Shown here one piece after another: positions 1 through 64,000 of a stretch of 64,000 nucleotides of DNA. The notes below the pieces were generated by a model that saw nothing but the letters and a program-made list of their open reading frames with translations, made no database searches and was not told the DNA's origin. The translations under genes and the position numbers were made by a program. Origin of the DNA: Candidatus Kuenenia stuttgartensis (lineage in GTDB: Bacteria; Pseudomonadota; Alphaproteobacteria; SMXS01); assembly GCA_943329845.2 (NCBI GenBank), contig CALQFM020000010.1:1-64000 (forward strand), written 5' to 3'. Numbering within the stretch: position 1 is the stretch's first letter; each line of letters starts with the position of its first letter.

Positions 1-60
1 CGCCGGCTATCGTCGCGCCGGCTATCGTCGCGCCGGCTATCGTCGCGCCGGCTATCGTCG
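1..60. repeat. Tandem repeat, 15-bp unit x4, inside the helicase tail
   Basis: Four perfect head-to-tail copies of CGCCGGCTATCGTCG fill bases 1-60. Read on the minus strand in the helicase frame each unit encodes Asp-Asp-Ser-Arg-Arg. The array touches the window edge, so the true copy number may be higher. The unit is a multiple of three, so gain or loss of copies changes tail length without a frameshift. Confidence 0.95.
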
Positions 61-1550
61 CGGCTGCGCTCGTCCCGGCGTCCTTCGGGACGGCTCGGCT
101 CGGCGCGGCCGGTACCCTGGCGCTGATGCGAATCCCTGTTCCTGCGCGGCTCGTCCATGTCGTCCGCCTGATGTTCCTGCGGCGTCGGCTGTTGCGCCTC
201 GATCTCGGGCTGCCCCACGGCCACGGCCTGTGCCGTTGCCTGCTGTGAGTCGCCACCGCGTCCGCCGCGGTTACGCCGCCGCCGCTTGCCGCGACGCTCC
301 TCCGAGGCCTCGTTGCCGGTAGCCTCGGCGCTCACTATAGCACTTTCAGCCGCCGCGGGGGCCACGGATTCGGTCTTTGGCGCGCCGCCGGCCTGAGCGC
401 CGGCCGTCTGGGTGCTGTTCGCCTGGGTGTTGCCCGTCAGCGTATTGATCGCCTTGCCGATCAGGTTCTGCACGTTGCGGAGCCACTTGGAATCGGCGGG
501 TGTGGAGATCATGAAAGTACGTCCGCTGCGTCCGGCCCGGCCCGTGCGGCCGATCCGGTGGATGTAATCCTCGGCGTGCGACGGCACGTCGTAGTTGAAC
601 ACATGCGACATCGCCGGGATATCGAGGCCACGCGCCGCCACGTCGCTGGCGACCAGCAGGCGCAGATTGCCGCCCTTGAACTTCTCGAGCACTTCCATGC
701 GCGAGCCCTGGTCCATGTCGCCGTGCAGGGCGGCGGCGTCGAAGCCGTGCTTGACCAGCGAGCGGTAGACCACGTCAACGTCGCGCTTGCGGTTGCAGAA
801 CACGATGGCGTTCTTGATTTCCTCGCCGCGCAGCAGCTCGCGCAGCTTGGCGCGCTTGGCGCCGGCTTCGCTGGTGTTCATCGGCACCAGGAACTGCTCC
901 ACATTGGTCGCGGTGGAGGAGGGCGGCGCCACTTCGATGCGCTTGGGATCGGTGAGGAATTTGGAAACCAGGTTCTGGATCTCGCGCGGCATGGTGGCCG
1001 AGAAGAACAGCGTCTGGTGCTTCTTGGTGATCAGCGAGCAGATGCGCTCGACATCCGGAATGAAACCCATGTCGAGCATGCGGTCCGCTTCGTCGATCAC
1101 CAGGATGTCGACGCCGTTCATCATCAGCTTGCCGCGGCCGAAATGGTCGAGCAGGCGGCCCGGCGTGGCGATCAGCACGTCCACGCCCCGGTCCAGCTTG
1201 CGTTCCTGGTCGTCGAAGCTGACGCCGCCGATGAGCAGCGCCATGTTCAGCTTGTGATACTTGCCATAGGTCTCGAAGCTCGCCGCCACCTGGGCAGCCA
1301 GTTCGCGCGTCGGCTCAAGGATGAGCGAGCGCGGCATCCGGGCCCGGGCGCGGCCCTGGGACAGGATGTCGATCATGGGGAGGGTGAAGCCAGCGGTCTT
1401 GCCCGTGCCGGTCTGGGCGATGCCGAGGACATCGCGACCCTGCAATATGACGGGTATCGCCTGCGCCTGGATCGGCGTGGGCGTTGTATAACCGGCTTCT
1501 TCAACGGCCCGCAGCGTCTCCGGGGCCAATCCGAGATATTCGAAGTTCAC
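1..1550 (-). CDS. DEAD-box ATP-dependent RNA helicase, RhlE-like (3' end cut by window edge)
   Basis: An ATP-dependent RNA helicase for RNA unwinding, probably in ribosome assembly or mRNA turnover in the cytoplasm. From the GTG at 1550 (an in-frame stop lies just upstream) the protein starts VNFEYLGLAPETL. It shows the Q motif (GYTTPTPIQ, residues 20-28), Walker A AQTGTGKT (45-52), DEAD (153-156), an SAT motif and HRIGRTGR (about 330-337). After about residue 370 comes a long low-complexity tail: first rich in Ala, Gln and Thr, then basic (GKRRRRNRGGRGG near 417-431), then an Arg/Asp-rich stretch ending in four DDSRR units at the window edge. Such tails are common in RhlE-type helicases and usually bind RNA. 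No clear ribosome-binding site precedes the GTG. The gene continues beyond base 1. Confidence 0.9.
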   Translation of the reverse strand, partial: MNFEYLGLAPETLRAVEEAGYTTPTPIQAQAIPVILQGRDVLGIAQTGTGKTAGFTLPMIDILSQGRARARMPRSLILEPTRELAAQVAASFETYGKYHKLNMALLIGGVSFDDQERKLDRGVDVLIATPGRLLDHFGRGKLMMNGVDILVIDEADRMLDMGFIPDVERICSLITKKHQTLFFSATMPREIQNLVSKFLTDPKRIEVAPPSSTATNVEQFLVPMNTSEAGAKRAKLRELLRGEEIKNAIVFCNRKRDVDVVYRSLVKHGFDAAALHGDMDQGSRMEVLEKFKGGNLRLLVASDVAARGLDIPAMSHVFNYDVPSHAEDYIHRIGRTGRAGRSGRTFMISTPADSKWLRNVQNLIGKAINTLTGNTQANSTQTAGAQAGGAPKTESVAPAAAESAIVSAEATGNEASEERRGKRRRRNRGGRGGDSQQATAQAVAVGQPEIEAQQPTPQEHQADDMDEPRRNRDSHQRQGTGRAEPSRPEGRRDERSRDDSRRDDSRRDDSRRDDSR

Positions 1551-1675
1551 GTCAGCTATACCGTTTCACCCTTGAACACGCATGCCCCAACGACACACGG
1601 CCCACGTGTCCAGAAAGTCTCGTCGATGTGGGCGATGCGTCGGCCGAGCCAGATTGTGTGTATTTCACGCCGCGC

Positions 1676-1703
1676 AAAATAGGCGCTTTGCTTGCGAAGT
1701 CAA
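1676..1703 (-). promoter_or_regulatory. Putative sigma70-type promoter of the helicase gene
   Basis: On the minus strand TTGACT (1703-1698) is followed after 16 bases by TATTTT (1681-1676). The predicted transcript would start near 1669, leaving a leader of about 120 nt before the GTG at 1550. Assigned by eye. Confidence 0.5.
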
Positions 1704-1729
1704 CGCCGTATTCAGGCTATCCGACCTGC

Positions 1730-3721
<1,992 letters not shown>

Positions 3722-3758
3722 GGGTTCCTTGGAACGGAGCGTGAATCAGGAGCAACGC

Positions 3759-3787
3759 ATTATAGTGTATCCGGACACTGAACCGCA
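3759..3787 (-). promoter_or_regulatory. Putative parE promoter
   Basis: A perfect minus-strand -10 box TATAAT (3764-3759) sits 37 bases upstream of the parE ATG. The hexamer at -35 spacing (TGCGGT, 3787-3782) is a poor match, so the -35 element is uncertain. Confidence 0.4.
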
Positions 3788-3857
3788 CCCGATATGTTGT
3801 GTAGTACTCGTTAGTGCTGTCGACTCAGAGGGAAGGAGGCAGCACCTCCCAACGGCA

Positions 3858-3871
3858 TTCACGAATTATCG
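3858..3871 (+). repeat. 14-bp inverted repeat, copy 1 (orphan gene, 3' side)
   Basis: TTCACGAATTATCG here is the exact reverse complement of the sequence at 4290-4303. This copy includes the TAA stop of the orphan gene. On the plus strand it reads in frame as Phe-Thr-Asn-Tyr-Arg-Ser, the same peptide the other copy encodes in the orphan protein. Confidence 0.85.
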
Positions 3872-4324
3872 TTCGGGGCAAAGCATTCCCTGCCGGCTGC
3901 GCAATGCAGGAAGTTTGTCATTCCGACGATTGATAAGTGCCCAAGCTGGATCGTCGTTACAGGTCATGAACGAAACCACATAGCACTCGTTGGTGAGCAT
4001 TAGCATTATCTCCGGAAGTCGGCCGACGGCAGCGACATCAACAACAGATAGCCCCACAAGTGCCGCGAAAGAAGGCTCCCAAATCTCTTCGTCACTCCAG
4101 CTCCCGCAGACAATGGAATTGCCTTTCTCGATGCGCCAACTCCACTCTATCATGAGTGAAATTTCGCCCTTCGGGTTGAGTAGGCGACCGTCCATTAGAT
4201 GCTCCGGCGTAAGTAGGCCAAACTCTAAAAACAACGCTGAGCCATGGCCTCGCCAGACATGCGAAACAGGGAGGCCGATTAGAGCGGATCGATAATTCGT
4301 GAAAAGGGCAGTACCTAGGTCCAT
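3866..4324 (-). CDS. Hypothetical protein, 152 aa, low-GC orphan
   Basis: I do not recognise this protein with confidence. It has 152 residues, no signal peptide, no membrane segment and many aromatic residues. It looks like a compact cytoplasmic fold: SHVWRGHGSALFLEFG, then GEISLMIEWSWRIE, CGSWSDE, GRLPEIMLML and VSFMTCNDDPAW. The alternating hydrophobic strands and the Trp-rich core suggest a real beta-rich protein rather than a chance frame. Base composition is visibly lower in GC than parE and glnA on either side, which suggests horizontal acquisition. It lies alone between parE and the glnA terminator on the same strand. An immunity-like role is conceivable but unsupported. Confidence 0.6.
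   Translation of the reverse strand: MDLGTALFTNYRSALIGLPVSHVWRGHGSALFLEFGLLTPEHLMDGRLLNPKGEISLMIEWSWRIEKGNSIVCGSWSDEEIWEPSFAALVGLSVVDVAAVGRLPEIMLMLTNECYVVSFMTCNDDPAWALINRRNDKLPALRSRQGMLCPER
4290..4303 (-). repeat. 14-bp inverted repeat, copy 2 (orphan gene, 5' side)
   Basis: CGATAATTCGTGAA is the exact reverse complement of 3858-3871, 418 bases away. It lies within the first codons of the orphan gene and encodes Phe-Thr-Asn-Tyr-Arg of its N-terminus. Confidence 0.85.
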
Positions 4325-4413
4325 TAGTCACATTAAACCCGCGTAACACGTCGCGCAAATGTCCGCATTCCGGCCAAGGCAGACCTTAGGCGAGCTCTGT
4401 TCCCAACAAAGAG

Positions 4414-4440
4414 AAAGCCCCGGCGCGAGGCCGGGGCTTT
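4414..4440 (-). terminator. Rho-independent terminator of glnA
   Basis: An 11-bp perfect stem (4414-4424 with 4430-4440, core GCCCCGGC/GCCGGGGC) with a 5-base loop. On the minus strand it is followed by TTTCTCTTTGTT. It lies about 40 bases past the glnA stop. Confidence 0.85.
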
Positions 4441-4481
4441 CCGTGTAGAGGTGAGGCGGGCGGGATGCCCGCCTCTTCGTG

Positions 4482-5891
<1,410 letters not shown>

Positions 5892-5933
5892 GGATAATCC
5901 TCTCGTTCCCGATTCGTGTTGTTGGCTGGTAAG

Positions 5934-6323
<390 letters not shown>

Positions 6324-6326
6324 TCA

Positions 6327-6343
6327 AGCACGATGCGTGCCAA
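6327..6343 (-). promoter_or_regulatory. Putative sigma54 (RpoN) promoter of glnB-glnA
   Basis: The minus strand reads TTGGCACGCATCGTGCT from 6343 to 6327. The invariant GG (-24) and GC (-12) are separated by exactly 10 bases, and only one position of the core consensus TGGCACG-N4-TTGCW differs (GTGCT). Predicted transcription start is near 6315. This fits known NtrC/RpoN control of glnBA in alphaproteobacteria. Confidence 0.7.
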
Positions 6344-6416
6344 CTCGCGGGAAAACCGAAACTTCCCGTTTCCGCAGTGTCGGTGTCATACGCGGGTTGC
6401 CGATTAAGCGGATAAT

Positions 6417-6433
6417 TGCACAATCTTGAGGCA
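6417..6433. promoter_or_regulatory. Candidate NtrC enhancer site for glnB-glnA
   Basis: TGCACAATCTTGAGGCA has the 17-bp spacing of the NtrC consensus TGCACC-N5-GGTGCA and matches 9 of its 12 defined bases. It lies about 100 bases upstream of the predicted glnB transcription start, a normal distance for an NtrC upstream site. Confidence 0.4.
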
Positions 6434-6476
6434 GAATGATGAATTTGAAGGCAGGCTCACCGTACGAGGTCGCGCA

Positions 6477-7658
6477 TTGAAGCCGGTCAACGATGTCATC
6501 GGTGGTCTGGGCACCACGATCTTCACCGTCATGTCGGCACTGTCGGTGGAGCACGGCGCCATCAATCTCGGGCAGGGCTTTCCCGACGAGGACGGGCCGG
6601 CGGACGTGCGCGAGGCCGCGGCGCGGGCCGCCATCGACGGGCCGAACCAGTATCCGCCGATGATGGGCCTGCCGGCGCTGCGCCAGGCGGTCGCCGCGCA
6701 CAACCGGCGGTTCTATGGCCTAGACGTGGACTGGCAGAGCCAGGTGCTGGTGACCTCGGGCGCCACCGAGGCGCTGACCGCCAGCCTGCTGGCGCTGCTG
6801 CGGCCGGGCGACGAGGTGGTACTGATCGAGCCGGTCTACGATTCCTACCTGCCCATCGTCCAGCTGGCCGGCGCGGTGCCGCGCATGGTGAGGCTGAGGC
6901 CGCCCCAATCGCCGATCGACCAATGGTCGCTGCCCGAGGCCGAACTGCGCGCGGCCTTCGGGCCGAAGACCAAGCTGCTGGTGATGAACAGCCCGATGAA
7001 CCCGACCGGCAAGGTGTTTTCGGGCGCCGAACTGGCGCTGATTGCCGAACTGGCCATCCAGCACGATGCCTATGTGATCTGCGACGAGGTCTACGAGCAC
7101 CTGGTATTCTCGGGCGGCCGGCACGTCCCGCTGATGACCCTGCCGGGCATGGCGGAGCGCACCATCCGCATCGGCTCGGCGGGCAAGACGTTTTCGCTGA
7201 CGGGCTGGAAGGTGGGCTATCTCACCGGCGCGGCCGACCTGATCGGGGCCGTGGCCAAGGCGCACCAGTTCATCACCTTCACCACGCCACCCAGCCTGCA
7301 GGGCGCGGTGGCGCATGGCCTGGGCAAGGAGGACGCCTATTTCGACGGGCTGGCTTCCGCCATGGAGCGCAAGCGCGACCGGCTGGTCGCGGGGCTGCGT
7401 GACGTGGGCTTCGACGTGCTGCCGTCGCAGGGCACCTACTTCGCCAATGTGGACTTCCGCCCCCTGTGGAACGAGGGGACGGATGTGGATTTCGCCATGA
7501 AGCTGGTGCGCGAGGCGCGGGTCGGCTCGATCCCGGTCAGCGCCTTCTATCCGGAGAATCCGCCGACCCACCTGGTGCGCTTCTGCTTCTGCAAGCGCGA
7601 CGCGGTGCTGGACGAGGCGATCGCCCGGCTGCGCGCCTTCGCGGGCAAGAACGGATGA
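6477..7658 (+). CDS. PLP-dependent aminotransferase, class I/II
   Basis: A fold-type I aminotransferase moving an amino group between an amino acid and a 2-oxo acid; the substrate is not readable. Seen: NLGQGFPDEDGP near the N-terminus, the cofactor-binding TSGATEAL, NSPMNPTGKVFS, CDEVYEHLVF, the Schiff-base lysine in GSAGKTFSLTGWKVGY, and the carboxylate-binding VRFCFCKRD. I chose the TTG at 6477 because it gives the family-like start MKPVNDVIGGLGTTIF and has GAGG eight bases upstream; the frame stays open further upstream. About 394 residues. It is divergent from glnB, so its upstream region overlaps the sigma54/NtrC sites. The motifs resemble the methionine/kynurenine aminotransferase group (YbdL-like). 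Confidence 0.85.
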   Translation: MKPVNDVIGGLGTTIFTVMSALSVEHGAINLGQGFPDEDGPADVREAAARAAIDGPNQYPPMMGLPALRQAVAAHNRRFYGLDVDWQSQVLVTSGATEALTASLLALLRPGDEVVLIEPVYDSYLPIVQLAGAVPRMVRLRPPQSPIDQWSLPEAELRAAFGPKTKLLVMNSPMNPTGKVFSGAELALIAELAIQHDAYVICDEVYEHLVFSGGRHVPLMTLPGMAERTIRIGSAGKTFSLTGWKVGYLTGAADLIGAVAKAHQFITFTTPPSLQGAVAHGLGKEDAYFDGLASAMERKRDRLVAGLRDVGFDVLPSQGTYFANVDFRPLWNEGTDVDFAMKLVREARVGSIPVSAFYPENPPTHLVRFCFCKRDAVLDEAIARLRAFAGKNG

Positions 7659-7680
7659 GAGATTTTGTCCCGTTCTGCTG

Positions 7681-7709
7681 TTGCAAGGCGGGGCGACCCA
7701 ATGTAAGAA
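7681..7709 (+). promoter_or_regulatory. Putative tRNA-His promoter
   Basis: TTGCAA (7681-7686), a 17-base spacer and TAAGAA (7704-7709) place the start of transcription near 7716, a few bases before the mature tRNA end at 7722. Confidence 0.5.
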
Positions 7710-7721
7710 CTGCGCCCCTGT

Positions 7722-7799
7722 GGTGGCTGTAGCTCAGTTGGTTAGAGCGCGGGTTTGTGGTACCTGAGGTCGTGGGTTCGATTCCCATCAGCCACCCCA
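7722..7799 (+). tRNA. tRNA-His (anticodon GTG)
   Basis: Cloverleaf read by eye. The acceptor stem GGTGGCT/AGCCACC includes the extra 5' G (G-1) that is diagnostic for tRNA-His. The anticodon GTG is at 7757-7759 in a loop closed by CGGGT/ACCTG, the T arm contains GTTCGATTC, and CCA is encoded at 7797-7799. Confidence 0.95.
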
Positions 7800-7926
7800 G
7801 TTTCCCCTTGATTGATCCTCGATCGTCCCGCTTGCCGGGCCTTTGGCATCGCCGGCCTGCAGCACACTTGCCGCTGGATAAAAACTGTATGGCGGGCTAA
7901 TTTTTGGCCGGATACGGGGACAACCA

Positions 7927-9144
7927 ATGCCTGAACTCGACCAGATCGATCCACTGGATCCAGACGTCGTCGAATGTCCGTGGGACTACTACCGGTCGCT
8001 GCGCGACGCGGGCGGCGTCTACCGGGTGCCGGGCAGGGGGTTTTTCCTGGTCGGCCGCTACGAGACAGCGATGCGGGTGCTGAAGGACACGGCGACGTTT
8101 TCCTCGAAGGCCGGCGTCGCCGTGCCGCGCACACCGGATGGCAGCCACCGGCCGGCCGAGGGCGACGCCGTGCGCACGCTCCTGACCGCCGATCCGCCCG
8201 AGCACCGCAAATACCGCGACCTGGTGAACCGCGCGTTCTCGCAGAAACGGATGACGTCGTGGGAAGGCAACATCCGGGCGATCACCGACGACCTGATCGA
8301 CGGCTTCATCGGCGCCGGACGCTGCGAGCTGATCTACGACTTCGCCGTGCCGCTGCCGCTGATCGTGATCAGCGACGCGCTGGGATTGCCGCGCGAGCAT
8401 CTGCGCCAGTTCAAGCAATGGTCGGACGGCATCGCCCGCTTCGGCGGCCTGACCACGCCGGAGGACGAGGCGCGCATCGCCAAGGAGTTGGGCGCGTTCG
8501 GCGCCTATGTCGCCGCCATGATCGAGGAACGGCGGAACAATCTCGGCGACGATTTCATCTCCGACCTGATCCGGTCCCGCTTCGACGGCGATCGGCCGTT
8601 GACCCTGCCGGAGCTCGTCAGCATCACCATGCAGTTCCTCGTCGCCGGCAACGAGACGACCACCAATACCATCGCCTCGGGCATGGTGCTGCTGCTGCGG
8701 CATCCGGAGCAGATGGCCGCGGCCAGCGCGGATTTCTCGCTCATTCCCAACCTGGTGGAGGAGGTTCTCCGCGTCGAGGCGCCGGTGCAGGCGCATTTCC
8801 GCGTCGCGTCGCGCGACACGGTGCTCGACGGCGTCGCCATCCCCGAGGGCGCTGGTGTCGGCGTGGTGTTCGGCTGCTGCAACCGGGACGAGGCGACGTT
8901 CCCCGACCCGGAGACCTTCGACATCACGCGCGGGAACGCCGGGCGGCACCTGGCCTTCAGCCAGGGCATCCACTATTGCCCGGGCGCGCCGCTGGCGCGG
9001 ATCGAGACCGTGATCGCGTTCGAGCAGCTTCTTGGGCGGCTCAGGAACATCCGCCTGGACGAGGCGAACAGCGATCTGCGCCATGTACCCAGCTTCACCC
9101 ATCGCGGCCTGCGCAAGGTCGCGCTGACGTTCGACCCCGCCTGA
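7927..9144 (+). CDS. Cytochrome P450, soluble bacterial class
   Basis: Haem-thiolate monooxygenase, 405 residues, no membrane anchor. Seen: the I-helix oxygen-activation motif AGNETTTN near residue 240, an EEVLR (ExxR) K-helix motif, and the haem-binding FSQGIHYCPGAPLAR with the axial Cys near residue 350. It therefore looks catalytically intact. No ferredoxin or ferredoxin reductase gene is adjacent, so electron partners must be elsewhere. The substrate cannot be inferred. It lies after tRNA-His and 49 bases before the NAD(P)H-hydrate repair gene on the same strand; whether the two are co-transcribed is unknown. Confidence 0.92.
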   Translation: MPELDQIDPLDPDVVECPWDYYRSLRDAGGVYRVPGRGFFLVGRYETAMRVLKDTATFSSKAGVAVPRTPDGSHRPAEGDAVRTLLTADPPEHRKYRDLVNRAFSQKRMTSWEGNIRAITDDLIDGFIGAGRCELIYDFAVPLPLIVISDALGLPREHLRQFKQWSDGIARFGGLTTPEDEARIAKELGAFGAYVAAMIEERRNNLGDDFISDLIRSRFDGDRPLTLPELVSITMQFLVAGNETTTNTIASGMVLLLRHPEQMAAASADFSLIPNLVEEVLRVEAPVQAHFRVASRDTVLDGVAIPEGAGVGVVFGCCNRDEATFPDPETFDITRGNAGRHLAFSQGIHYCPGAPLARIETVIAFEQLLGRLRNIRLDEANSDLRHVPSFTHRGLRKVALTFDPA

Positions 9145-9193
9145 GCGGTCCAATCCCTTTGGTGTCGGACCGGATGCGGCTTAAAGTGGCCCC

Positions 9194-10654
9194 ATGACGG
9201 GGCTCGAACTGCTCACCACCGAGGAAATGTACCGCGCCGATGCGCTCGCCATCGCGCGCGGCACGCCGGGCGTCACCCTGATGGAGAACGCGGGCAGGGC
9301 ATGCGCGCGCGTCATCGCGGAAAGCCATGACCGCGTGCCGGTGGCGGTGCTGTGCGGCCCCGGCAACAATGGCGGCGACGGCTTTGTCATCGCCCGGCTG
9401 CTGCAGCGGCAGGGCTGGACCGTCCGGCTCGGCCTGCTGGGCGACCCGTCGCGGCTGAAGGGCGACGCGGCCAGCATGGCGGCGCGCTGGACCGGCCCGG
9501 TGGAACCGCTGTCGGTTGACCTTCTTGTGGGCGCCGGCCTGATCGTCGACGCGCTGGTCGGCGCCGGGCTCGACCGGCCGATCAACGGCGTTGCGGCCGA
9601 GGTGATCGAGGCAGTCAATGGCGCAGGGGTGCCGGTCGTCGCCGTCGACGTGCCGAGCGGTGTCGAAGGCTCGACGGGCAGGGTGCTCGGCCCGGCTGTC
9701 AAGGCTTCCCGCAGCATCACCTTTTTCCGCAAGAAACCCGCCCATCTCCTTGTGCCATCAAAGTTTCTCTGTGGCATGGTCGATACACTGGACATCGGTA
9801 TTCCCGGCGAAGTGCTGGACGAGATCGGCGCGCACTGCTGGGAGAACGGCCCGGCGCTGTGGCGATCCGTGTTTCCGTTTCCGGCGGAGGGCGGCCACAA
9901 ATATGGGCGCGGCCACGCCATCGTCGTCTCCGGTCCGCTGGCCCTTGGCGGCGCGGCCCGGCTCGGCGCCAGGGCGGCACTGCGGGTTGGCGCGGGACTG
10001 GTGACGGTCGCCTGTCCGCCGGACGCGCTGGTGGCGCACGCCTCCCAGCTCAACGCGGTGATGACCGCCGTCTTCACCGATTTCGCCGACATCCTGGCCG
10101 ACAAACGCCGCAACGCCGTGCTGGTCGGGCCGGGCAATGGCGTTGGCGAGGGGACCCGCGACGCGGCGCTGAAGGCGCTGCGGGCCGGCCGGTCCTGCGT
10201 CATCGACGCCGACGCCATCACAAGCTTCCAGGGCGCGGCCGCCGATCTGTTCGGCGTCATCGCCGGACCCTGCGTGCTGACGCCCCATGACGGCGAGTTC
10301 GCTCGCCTGTTCCCGGATCTCGCCGAGGGCAGCAAGCTGATGCGTACGCGGGCGGCCGCCGCGCGCGCCGGCGCGGTCGTGCTGTTCAAGGGGCCCGACA
10401 CGGTGATCGCCGCGCCGGACGGCCGTGCCGTCATCAACGGCAATGCGCCGCCGACGCTGGCGACAGCCGGATCGGGCGACGTGCTCGCCGGCCTGATCGT
10501 CGGCCTGCTGGCCCAGTCGATGCCGGCGTTCGAGGCCGCCTGCGCCGGCGCCTGGCTGCACGGCCGGGCCGCGGCCCTGTTCGGGCCCGGCCTGATCGCC
10601 GAGGACATCAGCGAGACGCTGCCCGCGGCGCTGCGCGAACTGGCGGCGGGCTGA
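9194..10654 (+). CDS. nnr: Bifunctional NAD(P)H-hydrate repair enzyme (epimerase + dehydratase)
   Basis: Repairs hydrated NADH and NADPH. The N-terminal half (about residues 1-210) is the YjeF_N epimerase, with the signature GPGNNGGDGFV. The C-terminal half (about 225-486) is the ADP-dependent dehydratase of the ribokinase-like fold, with LTPHDGEFARLFPD and the nucleotide-binding TAGSGDVLAGLIVG. At 486 residues it is the normal fused length. The ATG at 9194 follows the P450 closely. Its stop overlaps the ATG of the next gene, so the two are probably translationally coupled. In many alphaproteobacteria this gene lies next to glnB; here an aminotransferase, a tRNA and a P450 intervene. Confidence 0.93.
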   Translation: MTGLELLTTEEMYRADALAIARGTPGVTLMENAGRACARVIAESHDRVPVAVLCGPGNNGGDGFVIARLLQRQGWTVRLGLLGDPSRLKGDAASMAARWTGPVEPLSVDLLVGAGLIVDALVGAGLDRPINGVAAEVIEAVNGAGVPVVAVDVPSGVEGSTGRVLGPAVKASRSITFFRKKPAHLLVPSKFLCGMVDTLDIGIPGEVLDEIGAHCWENGPALWRSVFPFPAEGGHKYGRGHAIVVSGPLALGGAARLGARAALRVGAGLVTVACPPDALVAHASQLNAVMTAVFTDFADILADKRRNAVLVGPGNGVGEGTRDAALKALRAGRSCVIDADAITSFQGAAADLFGVIAGPCVLTPHDGEFARLFPDLAEGSKLMRTRAAAARAGAVVLFKGPDTVIAAPDGRAVINGNAPPTLATAGSGDVLAGLIVGLLAQSMPAFEAACAGAWLHGRAAALFGPGLIAEDISETLPAALRELAAG

Positions 10655-11391
10655 TGGTCACGCTGGCGTTCGGCCTGTTCTATATCGGCCTGTTCGCGAT
10701 GGCGGTGGCGGCGGTGGTGTCGGGCGTGTTCTACGGTCTCGCCCGGCTGCTGACGCGGAACGTGACCGATGGCCGCCGGACGTTCCTGCGGAGCGCCGTG
10801 CTGCTGCCGTTCGTGTCCGCGGCCTGGATCGGGGGCGTGACCCTCGCACAGCTTTCCATGAGCCTGTCTGACGACGGCCGCGACGCCCTGCGCCTCGATC
10901 TGCCCAACGGCTACGTCTTCACCGTGGAAAAAGGCGCGGACAAGGGCAATATCGCCGGCCCGGGCGGCAAGCCTCTCGTCGTCGATCTGCGACGGCTCCA
11001 GGTGGCGGGCGCCCACGTCTTCGGCACCCGGTTTCTCGCCGACGAGATGGCGCGCCTGCGCGACTGGTACCCCGAGGGGCTGTCCGGCACCCATATGATC
11101 CTCGATACCGGGACGGGCAGGGAGGTCTGGCTCGAGGAACGGGCGTTCGAGGCCGAGGCGCGTGCGCTGGGCGTCACGCCGGCGTTGCGCCCGATCGCCG
11201 AGATGCGCGCGGAAACTGCGTCGGGTCTGCCCAACGGGCTCGCGCTGGCCATGGCGCTCGGCGGGCCTCTCGTCGCGCTGGTGCTGCTTGTCCGCCGCGG
11301 CATCCGCCTTCGGCGGGGATCCCCGTCGCTTGCGGCCTCGACCGGCGGGACGCCGGAATCGCCGCCGCGACGGTCACTCCAAGATCGCTAG
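10654..11391 (+). CDS. Predicted membrane protein of unknown function
   Basis: Not recognised. 245 residues with two N-terminal hydrophobic helices (LAFGLFYIGLFAMAVAAVV near the start, then LLPFVSAAWIGGVTLAQL), a soluble middle of about 120 residues, and a third helix near the C-terminus (LALAMALGGPLVALVLLV) followed by Arg-rich sequence. The soluble part probably faces the periplasm if the N-terminus is inside. The ATG overlaps the stop of nnr as TGATG, so it is expressed with the repair enzyme. A tRNA-Leu follows on the same strand. Confidence 0.7.
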   Translation: MVTLAFGLFYIGLFAMAVAAVVSGVFYGLARLLTRNVTDGRRTFLRSAVLLPFVSAAWIGGVTLAQLSMSLSDDGRDALRLDLPNGYVFTVEKGADKGNIAGPGGKPLVVDLRRLQVAGAHVFGTRFLADEMARLRDWYPEGLSGTHMILDTGTGREVWLEERAFEAEARALGVTPALRPIAEMRAETASGLPNGLALAMALGGPLVALVLLVRRGIRLRRGSPSLAASTGGTPESPPRRSLQDR

Positions 11392-11466
11392 TGCATTACA
11401 AAAAAGGTGTGCTATACGTCCGCCCCCTGAGCGGGGCGGGATCGCCGTGGATGCGCCATGGTTTTG

Positions 11467-11551
11467 GCGGGCGTGGCGGAATTGGTAGACGCGCCGGATT
11501 TAGGTTCCGGTGAGGAAACTCGTGGGGGTTCGAGTCCCTTCGCCCGCACCA
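11467..11551 (+). tRNA. tRNA-Leu (anticodon TAG)
   Basis: Acceptor stem GCGGGCG/CGCCCGC, type II tRNA with a long variable arm, anticodon TAG in the loop TTTAGGT closed by CCGGA/TCCGG, discriminator A and encoded CCA (11549-11551). Confidence 0.95.
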
Positions 11552-11601
11552 TCGCGACCCCCCGCCTATAGTATTATGCACAACAGAATTCGGACGTTCT
11601 C

Positions 11602-12945
11602 ATGCAAGTCACCGAAACCAGCGCCGAAGGCCTCAAGCGGCAGTACACGATCACCGTCGAGGCGGACGTCATCGACAACAAGCTCGACGAGAAGCTGAAG
11701 CAGCTTGCCGGCCGTATCCGCCTGCCGGGCTTCCGGCCGGGCAAGGTGCCGGTGGGCCACCTGCGCAAGCTTCACGGCGACGCGCTGATGGGCGAAGTGC
11801 TCGAGGAGACGGTGAACGACACCACCCGCGAGGCGCTCGAGAAGAACGAGCTGCGTCCGGCGATGCGGCCGAACATCGAGATCACCTCGTTCGAGCGCGG
11901 CAGCGACCTGGAATACAAGCTTTCGGTCGAGGTGCTGCCCGTGATCGTCCCCGGCGACCTGAGCAAGGTGAAGCTGGAGAAGCAGACCGCGCCGGTCGGC
12001 GAGAGCGACATCGAGGACGCGCTCAAGCGCATCGCCGAGGGGCAGAAGGCCTACAAGGCCGCCGCCAAGACCTACAAGGCGAAGAAGGATGACGCCGTCG
12101 TCATCGATTTCGTCGGCAAGCGCGACGGCGAGCCCTTCGACGGCGGCACCGCCGAGGATTACGAGCTGGTGCTGGGATCGAACTCGCTGATCCCGGGCTT
12201 CGAGGACCAGCTGATCGGCGCCAAGACCAACGAGAAGCGCGACGTCAACGTCACCTTCCCGGCCGACTACGGCTCGGAAGACCTGGCCGGCAAGGACGCG
12301 GTCTTCGAGGTTACCGTCAAGGAAGTGAAGAAGCCGGTCGACGCCGCCATCGACGACGAGCTGGCGAAGAAGCTCGGCCTGGAGAGCCTGGAACAGCTGC
12401 GCGAGCGGCTGAAGGAGCAGGTGGCCGCCGACTACACCCGCGTCTCGCGCATGAAGCTGAAGCGGGCCATGCTCGACCAGCTGGCCGACATGCACGACTT
12501 CCCGGTGCCGGAAGGCATGGTCGAGATGGAGTTCAACCAGATCTGGCAGGACTTCGAGACCAGCCTGAAGCAGGACGGCAAGACCCTCGAGACGGCCGAA
12601 AAGCCGGAAGCGGAACTGCGCACGGAATACCGCGACATCGCGGTGCGCCGCGTCCGCCTGGGCCTGCTGCTGTCCAATATCGGCGACACCAACGAGATCA
12701 CCGTGACCGCCGAGGAACTGAACCGCGCGATCATGATGGAGGCGCAGCGCTTCCCCGGCCAGGAGCGCCGCGTGTTCGAGTTCTACCAGAAAAATCCGGA
12801 CGCCATGCAGCAGGTCCGCGCACCGATTTTCGAGGAGAAGGTCATGGACTTTATTCTCGATAAGGCCGAAGTTACGGAGAAGGAAGTCGACCGGGAAACG
12901 CTGCTGAGCGACCCCGACGAAGACGCCGCCGCCGACTCCAAGTAA
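11602..12945 (+). CDS. tig: Trigger factor, ribosome-associated chaperone
   Basis: Peptidyl-prolyl isomerase and chaperone that binds ribosomal protein L23 at the exit tunnel and receives nascent chains. 447 residues. The ribosome-binding signature GFRPGKVP is at residues 43-50. The FKBP-type domain (DAVVIDFVGKRDGEPFDGG, then GSNSLIPGFEDQLIGA) lies near 165-245, and the long helical C-terminal arms follow. It heads the quality-control series tig-clpP-clpX-lon, a conserved bacterial order. A short hairpin lies past its stop. Confidence 0.96.
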   Translation: MQVTETSAEGLKRQYTITVEADVIDNKLDEKLKQLAGRIRLPGFRPGKVPVGHLRKLHGDALMGEVLEETVNDTTREALEKNELRPAMRPNIEITSFERGSDLEYKLSVEVLPVIVPGDLSKVKLEKQTAPVGESDIEDALKRIAEGQKAYKAAAKTYKAKKDDAVVIDFVGKRDGEPFDGGTAEDYELVLGSNSLIPGFEDQLIGAKTNEKRDVNVTFPADYGSEDLAGKDAVFEVTVKEVKKPVDAAIDDELAKKLGLESLEQLRERLKEQVAADYTRVSRMKLKRAMLDQLADMHDFPVPEGMVEMEFNQIWQDFETSLKQDGKTLETAEKPEAELRTEYRDIAVRRVRLGLLLSNIGDTNEITVTAEELNRAIMMEAQRFPGQERRVFEFYQKNPDAMQQVRAPIFEEKVMDFILDKAEVTEKEVDRETLLSDPDEDAAADSK

Positions 12946-12981
12946 CACCGGGTCGCCGAGCGCGTCGGTCCGGAAACGGGG

Positions 12982-13008
12982 GGCAGGACGCCCTTAATCT
13001 GTCCTGCC
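12982..13008 (+). terminator. Hairpin after tig, weak terminator or attenuator
   Basis: Perfect 8-bp stem GGCAGGAC/GTCCTGCC (12982-12989 with 13001-13008), 11-base loop, followed by TCTTCAAAATTC rather than a clean T run. It could terminate tig transcripts partially or be processed. Confidence 0.4.
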
Positions 13009-13030
13009 TCTTCAAAATTCAATCGGAAGG

Positions 13031-13050
13031 CCCATCTGATGGCAGATGGG
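13031..13050 (+). promoter_or_regulatory. Perfect hairpin at the clpP translation start region
   Basis: CCCATCTG-ATGG-CAGATGGG forms an 8-bp perfect stem with a 4-base loop, and the loop contains an in-frame ATG (13039). If clpP starts at 13075 the hairpin lies in its leader; if it starts at 13039 the start codon is in the loop. Confidence 0.6.
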
Positions 13051-13074
13051 CTTCACAGGCTACAAGGCGGCGAA

Positions 13075-13704
13075 ATGAGGGATCCTCTGGAAGTTTACGG
13101 CGCGCTCGTTCCCATGGTGGTCGAGCAGAGCAATCGCGGCGAACGTGCGTACGACATCTATTCGCGCATGCTCAAGGAGCGCATCATTTTCCTGGTGGGT
13201 CCGATCGACGACCACGTCTCGAGCCTGATCTGCGCCCAGCTGCTGTTCCTCGAGGCCGAGAATCCCAGCAAGGAAATCGCGCTCTACGTCAATTCGCCGG
13301 GCGGCATCGTGACCTCGGGTCTCGCGATCTACGACACCATGCAGTACATCAAGGCGCCGGTGTCGACGGTGTGCATCGGCCAGGCCGCGTCCATGGGCTC
13401 GCTGCTCCTGCAGGCGGGCGAGCCGGGCCGGCGCTTCGCCACCCCGAACGCCCGCGTCATGCTGCATCAGCCCTCGGGCGGCGCGCAGGGCCAGGCCACG
13501 GACATCGAAATCCACGCCCGCGAGATCCTGGCGATCCGCGAGCGTCTCAACCAGATCTACGTCAAGCATACCGGCCAGGACATCGAGACCATCCGCCGCG
13601 CGCTGGAACGGGACAACTTCATGACAGCGGCCGATGCCAAGACATTCGGCCTGATCGACGAGGTTTTCGAAAAGCGTCCCGACCCGCAGAGCAAGGCCGC
13701 CTGA
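13075..13704 (+). CDS. clpP: ATP-dependent Clp protease proteolytic subunit
   Basis: Serine protease that forms a barrel degrading substrates unfolded by ClpX or ClpA. From the ATG at 13075 the protein is 209 residues and begins [18 protein letters not shown], like other alphaproteobacterial ClpPs. Catalytic Ser106 lies in GQAASMGS and His131 in MLHQPSGG. The frame also has an ATG at 13039 that would add 12 residues ([12 protein letters not shown]). I prefer 13075 because it matches the family start and has AAGGCGG five bases upstream, but GGAAGG also precedes 13039. clpX follows after about 115 bases. Confidence 0.95.
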
Positions 13705-13819
13705 GGCGGCGTGGGCACTGGACGCTTGTCCATCACGCGGTGGTGAACCGCAACATTGGCATTGATTGCCCGGGCTCGCCCCGGATAGCATGCACTGAAA
13801 CGACGGTACGACTCGGGTA

Positions 13820-15091
<1,272 letters not shown>

Positions 15092-15101
15092 CATCCGTGT
15101 T

Positions 15102-15122
15102 CCCCCGTCATGGGTACGGGGG
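15102..15122 (+). terminator. Hairpin between clpX and lon
   Basis: Stem CCCCCGT/ACGGGGG (7 bp) with loop CATGGGT, followed by TTGATCTTTCG. Probably a partial terminator after clpX. The same interval holds a possible heat-shock promoter ahead of lon (GTTGAT then CCATCT), which is too weak to call separately. Confidence 0.5.
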
Positions 15123-15197
15123 TTGATCTTTCGTAACCCAATATCCATCTGAGCGGGTACGATAGAATGGGGCTGCCGAGTCGGTTGGCCCCCAGAT

Positions 15198-17624
<2,427 letters not shown>

Positions 17625-17655
17625 CCGGACGCGGTTCACCGTTCCGAATTGGACG

Positions 17656-17702
17656 AAGCCCCCGAAAAGCGTAGATTTTCTGCGCATTTCGGGGGCTTTT
17701 CC
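17656..17702 (+). terminator. Rho-independent terminator of lon
   Basis: 12-bp perfect stem AAGCCCCCGAAA/TTTCGGGGGCTT (17656-17667 with 17687-17698), extended inside by GCG/CGC, ending in CTTTTCC. The hupB -35 box begins two bases after this feature. Confidence 0.9.
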
Positions 17703-17703
17703 T

Positions 17704-17732
17704 TTGACGCTCTCGGACGCTCCCTCTAAACT
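17704..17732 (+). promoter_or_regulatory. Putative hupB promoter
   Basis: TTGACG (17704-17709), a 17-base spacer and TAAACT (17727-17732). Predicted start near 17739 gives a leader of about 54 nt to the GTG at 17793. Confidence 0.65.
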
Positions 17733-17792
17733 GCGCGTTCTCTCGCAAAGAGAGACCTGTTGGATAAATCAGCTACAAACAAGGGGGTTGTC

Positions 17793-18065
17793 GTGAACAA
17801 AAAAGACCTGATCGCGGCCGTTGCAACCAGTGCAGGCCTCTCCATGACGGATGCGGCAAGTGCAGTCGATGCCGTTCTCGACGGTATCTCTGGTGCGCTG
17901 GCGAAGGGCGATGAAGTCCGTCTCGTCGGCTTCGGCACCTTCAGCGTCGCAAAACGCGCCGCCACCACCGGCCGCAATCCGCGCACCGGCGACACCATCA
18001 AGATTCCGGCGTCCACCCAGCCCAAGTTCAAGGCTGGCAAGGCGCTGAAGGACGCCGTCAACTAA
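17793..18065 (+). CDS. hup: DNA-binding protein HU
   Basis: Small basic nucleoid protein that bends DNA. From the GTG at 17793 it has 90 residues and begins (M)NKKDLIAAVA, the exact family pattern. The DNA-binding arm contains FGTFSVAKRAATTGRNPRTG, and the C-terminus KFKAGKALKDAVN is canonical. I chose the GTG because AAGGGGG lies five bases upstream and the length then equals the family norm; the frame is open for 11 further codons upstream. It directly follows lon, as in many proteobacteria, but has its own promoter and terminator. Confidence 0.96.
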   Translation: MNKKDLIAAVATSAGLSMTDAASAVDAVLDGISGALAKGDEVRLVGFGTFSVAKRAATTGRNPRTGDTIKIPASTQPKFKAGKALKDAVN

Positions 18066-18093
18066 AGGCGTTTCCTGACGTTTCGAGTTTGAT

Positions 18094-18131
18094 CCGGCCG
18101 CTCTTTGCAGGGCGGTCGGTTTCATTTATTG
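18094..18131 (+). terminator. Rho-independent terminator of hup
   Basis: 8-bp stem CCGGCCGC/GCGGTCGG (18094-18101 with 18112-18119, one G-T pair), 10-base loop, followed by TTTTCATTTATT. Confidence 0.75.
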
Positions 18132-18161
18132 CGTGTAGAACACATTGGTTTTAGGCGCTTC

Positions 18162-18237
18162 GGGCGATTAGCTCAGTTGGTAGAGCATCTCGTTTACACC
18201 GAGAGGGTCGGCGGTTCGAGCCCGTCATCGCCCACCA
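18162..18237 (+). tRNA. tRNA-Val (anticodon TAC)
   Basis: Acceptor stem GGGCGAT/ATCGCCC, anticodon TAC in the loop TTTACAC closed by TCTCG/CGAGA, T loop TTCGAGC, discriminator A and encoded CCA. Confidence 0.95.
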
Positions 18238-18238
18238 G

Positions 18239-18301
18239 CCTTCGCGCTGCGCGCTTCGGCTTGGCAAGCCAGCGCACAGAATTCGGGGCGCAGTGCGAAG
18301 G
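18239..18301. repeat. Long stem-loop just after tRNA-Val
   Basis: CCTTCGCGCTGCGC (18239-18252) pairs with GCGCAGTGCGAAGG (18288-18301) with a single G-T pair. An inner hairpin GGCTT/AAGCC lies at 18258-18270. It may end the tRNA transcript or be a small palindromic repeat. Confidence 0.6.
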
Positions 18302-18391
18302 CTGTGACGCCGTAGCCCGGAGGGCGTAGGCGGACCGTACTAGGATAGAGCGCAGATTCCTGGCTTCGCATCAGGCGTTGAAGGTCTTTTC

Positions 18392-18631
18392 ATGCACTAC
18401 GTTTACATACTTCGCAGCGCGTTCGAGCCCGATCGGCACTACACCGGCATCACCACCGATTTGAGGGCTCGTCTTGCCCGGCACAACGCCGGCGAGGTCG
18501 CGCATACATCCAAGTATCGGCCCTGGACTTTGATGACCTACGTTGCCTTTTCCGAAGAGGCCAAGGCCTTCGCGTTCGAGAAATATCTCAAGTCGGCATC
18601 GGGCCGCGCTTTCGCCAAAAAGCGGTTCTGA
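18392..18631 (+). CDS. GIY-YIG nuclease-domain protein
   Basis: A 79-residue single-domain protein of the UvrC/Slx1 GIY-YIG nuclease superfamily. It begins MHYVYILRS and has YTGITTDLRARLARHNAG, the typical VYIL...YTGIT core with the Arg after it, and ends in FEKYLKSASGRAFAKKRF, which supplies the conserved Glu. These small stand-alone proteins (YhbQ/YPO2792 group) are widespread, and their cellular role is poorly defined. It lies alone between tRNA-Val and tRNA-Asp. Full length for the group, intact. Confidence 0.88.
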   Translation: MHYVYILRSAFEPDRHYTGITTDLRARLARHNAGEVAHTSKYRPWTLMTYVAFSEEAKAFAFEKYLKSASGRAFAKKRF

Positions 18632-18692
18632 ACGTGTCTCTGTCGAAGGGCATGGAACACGAGAAACTTCCCCCATTTGAGGCGATTATCCG

Positions 18693-18721
18693 TTGACACC
18701 ATTCGGGTGGTGCCGTACACG
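18693..18721 (+). promoter_or_regulatory. Putative promoter of tRNA-Asp 1
   Basis: TTGACA (18693-18698), a 17-base spacer and TACACG (18716-18721), with the mature tRNA starting at 18735. The -35 box is perfect. Confidence 0.6.
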
Positions 18722-18734
18722 GAGCCTCCCTTGC

Positions 18735-18811
18735 GGGGGTGTAGCTCAGTTGGTTAGAGCGTCGGCCTGTCACGCCGAAGGTCGCGGGTTCGAGTCCCGT
18801 CACTCTCGCCA
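18735..18811 (+). tRNA. tRNA-Asp (anticodon GTC), copy 1
   Basis: Acceptor GGGGGTG pairs with CACTCTC using two G-T pairs, anticodon GTC in loop CTGTCAC, T loop TTCGAGT, discriminator G and encoded CCA (18809-18811). Confidence 0.95.
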
Positions 18812-18893
18812 TTTCTCTCCGTAATCCGGTCGGCAGTGCGGTGGCGAACGCGCCACGCGACGATCGTTTTGTGACCGTGTCATCCGCTCTTGC

Positions 18894-18970
18894 GGGGGTG
18901 TAGCTCAGTTGGTTAGAGCGTCGGCCTGTCACGCCGAAGGTCGCGGGTTCGAGTCCCGTCACTCTCGCCA
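18894..18970 (+). tRNA. tRNA-Asp (anticodon GTC), copy 2
   Basis: Identical over all 77 bases to the copy at 18735-18811 and separated from it by 82 bases. The upstream CTTGC is also shared. No clear promoter of its own, so it is probably co-transcribed with copy 1. Confidence 0.95.
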
Positions 18971-19013
18971 CTTTCCCACAGTTCTGGCCTGCAAAATCAC
19001 AGGTCCATTGGGT

Positions 19014-19041
19014 TTGACTCGGGGGGTGCGCCGACTATACT
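19014..19041 (+). promoter_or_regulatory. Strong putative promoter of the nuo operon
   Basis: TTGACT (19014-19019), a 16-base spacer and TATACT (19036-19041). Predicted transcription start near 19048, about 63 bases before nuoA. Confidence 0.75.
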
Positions 19042-19110
19042 GCGCCCCGATCGATCCCAGCCGGACCGATCGGTAAGCCGGAACTAAAACGCACAATCAG
19101 ACGGTTTCCG

Positions 19111-19476
19111 ATGCAGGGTTTGCTCGCCGAGTACCTACCTATTCTGCTGTTCCTCGGCGTGGCCACAGCCTTCTCGCTGATCATGATCGGAGCCGCCGTC
19201 CTGGTGGCGCGCCAGAACCCCGATCCCGCCAAGCTGGCCGCCTATGAGTGCGGTTTCGACGCGTTCGGCGACAGCCGTGGGCAGTTCGACGTCCGCTTCT
19301 ACCTGGTCGCCATCCTGTTCATCATCTTCGATCTCGAGGTCGCCTTCCTGTTCCCATGGGCGATCTCTCTGGGAGGTATCGGCCTGTTCGGGTTCTGGTC
19401 GATGATGATCTTCCTGGGCGTGCTGACCGTGGGATTCGTCTACGAATGGAAGAAGGGGGCGCTGGAATGGGAGTAG
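19111..19476 (+). CDS. nuoA: NADH-quinone oxidoreductase subunit A
   Basis: Small membrane subunit of complex I. 121 residues with three transmembrane helices ([53 protein letters not shown]) and the conserved loop [20 protein letters not shown] before helix 2. First gene of the 14-gene nuo operon, directly after the promoter. Its stop lies inside the start of nuoB. Confidence 0.96.
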
Positions 19477-20018
19477 ATAATCCGCTTGCGCCGGCCCAAC
19501 CGCTGGACGCCTCGACCGCTGCCTCGCGCGCCTATTTCGAGGACCTGTCCGGGGATTTGTCCGAGAAGGGCTTCATCGTCGCCAGCATGGATGACCTGAT
19601 TACCTGGGCCCGTACCGGGTCGCTCTGGTGGATGACCTTCGGCCTGGCGTGTTGCGCTGTCGAGATGATGCAGGCCAGCATGCCGCGCTACGACATGGAG
19701 CGCTTCGGTTTCGCGCCGCGCGCCTCACCGCGCCAGTCCGACGTGATGATCGTGGCCGGCACGCTCACCAACAAGATGGCGCCGGCGCTGCGGCGGGTCT
19801 ACGACCAGATGCCGGAGCCGCGCTACGTGATCTCCATGGGCAGCTGCGCCAATGGCGGCGGCTATTACCATTATTCCTATTCGGTCGTGCGCGGCTGTGA
19901 CCGCGTGGTGCCTGTCGACATCTACGTCCCGGGCTGCCCGCCGACCGCGGAAGCGCTGGTGTACGGCATTCTGCAACTGCAGAAGAAGATCCGGCGGACC
20001 GGAAACCTGTCGCGATAG
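19467..20018 (+). CDS. nuoB: NADH-quinone oxidoreductase subunit B
   Basis: Peripheral-arm subunit holding the terminal iron-sulfur cluster N2 next to the quinone site. 183 residues from the ATG at 19467, which overlaps the nuoA end by 10 bases. Cluster ligands are visible: the tandem Cys pair in [11 protein letters not shown], one Cys in [11 protein letters not shown] and one in [12 protein letters not shown]. The frame is open upstream, but only this ATG gives the family start region ([20 protein letters not shown] further in). Confidence 0.96.
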
Positions 20019-20026
20019 GGGCTTAG

Positions 20027-20647
20027 ATGAACGGGGCGCTAAACGAGCTTGGCGACCATATCGCCACCAGCCTGCCGGATGTCGTGACGGGCTTCGAGGT
20101 GCGTCTCGGCGAATTGACGGTGAACGCCCATGCCGAAAACATCATCCGGTTGCTGAAATTCCTGCGCGACAATGACGCCTGCCAGTGCCAGCAGCTCATC
20201 GACGTCTGCGGCGCCGACTATCCGAACCGGCCGTTGCGCTTCGATGTGGTCTACCATCTGCTCAGCCTGACCCAGAACCGCCGGGTCAGGGTAAAGGTGC
20301 AAACCGATGAAGACACGCCGGTGCCGTCGGTGATCGAGGTGTTCGGCTCGGCCAGCTGGTTCGAGCGCGAGTGCTGGGATCTTTACGGCGTTATGTTCAC
20401 CGGCCATCTGGACCTGCGCCGCATCCTGACCGATTACGGGTTCCAGGGCTTCCCGCTGCGCAAGGATTTCCCGCTTACCGGCTATGTGGAAGTGCGCTAC
20501 TCGGAAGAGCAGAAGCGGGTGGTCTACGAGCCCGTCAGCCTGATGCAGGAGTTGCGCAACTTCGATTTCATGAGCCCGTGGGAGGGCGCCAGATACATCC
20601 TGCCCGGCGACGAGAAGGCGGCGGGCGAGGGTGGAAAGCAAGGCTGA
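20027..20647 (+). CDS. nuoC: NADH-quinone oxidoreductase subunit C
   Basis: 30-kDa hydrophilic subunit of complex I, 206 residues. The signature [15 protein letters not shown] followed by [20 protein letters not shown] is the NuoC family pattern. It is a separate gene, not fused to nuoD as in enterobacteria. Stop and next start overlap by one base (TGATG). Confidence 0.95.
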
Positions 20648-21825
20648 TGGCGGACGTAGAGCTCAAGAACTTCAACCTCAACTTCGGCCCGCAACATCCC
20701 GCGGCCCATGGTGTTCTGCGCCTGATCACCGAGCTTGACGGCGAGATCGTCGAGCGTCTGGACCCGCATATCGGGCTGCTCCATCGCGGCACCGAGAAGC
20801 TGATCGAGTACAAGACCTATCTTCAGGCGGTGCCCTATTTCGACCGGCTCGACTATGTCGCGCCGATGAACCAGGAACACGCCTTCGCGCTGGCCGTCGA
20901 AAAGCTGCTGGGCTGCGAGGTGCCGGTGCGCGGCCAGTACATCCGCGTGCTCTATGCCGAGATCGGCCGCATCGCGAACCACCTGCTGAACCTCACCACC
21001 CATGCTCTCGACGTCGGCGCCATGACGCCGATCCTGTGGGGATTCGAGGAACGCGAGAAGCTGATGGTGTTCTACGAGCGGGCCTGCGGCGCGCGCCTGC
21101 ATGCAGCCTATTTCCGGCCAGGCGGCGTCCACCAGGATCTGCCGCCCGAGCTGCTTGCCGATATCTTCACCTGGACCGATACGTTCCCCGAGATTCTCCG
21201 CGACATGGAAACCATGTTGATCGAGAACCGCATCTTCAAGCAGCGCAACGTCGACATCGGCGTGGTCACCGCCGGCGAGGCGTTTGACCTCGGCTTCTCT
21301 GGCCCGCCGCTGCGCGCCTCCGGCATCGCCTGGGATCTGCGCAAGTCGCAGCCTTATGACGGTTACGAGAAATTCGACTTCGACATCCCGATCGGCAGGC
21401 ACGGCGATTGCTACGACCGCTTCGTCCTGCGGCTCGAGGAAATCCGCCAGAGCCTGAGGATCATGAAGCAGGCGATCAACGAGATGCCGGCCGGCCCGGT
21501 CGCCTCGCTCGACCGCAAGATCGTGCCGCCCAAGCGCGGCGAGATGAAGCGCTCCATGGAAGCGCTGATCCATCACTTCAAGCTCTACACCGAAGGCTAC
21601 AAGGTACCGGAAGGCGAGGCCTATGCCGCCGTCGAGGCGCCGAAGGGCGAGTTCGGCGTCTATGTGGTCTCGGACGGCTCCAACAAGCCGTATCGCTGCA
21701 AGATCCGCGCGCCGGGCTTCCCGCACCTTGCCGCCATGGATTTCATGTGCCGGGGACATATGCTGGCGGACATTCCCGCCATCCTCGGCTCTCTCGACAT
21801 CGTGTTCGGGGAGATCGACCGATGA
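20647..21825 (+). CDS. nuoD: NADH-quinone oxidoreductase subunit D
   Basis: 49-kDa subunit lining the quinone chamber, 392 residues. Seen: [16 protein letters not shown] at the N-terminus (the conserved His pair of the quinone site), [31 protein letters not shown], and the C-terminal IVFGEIDR. The start at 20647 is coupled to the nuoC stop, and the stop overlaps the nuoE ATG by three bases. Confidence 0.97.
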
Positions 21826-22426
21826 GCGGCGTGCACGCTGCCCCCTTCGTCCAGCCTGCCAGCTTCGAGTTCACACCGGAGAGCCTGGAGCAGGTCAACA
21901 GGCACATCGCCAAGTACCCGAAAGGGCGTCAGCAGAGCGCGGTGATGCCGCTGCTTGACATCGCCCAGCGGCAAAATGGGGGCTGGCTGCCGGAAGCGGC
22001 GATCCGCGTGATCGGCGAGTTGCTGGGCATGCCCTATATCCGCGTCTACGAGGTCGCCAGCTTCTACACCATGTACAATCTGGTGCCCGTTGGCCGGCAT
22101 TTCGTCCAGGTCTGCACCACGACGCCGTGCTGGCTGCGCGGATCGGACCAGGTGATGGACGCGTGCCGCCAGTCGCTTGGCGTCAGGAACGGACAGACCT
22201 CGGCCGACGGCCAGTTCACGCTGCTCGAGGTCGAGTGCCTGGGCGCCTGCGTCAACGCGCCGATGATGCAGATCGGCGACGATTTCTACGAGGATCTGGA
22301 CGCCGACAGCACAAGGCGCATCCTCGACGACCTGAAGGCGGGCCGCGCGCCGACGCCGGGGCCGCAGATCGACCGTGTCAATGCGGCGCCCGTGGGCGGA
22401 CCGACCACGCTGAAGGAGACCGCGTG

Positions 22427-22427
<1 letters not shown>
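21822..22427 (+). CDS. nuoE: NADH-quinone oxidoreductase subunit E
   Basis: 24-kDa NADH-module subunit with the [2Fe-2S] cluster N1a, 201 residues. Ligands are visible as [10 protein letters not shown] and [10 protein letters not shown]. Typical helical start ([19 protein letters not shown]). ATG at 21822 overlaps the nuoD stop. The Pro/Ala-rich C-terminal tail ([19 protein letters not shown]) is common in alphaproteobacteria. Confidence 0.96.
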
Positions 22428-23713
<1,286 letters not shown>

Positions 23714-23723
23714 GGGAAACGGG

Positions 23724-25787
23724 ATGCCAACGCTTACCATCGACGGCAAGGAAGTCACGGTCGCCCAGGGCACCACGGTGCTGCAGGCCTGCGAAGTCGC
23801 GGGTGTCGAGGTGCCGCGATTCTGCTATCACGAGCGCCTGTCCATTGCCGGCAATTGCCGCATGTGCCTGGTCGAGCAGGAAAAGGCGCCGAAGCCGATC
23901 GCCAGCTGCGCGATGCCGGCCGCCGACAACATGGTAATCCACACCAACACGCCGCAGGTGAAGAAGGCTCGCGAAGGCGTGATGGAGTTCCTGCTGATCA
24001 ACCATCCGCTGGATTGCCCGATCTGCGACCAGGGCGGCGAGTGCGACCTGCAGGACCAGAGCATCGCCTACGGCAAGGGCGCCAGCCGGTTCCACGAGAA
24101 CAAGCGGGCTGTCAAAGAAAAGTACATGGGTCCGCTGATCAAGACGGTGATGACCCGCTGCATCCATTGCACCCGCTGCGTGCGCTTTGCCGAGGAAGTA
24201 GCCGGCGTCGAGGAAATCGGCGCCATCGGCCGCGGCGAGCACATGGAGATCACCACCTATCTGGAACAGGCCATGACGTCGGAGCTTTCCGGCAACGTCA
24301 TCGACCTGTGCCCGGTCGGCGCGCTGACCTCCAAGCCCTACGCCTTCACCGCCCGGTCCTGGGAGCTGGAGAAGGTCGAGAGCGTCGACGTGCATGACGC
24401 GGTGGGCTCCAACATCCGCGTCGACTTCCGCGGCAAGGAAGTCATGCGCGTGCTGCCGCGCCTCAACGAGGACATCAACCAGGAGTGGATCTCCGACAAG
24501 ACCCGCTTCGCCTATGACGGCCTGAAGCGTAACCGTCTCGACCGGCCCTATGTCCGCGAGAACGGCAAGCTGCGCGAAGCCACCTGGGCCGAGGCGTTTG
24601 CCGCCATCGCCGCCAGGGTGAACGGCCTGCCGGGCGGGAAGATCGCGGCCATCGCCGGCGACCTGGCCGACCTCGAGGCCATGGCCGCGCTGAAGGATCT
24701 GATGGCCAATCTGGGGTCGGCCAACATCGATTGCCGCCAGGACGGCGCCAAGCTCGATGCGTCCGTGCGCGCTTCCTACCTGTTCAACAGCACCATCGCC
24801 GGCATCGACAAGGCCGACGCGCTGCTGATCGTCGGCTCGAACCCCCGGATAGAGGCGCCGATCATCAATGCCCGCATCCGTCAGCGCTGGCTGAATGGCG
24901 GCTTCCGCATCGGCGTGATCGGCGAGCGGCCCGAGTTGACCTATGACTACGACTATCTGGGCGCCGGTCCGGGCACGCTGGGCGAGGTCGCCTCGGGCGG
25001 CCATTCCTTCGCCGATGTGCTGCGCGGCGCCAAGAACCCGATGATCATCGTCGGCCAGGGTGCGCTCACCCGCGCCGATGGCGCCGCGGTGCTGGCCGCC
25101 GCGCGGGAAATCGCCGAAACCTACGGCATGATCGGCGAGGGCTGGAACGGCTTCAACGTGCTGCATACGGCGGCATCGCGCGTCGGCGGCCTCGACCTCG
25201 GCTTCGTGCCGGGCGAGGGCGGCCTCGACGTCGGGGGCATCCTGGCGGGCGCGGAATCTGGCGCGGTCGAGGTGGTGTACCTGCTTCACGCCGATGAACT
25301 GGACACGAGCAAGCTAGACAAAGCCTTTGTGATCTACCAGGGCAGCCACGGCGACAATGGCGTGAAGCACGCCGACGTCATCCTGCCCGGTGCCGCCTAC
25401 ACCGAAAAGAACGCCACCTGGATCAACACCGAAGGCAGGGTGCAGCTCGGCAACCGCGCGGTGTTCCCGCCGGGCGACGCGCGCGAGGACTGGACCATCA
25501 TCCGCGCGCTGTCGGAAGTGCTGACGGGCGGCAAGCTGCCCTACGACAATCTCGGCGCGCTGCGCCGGCGCATCGCCGCCGCGCTGCCGCACGCGACCGC
25601 CGTCGATGACATCGTATCCGCCGAATGGGGCAGCTTCGGCGAGGCTGGGCCGCTCGGCGATGCGCCGTTCGCCTCGACGGTGACGCAGCACTACCTGACC
25701 AACCCGATCTGCCGCGCGTCCTACACCATGGCCGAGTGCCATGCCGTGATCGAACCGGCCCACGAAGGAACCGGCACCCATGGCTAA
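23724..25787 (+). CDS. nuoG: NADH-quinone oxidoreductase subunit G
   Basis: 75-kDa subunit with the electron wire clusters N1b, N4 and N5. 687 residues. The ferredoxin-like N-terminus has [15 protein letters not shown], the His/Cys N5 region is [16 protein letters not shown], and N4 ligands include [10 protein letters not shown] and [11 protein letters not shown]. The C-terminal molybdopterin-oxidoreductase-like domain has [20 protein letters not shown]. The stop overlaps the nuoH start by 8 bases. Confidence 0.97.
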
Positions 25788-26805
25788 TCCCTGGCCGGAT
25801 AATGGCCTTCTCACTCTGGTCTGGTTCGTGCTGTGCATCCTGGCGGTCATGCTGCCGGTGGTGCTGGCCGTCGCCTTCGTGATCTATTTCGACCGCAAGA
25901 TCTGGGCGGCCATGCAGCTTCGCCGCGGACCCAACGTGGTCGGTCCGTTCGGCATCCTGCAAAGCTTCGCCGACGGCATCAAGCTGGTGCTCAAGGAGAC
26001 CGTGGTCCCGGCAAGCGCCAACAAGGGCGTGTTCTTCATCGCACCGGTGCTGACCTTCGTGCTGGCCATGGTCGCCTGGGCGGTGATCCCGTGGGGCTAC
26101 ATCAACGGCGTCAAGCTGGTGATCTCCGACATCAATGTCGGCATCCTCTACCTGTTCGCCATATCGTCGCTGGGCGTCTACGGCATCATCATGTCGGGCT
26201 GGGCGTCCAACTCGCGCTACCCGTTCCTGGGCGGCCTGCGGTCGGCGGCGCAGATGGTGTCCTATGAAGTGTCCATCGGCTTCGTGCTGATCACCGTGCT
26301 GCTGTGCGTCGGTTCGCTCAACCTGAGCGACATCATCGAGGCCCAGCGGAACATGTGGTTCTTCATTCCGCTGTTCCCGATGTTCATCATCTTCCTGATC
26401 TCGGCGCTGGCCGAGACCAACCGTCCGCCGTTCGATCTGCCGGAAGCGGAAGCCGAGCTGGTGGCCGGCTATCAGGTGGAATACTCGTCCATGACCTTCG
26501 CCATGTTCTGGCTGGGCGAGTATGCGAACATCCTGCTGATGTGCGCCATGATCTCGATCCTGTTCTTCGGGGGATGGCTGCCGCCCTTCGCGTTCCTGGA
26601 TTTCATTCCGGGTCCGATCTGGCTCATTCTCAAGATCGCCGTCTTCTTCTTCGTCTTCTCGTGGGTGAAGGCGGCTGTGCCGCGCTATCGCTACGACCAG
26701 CTCATGCGCCTGGGGTGGAAGGTCTTCCTTCCGATCTCGCTTGGCGCGGTCGTGGTGGTGTCCGGCTTCCTGGTCGCATTCGACCTGCTGCCAAACAAGG
26801 GTTAG
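25780..26805 (+). CDS. nuoH: NADH-quinone oxidoreductase subunit H
   Basis: Membrane subunit forming the quinone entry channel with NuoB and NuoD. 341 residues, about eight transmembrane helices. Seen: [20 protein letters not shown] and [15 protein letters not shown] near the N-terminus, the conserved [19 protein letters not shown] loop, and [21 protein letters not shown] near the C-terminus. Confidence 0.97.
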
Positions 26806-26814
26806 GAGCACGCC

Positions 26815-27303
26815 ATGACGAGCTTCTCGCGCGCCGCCAAAACGATCCTCCTCTGGGAGTTCGTGCAGGCCATGGCCTTGACCTTGAAGTATTTCTTCAA
26901 GGCCAAGCAGACAATCAACTATCCCTATGAAAAGGGCCCGCTGAGCCCGCGCTTCCGGGGCGAGCATGCGCTGCGCCGCTATCCGAACGGCGAGGAGCGC
27001 TGCATCGCCTGCAAGCTGTGCGAGGCGATCTGCCCCGCCCAGGCCATCACCATCGAGGCCGAACCCCGCGCCGACGGCTCGCGCCGCACCACCCGCTACG
27101 ACATCGACATGGTGAAGTGCATCTATTGCGGGTTCTGCCAGGAAGCGTGTCCGGTCGACGCCATCGTCGAGGGACCGAATTTCGAGTTCGCCACCGAGAC
27201 CCGCGAGGAACTCTACTACAACAAGGAAAAGCTGCTGGCCAACGGCGACCGCTGGGAACGCGAGATCGCCGCCAACCTTGCGGCCGACGCCCCCTACCGC
27301 TAA
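26815..27303 (+). CDS. nuoI: NADH-quinone oxidoreductase subunit I
   Basis: Peripheral-arm subunit with two [4Fe-4S] clusters (N6a, N6b), 162 residues. Two ferredoxin motifs are clear: [16 protein letters not shown] and [16 protein letters not shown]. The N-terminal amphipathic helix and the motif [21 protein letters not shown] are standard. Nine bases after nuoH. Confidence 0.97.
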
Positions 27304-27343
27304 GAACCCGGCCAAAAGAAGCCCAATCAGGAACGCTCACCGG

Positions 27344-27955
27344 ATGATCCTGCAGACGATCACGTTTTACCTCTTCGCCGCGATCACCATCGCCGCCGGC
27401 TTCATGGTCATCGCCGCCCGCAATCCGGTGCATTCGGTGCTGTACCTGATCCTGGCGTTCTTCACGTCGGCAGGCCTGTTCGTGCTGATCGGCGCCGAGT
27501 TCATCGCCATGATTCTTGTGATCGTCTATGTGGGCGCCGTCGCCGTGCTGTTCTTGTTCGTGGTGATGATGCTCGACATCAACTTCACCGAGCTGCGCCA
27601 GGGCTTCCTGCAGTACCTCCCCATCGGTGGCCTGATCGGCCTCGCCCTGCTGATCGAATTGATCATGGTGGTCGGCGTCTGGCAGTTCGGACCGGAGGTA
27701 GCGGGCCATGCCATACCGCAAGCGACGACCAACGGCATGACCAATACCGAGGCGCTGGGCAACATCATCTACACCCAGTACGTCTACGCGTTCCAGGCGG
27801 CCGGCGTGATCCTGCTGATCGCCATGATCGGCGCCATCGTGCTGACCCACCGGACGCGCCCCGGCGTCAAGAAGCAGCGCATTTCCAGCCAGGTCTACCG
27901 CGACCCCAAGACCACCATCGAAGTGAAGAAAATCAAGCCGGGGCAGGGGATCTGA
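27344..27955 (+). CDS. nuoJ: NADH-quinone oxidoreductase subunit J
   Basis: Membrane subunit, 203 residues with five hydrophobic helices. The pi-bulge helix motif [23 protein letters not shown] is split here only by its own residues, and [11 protein letters not shown] precedes it. The ATG at 27344 was chosen because the open frame upstream (from 27278) lies inside nuoI. The basic C-terminal tail (KKIKPGQGI) is short. Confidence 0.95.
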
Positions 27956-27956
27956 G

Positions 27957-28265
27957 ATGACGATCGGCCTTGAAAACTACCTGATCGTCGCCGCGATCCT
28001 GTTCACCCTGGGCATCTTCGGCATCTTCCTCAACCGGAAGAACGTCATCATCATCCTGATGTCGATCGAGCTGATGCTGCTCGCGGTCAATATCAACCTG
28101 GTGGCGTTTTCGGTGTTCCTGGGCAACCTGATCGGCCAGGTGTTTGCCCTGTTCGTTCTGACCGTGGCGGCAGGCGAAGCGGCTATCGGCCTAGCGATCC
28201 TGGTCATCTATTTCCGCAACCGCGGCACCATCGCCGTGGAAGACATCAGCCAGATGAAGGGTTGA
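27957..28265 (+). CDS. nuoK: NADH-quinone oxidoreductase subunit K
   Basis: Small MrpC-like membrane subunit, 102 residues, three helices. It carries the conserved Glu residues of the proton path in [17 protein letters not shown] and [13 protein letters not shown]. One base after the nuoJ stop. Confidence 0.96.
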
Positions 28266-28270
28266 GGGCG

Positions 28271-30364
28271 ATGTATCTGACGTTCATCGTTTTCCTTCCC
28301 CTTGCCGCGGCGATCATCGCCGGCTTCGGTGGCCGCGTGCTCGGCGACCGGGGCGCGCAGCTCGTCACCTGCGGCGCGGTGATCACCTCGGCGATCCTGT
28401 CGATCTTCGCGTTCTACAATGTCGCGCTCGGGCACCAGCCCGAGCATGTCGTGCTGGCCAACTGGATCGTCTCGGGCGGCTTCAAGGTCGACTGGGCGAT
28501 CAAGGTCGATACGCTGACCACCGTCATGCTGGTGGTGGTGAACGGCGTGTCGTGCCTGGTGCATGTGTACTCCGTCGGCTACATGAGCCACGACCCGCAC
28601 AAGCCGCGCTTCATGGCCTATCTGTCGCTGTTCACCTTCGCCATGCTGATGCTGGTGACCGCCGACAACTTCGTGCAGATGTTCTTCGGCTGGGAGGGCG
28701 TCGGCCTAGCCTCCTACCTGCTGATCGGCTTCTGGTACAAGAAGCCGTCGGCCAACGCCGCCGCGATCAAGGCGTTCCTGGTCAACCGGGTCGGTGACTT
28801 CGGGTTCGCGCTCGGCATCTTCGGCATCTTCCTGGTCTTCGGCGCGCTGGATTTCGCGACGGTCTTCGCGGCCGCGCCGGCCATGGCCGGCAAGAGCTTC
28901 ACCTTCCTCGACCACCAGGTCGACGTATTGAACACGCTCACCTTCCTGCTGTTCATCGGCGCCATGGGCAAGTCGGCCCAGCTTGGCCTGCACACCTGGC
29001 TGCCGGACGCCATGGAAGGCCCGACGCCGGTGTCCGCGCTGATCCATGCCGCGACCATGGTGACCGCGGGCGTGTTCATGGTGGCGCGCTGTTCGCCGCT
29101 GTTCGAGCTCGCGCCCGGCACCTTGCAGTTCGTCACCATCATCGGTGCGTCGACGGCGTTCTTTGCTGCGACCATCGGCCTGGTTCAGAACGACATCAAG
29201 CGGATCATCGCCTATTCGACCTGCTCGCAGCTGGGCTACATGTTCTTCGCGCTGGGCGTCGGCGCCTATGGCGCGGGCATCTTCCACCTGTTCACCCACG
29301 CCTTCTTCAAGGCGTTGTTGTTCCTCGGCGCCGGCTCGGTGATCCACGGCATGTCCGACGAGCAGGACATCCGCAAGATGGGCGGCCTGTTCCCCTACAT
29401 GAAGGTGACGGCGATCCTGATGTGGATCGGCTCGCTGGCGCTCGCGGGCATCGGCATTCCGGGCATCGATCTCGGCTTCGCCGGCTTCTATTCCAAGGAC
29501 ATCATCTTGGAATCCGCCTATGCGGCCCATTCCAGCGTCGGCTTCTACGCCTTCTGGCTGGGCATCGCGGCGGCGTTCATGACCGCGTTCTATTCCGGCC
29601 GGCTGCTGTTCATGACCTTCCATGGCCACAGCCGCGCCGATCACGACGTACTGCACCATGCGCATGAGTCCCCGCAGGTGATGCTGATCCCACTCTACAT
29701 CCTGGCGACCGGCGCGGTGCTGGCGGGCTTCGTGTTCTACGAATTCTTCGTCGGCCACCACTATGCCGAGTTCTGGAACGGCGCGCTGACCGTGGTTGAT
29801 GAGAACGTCCTGGAGCACGCGCACCATGTGCCGTTCTGGGTCAAGCTCCTGCCGCTGGTCATGGCCGTCGGCGGGCTGGCGATCTCGTGGTCGTTCTACA
29901 TCGACAACGTGCCGAAATGGGCGCGCCTGCTGGGCCTCGTTGCCGCCCTCGGCATCGTCGGCGCGGGCATCGCCCAAGGCGACGGCGGCCTGATCCTGAC
30001 CGGCGTCGCCGCGCTGGTCCTGGCGCTGGTGTTCTATTTCGGCCGCACCGGCGCGCCGGGCACGCTGGTCGCCTCCAACCAGGCGCTCTACCAGTTCCTG
30101 CTCAACAAGTGGTATTTCGACGAACTCTACGACACGCTGTTCGTGCGTCCCGCCAAGTGGTTGGGCTTCCAGCTCTGGAAGAAGGGCGACGGCAAGGTCA
30201 TCGACGGCTACGGCCCTGACGGCGTCACTGCCGCCATCGGCTTCGTCGCGCGGCGCGCGCGGGTGCTGCAGACCGGCTACGTCTATCACTACGCTTTCGC
30301 CATGCTGATCGGCGTCGCCGCCCTCGTCACCTGGTACATGCTGCATTCGGGCGGGGGACACTGA
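28271..30364 (+). CDS. nuoL: NADH-quinone oxidoreductase subunit L
   Basis: Largest antiporter-like subunit at the distal end of the membrane arm, 697 residues. Seen: [21 protein letters not shown] (proton-channel Glu), [23 protein letters not shown] (Lys and His), and a long C-terminal lateral helix region. The ATG at 28271 gives [14 protein letters not shown]; an earlier TTG at 28262 would overlap nuoK. The stop overlaps nuoM (TGATG). Confidence 0.96.
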
Positions 30365-31893
30365 TGACCGGCTGGCCCATTCTCTCGCTCGTCACCTTCC
30401 TGCCGTTGATCGGCGCTGTGTTTGCGTTGCTGCTGCGTGGCGAAGAAGCGGTGGTTGCGCGCAACGTACGCACCGTCGCCCTGCTGACCACGTCGGCGAC
30501 CTTCCTGGTGTCGCTGCTGATCTGGATCAACTTCGACAGCGGCACCGCCGCCTTCCAGTTCGTCGAGGACCATCCGTGGCTGGGCGGCACGATCCACTAC
30601 CGCATGGGCGTCGACGGCATTTCCATGCTGTTCGTCATCCTGACCACGTTCCTGATGCCGTTCTGCATCCTGGCGAGCTGGGATTCGATCGGGAAGCGGG
30701 TGCGCGACTACATGATCGCCTTCCTGCTGCTCGAGACGCTGATGATCGGCGTGTTCTGCGCGCTCGACCTGGTACTGTTCTACCTGTTCTTCGAAGGCGG
30801 CCTGATCCCGATGTTCCTGATCATCGGCGTCTGGGGCGGCGCGCGGAAGATCTACGCGTCGTTCAAGTTCTTCCTCTACACTCTGGTCGGCTCGCTGCTG
30901 ATGCTGCTGGCGATGATCGCCATCTACATCTATGCCGGTACCACGAGCATCCCCGAGCTGCTGAGCGGTACCCATTTCGATGCCGGCCTGCAGAAGTGGC
31001 TGTGGCTCGCGTTCTTCGCCTCCTTCGCCGTGAAGATGCCCATGTGGCCCGTGCACACCTGGCTGCCCGACGCTCACGTCGAGGCGCCGACCGCCGGATC
31101 GGTGATCCTGGCGGGCGTGCTGCTGAAGATGGGCGGCTACGGCTTCCTTCGGTTCTCGCTACCCATGTTCCCGGTGGCGAGCGACTATTTCGCACCGCTG
31201 GTGTTCGCGCTGTCGGTGATCGCGGTGATGTACACCTCGCTGGTCGCGCTGATGCAGCAGGACATGAAGAAGCTGATCGCCTATTCGTCCGTTGCTCATA
31301 TGGGTTTCGTCACCCTGGGTCTGTTCGTCATGAACCCGCAGGGCGTCGAGGGCGGCATCTTCCAGATGCTCAGCCACGGCATCGTCTCGGGCGCGCTGTT
31401 CCTGTGCGTCGGCGTGGTCTATGACCGGCTGCACACCCGCGAGATCGACCGTTACGGCGGCCTGGTCAACAACATGCCGCGCTATGCGCTGGTATTCATG
31501 ATCTTCACCATGGCCTCGGTCGGATTGCCCGGCACGAGCGGCTTCGTCGGCGAGTTCATGGTGCTGGCCGGCGTGTTCCAGGCCGACACGGTCGTCTGCG
31601 CGCTGGCCGCCACCGGCCTTGTGCTGGGCGCGTCCTATATGCTGTGGCTCTACCGCAAGGTGATCTTCGGCGAGCTGACCAAGGACGACCTGAAGTGCCT
31701 GCTCGACCTGTCGCCGCGCGAGAAGCTGATCTTCGCGCCACTTGTCGCCGTGGTGTTCTGGATGGGCATCTTCCCCGGTTCGTTCCTCGGCGTCATGCAT
31801 GTCTCCGTCGACAACCTGCTGCACAATTACGACACGGCCATCGCCGCCCACGAGGCGGTTGCGCCCGCGATCGCCGAGGGAGCGCATCCATGA
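30364..31893 (+). CDS. nuoM: NADH-quinone oxidoreductase subunit M
   Basis: Second antiporter-like proton-pumping subunit, 509 residues, about 14 helices. Seen: [20 protein letters not shown] with the key Glu, [22 protein letters not shown] with the Lys/His pair, and [15 protein letters not shown]. It is translationally coupled to nuoL at the start and overlaps nuoN by 4 bases at the end. Confidence 0.97.
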
Positions 31894-33332
31894 TCGAAGT
31901 TCCGGCCCTTCTTCCGGCGCTTCCGGAGATCATCCTCGCCATCGGCGCCCTGGCGCTGCTGATGCTGGGCGTCTTCACGGGCGAGAAGTCGCTGCGCACC
32001 GTCTCGGCGCTGGCAGTGCTGCTGCTGCTGGCCGCAGCGGCGGCGGTGCTGCCCGGCTACCGCGACACCGTCGTGACCTTCGGCGGCATGTTCGTGTCGG
32101 ACTCGTTCGGCGGCTTCTGCAAGATCCTGATCCTGCTCGGCTCGGCTCTCTCGATCATCATCTCGGTCGACTATCTCGAGCGCGAGAACCTGAAGCGCTT
32201 CGAGTACCCGGTGCTGATCGTGCTCGCCACGCTGGGCATGCTGATGATGGTCTCGAGCAACGACCTGATCGCGCTCTATATCGGTCTCGAGACCCAGAGC
32301 CTGGCGCTCTACGTCATGGCCGCTTTCAGCCGCGATTCGGCGCGCTCGACCGAGGCCGGTCTGAAATATTTCGTCCTCGGCGCGTTGTCGTCAGGCATGC
32401 TGCTCTATGGCAGCTCGCTGATCTACGGCTTCACCGGCGGCACCAGCTTCTCGCTGATCGCCGCCGCTGTCTCGGGCAGCGGCCCGGTGCCGATCGGCGT
32501 GCTGCTGGGCCTGGTGTTCGTGATGGCGGGCCTGGCGTTCAAGGTGTCCGCGGTGCCGTTCCACATGTGGACGCCCGACGTCTATGAGGGCGCGCCGACG
32601 CCGGTGACGGCGTTCTTCGCCGTCGCGCCGAAGATCGCCGCCATGGCGCTGCTCGTGCGCACCATGTTCGGCGCGTTCCCCGAGATCAGCGACCAATGGC
32701 AGCAGATCCTGGTGTTCCTCTCGATCGCCTCCATGGTCGTTGGCGCCGTGTTTGCCATCGTCCAGACCAACATCAAGCGGCTGATGGCCTACAGCTCCAT
32801 CGGCCACGTCGGCTACGCGCTGATGGGTGTCGCCACCGGCACGCCGGACGGCGTCAAATCGGTGCTGGTCTATCTGGCGATCTACCTGGCCATGAACGTG
32901 GGCGCATTCGCGTTGATCATCGCCATGCGGCGCAAGGACGGCGCGACGGAATCCATCGCCGACCTGGCGGGGCTGTCGCGGACCCGCCCGGCCATGGCGT
33001 TCGCGCTGGCGATCTTCATGTTCTCGCTGGCCGGCATTCCGCCGCTCGCCGGCTTCTTCGGCAAGTTCTACGTGTTCATCGCCGCCATCGAGGCCAACCT
33101 GACCTTCCTCGCCGTGATCGGTGCGCTGGCCAGCGCGGTGAGCGCCTTCTATTACCTGCGCATCGTCAAGGTGATGTATTTCGACGAGCCGGCGGACGCA
33201 TTCGACGTCAACACCGGCAGGGGTATCACCGCCGTTGCGACGGTATCCGCGCTGGTGACGCTGCTGTTCTTCGTGTTCCCGGCGCCGATCGTCGGCGCCG
33301 CGGCATACGCCGCCCAGTCGCTGTTCCAGTAA
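31890..33332 (+). CDS. nuoN: NADH-quinone oxidoreductase subunit N
   Basis: Third antiporter-like subunit, 480 residues. Seen: [16 protein letters not shown] with the conserved Glu, [24 protein letters not shown], and [16 protein letters not shown] at 31890 overlaps the nuoM stop. It is the last complex I gene; birA follows after 10 bases, so the transcript probably continues. Confidence 0.97.
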
Positions 33333-33342
33333 GGGGATCGCG

Positions 33343-34086
33343 GTGGTCCATCTGCCGGATGGCTACAGCATCGCGATCTTCGACAGCATCGACAGCACCA
33401 ACGAGGAAGCGCGGCGCCATGCCGCGACGGCCCGCGACCGCACGGTCTACTGGGCCAAACGCCAGACCGCGGGCAGGGGACGGCGCGGGCGTGCCTGGAT
33501 GTCCGAGCCGGGCAATCTCTTTGTCTCGCTGCTGCTGAAGCCGGATTGTCCGCTGGCGCAGGCCGCGCAGCTTTCCTTCGTGTCGGCGCTCGTCGTCAGC
33601 GACGTGCTGCTCAAGGCGGGCGCGGGTGACAGGGTCGCGCTCAAATGGCCCAATGACGTGCTGGTCGACGGCGCCAAGATCTGCGGCATCCTGCTCGAAG
33701 CCACATCGACCGGCGCCAGGGTCGAGGCGGTCGTCGTCGGTATCGGCCTCAACATCGCCAGCCATCCGGACGACACGCCCTATCCGGCGACGGATTTCCG
33801 CCATGCCGGGCTGGAAGATGTGGATGCCGACCAGGCGCTGACATGGTTGCTGGAGGCTTTCGAGCTACGTTACGCCGCATGGCGCGATCGCGGCTTCCAG
33901 GCGGTGCGGGCGGACTGGCTGGTCCGCGCATACCGGCTGGGACAGGACATCCAGGTCCGGCTCGACGGCGAGACGGTGACCGGCCGCTTCGCCGAGCTGG
34001 ACGAGACCGGTGCGCTGGTGGTCGAGACCGTGGCCGGAACACGCCACATTACCGCCGGGGATGTCTATTTCCACGGCACGGCTTGA
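33343..34086 (+). CDS. birA: Biotin--[acetyl-CoA-carboxylase] ligase
   Basis: Attaches biotin to the carrier domain of acetyl-CoA carboxylase. 247 residues starting at GTG (VHLPDGYSIAIFDSIDSTNEEA). Biotinyl-AMP loop GRGRRGRAWMSEPGNLF and the KWPNDVLVDGAKICGILLE motif are present. There is no N-terminal helix-turn-helix, so it is a monofunctional ligase rather than a repressor, as in most alphaproteobacteria. It sits directly between nuoN and rnj, the conserved class arrangement. Confidence 0.94.
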   Translation: MVHLPDGYSIAIFDSIDSTNEEARRHAATARDRTVYWAKRQTAGRGRRGRAWMSEPGNLFVSLLLKPDCPLAQAAQLSFVSALVVSDVLLKAGAGDRVALKWPNDVLVDGAKICGILLEATSTGARVEAVVVGIGLNIASHPDDTPYPATDFRHAGLEDVDADQALTWLLEAFELRYAAWRDRGFQAVRADWLVRAYRLGQDIQVRLDGETVTGRFAELDETGALVVETVAGTRHITAGDVYFHGTA

Positions 34087-34093
34087 GGAAACG

Positions 34094-35743
34094 ATGACCA
34101 AGGAACTGCTGTTCGTGCCGCTGGGCGGCGCGGGCGAGATCGGGATGAATCTGAACGTGTTCGGGTATGACGACCAGTGGATCGTCGTCGACCTGGGCGT
34201 CAGTTTCGGCAACCCGTCGCTTCCCGGCATCGACCTTGTGATGCCGGACCCGTCGTTCATCGAAGCGCGGCGCGACAAGCTGCTCGGCATCGTGCTGACT
34301 CATGCGCACGAGGATCATCTCGGCGCCGTGCCCCATCTGTGGACGCGCCTGCGCTGTCCGGTCTATGCCACGCCGTTTACCGCCGGCATCCTGCGCACCA
34401 AGCTGGCCGAGGCAGGCCTGCTGAAGCAGGTGCCGATCATCGAAACCGCGCTCGGCAGCCGCGTGACGCTGGGTCCGTTCGATATCGACTTCCTGACCCT
34501 GACCCATTCCATCGCCGAGCCCAGCGCGCTCGCCATCCGGACGCCGCTGGGCACGGTGTTCCATACCGGCGACTGGAAGATCGATCCCGACCCGCTGATC
34601 GGCCATCCGCTCGACGAGGACGCGCTGGCCCGGCTGGGCGAGGAAGGTGTCCTCGCCATGGTCTGCGACAGCACCAACGTGTTCAACCCCAGCGCCAGCG
34701 GCTCCGAGGCCGAGGTGCGCAGGCACCTGCTGGAACTGGTCGGCAAGGAGACGGGCAGGGTGGCGATCACCGCCTTCGCCTCCAACATCGCGCGGCTGGA
34801 GACGCTGGCCGAGGTGGCGAAGGCCCACGACCGGCACGCCGTGCTGGTCGGCCGCTCGCTGCGGCGCAACGTCCAGGTCGCCCGCGAGACTGGCTATCTG
34901 ACCCATCTGCCGCCGTTCATCGACGAAGCCGACGCCGGATTCCTGCCGCGCGACAAGGTGCTGTACATCTGCACCGGCAGCCAGGGCGAGCCGCGCGGCG
35001 CCATGGTCCGCATTGCCTCCGGCGATCATCCCCATATCAGCCTGGCGGACGGCGACACGGTGATCTTCTCATCCAAGATCATCCCCGGCAACGAGCTCGC
35101 GCTCGGCAAGCTTTACAACGCGCTCGCCAAGCGCGGCGTCAAGACCATCACCGAAAAGGACGAGTTCGTGCATGTCTCCGGCCATCCAGGCCGCGAGGAG
35201 CTGGCGCGCATGTACCAGTGGATCAGGCCGGAGATCGCGGTGCCGGTCCATGGCGAGGCCCGCCACCTGTACGAGCATGCCGACCTGGCGCGCGAACTGC
35301 AGGTGCCGCACTGCGTCGTGCCGGAGAACGGCACCATGATCAGGCTCGCGCCCGGCAAGGCGGAAATCATCGACCGCGTGACCGCCGGCCGCCTGGTGCT
35401 GGACGGTAACCAGCTGGTCGCCGAGGACAGCGTCTCCATCGTCGAGCGTCGCCGCGGCCTCCACAACGGCCATCTGGTCGTCAGCATCGTCGTCGACGAG
35501 GAGGGCCGGCTGCTGGCCGATCCGGGCGTGACCCTGTTCGGCGTGCCCGATCCGGGCGGCCTCGCGGATGACATCGCCGACGCCATCGAGGCAGCCGCCA
35601 AGGGCATGCCGCGCGGCCAGCGGCGCGAGGACGACGTGCTGCGCGAGGCCGTCCGTGTCGCCGCGCGGCGGGTCGTTCGCCAGGCGACCGAAAAGAAGCC
35701 GGTGACGGACGTGCAGATTCTGCGATTGCCCGCACAGGGCTGA
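34094..35743 (+). CDS. rnj: Ribonuclease J
   Basis: Metallo-beta-lactamase/beta-CASP ribonuclease with 5'-exonuclease and endonuclease activity in rRNA and mRNA processing. 549 residues from the ATG at 34094 (MTKELLFVPLGGAGEIGMN). The zinc motif THAHEDHLGAVPHLW, the second-site Asp in HTGDWKID, and the beta-CASP motif HVSGHPGREEL are visible, as is the C-terminal domain. Seven bases after birA. Confidence 0.95.
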   Translation: MTKELLFVPLGGAGEIGMNLNVFGYDDQWIVVDLGVSFGNPSLPGIDLVMPDPSFIEARRDKLLGIVLTHAHEDHLGAVPHLWTRLRCPVYATPFTAGILRTKLAEAGLLKQVPIIETALGSRVTLGPFDIDFLTLTHSIAEPSALAIRTPLGTVFHTGDWKIDPDPLIGHPLDEDALARLGEEGVLAMVCDSTNVFNPSASGSEAEVRRHLLELVGKETGRVAITAFASNIARLETLAEVAKAHDRHAVLVGRSLRRNVQVARETGYLTHLPPFIDEADAGFLPRDKVLYICTGSQGEPRGAMVRIASGDHPHISLADGDTVIFSSKIIPGNELALGKLYNALAKRGVKTITEKDEFVHVSGHPGREELARMYQWIRPEIAVPVHGEARHLYEHADLARELQVPHCVVPENGTMIRLAPGKAEIIDRVTAGRLVLDGNQLVAEDSVSIVERRRGLHNGHLVVSIVVDEEGRLLADPGVTLFGVPDPGGLADDIADAIEAAAKGMPRGQRREDDVLREAVRVAARRVVRQATEKKPVTDVQILRLPAQG

Positions 35744-35795
35744 GTCCCTAAATAGGACCCAACCGGATTTACCCAGAATATCAAGGGAGCGCGTC

Positions 35796-36200
35796 ATGAT
35801 CGGTCGTCTCAACCACGTTGCCATCGCCGTGCCGGATCTTGCCGCCGCGACCGCTGTCTACCGCGACACGCTGGGCGCGACGGTAACCGAGCCCGTCGAC
35901 CAGCCGGACCACGGCGTCGTCACCGTGTTCGTCGAACTGCCGAACACCAAGATCGAGCTGCTTTATCCGCTGGGCGACAATTCGCCCATCGCCAAGTTCC
36001 TCGAGCGCAACAAATCGGGCGGCATCCACCATGTCTGCTACGAGGTCGAGGATATCCTGTCGGCCCGCGACAAGCTGAAGCAAGAGGGCGCCACCATCCT
36101 GGGCGACGGCGAGCCCCGCATCGGCGCCCATGGCAAGCCGGTGCTGTTCCTGTCGCCCAAGGATTTCTGCGGAACCCTGGTGGAAATCGAGCAGATCTGA
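35796..36200 (+). CDS. mce: Methylmalonyl-CoA epimerase
   Basis: Interconverts (2R)- and (2S)-methylmalonyl-CoA in propionate catabolism. A 134-residue VOC-fold protein with MIGRLNHVAIAVPDLAAA, the central IHHVCYEVEDI and the C-terminal GTLVEIEQ, which supply the His and Glu metal ligands. Preceded by AAGGGAGCG. Located between RNase J and a DUF1467 protein, a conserved alphaproteobacterial neighbourhood. No mutase gene is in the window. Confidence 0.92.
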   Translation: MIGRLNHVAIAVPDLAAATAVYRDTLGATVTEPVDQPDHGVVTVFVELPNTKIELLYPLGDNSPIAKFLERNKSGGIHHVCYEVEDILSARDKLKQEGATILGDGEPRIGAHGKPVLFLSPKDFCGTLVEIEQI

Positions 36201-36213
36201 TCAGGCCCCGGAC

Positions 36214-36477
36214 GTGGGACTCGTCAGCGGAATCGTCGTTTACGTCGTGCTTTGGTGGGTGGTCTTCTTCACCATGCTTCCGATCGGCGTGAAGACCCCC
36301 GGCGACCTGGGTGAAGCCGCGGGCGAGGGCCATGCCGACAGCGCGCCCGTCCGGCCTTATATGTGGCGCAAGGTGCTGGCCGCCAGCCTGATCGCGGCTG
36401 TCCTGTGGGGCGGCTACTACTGGCTGCAAGGATCGGGGCTGATTACACTGCGTCCCGATTTCAAGCGCCCCCACTGA
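36214..36477 (+). CDS. DUF1467 family membrane protein
   Basis: 87 residues starting at GTG 36214 (VGLVSGIVVYVVLWWVVFFTMLP), two transmembrane helices and a short loop with GVKTPGDLGEAAGEGHADSAP. The LWWVVFFTMLPIGVKT stretch is characteristic of DUF1467, found beside mce in alphaproteobacteria. Function unknown. The longer open frame from 36130 runs back into mce and is not supported. Followed by a terminator. Confidence 0.88.
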   Translation: MGLVSGIVVYVVLWWVVFFTMLPIGVKTPGDLGEAAGEGHADSAPVRPYMWRKVLAASLIAAVLWGGYYWLQGSGLITLRPDFKRPH

Positions 36478-36511
36478 CGACGCGCCGGGCTCGTCAGTGG
36501 GCCACAAGAAA

Positions 36512-36539
36512 AAAGCAAGGCTCGTAAGAGCCTTGCTTT
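36512..36539. terminator. Bidirectional terminator after DUF1467
   Basis: 12-bp perfect stem AAAGCAAGGCTC/GAGCCTTGCTTT (36512-36523 with 36528-36539) and a GTAA loop, with A-rich sequence before and CTTTC after. It closes the nuo-birA-rnj-mce group. Confidence 0.85.
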
Positions 36540-36613
36540 CTGAGATCGTAGACAATTCTTATTAGTCGGCTATTTCGCCGTTCTGAGTTTGTTAAGTCCC
36601 CTCCCAAGGAACT

Positions 36614-36733
36614 TTAACTCCCCAAACTTGGACCACTCCGCAGTTGCTCGGTGCCTGTTTGCTTTGCGCCGCTATTGTTTGATTTCTGAAGCGCTTCGTT
36701 GATGATGGGAATGTAGGTGATTCCATTGGGCAT
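36614..36733 (-). CDS. Possible small protein, 39 aa
   Basis: Minus-strand ATG at 36733 with GAGG eight bases upstream and an in-frame TGA just before that. It begins MPNGITYIPIINEALQ, continues KSNNSGAKQTGTEQL and ends GPSLGS. Composition is protein-like, with an amphipathic start and a polar tail, but it is short and I know no relative. It could be a gene remnant. Confidence 0.25.
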   Translation of the reverse strand: MPNGITYIPIINEALQKSNNSGAKQTGTEQLRSGPSLGS

Positions 36734-36930
36734 GTCATCGCCTCAGGGCAATTTCCCGCGACCGGATTGTAACTTTTCCGCTGCGTGTTGCAAAAACACC
36801 ACATCCCGGCATTGCGGTGACGGAAGAACTCCCGCCAATTGCTTTAGGGGATGCCGGGCCCTAAAGTCCGCCGCAACAAAGCCGCGATTGCAGCAGATTG
36901 CGGCGCCAGCCGGGAGCTAAACAGTCCATC

Positions 36931-38241
36931 ATGCGCCGTTCTGTCCTCTTTCTGCCGACCATGAAGGAAACTCCTACCGAGGCGCAGATCGCCTCGCACC
37001 GGCTGATGCTCCGCGCTGGCATGGTCCGCCAGTCGGCGGCCGGCATCTATTCCTGGCTGCCGCTGGGCTTCCGGGTGCTGAAGAAGATCGAGCAGATCGT
37101 CCGCGAGGAGCAGGACCGGGCCGGGGCGCAGGAAATGCTGATGCCGACCATCCAGTCGGCCGAGCTGTGGCGCCGCAGCGGGCGCTATGACGACTACGGC
37201 AAGGAAATGCTGCGGATTATCGACCGGGGCGAGCGCGAGCTGCTCTACGGACCGACCAACGAGGAGCTGATCACCGACATCTTCGCCAGCTCCGTCCGGT
37301 CCTATCGCGACCTGCCGAAAAACCTCTACCATATCCAGTGGAAGTTCCGGGACGAGATCCGTCCGCGCTTCGGCGTCATGCGCGGCCGCGAGTTCCTGAT
37401 GAAGGACGCCTATTCCTTCGACCTGGACAAGGCAGGCGCCGAGCAATCCTACCTGCAGATGTTCGTGGCGTATCTGCGGACATTCGCACGGCTGGGGCTG
37501 CGCGCCGTGCCGGTCCAGGCCGATCCGGGCGCCATCGGTGGCAACATGAGCCACGAGTTCCATATCCTGGCGGACACGGGCGAAAGCGACCTTTATTTCG
37601 ATGCGGCCTTCGAGGACTACACGGCGGAACAGATGCTGACGGCCGATGCCGGCATGGTTGGCGAGCTGCGCGGCCTTTACGCCGCCGCTGACGAGAAGCA
37701 CGATGGCGCCAACTGCCCCGTGCCGGAAAGCCGGCTGCGCCAGCGCAAGGGCATCGAGGTGGGACATATCTTCTATTTCGGCACCAAATATTCCGCGCCC
37801 ATGGGCGCCAGTGTGACCTCGTCGACCGGCGAGCAGGTGGCTGTCGAAATGGGCTCCTACGGCATCGGTGTGTCGCGCCTGGTCGGCGCAATCATCGAGG
37901 CGAGCCACGACGAGAAGGGCATCATCTGGCCCGAGAGCGTAGCGCCCTGGAAAGCGGCGCTGATCAACCTGCGCTACGGCGACGCCGAGTGCACCGCCGC
38001 CGCCGACGGCCTGTACGAGAAACTCCGGAACGCCGGCGTCGAGACGATCTATGACGACCGCGACGAACGCCCCGGCGTGAAGTTCGCCGATGCCGACCTG
38101 ATCGGCATCCCGTGGCACGTGACCGTCGGCCCGCGCGGCGTGAAGGCGGGCGTGGTCGAATTCAAGAACCGGGCGACGGGCGAAAACCAGGAGATCACGC
38201 CCGAGGCAGCGCTCAACCGCCTCTCGGCGAAGGCCGGATGA
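36931..38241 (+). CDS. proS: Proline--tRNA ligase, short alphaproteobacterial type
   Basis: Charges tRNA-Pro. 436 residues from the ATG at 36931 ([20 protein letters not shown]). Class II motifs are visible: motif 2 around [32 protein letters not shown] and motif 3 [18 protein letters not shown]. The protein goes directly from the catalytic core to the C-terminal anticodon-binding domain without the roughly 180-residue INS editing domain found in E. coli ProS, as is normal for alphaproteobacteria. Its stop overlaps the lolC start by four bases. Confidence 0.96.
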
Positions 38242-39503
38242 TCGCCGCCTTCGAATGGATGATGGCCGCGCGCTACCTTCGCGCCAGGCGCAAGGACGGC
38301 TTCATCTCGCTGACCGCGGTGCTGTCCGTCGTCGGCATCGTGCTCGGCGTCGCTACGCTGATCATCGTCATGTCGGTTATGAACGGCTTCCAGAACACCC
38401 TGATCAACCAGCTTCTGGGCCTGCGCGGCCACGTGCTGGTGCAGACCGCCTTTACCTCGCCGCTGCGCGACTATCAGCCGTTGGTCGACAGGATTCGCAA
38501 GGTCGAGGGCGTCAAGGACGCCCGGCCCATCGTCGAGGGCCAGGCCATGGCGGTTGGCCCGCGTCAGTCGGCGGGAGTCATGGTCCACGGCATCCGGCCC
38601 GCCGACATGGCGCGCCACGACATCGCCCGGGCCGATTCCAAGGGGCGCACCAAGATCATCGCCGGCAGCCTGGAAGATTTCACGCCCGGCGACGCCATCG
38701 TGCTGGGTACGCGGCTGGCGGATACGCTGGGCGTGCGGCCCGGCGACGTCATCACCCTGGTGTCGCCGCAGAGTACGGCGACGCCGTTCGGCTCGGCGCC
38801 GCGGATGCGCGACTACACCATCGTCGCCGTGTTCAGCGTCGGCAACGTGCTGTTCGACAGCACCTACATCTTCATGCCGTTCGAGGATGCGCAGACCTAT
38901 TTCCGGCAGAAGGACCAGGCCAGCGAGATCGAGGTGGTGCTGAACGACCCACGCAAGATCGACCAGTCCATGCCGGGCATCCAGGCGGCAGCGGGCGATG
39001 GCTTCCGGCTGATCAGCTGGGAAAGCCTGAACGCGGGGCTGGTCAGTGCGCTCAAGGTCGAGCGCAACGTGATGTTCGTTATCCTGGTGCTGATCATCCT
39101 AGTCGCCGCCTTCAACATCATGTCCAGCCTGATCATGCTGGTGAAGGACAAGGGCAGGGACATCGCCGTGTTGCGCACCATCGGGGCGTCGCGCCGGTCG
39201 GTGATGAAGATCTTCATCCTGTGCGGCGGTATCCTGGGCATCAGCGGCACGGTCATCGGCTTCATCCTGGGCGTGGTGCTGCTCAATTTCCGCAACGAGA
39301 TCCTCGGCGGCCTGGGCAGGCTGCTCAACACCACCTTCTTCCCGCCCGAGGTCTACGGCATTGACGGCCTTCCGGCTATGCTCGACCCACTGGAAGTCGG
39401 CGCGGTCACCGGCATCGCCATGCTGCTCAGCCTGCTGATGACGGTCTATCCGGCGTGGCGGGCCGCGAGCCTCGATCCGGTGGAGGCGCTGCGCTATGAG
39501 TGA
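38238..39503 (+). CDS. lolC: Lipoprotein-releasing ABC transporter permease LolC/LolE
   Basis: Inner-membrane permease that extracts outer-membrane lipoproteins for the LolA chaperone. 421 residues: N-terminal helix with [30 protein letters not shown], a large periplasmic domain of about 230 residues, then three helices ([58 protein letters not shown] as read in frame). One permease gene only, probably a homodimer as in other alphaproteobacteria. The ATG overlaps the proS stop. Confidence 0.94.
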
Positions 39504-40176
39504 CGCGGCGCTGAGGCTGGTCGATCTGCGCAAGGGCTTCGACGCGGGGCAGGGCCGCCTCGAGGTGCTGCGCGGCGCCACGGTGGAGGTGGCGCGCGGC
39601 GAGGTGATCGCGCTGCTCGGCCCGTCGGGCGCGGGCAAGTCGACCCTGCTGCACATCGCCGGCCTGCTCGAGACCGCCGACAGTGGCGAGATCGTCCTGG
39701 CGGGCAAGTCCTGTGCGACCCTGTCCGACGGTGAACGCACCGCGATTCGCCGCGACACCGTCGGCTTCGTCTACCAGTTCCATAATTTGCTGCCCGAGTT
39801 CAGCGCCACCGACAACGTGGCGCTGCCGCAGATGGTGGCGGGCAAGTCCCAGGCCGATGCCCGCGCCCGGGCGCGGGAGCTGCTGTCACGGCTCGGCCTC
39901 GGCCAGCGCCTCGAGCACTATCCGGCGCAGCTTTCCGGTGGCGAGCAGCAGCGCGTCGCCATCTGCCGCGCCATGGCCAACAAGCCGAAGATCCTGTTCG
40001 CCGACGAGCCTACCGGCAACCTCGACGAAGCCACTGCCGACGCGGTGTTCGCCGAACTCCTGCGGGTCGCTCGCGAGGACGGCGTCGGCGCGCTGATCGC
40101 CACCCACAACGGCGCGCTCGCCGACCGCATGGACCGGCGGATATTGCTGCATAACGGGATGATCGAGGCGGGCTGA
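39496..40176 (+). CDS. lolD: Lipoprotein-releasing ABC transporter ATPase LolD
   Basis: ATPase partner of LolC, 226 residues. Walker A GPSGAGKSTLLHIAGLLE, Q-loop FVYQFHNLLPEFSA, ABC signature LSGGEQQRVAICRA, Walker B ILFADEPTGNLD, and the H-loop in IATHN. Overlaps the lolC end by 8 bases. The pair shows that outer-membrane lipoproteins are sorted in this organism. Confidence 0.96.
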   Translation: MSDAALRLVDLRKGFDAGQGRLEVLRGATVEVARGEVIALLGPSGAGKSTLLHIAGLLETADSGEIVLAGKSCATLSDGERTAIRRDTVGFVYQFHNLLPEFSATDNVALPQMVAGKSQADARARARELLSRLGLGQRLEHYPAQLSGGEQQRVAICRAMANKPKILFADEPTGNLDEATADAVFAELLRVAREDGVGALIATHNGALADRMDRRILLHNGMIEAG

Positions 40177-40216
40177 CTCTATCCACAGAAAACTCGCCCG
40201 TCCCAACGGACAGCGG

Positions 40217-40245
40217 TTGGTTGCGACTTCCGAACGCATTATCTT
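40217..40245 (+). promoter_or_regulatory. Putative dnaE promoter
   Basis: TTGGTT (40217-40222), a 17-base spacer and TATCTT (40240-40245). Predicted start near 40252, which supports the TTG start of dnaE at 40287 over any start at 40221. A near-match to a DnaA box (CTATCCACA, 40179-40187) lies 30 bases upstream. Confidence 0.5.
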
Positions 40246-40286
40246 GTGGTCCTCGCCTGCTCCCACCCCTGATTCTGGACAGCGCC

Positions 40287-43741
<3,455 letters not shown>

Positions 43742-43742
<1 letters not shown>

Positions 43743-44503
43743 TGACCGAAACGATCCCCTTCGCCGCCACCGTCATGATGCTGCGCGACCGCCCCGGCGA
43801 GATGGAAGTGCTGATGGTGCAGCGCCACCGCGACATGAAGTTCATGGGCGGCGCGCTGGTATTCCCCGGCGGCAAGCACGATCCGGCCGACGTGGGCGCG
43901 GCGAAGTACGCCACCTGCACGTCGGAGGACGTGGCCTTTCGCATCACCGGCATTCGCGAAGTGTTCGAGGAAACCGGCATCCTGCTGGCGCGTGAGCGCG
44001 ATGGTAGCGGCTTCGTCGGCGACGCGCACCGCGACCGGATCGCCGAGCGGCACCGCAAGAAGCTCGAGAAGGGCGAGATGAACATGGTCGACCTCGCCGA
44101 GGCCGAGAACATCGAGTTCATGACCGACCTGTTGGTGCCGTTCGCCCACTGGATCACGCCCAAGGGTGCGCCACGGCGTTACGACACCTGGTTCTATATG
44201 GTCCGTGTGCCCGAGGATCACATCCACACCCACGATGGCGGCGAGTCCGTGGACTCAGTGTGGATCAGCGCGTCGCAGGCATTGGCCGACGAAGCCGCCA
44301 AGCTGCGCGAGATCACGTTTCCCACGCGCATGCAGCTCGCCAAGCTTGGCCGCAACAAGACGGTGGAAGCGGCGCTCGACGCGGCACGGAACGCGACCAT
44401 CGTGACCGTGCTGCCTGAAATCCTCGACGGCAAGCTGCAGATCCCGCCGGAAGCCGACTACGACATCACCGAGGAAGAGCTGACCCGCGCCCAGCATAAA
44501 TAA
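43742..44503 (+). CDS. Nudix hydrolase
   Basis: Hydrolyses a nucleoside diphosphate linked to another group; substrate unknown. 253 residues. The Nudix box is split: GGALVFPGGKHDPADVG comes first, then about 20 extra residues, then REVFEETGILLARE with the metal-binding REXXEE core. This arrangement resembles the NUDT8/NUDT19-like group, often linked to CoA derivatives. It is translationally coupled to dnaE (TGATG), which may reflect only compact packing. A palindrome follows its stop. Confidence 0.9.
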
Positions 44504-44536
44504 GGCCGTCGGATCCTTCTGCAGTTCTCTACATAT

Positions 44537-44567
44537 CCGTGTCCCTTCGACAAGCTCAGGGACACGG
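44537..44567. repeat. REP-like palindrome between the Nudix gene and rpsB
   Basis: CCGTGTCCCT/AGGGACACGG, a 10-bp perfect stem, around the loop TCGACAAGCTC. The core CTTCGACAAGCTCAGG is, from memory, common in intergenic palindromes of high-GC proteobacteria. It may also act as a terminator, but there is no T run. Confidence 0.6.
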
Positions 44568-44620
44568 TGATGTTCGTGACGCGCACATGACGAAGCTACG
44601 GGACTAAGTAGTCAAACTCC

Positions 44621-44649
44621 TTGCATCCGGTTTGCTGCCGGGCTAAATG
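44621..44649 (+). promoter_or_regulatory. Putative rpsB promoter
   Basis: TTGCAT (44621-44626), a 17-base spacer and TAAATG (44644-44649). Predicted start near 44656 gives a leader of about 108 nt that contains an ACACAC/GTGTGT pairing and GGTG/CACC, and could hold the S2 autoregulatory site known in other bacteria. Confidence 0.5.
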
Positions 44650-44763
44650 ACCGCCCATCACACACGCAGGGGCACGGTCAAGTGTGTTGCTTGATCGGTC
44701 CGGTGTCGGCACCAGCCGGCTCTTTTCCCTGTGGCGGTTGAACCGGTAAAGGAAGGATTGCAG

Positions 44764-45618
44764 ATGGCTCTGCCTCAAGTTTCTATGCGCCAGCTCCTCG
44801 AAGCGGGCGTTCACTTCGGTCACCAGACACATCGCTGGAACCCCAAGATGGGCCCGTACATTTTCGGCGCCCGCAACAAGATCCACATCATCGACCTGTC
44901 GGAGACGGTTCCGCTGATGAACCGCGCCCTGGTGGCGATCCGCGACATTACCGCCGGTGGTGGCCGCGTTCTGTTCGTCGGCACCAAGCGCCAGGCGGCC
45001 GACGTGGTCGCTTCCGCCGCCCGCAAGTGCGGCCAGCACTACGTCAATCACCGCTGGCTTGGCGGCATGCTGACCAACTGGAACACTATCTCCCAGTCGA
45101 TCCGCCGTCTCAAGACGCTGGAAGAAGAGATGAATGGCGGCGAGAGCGGCGGCCTGACCAAGAAGGAACGCCTCAGCCTGCACCGCGAGCACGAGAAGCT
45201 CGAGCGGTCGCTGGGCGGCATCAAGGACATGGGCGGCCTGCCCGACCTGCTGTTCGTGATCGACACCAACAAGGAAGCCATCGCCATCCAGGAAGCCAAC
45301 AAGCTGGGCATCCCGGTCGCCGCCGTGGTCGACACCAACTGCAACCCGGACGGCATCGACTTTCCGATCCCGGGCAATGACGACGCGAGCCGCGCGATCC
45401 ACCTGTATTGCGACATGGTGGCGTCGTCGGTGCTCGAAGGCATCCAGCGCGAGCTGGTCGCCGGTGGCGTCGACATCGGCGAATCCGAGAGCCCGGTGAT
45501 CGAGGAGCTGCCCGAAGCCGAAGAGCTTCAGGCCGAACCCGACACCCAGGTCGAGCCTGAGCTTCAGGCCGATGCGCCGGCCCTCGATGAGGAACAGGCC
45601 GAAGCCGCCAACGGCTGA
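44764..45618 (+). CDS. rpsB: Small ribosomal subunit protein S2
   Basis: 30S ribosomal protein, 284 residues. It begins [29 protein letters not shown], the family start, with AGGAAGG seven bases before the ATG. Other conserved parts are [22 protein letters not shown] and the [13 protein letters not shown] stretch. An acidic C-terminal tail of about 40 residues, rich in Glu, Ala and Gln, extends beyond the E. coli length, as in other alphaproteobacteria. First in the rpsB-tsf pair. Confidence 0.97.
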
Positions 45619-45646
45619 GCCGCCCATACGTTCATCGAATCGACAT

Positions 45647-45676
45647 GGGGGCCGCGTAAAAACGGCCCCTATTTGT
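45647..45676 (+). terminator. Hairpin terminator/attenuator between rpsB and tsf
   Basis: Stem GGGGCCG/CGGCCCC (45648-45654 with 45663-45669, plus one G-T pair), 8-base loop, then TATTTGTC. It probably gives partial termination, lowering tsf relative to rpsB, as described for the E. coli rpsB-tsf operon. Confidence 0.7.
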
Positions 45677-45707
45677 CATAGACAACCGTTTGCAGGAAGG
45701 AACAACC

Positions 45708-46631
45708 ATGGCTGAGATCACCGCCGCCCTTGTGAAAGAGCTCCGCGAGAAGACCGGCGCCGGCATGATGGATTGCAAGAAGGCGCTGACCGAGAACACC
45801 GGCGACCTCGAGGCGTCCATCGACTGGCTGCGCCAGAAGGGTCTGGCCGCCGCCGCGAAGAAGTCCGGCCGCGTGGCCGCCGAAGGCCTGGTCGGCGTCA
45901 GCGTCGGCGGCAATGCCGGCGCCCTGGCCGAAGTGAACTCTGAGACCGATTTCGTCGCCCGCAACGACACGTTCCAGGGGTTCGTCAAGACCGTCGCCGA
46001 TCTGGCGCTGGCCAATGACGGCAACCAGGACGTGGTGATCGCCAGCGGCTTCCCGAACGAGAGCCGCACGGTCGCCGAGCAACTGACCCACATGATCGCC
46101 ACCATCGGCGAGAACATGGCGATCCGCCGCATGGCCGCCCTCAAAGTCAGCCAGGGCGTCGTCGCCAGCTATATCCATAACCCGGTCGCGCCGGGCCTGG
46201 GCAAGATCGGCGTCATCGTGGCGCTGGAGTCGGCCGGCGACACCGGCAAGCTGGAAGCCTTCGGCCGCCAGCTGGCCATGCATATCGCCGCGGCCGCGCC
46301 GCAGTCGATCTCGACCGACGATCTGGACGCCGACCTGGTCGCCCGCGAGCGCCAGATCCTGGTGCAGCAGGCGCGCGACTCCGGCCGCGCCGAGGACATC
46401 ATCCAGAAGATGGTCGATGGCCGCATGCGCAAGTTCTTCGAGGAAGTCGTGCTGCTGTCCCAGACCTGGGTGATCGACGGCGAGAGCAAGATCGACAAGG
46501 TCGTCGCCGGCGTCGCCAAGGACCTGGGCACCGACGTCAAGGTGACCGGCTTCGTCCGCTTCGTGCTGGGCGAGGGCATCGAGAAGAACGAAGGCGACTT
46601 CGCCGCCGAAGTCGCGAGCATGGCCGGCTAA
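45708..46631 (+). CDS. tsf: Elongation factor Ts
   Basis: Nucleotide exchange factor for EF-Tu, 307 residues. The start [27 protein letters not shown] is standard, AGGAAGGA lies six bases before the ATG, and the core motif [13 protein letters not shown] is clear. The C-terminal coiled-coil and dimerisation regions are present (length normal for alphaproteobacteria). A hairpin follows. Confidence 0.97.
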
Positions 46632-46655
46632 GGCCAGTCCATCATTGGATCGGGT

Positions 46656-46687
46656 TCCGCTTCCGGACGGCATTGTCCGGAAGCGGA
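46656..46687 (+). terminator. Hairpin after tsf
   Basis: 13-bp perfect stem TCCGCTTCCGGAC/GTCCGGAAGCGGA (46656-46668 with 46675-46687), 6-base loop. No T run follows, so it may act with Rho or protect the 3' end. Confidence 0.6.
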
Positions 46688-46812
46688 CGATTCGGAACGC
46701 CAATTTCGACATCCACCCGTAATACGGGCTACAGTAGCCCGGCGCAGATGTTGTAAGGTGCGCGCCGCCGGTCGCGCGGCACTCCGCGCGTTGACACAAG
46801 AAGGGGAAAGCT

Positions 46813-47532
46813 GTGGCTACGCCAGGTCCATATCGCCGTGTCCTGTTGAAGGTTTCGGGCGAGGCCCTGATGGGCGACGGCTCCTACGGCATTGATCTGG
46901 CCACCGTTGACCGCATCGCCGACGACGTAAAGGCCGTGGTCGCCTCGGGCATCCAGGTTTGCCTGGTCATCGGTGGCGGCAACATCTTTCGCGGCCTGTC
47001 GGGTGCGGCTCAGGGCATGGACCGGGCGAGCGCCGACCAGATCGGCATGCTGGCCACGGTGATGAACGCGCTGGCGATGCAGAACATCATGGAAAACAAG
47101 GGTATGGCGACGCGGGTGCAGTCGGCCATACCAATGTCCAGCGTCTGCGAGCCCTATATCCGCCGCCGGGCGATCCGGCACATGGAAAAGGGCAGGGTGG
47201 TGATCTTCGCCGCCGGTACCGGCAACCCGTTCTTCACTACCGATACGGCGGCCGCCCTGCGCGCCGCCGAGATGCGCTGCGACGCGCTGCTGAAGGGTAC
47301 CCAGGTCGACGGCGTCTACTCCGCCGACCCGAAGAAGGATCCAAATGCGATCTATCACACACACCTCAACTATCTCGAGGTGTTGTCGAATGATCTTAAA
47401 GTGATGGATGCATCCGCCGTATCGCTGGCCCGCGAGAACGAGATCCCCATCCTGGTGTTCTCGATCCAGGATCCGGGCGGTCTCGCCCGGGTGCTGTCGG
47501 GTCAGGGCACGTTTACGACGATTGGCAAATAG
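46813..47532 (+). CDS. pyrH: Uridylate kinase
   Basis: Phosphorylates UMP to UDP; regulated by GTP and UTP. 239 residues starting at GTG ([22 protein letters not shown]), with GGGGAAAG just upstream. Kinase motifs GGGNIFRGL and [20 protein letters not shown] are visible. The upstream 180 bases contain only the tsf hairpin and a weak promoter-like pair (TTCGAC, TACAGT). Confidence 0.96.
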
Positions 47533-47540
47533 AGGTCGCC

Positions 47541-48104
47541 ATGGCTGACGAAGATATCGATCTGGACAGCATCGAACGCCGCATGAAGGGCGCGGTCGAT
47601 GTACTGTCGTCCGAATTCGGTGGGCTGCGCACCGGACGCGCCTCGGCGTCGCTGCTCGACCCGATCACGGTGGATGTGTATGGCTCGGCCATGCCGATCA
47701 ACCAGGTCGGCACCGTCAGCGTACCGGAGTCGCGGATGATCACCGTCCAGGTTTGGGACCGCTCGAACGTGTCGGCCGTCGACAAGGCGATCCGCAATTC
47801 CGGCCTTGGCCTGAACCCGTCGCCGGACGGCACCTTGATCCGCATTCCGATCCCGGAATTGAATCAGGAGCGCCGCGCCGAGCTGACAAAGGTGGCCGGG
47901 CGTTATGCCGAGCAGGCCAAGGTGGCCGTGCGCAATGTGCGGCGCGACGGCATGGACCTTCTGAAGCGGCTCGAAAAGGCCAGCGATATCAGTCAGGATG
48001 ATCACAAGCTCTATGCCGATGAGATCCAGGAGATGACCGACAAGATGGTCGCTCGGATCGACGAGATGCTCGCGACCAAGGAAAAGGAGATCATGCAGGT
48101 ATAG
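47541..48104 (+). CDS. frr: Ribosome recycling factor
   Basis: Splits post-termination ribosomes together with EF-G. 187 residues, with the coiled-coil start [29 protein letters not shown] and the [15 protein letters not shown] motif. Nine bases after pyrH, in the conserved pyrH-frr-uppS order. Confidence 0.97.
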
Positions 48105-48106
48105 GC

Positions 48107-48844
48107 ATGCTGGAAGTCTCGCCCCAACAGCTCTACGAGGTCACCCCGAAGCACATCGCCATCATCATGGACGGCAATGGGCGCTGGGCGCAGGCGCGCG
48201 GACTGCCGCGCATCGCCGGGCATCGTCAGGGCGCCGAGGCGGTGCGGCGTTCCGTGGAAGCGTGCCGCGAGCTGGGCGTTTCCTACCTGACGCTGTTCGC
48301 GTTCTCGTCCGAGAACTGGAAGCGTCCGGCAGCCGAGGTAGACGACCTGATGGGCCTGCTGCGCCTTTACCTGCGCCGCGAGATTTCCGGACTGGCGAAG
48401 AACGATGTCAGGCTGAAGATCATCGGCGACCGCAACAAGCTGTCCGAGGACATCCGTGCCCTGATCACCGAGGGCGAGACGCGCACCCGGCAGAATGCCG
48501 GCCTGACGCTCACCATCGCCATCAGCTACGGTGCGCAGGCCGAGATCGTCAATGCCGCCAGGCTCATTGCCGCCGCCCACAAGCGCGGCGAGATCGACCT
48601 GGACGAGATCGACGAGGGCCTGTTCTCGCGTTTCCTCTACACCGAAAGCATGCCCGATCCCGACCTGGTGATCCGTACCAGCGGCGAACAGCGCCTCAGC
48701 AACTTCATGCTCTGGCAGTCGGCCTATGCCGAATTGCTGTTCATGGATGTCTACTGGCCAGACTTCGACAAGCAAGCGCTGATCAAGGCCATCGACTCGT
48801 TCAACACGCGGGAACGGCGCTTTGGTGCAACCTCGGGCTCCTGA
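48107..48844 (+). CDS. uppS: Undecaprenyl diphosphate synthase
   Basis: cis-Prenyltransferase that makes the C55 lipid carrier for peptidoglycan. 245 residues. Catalytic start HIAIIMDGNGRWAQARGLPRIAGH, then FAFSSENWKRP, and the substrate-binding RTSGEQRLSNFMLWQSAYAE near the C-terminus. Two bases after frr, so tightly co-expressed. Confidence 0.97.
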   Translation: MLEVSPQQLYEVTPKHIAIIMDGNGRWAQARGLPRIAGHRQGAEAVRRSVEACRELGVSYLTLFAFSSENWKRPAAEVDDLMGLLRLYLRREISGLAKNDVRLKIIGDRNKLSEDIRALITEGETRTRQNAGLTLTIAISYGAQAEIVNAARLIAAAHKRGEIDLDEIDEGLFSRFLYTESMPDPDLVIRTSGEQRLSNFMLWQSAYAELLFMDVYWPDFDKQALIKAIDSFNTRERRFGATSGS

Positions 48845-48870
48845 GCGCGTCCACGGCGAGGATTGACTGA

Positions 48871-49683
48871 TTGGCCAGCCGCTTACTCGTTCGCACCGCT
48901 TCGGCGCTGGTCATGGCGCCGGTGGCGCTGGGCGCGGCCTGGGCCGGCGGCTGGTGGTTCGCCGCGCTGATCTTCGTCATTGCGCTATACGGCACGGTCG
49001 AATGGAACCGGATGACCGGCTCGGCCCACGCGGCATTGACCATCGTCAACGGGGTGAGCCTGGCGCTTGCGTGCATTGCGCTGCAGGACATCGGCGGCCG
49101 ATTGGCGCTGGCGTTCTTGCTGGCGGGCGTCGTGCTCGCGGCGGGGGTGGCGCTGGTGCGACGTTGGAAGCCGGCGTGGCCCGTCGCCGGGTTGCTCTAT
49201 CTGGGGGCCGCCGCCGTGGCGCTGCTGTGGCTGCGGCAGTGGGGCGGCTTCCTGCTGGTGCTGTGGCTGCTGCTGGTGATCTGGGCGTCCGACACGGGAG
49301 CCTACCTGGTTGGTTCGCGGGTCGGCGGACCCAAGCTGGCGCCCCGGCTCAGCCCCAACAAGACCTGGTCCGGTCTCCTCGGCGGCTGCGTCACGGCGGG
49401 CCTGCTGTCTGCCGTGTTCGCGAAGCTCGCGGGCGGCGAGGCTGCCGCTTTCGGCTATCCTTTCGTGCAGTTCTTGGTAGGCTTTGTGCTAGCTGGCCTG
49501 TCGCAGGTCGGCGATATCGGGGAGTCGACCATCAAGCGCCGTTTCAACGTCAAGGACAGCGGAAACATCATCCCCGGCCATGGCGGCGTCCTCGACCGTG
49601 TCGACAGCCTGATTTTCACCGCGCCGCTGGTGGCGCTTTCCATCGTCCTCTTGCGTGAATTCGGTGCCCTGCCGCATGGCTGA
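48871..49683 (+). CDS. cdsA: Phosphatidate cytidylyltransferase
   Basis: Membrane enzyme making CDP-diacylglycerol from phosphatidate and CTP. 270 residues starting at TTG 48871, with about seven helices. The family signature near the C-terminus, SQVGDIGESTIKRRFNVKDSGNIIPGHGGVLDRVDS, is complete. Overlaps dxr by 8 bases. Confidence 0.95.
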   Translation: MASRLLVRTASALVMAPVALGAAWAGGWWFAALIFVIALYGTVEWNRMTGSAHAALTIVNGVSLALACIALQDIGGRLALAFLLAGVVLAAGVALVRRWKPAWPVAGLLYLGAAAVALLWLRQWGGFLLVLWLLLVIWASDTGAYLVGSRVGGPKLAPRLSPNKTWSGLLGGCVTAGLLSAVFAKLAGGEAAAFGYPFVQFLVGFVLAGLSQVGDIGESTIKRRFNVKDSGNIIPGHGGVLDRVDSLIFTAPLVALSIVLLREFGALPHG

Positions 49684-50854
49684 ACCTCTCAACAAGCCGG
49701 CCGTCCTTCCCCGCACGCTGACCCTGCTTGGGTCCACGGGCTCGATCGGCCTGAGTACGCTCGACCTGGTCGCTCGCAACCCGGATGCCTATGACGTCGT
49801 CGCCTTGACCGCGCACTCGAACGTCGCGGTGCTTGCCGAGCAGGCGCGGCAGTTTCGCCCGAGAGTCGTCGCCATCGCCGATGCCGCGAAGTATCAGGAG
49901 CTGAAGGCTGCGCTGTCCGGCACCAACGTCGCCGTGCTTGCCGGTCCGCAGGGCCTGATCGAAGCCGCCAGCCTGGCTTCGGACTGGGTGATGGCCGGTA
50001 TCGTCGGTTCAGCCGGCCTGTGGCCGACGCTGGCCGCCGTGCGGCGCGGCGCCACGGTGGCGCTCGCCAACAAGGAATGCCTGGTGTGCGCGGGAGAGCT
50101 GTTCACGAAAGACGTCGCCAAATCCGGCGCCACGCTGCTGCCGGTCGATTCCGAGCACAACGCCATCTTCCAGGTGTTCGATTTCGAGCATGCCGAGCGG
50201 GTTGAAAAGATCATCCTTACCGCGTCGGGCGGTCCGTTCCGCACCTTCACCCGCGAGCAGATGGCCCAGGTCACGCCGGCCCAGGCGGTCAAGCATCCCA
50301 ACTGGTCCATGGGCGCCAAGATCTCGGTCGATTCGGCGACGCTGATGAACAAGGGGCTGGAGGCCATCGAGGCCTATCACCTGTTCCCGGTGAGCGTGGC
50401 CCAGATCGAGGTGCTGGTGCATCCGCAGTCGGTGATCCACAGCATGGTGCAGTACGTGGACGGCTCGGTTCTGGCCCAGCTTGGTTCTCCGGACATGCGC
50501 ACGCCCATCGCCCACGCACTGGCCTGGCCCGACCGGATGAGTACGCCGGTCAACCGGCTGGATCTGGGGCAGGTGGGCCGGCTCGACTTCGAGGCGCCCG
50601 ACCTGGACCGCTTCCCGGCGCTGCGGCTGGCGCGCGAAGCCTTGCAATGCGGGGGGGCGGCACCTACTATCCTCAACGCAGCCAACGAAGTCGCCGTGGA
50701 GGGGTTCTTGCAGGAGCGTGCTGCTTTCCTGGATATCCCTAAAATCGTCGAGAAGGTGCTGGACCGGATGGGGACGATGCCGCTCCGGGGCTGGGATGAT
50801 CTCGAGGAGATCGACAGCCAGGCCAGGTCGCTCGCTAAAGCCATGCTGGCCTGA
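49676..50854 (+). CDS. dxr: 1-deoxy-D-xylulose 5-phosphate reductoisomerase
   Basis: Second step of the MEP isoprenoid pathway, NADPH-dependent. 392 residues from the ATG at 49676 (MAEPLNKPAVLPRTLTLLGSTGSIG). NADPH motif GSTGSIGLSTLDL, metal and substrate residues in VDSEHNAIFQVF and WSMGAKISVDSATLMNKGLE. An earlier in-frame ATG (49655) would lengthen the overlap with cdsA. Confidence 0.96.
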   Translation: MAEPLNKPAVLPRTLTLLGSTGSIGLSTLDLVARNPDAYDVVALTAHSNVAVLAEQARQFRPRVVAIADAAKYQELKAALSGTNVAVLAGPQGLIEAASLASDWVMAGIVGSAGLWPTLAAVRRGATVALANKECLVCAGELFTKDVAKSGATLLPVDSEHNAIFQVFDFEHAERVEKIILTASGGPFRTFTREQMAQVTPAQAVKHPNWSMGAKISVDSATLMNKGLEAIEAYHLFPVSVAQIEVLVHPQSVIHSMVQYVDGSVLAQLGSPDMRTPIAHALAWPDRMSTPVNRLDLGQVGRLDFEAPDLDRFPALRLAREALQCGGAAPTILNAANEVAVEGFLQERAAFLDIPKIVEKVLDRMGTMPLRGWDDLEEIDSQARSLAKAMLA

Positions 50855-50880
50855 ACCACCTCGCAGCAGCAAAGAGTTCG

Positions 50881-51981
50881 ATGGATATTCCGTTCGTAGG
50901 CACTTCGGTCGTTGCGTTCGTCGCGGTCTTTTCCGCGCTGGTGTTCTTTCACGAGCTTGGCCATTTTTGGGTCGCCCGCCGCTTCGGGATGCGCGTCGAC
51001 GTGTTCTCGATCGGCTTCGGGCCGACGCTGTGGAGCCGCAAGGACAGGCACGGCATCGAATGGCGGCTGTCCGCGGTCCCGCTGGGCGGCTTCGTGAAAT
51101 TCTTCGGCGACGCTTCCGGGGCCAGCAACCAGGCGCCCGAACTGGAGCAGATGAGCGAGGCGGACCGCCGTGACTGCTTCCACTTCCGGCCGCTGCACCA
51201 GCGCGCGGCGGTGGTCGCCGCCGGGCCCATCGCCAATTTCCTGCTCGCCTTCGTGATCTTCGCGGTCATGTTCATGACCGTCGGGCAATCCTATTCCGAT
51301 CCTGTCGTGGACGCAGTGCTGCCCGGTAAGCCGGCGGCAGCCGCGGGTTTCAAGCCCAACGACCGGATCCTGAAGGTGAACGGCGACGACATCGCCACGT
51401 TCGAGGAGTTCCGTACCCGTGTCGCCATGAGCGCGGGCAGGGAAATGTCGTTCACGGTCAAACGCGCCGACTCCATCGTGGTGCTGAAGGCGACTCCGGT
51501 GGCCGAAACCGACGGCTCGATGACGGTCGGCCGTCTCGGCCTGGCAAGCGAGCGCAAGGCGCTGGTCAAGCGCGGCCCGATGGACGCCATGTGGCACGCG
51601 GTGCTGGAGATTCGCGATACGTCGACCATGATTTTTCGTGTCGCTGGCGAGATGATCGTTGGCCAGCGGTCGGTCAAGGATCTGGGCGGCCCGCTGAAGA
51701 TCGCCGAGATATCGGGCGAGGTGGCGCAGGTCAGCCTGCTCGGGCTGGTGATGATGACCGCGGCGCTGTCGGTTAATCTCGGCCTGGTCAACCTGTTGCC
51801 GATTCCCGTGCTGGACGGCGGCCATCTTCTCTATTATGCCTTTGAAGCCGTTCGCGGGCGTCCCTTGGCCGAGAAAATCCAGGAGTACGGCTTCCGTATG
51901 GGAATGGCGCTTGTGCTGCTGTTGATGGTCGTTGTCACGTGGAATGACCTCATCGGTATCGTATCCAGACTACAATCATAA
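50881..51981 (+). CDS. rseP: RIP metalloprotease RseP
   Basis: Site-2 intramembrane zinc protease that cleaves anti-sigma factors and signal peptides. 366 residues with HELGH at residues 24-28 inside the first helix, a single visible PDZ domain (PGKPAAAAGFKPNDRILKVNGDDI), and the third ligand in PIPVLDGGHLLYYAFE. It directly precedes bamA, as usual. Confidence 0.95.
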   Translation: MDIPFVGTSVVAFVAVFSALVFFHELGHFWVARRFGMRVDVFSIGFGPTLWSRKDRHGIEWRLSAVPLGGFVKFFGDASGASNQAPELEQMSEADRRDCFHFRPLHQRAAVVAAGPIANFLLAFVIFAVMFMTVGQSYSDPVVDAVLPGKPAAAAGFKPNDRILKVNGDDIATFEEFRTRVAMSAGREMSFTVKRADSIVVLKATPVAETDGSMTVGRLGLASERKALVKRGPMDAMWHAVLEIRDTSTMIFRVAGEMIVGQRSVKDLGGPLKIAEISGEVAQVSLLGLVMMTAALSVNLGLVNLLPIPVLDGGHLLYYAFEAVRGRPLAEKIQEYGFRMGMALVLLLMVVVTWNDLIGIVSRLQS

Positions 51982-52009
51982 GAGCCTAACAGGATGGTCG
52001 AGTAACGAG

Positions 52010-54331
52010 ATGCGGCAGGTCTCCTTGAAGTCGTGGCTGTTCGCCGCAGCTCTGATTCTTATCCCCGCCCTGGCGCAGCCCGCCGTCGCGCAGACCGGCG
52101 GCCTGGTCTCGGCCATCAGGGTCGAGGGCAATCAGCGCATCGAGCCGGATACGGTGCGTTCCTATCTTCTGGTCGCCCCTGGCGACCGCTATCAGCCCGA
52201 GGTCGTCGATCAGTCGCTGAAACGGCTGTTCGGCACCGGCCTGTTCGCCGACGTGAAGATCACCCTTCAGGGCAGCACGCTGCTGGTGTCGGTGGTCGAA
52301 AACCCCATCGTCAACCGCATCGCCTTCGAGGGAAACAAGAAGCTCGACGACGACAAGCTGCGCCAGGAGCTGCAGATCAAGCCGCGCACGGTATTCACCC
52401 GCGCCAAGGTGCAGGCCGACCTGCAGCGCCTGATCGAACTCTACCGGCGCTCCGGCCGCTTCGCCGCGACCGTCGAGCCCAAGATCATCGAGCTGCCGCA
52501 GAACCGTGTGAACCTAGTCTACGAGATCAGCGAAGGCGAGAAGACCACCGTCCGCCGCATCAACATCATCGGCAACGAGAAGTTTTCCGACGGCGACCTG
52601 CGCGGCGAGGTGGCGACCAAGGAAGCCCGCTGGTGGCGCTTCCTGACCTCGAACGACACCTACGATCCCGACCGCCTGCTGTATGACCGCGAACTGCTGC
52701 GCCAGTACTATCTGCAGCGCGGCTTCGCCGACTTCCGGACCATCTCGGCCGTGGCCGAGCTGGGCCGCGACCGCGAGGATTTCTACATCACCATCACCCT
52801 GGAAGAGGGCCCGATCTACACGGTCGGCAAGGTGGCGGTGGAATCCGAGATCGAGGACCTGGACCCGAGCCAGCTGACGCGGCTGGTTTTGACCGAGGAG
52901 GGCGAGACCTACAACGCCCAGGAGATCGAGAAGACCGTCGAGGCGATCACCGAGGCCGCCGGCAAGATCGGCTACGCCTTCGTCAACGTCCGGCCCAAGA
53001 TCACCCGCGACAAGGAAAAGAAGATCATCTCCATCACCTACCGGCTGCTGGACGCGCCGCGGGTGTATGTGGAGCGCATCGACATCGTCGGCAACACGCG
53101 CACCCTGGACAAGGTGATTCGCCGCGAGTTCCGCCTGGTCGAGGGCGACGCCTTCAATACCGCCAAGCTCCGCCGCACCAAGACCCGCGTGAAGGGTCTC
53201 GGCTACTTCGAGGAGAAGGGCGTGGAAATCGACCAGGCGCAGGGCAGTTCGCCCGACCGCGTGGTACTAACCGCGACGGTGCAGGAGCAGTCGACCGGCG
53301 AGCTGTCGATCGGCGCGGGCGTGTCTTCCTCCGAAAGCCTGATCGGCGAAGTCTCGATCCGAGAGCGCAACCTGCTCGGCAAGGGTCAGGATTTGCGCCT
53401 CTCGCTGGCGGCGTCGGGCCGGCGGCAGCAGATCGACCTGGGCTTCACCGAGCCCTACTTCCTCGACCGTCCGCTGGCGGCGGGCTTCGACCTGTTCCAC
53501 CGCAAGGTCGACTACAAGGAAAGCTCGTTCTCGCAGGGATCGAGCGGCGTCAACCTGCGCGCGGTATTCCCGATCACGGAATACCTGTCCATGGGCGTCC
53601 GCTACCAGTTCCGCTACGACACGGTGACCGACCGCAACGACCTGGTGCAGTCGATCTATATCGATGAAGGCAACTTCACCACGTCCTCCGTCGGCATGAC
53701 GCTGGCGTATGACGTGCGTGACGACCGCATCAAGCCGACACGCGGCTTCAATATCGTTTTCTCGCAGGACGTGGCAGGCCTGGGCGGCAACACGCGCTAT
53801 CTGCGCAGCCGCCTGAACTACGACTGGTACTACCCGCTGCTGTTCATCGGCGATGACTGGGTGGTCAACCTGTCGCTGGAGGCGGGCCACATCTTCGGCC
53901 TTGGCCAGGATATCCGCATCAACGAGCGCTATTTCCTCGGCGGCACACGCCTTCGCGGCTTCGAACAGGCCGGTGTCGGCGCCCGTTTGAGGGACAGCGA
54001 GGACGCCCTCGGCGGAAATACCTACTTCGCCGGTTCGGTGGAAGTGTTTATTCCCTTGGGCGCGGTCGAAGAGTTTGGTATTACAGCCTCCGCTTTCGTC
54101 GACTTCGGCACCCTGTATGGCGTCGATGGCGTAGTGAACGGTCAGCTCTGCAACGATCAAGGCACCTGCGAGGTCGTGTTGGGCTCCGACAGCATCCGGA
54201 TGTCGGCCGGTATCGGCTTCTCCTGGAAATCGCCTTTCGGACCCATTCGTTTCGACTTCGCCAAGGCCATCCGCAAAGAAAGCTTCGACCAAACCCAGTT
54301 CTTCCAATTCAACGTCGGGACCAGATTCTAA
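52010..54331 (+). CDS. bamA: Outer membrane protein assembly factor BamA
   Basis: Core of the machine that inserts beta-barrel proteins in the outer membrane. 773 residues from the ATG at 52010 (MRQVSLKSWLFAAALIL), with a signal peptide ending at AQPAVAQ. Five POTRA domains (about residues 30-420) precede the beta-barrel. The barrel lid-loop motif is visible as GGTRLRGFEQAGVG, and the terminal Phe of VGTRF fits a barrel protein. The stop overlaps the next start by one base. Its presence shows the cell has an outer membrane. Confidence 0.96.
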   Translation: MRQVSLKSWLFAAALILIPALAQPAVAQTGGLVSAIRVEGNQRIEPDTVRSYLLVAPGDRYQPEVVDQSLKRLFGTGLFADVKITLQGSTLLVSVVENPIVNRIAFEGNKKLDDDKLRQELQIKPRTVFTRAKVQADLQRLIELYRRSGRFAATVEPKIIELPQNRVNLVYEISEGEKTTVRRINIIGNEKFSDGDLRGEVATKEARWWRFLTSNDTYDPDRLLYDRELLRQYYLQRGFADFRTISAVAELGRDREDFYITITLEEGPIYTVGKVAVESEIEDLDPSQLTRLVLTEEGETYNAQEIEKTVEAITEAAGKIGYAFVNVRPKITRDKEKKIISITYRLLDAPRVYVERIDIVGNTRTLDKVIRREFRLVEGDAFNTAKLRRTKTRVKGLGYFEEKGVEIDQAQGSSPDRVVLTATVQEQSTGELSIGAGVSSSESLIGEVSIRERNLLGKGQDLRLSLAASGRRQQIDLGFTEPYFLDRPLAAGFDLFHRKVDYKESSFSQGSSGVNLRAVFPITEYLSMGVRYQFRYDTVTDRNDLVQSIYIDEGNFTTSSVGMTLAYDVRDDRIKPTRGFNIVFSQDVAGLGGNTRYLRSRLNYDWYYPLLFIGDDWVVNLSLEAGHIFGLGQDIRINERYFLGGTRLRGFEQAGVGARLRDSEDALGGNTYFAGSVEVFIPLGAVEEFGITASAFVDFGTLYGVDGVVNGQLCNDQGTCEVVLGSDSIRMSAGIGFSWKSPFGPIRFDFAKAIRKESFDQTQFFQFNVGTRF

Positions 54332-54915
54332 TGAAACACGGGAATATCGCACGCACCTGGCTGGCGGCTGCCGCTGCCCTGTTCGTGGTTGGTGCAGCCT
54401 CCTATGCCTCCGCCCAGGATATCGCCGGGGCGAAGATCATCATCGTCGACCTGCGCGAGGTCCAGAAGTCGTCCAAGGCGGGACAGGATTTCGCCCGTCA
54501 GGTCGAAACCCTGCGTGCCGACCTGGAGGCAGACAAGCAGAAGCTGGAAAAGCAGGCAGCCGACGCCGAACAGGAGTTGAGCCGCCAGAAGGCCATCCTG
54601 AGCGACGCCGCCTTCGAAGAGAAGCGCAAGGCCGCCGCCCAGCAGTTCGCCGACAGCCGCAACAACCTGCAGGACAAGGCCAACCGGGTTCAGGTCGCCC
54701 TCGGCAATGCCGACCGTGACCTGCAGTCCGCGCTCAACCCGGTCTATCAGGCGCTGCTGAGCAAGTACGGCGCGAACATGATCCTGGACCGCAGCGTCAT
54801 CGTGATGACCGGCCAGGTGACGGACGTGACCCGCGAGGTCATCTCGCAGCTCGACCAGAAGATGCCGAGCATCAAGCTCAACATGCCGGCCGCCGGTTCC
54901 ACGCCCCGCCAGTAA
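54331..54915 (+). CDS. skp: Periplasmic chaperone Skp/OmpH
   Basis: Escorts unfolded outer-membrane proteins through the periplasm. 194 residues: signal peptide (ARTWLAAAAALFVVGAASYASAQ), then IIIVDLREVQKSSKAG and a long helical coiled-coil rich in Lys, Gln and Ala (about residues 50-125), and a C-terminal part. Coupled to bamA. In most relatives lpxD follows; here a terminator follows. Confidence 0.92.
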   Translation: MKHGNIARTWLAAAAALFVVGAASYASAQDIAGAKIIIVDLREVQKSSKAGQDFARQVETLRADLEADKQKLEKQAADAEQELSRQKAILSDAAFEEKRKAAAQQFADSRNNLQDKANRVQVALGNADRDLQSALNPVYQALLSKYGANMILDRSVIVMTGQVTDVTREVISQLDQKMPSIKLNMPAAGSTPRQ

Positions 54916-54941
54916 CCAGTCGGGCGTTTCGAGACTACCAG

Positions 54942-54971
54942 GTCCCCCGCGAGAGCGATCTCGCGGGGGAC
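54942..54971 (+). terminator. Strong terminator after skp
   Basis: 13-bp perfect stem GTCCCCCGCGAGA/TCTCGCGGGGGAC (54942-54954 with 54959-54971) with loop GCGA, followed by TTTCGCGTT. It separates skp from fabZ. Confidence 0.8.
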
Positions 54972-55054
54972 TTTCGCGTTGTGAGCTGCTGGCGCTTTGG
55001 CGAAGTTCTGGTATTAAGGGCCGTTAACGACAGAACCTGGAAAGGGCTCGCGGG

Positions 55055-55528
55055 ATGAACGCGCTGATCGGGGAAAACATCGAGGCGACGCTGGATCTGG
55101 AACAGATCAAGCGCCTGATCCCCCATCGTTATCCCATGCTGCTGGTCGACCGGCTCCACATCATCGAGCGGGGCGAGCGGGCCGTGGGCATCAAGAACGT
55201 CACCGCCAACGAACCGTTCTTCCAGGGCCATTTCCCGGAAAAGGCCGTGATGCCGGGTGTGCTGATCATCGAGGCGTTGGCCCAGACCGCCGCCGTACTC
55301 GCCCTCGACGTGCTGCTGACCGAGGAAGAGGACGCGCTCGTCTACCTGACCTCGGTCGAGAACGCCAAGTTCCGGCAGCAGGTGGTGCCGGGCGATACGC
55401 TGTACCTGCATGTCCAGAAGGAAAAGGCCCGGTCCTATCTGTGGCGCCTCGCCGTCCAGGCGAAGGTGAACGGTAAGACGGTAACCGAAGCCGTCCTCTC
55501 GGCGGTCATCGAGAAGCGCCCGCGTTAG
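55055..55528 (+). CDS. fabZ: 3-hydroxyacyl-[acyl-carrier-protein] dehydratase FabZ
   Basis: Dehydrates 3-hydroxyacyl-ACP in fatty acid elongation. 157 residues. Active-site His and Glu lie in [22 protein letters not shown], and the start [20 protein letters not shown] is canonical. Normally embedded between lpxD and lpxA; here it has neither and stands alone between the terminators at 54942 and 55631. A-rich GGAAAGGG precedes the ATG. It looks intact. Confidence 0.96.
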
Positions 55529-55630
55529 CGTCACCATAGGAAGAACTGCAGCTCATCTCTCTATCCGTGTCGTTGGGCGTATCGGCAGGGAATGCCGGGC
55601 ATGATCACGGCCGGGGTGCTGACCACATGA

Positions 55631-55660
55631 AAAAGGCGGCGTCCGCGGACGCCGCCTTTT
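55631..55660. terminator. Bidirectional terminator between fabZ and gltA
   Basis: A 30-base perfect palindrome (15-bp arms, AAAAGGCGGCGTCCG and its complement) serving gltA on the minus strand, 20 bases past its stop, and possibly fabZ on the plus strand. A and T runs flank the stem. Confidence 0.9.
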
Positions 55661-55679
55661 CCGTAAGCGGACCGAAAGC

Positions 55680-56978
55680 CTATTTTCGCTTGTCCATCGC
55701 CACGTAGGAGCGCTGTACCGGACCGGTGTAGAGCTGGCGAGGGCGGCCGATCTTCTGCATCGGATCCTCGATCATCTCGTTCCACTGGGCAACCCAGCCG
55801 ACCGTGCGGGCAACGGCGAACAGCACGGTGAACATGCTGGTCGGGAAGCCCATGGCGCGCAGGATGATGCCCGAATAGAAGTCGACGTTCGGATACAGCT
55901 TCTTCTCGACGAAATAGTCGTCCTCGAGCGCGATGCGCTCCAGCTCGACGGCCAGTTCCAGCAACGGGTCGTCCTGCTTGCCCAGGGCGCTGAGCACCTC
56001 GTGGCAGGTCTCCTGCATGATCTTGGCGCGCGGGTCGTAGTTCTTGTAGACCCGGTGGCCGAAGCCCATCAGGCGGAAGTTGTCGTCCTTGTTCTTGGCC
56101 TTCTTGACATACTCGGCGACGCGGTCCTTGGAGCCGATCTCCTGCAGCATGGTCAGTACCGCCTCGTTGGCGCCGCCATGGGCGGGACCCCACAGGCAGG
56201 CGATGCCGGCGGCAATGCAGGCGAACGGATTGGCGCCCGACGAGCCGGCGAGGCGCACGGTCGACGTTGAGGCGTTCTGCTCGTGGTCCGCGTGCAGCGT
56301 GAAGATGCGGTCCATGGCGCGCGACATGATCGGATCGATCGTGTAGGGCTCGGCCGGCACCGCGAACATCATGTTCAGGAAGTTCTCGGCATAGCCCAGA
56401 TCGTTGCGCGGGTATACGAAGGGCTGGCCGGTCGAATATTTGTACGCCATCGCCGCGATGGTCGGCATCTTGGCGATCAGCCGGTGCGTTGCCACCATGC
56501 GCTGGTGCGGGTCGTTGATGTCGGTGCTGTCATGGTAGAACGCCGACAGGGCGCCGACGACGCCGCACATGATCGCCATCGGGTGGGCGTCCCTGCGGAA
56601 CCCGCGGAAGAACTCCCGCAGCTGCTCATGCACCATGGTGTGGTAAGTGATGCCGCGCACGAACTTCTCGCGCTCCGGCTTGTTCGGCAGCTCGCCGTGC
56701 AGCAGCAGATAGCAGACTTCCTCGAAATCCGAGGAGCGGGCCAGTTCCTCGATGGGGTAGCCGCGATACAGCAGCACGCCCGCGTCGCCATCGATATAGG
56801 TGATCTTGGACTCGCAGCTCGCCGTCGAGGTGAAGCCCGGGTCATAGGTGAACATGTCCGTCGCCCCGTAGAGCTTGCGGATGTCGATCACCTTGGGGCC
56901 GACCGAGCCTTCCAAGACAGGCAGGTCCACGGACTTGCTGCCGGTGCCGAGTTTGGCAATCTTTTCGCTTTCACCCAT
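55680..56978 (-). CDS. gltA: Citrate synthase
   Basis: Condenses acetyl-CoA and oxaloacetate at the entry of the TCA cycle. 432 residues, type II hexameric length. Seen: [17 protein letters not shown], the catalytic His regions [14 protein letters not shown] and [13 protein letters not shown], and [14 protein letters not shown]. Transcribed towards fabZ. It lies 41 bases after gltX on the same strand; in relatives this is the gene that follows lpxB. Confidence 0.97.
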
Positions 56979-57019
56979 CTACTGTCCCCTGTCTTTCTCG
57001 CGCCGCCATATGCGACGCG

Positions 57020-58540
57020 TCATGTGTTTATCTGGTCGGCGATCCGCGCCAGGCTTTCGTCACGGCCCAGCACGGCAAGAACATCGAATATGCCGGGTGA
57101 CGTGGTCCGCCCGACGAGCGCCGCGCGCAGCGGCTGGGCAATCTTGCCGAACTTGATGCCTTCGACCTCGCTCATGTTTCGTAGGGTGAGATCGAGGGAT
57201 TCGGCTGTCCAATCCGAGACGGACTTCAGCCCGCTATAGGCGTGTCCCAGAATCTCTCTGGCTTCTGGCGTATCTAATAGGACTTTGGCTTTCTCGTCCA
57301 CCGCAAGCGGCCGCTCCTCGGTGAGGAAAAGCGCGCCCTCGGCCAGCTCCAGCAGGGTCTTGGCGCGTTCCTTGAGTCCAGGCATGGCGAGCAGGGTACG
57401 CTGGGCGGCGTCCGCGTCGGGCGTCCGGCCGAGCTTTCCGGCGACGATGGGCAGCACCAGGCTGACCAGACGCTGGTCGTCCGCCTGGCGCAGATAATGC
57501 CCGTTCAGGTTCTCCAGCTTGGCGAAATCGAATCGCGATGCCGAGCGGCCGACACCGTCTAGGTCGAACCACTCGATGGCCTGTTCGGTGGGAATGATCT
57601 CGTCGTCGCCGTGGCCCCAGCCGAGCCGCAGCAGGTAGTTGCGCAGCGCCTCGGGCAGGTATCCCATGTCGCGGTAGGCCTCGACGCCCAGCGCGCCGTG
57701 GCGCTTGGACAGCTTGGCGCCGTCCGGGCCGTGGATCAGCGGGATGTGGGCGAAGCGCGGCACGTCCCAGCCCATCAGGTCATAGATGTGGAACTGGCGG
57801 AACGCGTTGGTCAGGTGGTCGTCGCCTCGGATGACATGGGTGATGCCCATGTCATGGTCGTCGACCACCACCGACAGCATGTAGGTCGGCGAGCCGTCGG
57901 AGCGCAGCAGCACCATGTCGTCGAGCTGGCTGTTGGCGATCGTCACCGTGCCCTGCACAAGGTCGTCGATCACCGTCTCGCCGTCCTGCGGCGCCCGCAG
58001 GCGGATGACCGGCGCCACGTCCGGCGGCGCGTCGGAGGCGTCGCGGTCGCGCCAGCGGCCGTCATAGCGGATCGGCTTGCCCTCGGCCTTGGCGCGCTCG
58101 CGCATCTCGGCAAGTTCCTCGACCGAGGCATAGCACCTGTAGGCGTTGCCGGCGGCCAGCAGGGCGTGCGCGACCTCGGCATGCCGCGCGGCGCGTCGTG
58201 ACTGGAAAACGATCTCGCCGTCATGGTCGAGACCGAGCCAGTCCAGCCCCGCGATAATGGCGTCGATGGCGGCCTGCGTCGAACGCTCCTTGTCCGTGTC
58301 CTCGATCCTGAGCAGGAACTGTCCGCCATGGTGGCGGGAGAACAGCCAGTTGAACAACGCGGTGCGCGCGCCGCCGATATGCAAAAATCCCGTCGGAGAA
58401 GGCGCGAAGCGGGTTACAACTGGGGCAGGAGATTGGGGCACGGGAGAGACGGAACTCCTGTTCGGCGAGGGGGCGGGGCGGGGCGCTTCCGCACCGCAAC
58501 ATGCTTCTAGCATACATAGCTCAAAAGGAAAAACTATCAC
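57020..58540 (-). CDS. gltX: Glutamate--tRNA ligase
   Basis: Class I tRNA synthetase charging tRNA-Glu (possibly also tRNA-Gln). Class I motif [22 protein letters not shown] and the KLSKRHG signature are present, and the C-terminal anticodon domain is complete. The open frame gives 506 residues from GTG 58540 with about 40 residues before [11 protein letters not shown], a Pro/Ser-rich stretch that the family usually lacks. The real start may be the ATG at 58513 or a GTG nearer the core. Two consecutive minus-strand genes (gltX, gltA) follow divergently from comEC. Confidence 0.93.
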
Positions 58541-58617
58541 ACGTGACTTTCTTCGCCGTTTAATGATCCGGAAAACTGGGGCGGCGAACCGATAATTGAA
58601 ATATCACAATCAAGTCA

Positions 58618-60717
58618 TTGGGATGGGTTCCATTCTTGAACTGGGGGCTTAGTGCGATAAACGGGATGCTGGCGGCGGAGTGCGACCGCTGGGCGTTGTG
58701 GATTCCGGTGTGGATCGGCTGCGGTATCGCCGCCTACTTCGCCTGTGCGATCGAACCGTCACCATGGACCGCGGCGGCATATGCAATGGCGGCCGCGGCG
58801 AGCCTGGCGCTGCTTCGCGGCGCGGCACGGTGGCTCGCCATCGCGGGTCTTTGCGTGGCGCTCGGCTTCGCAGCTGCGGTGGTGCGGACCCAGGCCGTAT
58901 CCGCGCCGGCGATCATGGCGGAAACCCGTGTGCTGGCGCTGTCGGGCCGCGTCGAGAAGGTGGAGCGCTTCGCGCCGAAGGAAACGCGCCTTACCCTGTC
59001 CCATCTTGCGGTCGAGGGCTGGAAGGCCGAAGCGACGCCCGAACGGGTGAGGGTCGGCGTGCAGACCCAGGGCGATGACGTCCGCCCCGGCCACCTCGTC
59101 GAGCTTCGTGCCGTGCTGATGCCGCCTCCCGGGCCCAGCGTGCCGGGTGGCTATGATTTCTCACGGCAGGCCTGGTTCGACCGGCTCGGCGCGGTCGGCT
59201 TTGCCGTCTCCGCGGTCAAGGTGACCGGGCAGGTCGAGGGCTGGGGCGGCTGGCGGGTGGCGCGGTGGCGCGACGACATCGGCCGGCGCCTGCTGGCCCG
59301 AACCGGCGGCGATACCGGCGCCATGGCGGTGGCGCTGGTGACCGGGGAGCGGGCCGGGATCAGCGAGGAGACGCTGGAGACGCTGCGCGTGGCCGGTATC
59401 GCCCATCTGCTGGCCATCTCGGGCATGAACATCGCCATGATGACCGGCTTCGTATTCCTCGTCGTGCGGTTCCTGCTGGCCTGCGTGCCGGGTCTGGCGC
59501 TACGCCATCCCATCAAGCAGTGGGCCGCCGTCGCGGCGCTGGCCGCCGGCATCTTCTATCTGCTGATGAGCGGCGCGACGATCCCGACCCAGCGGGCATT
59601 CATCGCCTCCACGGTCGTGTTCGCCGGCATATTGCTCGACCGGGTGGCGATCACCATGCGCCTCGTCGCCATCACCGCGATCGCGCTGTTGCTGCTGGCG
59701 CCGGAAAGCCTGCTCAGCGTCAGTTTCCAGATGTCGTTCGCGGCGGTGGTCGCGCTGGTCGCGGTGTATGAGCGCGCGAGGGGCTGGCTGACAGCCGGTC
59801 ATGGCGGACTGCTGCGCAGGGTGTGGGTCTATATCGTCGCCGTCGCCGTCACAAGCCTGGTGGCGGGCGCGGCGACGGGATTCTTCGCCGCCTTCCACTT
59901 CAACAACTTCGCCACCTGGGGGCTGCTCACCAACATGGCGGCGGTGCCGATCATGGGCCTGTGGATCATGCCCTGGGTGCTGGCGCTATTCGTCGGGCTG
60001 CCGTTCGGGCTCGAGGCGCTGCCGCTGAAGATGGTCGTCTGGGGCAACGAAGTGACCCTGGCCATCGCCAGCCGGGTCGCCGCCCTGCCGGCCGCCGACC
60101 TGCGCATCCCGGCGTTACCCGACATCACCATGATGCTGGTGGTGGGCGGCGGCCTGTGGCTGCTGCTATGGACGCGGTCCTGGCGCTGGTGGGGTCTGAT
60201 GCCAATGGCGGCGGGAATCGCCTTCGCTTTCACCGCCCGTCCGCCTGACGTACTGGTTGACGAAAAGGGCAAGGTCGCGGCTGTGCGAGGCGCATCGGGC
60301 GATCTGGTCGTGCTGGGCGGCAGCCCGAAGTCCTTCGCCCGCGAAACCTGGTTGCGCCGCGATGCTCAGAAGGAGACTGAGGAAACCACGACCGCCGACA
60401 GGCCGGCCTGCGACACGCTCGGCTGCGTCTACCGGCCGGCGCGGCTGCCCGACCTGCGCATCGCCCTGGTCCGTCTGCCGGATGCGCTGCCGGAGGATTG
60501 CGCGCGGGCGGACATCGTCATCAGCGCGGTGCCCGCGTTCGGCCGCTGCCGCGGTCCGCTGCTGGCCATCGACCGCTTCGACCTATGGCGTGGCGGCGCC
60601 CATGCCATCTGGCTGGCGAAGGACAGCGTGACGACGCGGTCGGTGGCGCAGGACCAGGGACGCCGCCCCTGGTCGCTTTATGCGCGAAGAACCGTGGAAA
60701 AACCGCCCAAGCCTTAG
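58618..60717 (+). CDS. comEC: ComEC/Rec2 family DNA-uptake membrane protein
   Basis: Inner-membrane channel for single-stranded DNA in natural transformation. 699 residues, about ten helices. The competence core [22 protein letters not shown] is visible, and [18 protein letters not shown] follows. The C-terminus ([18 protein letters not shown] onward) is soluble and carries Cys-rich segments but no full metallo-beta-lactamase motif that I can see. The start is uncertain: TTG 58618, or ATG 58666 ([12 protein letters not shown]). Its end overlaps the lexA end on the other strand by 4 bases. Confidence 0.88.
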
Positions 60718-61406
60718 TAGCGGCGGAGCAATCCGACCATACGGCCCTGGATCTTGACCCGGTCGGGACCGAAGATGCGGGTTTCGTAGGCCGGGTTGGC
60801 GGCCTCGAGCGCGATCGACGCGCCCTTGCGGCGCAGCTTCTTCAGCGTCGCCTCCATGTCGTCGACCAGCGCAACGACGATGGCGCCGTTCTCGGCGGTG
60901 TCGGCGCGTTCGATGATCACCGTGTCGCCGTCGAGGATGCCGGCCTCGATCATGGAATCGCCGGCGACCTCAAGGGCATAGTGCTCCTTGCTGCTGAGCA
61001 TGCCGGCCGGGAATCCCACGGTGCGATCGTGGTTCTGCAGCGCCTCGATGGGCGTGCCGGCGGCGATCTTGCCCCACAGCGGCATCTCGACCACGCCGTC
61101 GGCGCCACTCACCGCGCCGACAAGGGCTTCCGGACGGCGCTTGAAGTTGGGCTCGATGATGTTGCTCTTGGGTTTCTTCGCCGCGGCCTTGGCCTCGGGC
61201 AGCTTGATGACTTCCAGCGCGCGGGCCCGGTGGGCGAGGCGGCGGATGAAGCCGCGCTCCTCCAGAGCCGTGATCAGTCGGTGGATGCCGGACTTGGACC
61301 GCAGATCGAGCGCTTCCTTCATTTCCTCGAACGAAGGAGAGATGCCGGTGGCTTCCAGCTTCTCATGGATGAAGGTAAGAAGTTCGTGCTGCTTTCGCGT
61401 GAGCAT
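60714..61406 (-). CDS. lexA: SOS repressor LexA
   Basis: Represses DNA-damage genes and self-cleaves with RecA. 230 residues from the ATG at 61406 ([21 protein letters not shown]), chosen because GGAGG lies four bases upstream. N-terminal winged helix with [28 protein letters not shown]-terminal S24 peptidase domain with catalytic Ser in [19 protein letters not shown] and the Lys in [22 protein letters not shown]. Autoregulated through the operator at 61441-61455. Confidence 0.97.
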
Positions 61407-61440
61407 GTAGCCTCCCGACAGGAACAAATACTGCTCAAAT

Positions 61441-61469
61441 GTTCTAGTTTAGTTCTTAATTCTGGTCAA
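61441..61469 (-). promoter_or_regulatory. lexA promoter with overlapping SOS box
   Basis: Minus strand: TTGACC (61469-61464), a 17-base spacer and TAGAAC (61446-61441). The SOS box GTTC-TAGTTTA-GTTC occupies 61441-61455 (GAAC-N7-GAAC on the minus strand), the exact alphaproteobacterial LexA operator, and covers the -10 box. LexA binding would therefore block its own promoter. Confidence 0.9.
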
Positions 61470-61481
61470 TATGAAAAGCAG

Positions 61482-62687
61482 CTAAATGCGGTCCAGGGGC
61501 AGGATTTCGACCATGTCGCCGTCGTGGGCGGCGGGAACATGCGGCGGACGGATCACCAGGGCGCCGGCATTGGCGAACAGCGAGATCATGGAACTGTCCT
61601 GGGTACGGAACGGCGTGGCGACCGGCATGGTGCGGCCGTCGCCGCGCTCCAGGCTGGCGCGCATGTAGTCCTGGCGGTCGCGGTTGGCGGGCAGGTCGCA
61701 GCCCAGGATCGCCTGCTCGCGCGGCAGTTCTACCGGCCTGACGTCGAGCATGGCGCGGATCATCGGCACCAGGAACAGCAGGCCGCAAACCATTGCCGAT
61801 ACGGGGTTTCCGGGCAGGCCGAGCATCAGCGCGCCATCCATGCGGCCGAAGATGAGCGGCTTGCCGGGTCGCAGCGCGATCTTCCAGAAGTCGATTTCCA
61901 GGCCTACGTTGCCCAGAACCCTCTTCACCAGGTCATGGTCGCCGACGGAGGCGCCGCCGATCGTCACCAGGATGTCGGCGCCGCGTGCGCCTTCGACCAT
62001 GCCGCGCAGCGATTGCTCGTCGTCACGGGCGATACCGAGGTCGGTGGCGATGCCGCCATGGCGTTCGATCAGTGCCTTCAGCGCGATCGAGTTGGAGCTC
62101 ACGATCTGGTTCGGCCCGACCGGCTCACCGGGCCGGACCAGTTCGTCGCCGGTTGCCAGCAAGGCCACGCGGGGTTTGCGCCGCACGTCCGCCCAGGGCA
62201 CGCCCATCGCGGCGAGCAACCCGACGCCGGCGGGCGACAGCACCCGGCCGGCGCGGAGCAGGACGTCGTCCTCGCGGAAGTCGATGCCCGCGCGGCGGAT
62301 ATGCTGTCCGAGACCGCCGGCTTCCCTCACCGTCACGGTGCCTTCGCCCGTATCCGTATCTTCCTGAAGCACAACGGCGTTGGCGCCCGCGGGCACCGGT
62401 CCGCCGGTGAAGATGCGAACGGCCTCTCCCGGTCCGACGGTGCCGTCGAAAGCATCGCCCGCCGGCGCGTGACCCACCACGCGCAGCGTCGCCGGTACCG
62501 AGGCGATGTCTTCGGCTCGGACCGCGTAGCCGTCCATGGCCGAAACGTCGAACGGTGGCTGGGTACGGCGCGCGGCGGCATCGACGGCGAGCGACCGTCC
62601 CGCCGCCTCGGCCAGTGAGACGCTCTCCGACGGCATCAGCGGGCATTGCCCGAGGATGCGCTCCAGCGCTTCATCGACCGAGATCAT
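61482..62687 (-). CDS. moeA: Molybdopterin molybdotransferase
   Basis: Inserts molybdenum into molybdopterin-AMP. 401 residues. Seen: VSLAEAAGRSLAVDAAARRTQPPFDVSAMDGYAVRAED at the N-terminus, the MogA-like domain with ILVTIGGASVGDHDLVKRVL, and GLPGNPVSAMVCGLLFLVP. Normal length for MoeA. It follows moaC immediately (one base between them). Confidence 0.96.
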   Translation of the reverse strand: MISVDEALERILGQCPLMPSESVSLAEAAGRSLAVDAAARRTQPPFDVSAMDGYAVRAEDIASVPATLRVVGHAPAGDAFDGTVGPGEAVRIFTGGPVPAGANAVVLQEDTDTGEGTVTVREAGGLGQHIRRAGIDFREDDVLLRAGRVLSPAGVGLLAAMGVPWADVRRKPRVALLATGDELVRPGEPVGPNQIVSSNSIALKALIERHGGIATDLGIARDDEQSLRGMVEGARGADILVTIGGASVGDHDLVKRVLGNVGLEIDFWKIALRPGKPLIFGRMDGALMLGLPGNPVSAMVCGLLFLVPMIRAMLDVRPVELPREQAILGCDLPANRDRQDYMRASLERGDGRTMPVATPFRTQDSSMISLFANAGALVIRPPHVPAAHDGDMVEILPLDRI

Positions 62688-62688
62688 G

Positions 62689-63165
62689 CTATTCGCCTTC
62701 GAACGTGCCGGACTTGCCGCCCGACTTGTGGATCAGCCTGATGTCGCCGATCCGCATGGCGCGGTCGACGGCCTTGCACATGTCGTAGATGGTAAGCGCG
62801 GCGACGGAAACGGCGGTCAGCGCTTCCATTTCCACGCCGGTCCTGCCGGTCACCTTCACCGTCGCCTCGATCTCGACGGCGTTGTCCGCGTCGAGGCTGG
62901 CCAGCTCGAGGGTGACCTTGTCGAGGGGCAGGGGATGGCACAGCGGAATCAGCTCGGACGTGCGCTTGGCGGCCATGATGCCGGCCAGGCGGGCCACGCC
63001 CAGCACGTCGCCCTTCTTGTGGCGGCCTTCGCGGATCATGGCGAGGGTTTCCGGCAGCATGACGATGCGGCCCCTGGCGACTGCGACCCGTTCGGTGACG
63101 GACTTGCCCGACACATCGACCATGACCGCGTTGCCGTCACTGTCGAAATGCGTCAGGCCGGCCAT
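62689..63165 (-). CDS. moaC: Cyclic pyranopterin monophosphate synthase
   Basis: Second protein of molybdenum cofactor synthesis step 1. 158 residues from the ATG at 63165 ([21 protein letters not shown]). Catalytic region includes [39 protein letters not shown] and [11 protein letters not shown]. The open frame extends 26 codons further, but only inside trpC. The ATG overlaps the trpC stop. Confidence 0.96.
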
Positions 63166-63959
63166 CACGCGGCTCCCAGCAGCGCCGCGGTGGCACGGGC
63201 AACGTCCGGCTGCTTCATCAGGGATTCGCCCACCAGGAAGCACTTCATGTTGTAGCGGGCCAGGTCGACCAGCTCGTCATGGGTATGGATGCCACTCTCG
63301 CCGACGACCAGGCGGTCGATCGGCACGCGCGGGCCCAGGTCGCGGGCGGTCTGCAGGTCGACGGTCAGGGTCTTCAGGTTGCGGTTGTTGATGCCGATGA
63401 GCGGCACGTCGAGGTCGAGCGCGCGGTCCAGTTCCTTGGCATTGTGGACTTCCACCAGCACGTCCATGCCCCAGTTGGCGGCGCACACCGCCAGCTCCAT
63501 GGCCTGGCTGTCCTCCAGCGCGGCCATGATCAGCAGGATGCAGTCGGCGCCCAGCGCGCGCGCCTCGGCGACCTGGTAGGGATCGAGCATGAAGTCCTTG
63601 CGCAGCACCGGCAGGGAGACCGCCTTGCGCGCGGCGACCAGATAGGCGTCGTCGCCCTGGAAATAGGGGACGTCGGTCAGCACCGACAGGCAGGTGGCGC
63701 CACCTGCCTCGTAGGCGCGGGCCAGTGCCGGCGGATCGAAATCGGCTCGGATCAGGCCTTTCGACGGGCTGGCCTTCTTGATCTCGGCGATCAGTCCGAA
63801 GCCGCCGCCTTCGACGACCGCGTGCAGGCTCGCCATGAAGCCGCGCGGCGGCGAGGCGGCGCGTGCGGCGTCCTCGATCACGGAAAGGGGGCGTGCCGCC
63901 TTGCAGGCGGCCACATGCTGGCGTTTGTCGGCGCAGATTCTGGCGAGGACGTCGGTCAT
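63165..63959 (-). CDS. trpC: Indole-3-glycerol phosphate synthase
   Basis: Closes the indole ring in tryptophan synthesis. 264 residues, monofunctional (no TrpF fused). Active-site motif [18 protein letters not shown], then [35 protein letters not shown] and [15 protein letters not shown]. The ATG at 63959 overlaps the trpD stop. Order trpD-trpC-moaC-moeA-lexA is standard for the class. Confidence 0.97.
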
Positions 63960-64000
63960 GGGGCGTTCGACAGTGTCACGAGTTTGTCGAGGGTAGCCTT
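63956..64000 (-). CDS. trpD: Anthranilate phosphoribosyltransferase, C-terminal end only
   Basis: The last 14 codons before a TGA at 63958-63956 read [14 protein letters not shown], typical of the TrpD C-terminus. The stop overlaps the trpC ATG. The rest of the gene lies beyond the window. Confidence 0.75.

Follow-up and report, generated by a model that had tools for sequence, protein, structure and literature searches.

Probable replacement of lipid A by an exported sphingolipid in a family of Alphaproteobacteria that has lost the lpx genes around fabZ

Gram-negative bacteria usually rely on lipid A as their outer-membrane anchor; it is their classic essential lipid, with Lpt as its dedicated exporter. 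As far as the studies of Kawahara (1991) and Kawasaki (1994) are summarized in PMC10964400 and PMC11324152, Sphingomonas is devoid of lipid A and produces glycosphingolipids. Sphingolipid genes are scattered in Sphingomonadales (PMC11324152), and those of Caulobacter crescentus lie in a cluster (CC_1168 to CC_1152) comprising spt-acpR-cerR-aasR, a ceramide kinase gene, a flippase gene, cerS and the genes for LptC2, LptF2 and LptG2 (PMC11324152). The last three proteins were proposed in 2024 as the Caulobacter sphingolipid exporters by authors who described sphingolipid transport as not understood (PMC11324152). Ceramide phosphoglycerate formation in the same species needs both CC_1160, the ceramide kinase, and CC_1161 (PMC11324152). 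According to the summaries of Zik (2022) in PMC10331486 and PMC10964400, Caulobacter lives without lipid A only when an anionic sphingolipid is available.

The locus described here lies in a 64-kb window (i.e., the whole stretch of DNA that was analyzed, on contig C10 of genome G000). The reading frame of bamA, for an outer-membrane protein assembly factor, extends from 51932 to 54331 on the plus strand (TIGR03303, 775.7 bits, cut-off 297), its true start possibly lying further in, and is followed on the same strand by skp/ompH for a periplasmic chaperone (54331–54915; Pfam PF03938 OmpH, E 2.5e-12) and by an intact fabZ for a 157-aa 3-hydroxyacyl-ACP dehydratase (55055–55528; NF000582, 180 bits and TIGR01750, 176 bits, both above cut-off). 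Convergent with fabZ on the minus strand are gltA for citrate synthase (55680–56978; TIGR01798, 783 bits) and, flanking it, gltX for glutamate-tRNA ligase (57020–58540; TIGR00464, 504 bits). The identities assigned to bamA, skp, fabZ and gltA in the original prediction were thus borne out by NCBIfam and Pfam models, all four genes being intact, and its distances of 139 bases from skp to fabZ (54916–55054, the position of lpxD in relatives) and 151 bases from fabZ to gltA (55529–55679, the position of lpxA, lpxI and lpxB) are exact from the gene coordinates. Each gap folds into a strong hairpin, with a perfect stem of 14 bp at 54941–54972 in the first and a stem of 13 bp at 55631–55660 in the second, and therefore has little room for an lpx remnant; a simple terminator scan did not call these hairpins, the T-tail rule being unmet. 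In tblastn searches with genuine LpxA, LpxB, LpxC, LpxD and KdtA proteins from relatives, no match was found anywhere in the 64-kb window, the contig of which is unbroken across the locus. Degraded lpx remnants in the gaps were rejected on the strength of these searches and of the hairpins, in line with the earlier claim that neither frames nor remnants of lpxD, lpxA and lpxB are visible at this locus. Elsewhere in the window, tandem tRNA-Asp (gtc) genes of equal Rfam score (18735–18811 and 18894–18970) lie about 80 bases apart.

The order that had been taken as usual for Alphaproteobacteria, with lpxD before and lpxA-lpxB after fabZ, was evident from the FabZ loci of named genomes among the matches listed. 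Thus, bamA-(skp)-lpxD-fabZ-lpxA-lpxB-gltA, with gltA again on the minus strand, was found in Caenispirillum salinarum AK4 (L012), Parvibaculum (L021 and L024), Phenylobacterium (L049) and several Rhodospirillales MAGs, and Rhizobium and others agree. The order of the window, bamA-(skp)-fabZ-gltA without lpx genes, was found on three contigs of unclassified MAGs (L006, JAOTXT010000027.1; L008, JAGREE010000005.1; L015, JAJRQU010000199.1), with no match to Skp at L006. Among the matches listed, the best for FabZ were unclassified alphaproteobacterial MAGs, and FabZ and BamA of the window were nearest to Rhodospirillales-like genomes. At three other loci, from Defluviicoccus sp. SCELSE-4-Def (L007), Rhodospirillales CSMAG_2909 (L011) and Hyphomicrobiales NC_groundwater_588 (L033), bamA was upstream of fabZ with lpxD and lpxA undetected nearby; these are possibly further lipid-A-free or rearranged lineages.

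Absence of lipid A genes extended to the whole genome. LpxA, LpxB, LpxC and KdtA were searched genome-wide (LpxA, LpxB and KdtA in 12 genomes) and LpxD in the window. Genome G000 (3.68 Mb, 107 contigs, rated 100% complete) gave no match to LpxC, LpxB or KdtA and none to LpxA over the cut-off of 231 bits, the best being hexapeptide-family background of 34 bits; LpxC-positive genomes scored strongly in the same searches. The same result was obtained for G039, G167 and G264, which are two congeners and a member of a second genus of the window's family, the congener G039 being a 100% complete assembly of two contigs. Without LpxA, LpxB and LpxC, no known route to lipid A is left. Absence from G000, two congeners and a further family member indicates that the loss is real and old rather than a relocation. 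Intact lpxA and lpxB elsewhere in the genome, which on the original prediction would have meant relocation, were not found, nor were lpxC and kdtA/waaA, and the proposed selective removal of lipid A synthesis around a retained fabZ is supported by this genome-wide absence.

The sphingolipid synthesis genes that had been suggested as worth seeking form a full cluster of 13 kb on contig C33, with aasR-cerR-acpR-spt, a ceramide kinase-like gene, a flippase gene and a CerS candidate enclosing an LptF/LptG pair (coordinates that follow are those of L178, i.e., G000:C33:12001–32000). Encoded on the minus strand are AasR (16870–18651), CerR (15933–16865), AcpR (15609–15854) and serine palmitoyltransferase (SPT; gene ending at 14411), the last of which is firmly identified from its sequence (NF047599, 625 bits, cut-off 500; PDB 2x8u, E 2e-150). 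The plus strand encodes a protein of 318 aa that matched no Pfam family (13458–14414), a lipid kinase bearing the GGDG motif of bacterial ceramide kinase (12493–13461) and a DUF2141 protein (11724–12413), and the minus strand again LptF (10412–11686) and LptG (9312–10415), about 3 kb from spt, a polysaccharide-flippase-like protein (7733–9304) and the CerS candidate (5710 to about 6930), which was recognized by a weak GNAT match and its conserved neighborhood. The 318-aa protein, the gene of which accompanies the ceramide kinase-like gene in most families examined and which contains a FYGSCLRTG...DD stretch of nucleotidyltransferase-like appearance, may be the counterpart of CC_1161. Because a kinase of the type needed for ceramide phosphoglycerate in Caulobacter, together with this conserved neighbor, adjoins spt, the substitute lipid is probably an anionic phosphosphingolipid. 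The earlier idea of another glycolipid is refined in this respect, the ceramide kinase-like gene making an anionic phosphosphingolipid likelier than a plain glycolipid. The gene neighborhood, including sphingolipid-linked LptF and LptG, is that of the Caulobacter crescentus cluster and, unlike the scattered genes of Sphingomonadales, is compact, with the ceramide kinase-like and flippase genes beside lptF-lptG. In G264, a second and divergent sphingolipid-type LptF/LptG pair with its own CerS-like gene was seen (L183, G264:C7:102000–119000) in addition to the main pair on C25.

The Lpt bridge itself is complete in G000, as the search for lpt genes that had been proposed revealed. LptD is encoded on C18, rnd-lptC-lptA-lptB-rpoN lie on C23 and the single LptF-LptG pair is that on C33; LptC and LptB score above curated cut-offs, and LptA falls below the NCBIfam cut-off (59.7 vs 71.7 bits) but above that of Pfam. 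Since BamA, Skp, LptD, LptA and LptC are all present, an outer membrane is still to be expected, as originally claimed. Retention of LptD and LptA without lipid A would be hard to explain except by export of sphingolipid through Lpt.

Two kinds of LptF/G were distinguished by a tree of joined LptF and LptG sequences (54 rows) and by separate trees of each protein. LPS-type pairs grouped together in a single clade, with support of 100/100 when both proteins were joined and with agreement from the single trees, and the pair of G000 fell outside this clade, with pairs linked to sphingolipid genes. The same was true of all 22 pairs from LpxC-lacking genomes, which were interleaved with sphingolipid-linked pairs of LpxC-positive genomes. 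Ceramide genes were found at none of the LPS-type LptF/G loci and at nearly all others. Like LptF2 and LptG2, therefore, the proteins of the window's genome belong to a clade apart from the LPS type and are encoded with ceramide genes. Whereas Caulobacter still has lipid A and a further LptF/G of the LPS type, this genome has the sphingolipid-type pair only. Among 40 SPT-bearing genomes, most that carried LpxC had two LptF/G pairs, one near LptD in several and the other near SPT, CerS or kinase, yet they had a single LptD (its gene split over contigs in one), so that LptD is shared between the two; such sharing would explain why LptD is retained after lipid A is lost. LpxC-lacking members of this set that had LptF/G carried one main pair, usually near SPT, and every LptF/G-bearing LpxC-lacking genome tested had the sphingolipid type only (an extra single gene of G244 lies outside the trees). 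The window's family (f1) and family f13 join in the LptF/G tree and separate in the RpoB tree, so horizontal transfer of the sphingolipid cluster between lineages is possible.

The association of lipid A loss with sphingolipid synthesis was assessed in an even sample of 289 genomes of the class, with LpxC as proxy for lipid A. The SPT query was patterned on the Sphingomonas enzyme and behaved as Sphingomonas SPT in that the SPT of the window's genome scored 465 bits against the query and 465 bits against PDB 2jg2. LpxC was absent from 46 of the 289 genomes, and high-scoring SPT was present in 24 of these 46 as opposed to 16 of the 243 with LpxC (p 1.8e-12, kinship ignored), the exceptions being for the most part genomes that are small or incomplete. 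When the comparison was confined to genomes of 2.9 Mb or more with completeness of at least 95% and contamination of no more than 5%, the corresponding numbers were 19 of 19 and 9 of 87 (p 1.5e-14, kinship ignored). On an RpoB tree of genomes picked for comparison rather than at random, the LpxC-lacking SPT-positive genomes required eight changes, six of them forced by well-supported branches. The kinship-controlled association was suggestive and below significance, with six usable independent pairs, a mean of 4.7 in agreement and a median p of 0.06. On balance, it is fairly probable that Alphaproteobacteria dispensed with lipid A on at least six independent occasions, and only where a sphingolipid-dedicated LptF/LptG already shared the single LptB-C-A-D bridge with LPS, so that the second exporter served as a pre-adaptation and the 'LPS' machine afterwards served sphingolipid alone.

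Taken with the gene content, these results make it very probable that the window's family is wholly without lipid A and has an outer-membrane surface of sphingolipid, exported by Lpt with sphingolipid-type LptF/G. Ceramide would be made at the inner membrane by AasR, AcpR, Spt, CerR and the CerS candidate and then probably phosphorylated by the CpgB-like ceramide kinase. The ABC transporter formed by LptB2 with sphingolipid-type LptF and LptG would extract the ceramide derivative, which would be pushed along LptC-LptA to LptD and placed in the outer leaflet. Gain of the sphingolipid exporter would have preceded the loss of lipid A and of the LptF/G that served it, and fabZ would have been kept because fatty-acid synthesis needs FabZ, the flanking lpx genes being dropped cleanly.

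Less likely by a wide margin is that sphingolipid replaced lipid A but travels by another route, with Lpt carrying something else or persisting as a leftover. In keeping with such a route are G066 (L272, G066:C1:1500001–1520000) and G280 (L273, G280:C1:260001–280000), both large and near-complete genomes from family f66, which contain ceramide genes although LpxC, LptD, LptA and LptF/G were not found in either, so that sphingolipids can exist without Lpt. The head-group genes (i.e., the ceramide kinase-like gene and that of its 318-aa neighbor) are also missing from both, however, and their sphingolipid may therefore differ; moreover, Lpt components are intact across deep divergences between families, and LptF/G is embedded in the ceramide cluster of LpxC-lacking and LpxC-positive genomes alike. 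LptD, LptA and LptF/G are present in the sister genome G186, and the f66 pair represents a lineage that looks diderm and has no Lpt bridge at all. It is very improbable that enzymes of separate ancestry produce a chemically different, unrecognized lipid A analogue for export by Lpt, with sphingolipid as a minor component: the three weak hexapeptide acyltransferase-like matches in G000 that might suggest one resemble the ordinary hexapeptide background present in all 14 control genomes, Gram-positives and archaea included, and LptF/G of G000 belongs to the sphingolipid-linked rather than the LPS clade. Relocation of lpx genes, which do move in some lineages, or their loss in gaps of an assembly of 107 contigs was rejected as scarcely credible, since four separate genes are missing from four assemblies, with LpxC, LpxB and KdtA matchless and LpxA at no more than 34 bits in G000 and the same result in G039, G167 and G264.

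The predicted replacement of lipid A by an Lpt-exported sphingolipid would place the window's family beside, rather than within, the sphingomonads. Like Sphingomonas and other Sphingomonadaceae, it lacks lpx genes, has a single-chain SPT and keeps LptD and LptF/G, a pattern shared by family f13 of the sample, which is probably Sphingomonadaceae as judged from an SPT identity of 68–79%. Lipid A genes are thus absent, and ceramide genes and outer-membrane machinery present, as in Sphingomonas. It differs from f13 in family and order within the sample, with an SPT identity of 54%, and membership of the organism in Sphingomonadaceae was rejected since f1 and f13 are related at the level of the class and are separated, with modest support, in the RpoB tree. 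The lipid-A-free state is not unique, being the known condition of Sphingomonas and having arisen several times within Alphaproteobacteria. What is new is a lipid-A-free lineage outside the sphingomonads, together with the repeated rule, as no report was found in the open-licence literature of repeated lipid A loss always accompanied by retention of the sphingolipid-type pair. As in the Caulobacter lipid-A-null suppressor, so far as the summaries cited above describe it, lipid A appears dispensable given an anionic sphingolipid, although that suppressor is a laboratory mutant under special conditions whereas the state of the window's family, as read from its genes, is natural and fixed in the whole family. 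In one natural lineage, and apparently in several, lipid A has disappeared, the Lpt bridge is kept whole and its membrane subunits are swapped for a sphingolipid-linked paralogue, which makes testable both the route of bacterial sphingolipids to the outer membrane and the prerequisites for Gram-negative life without lipid A.
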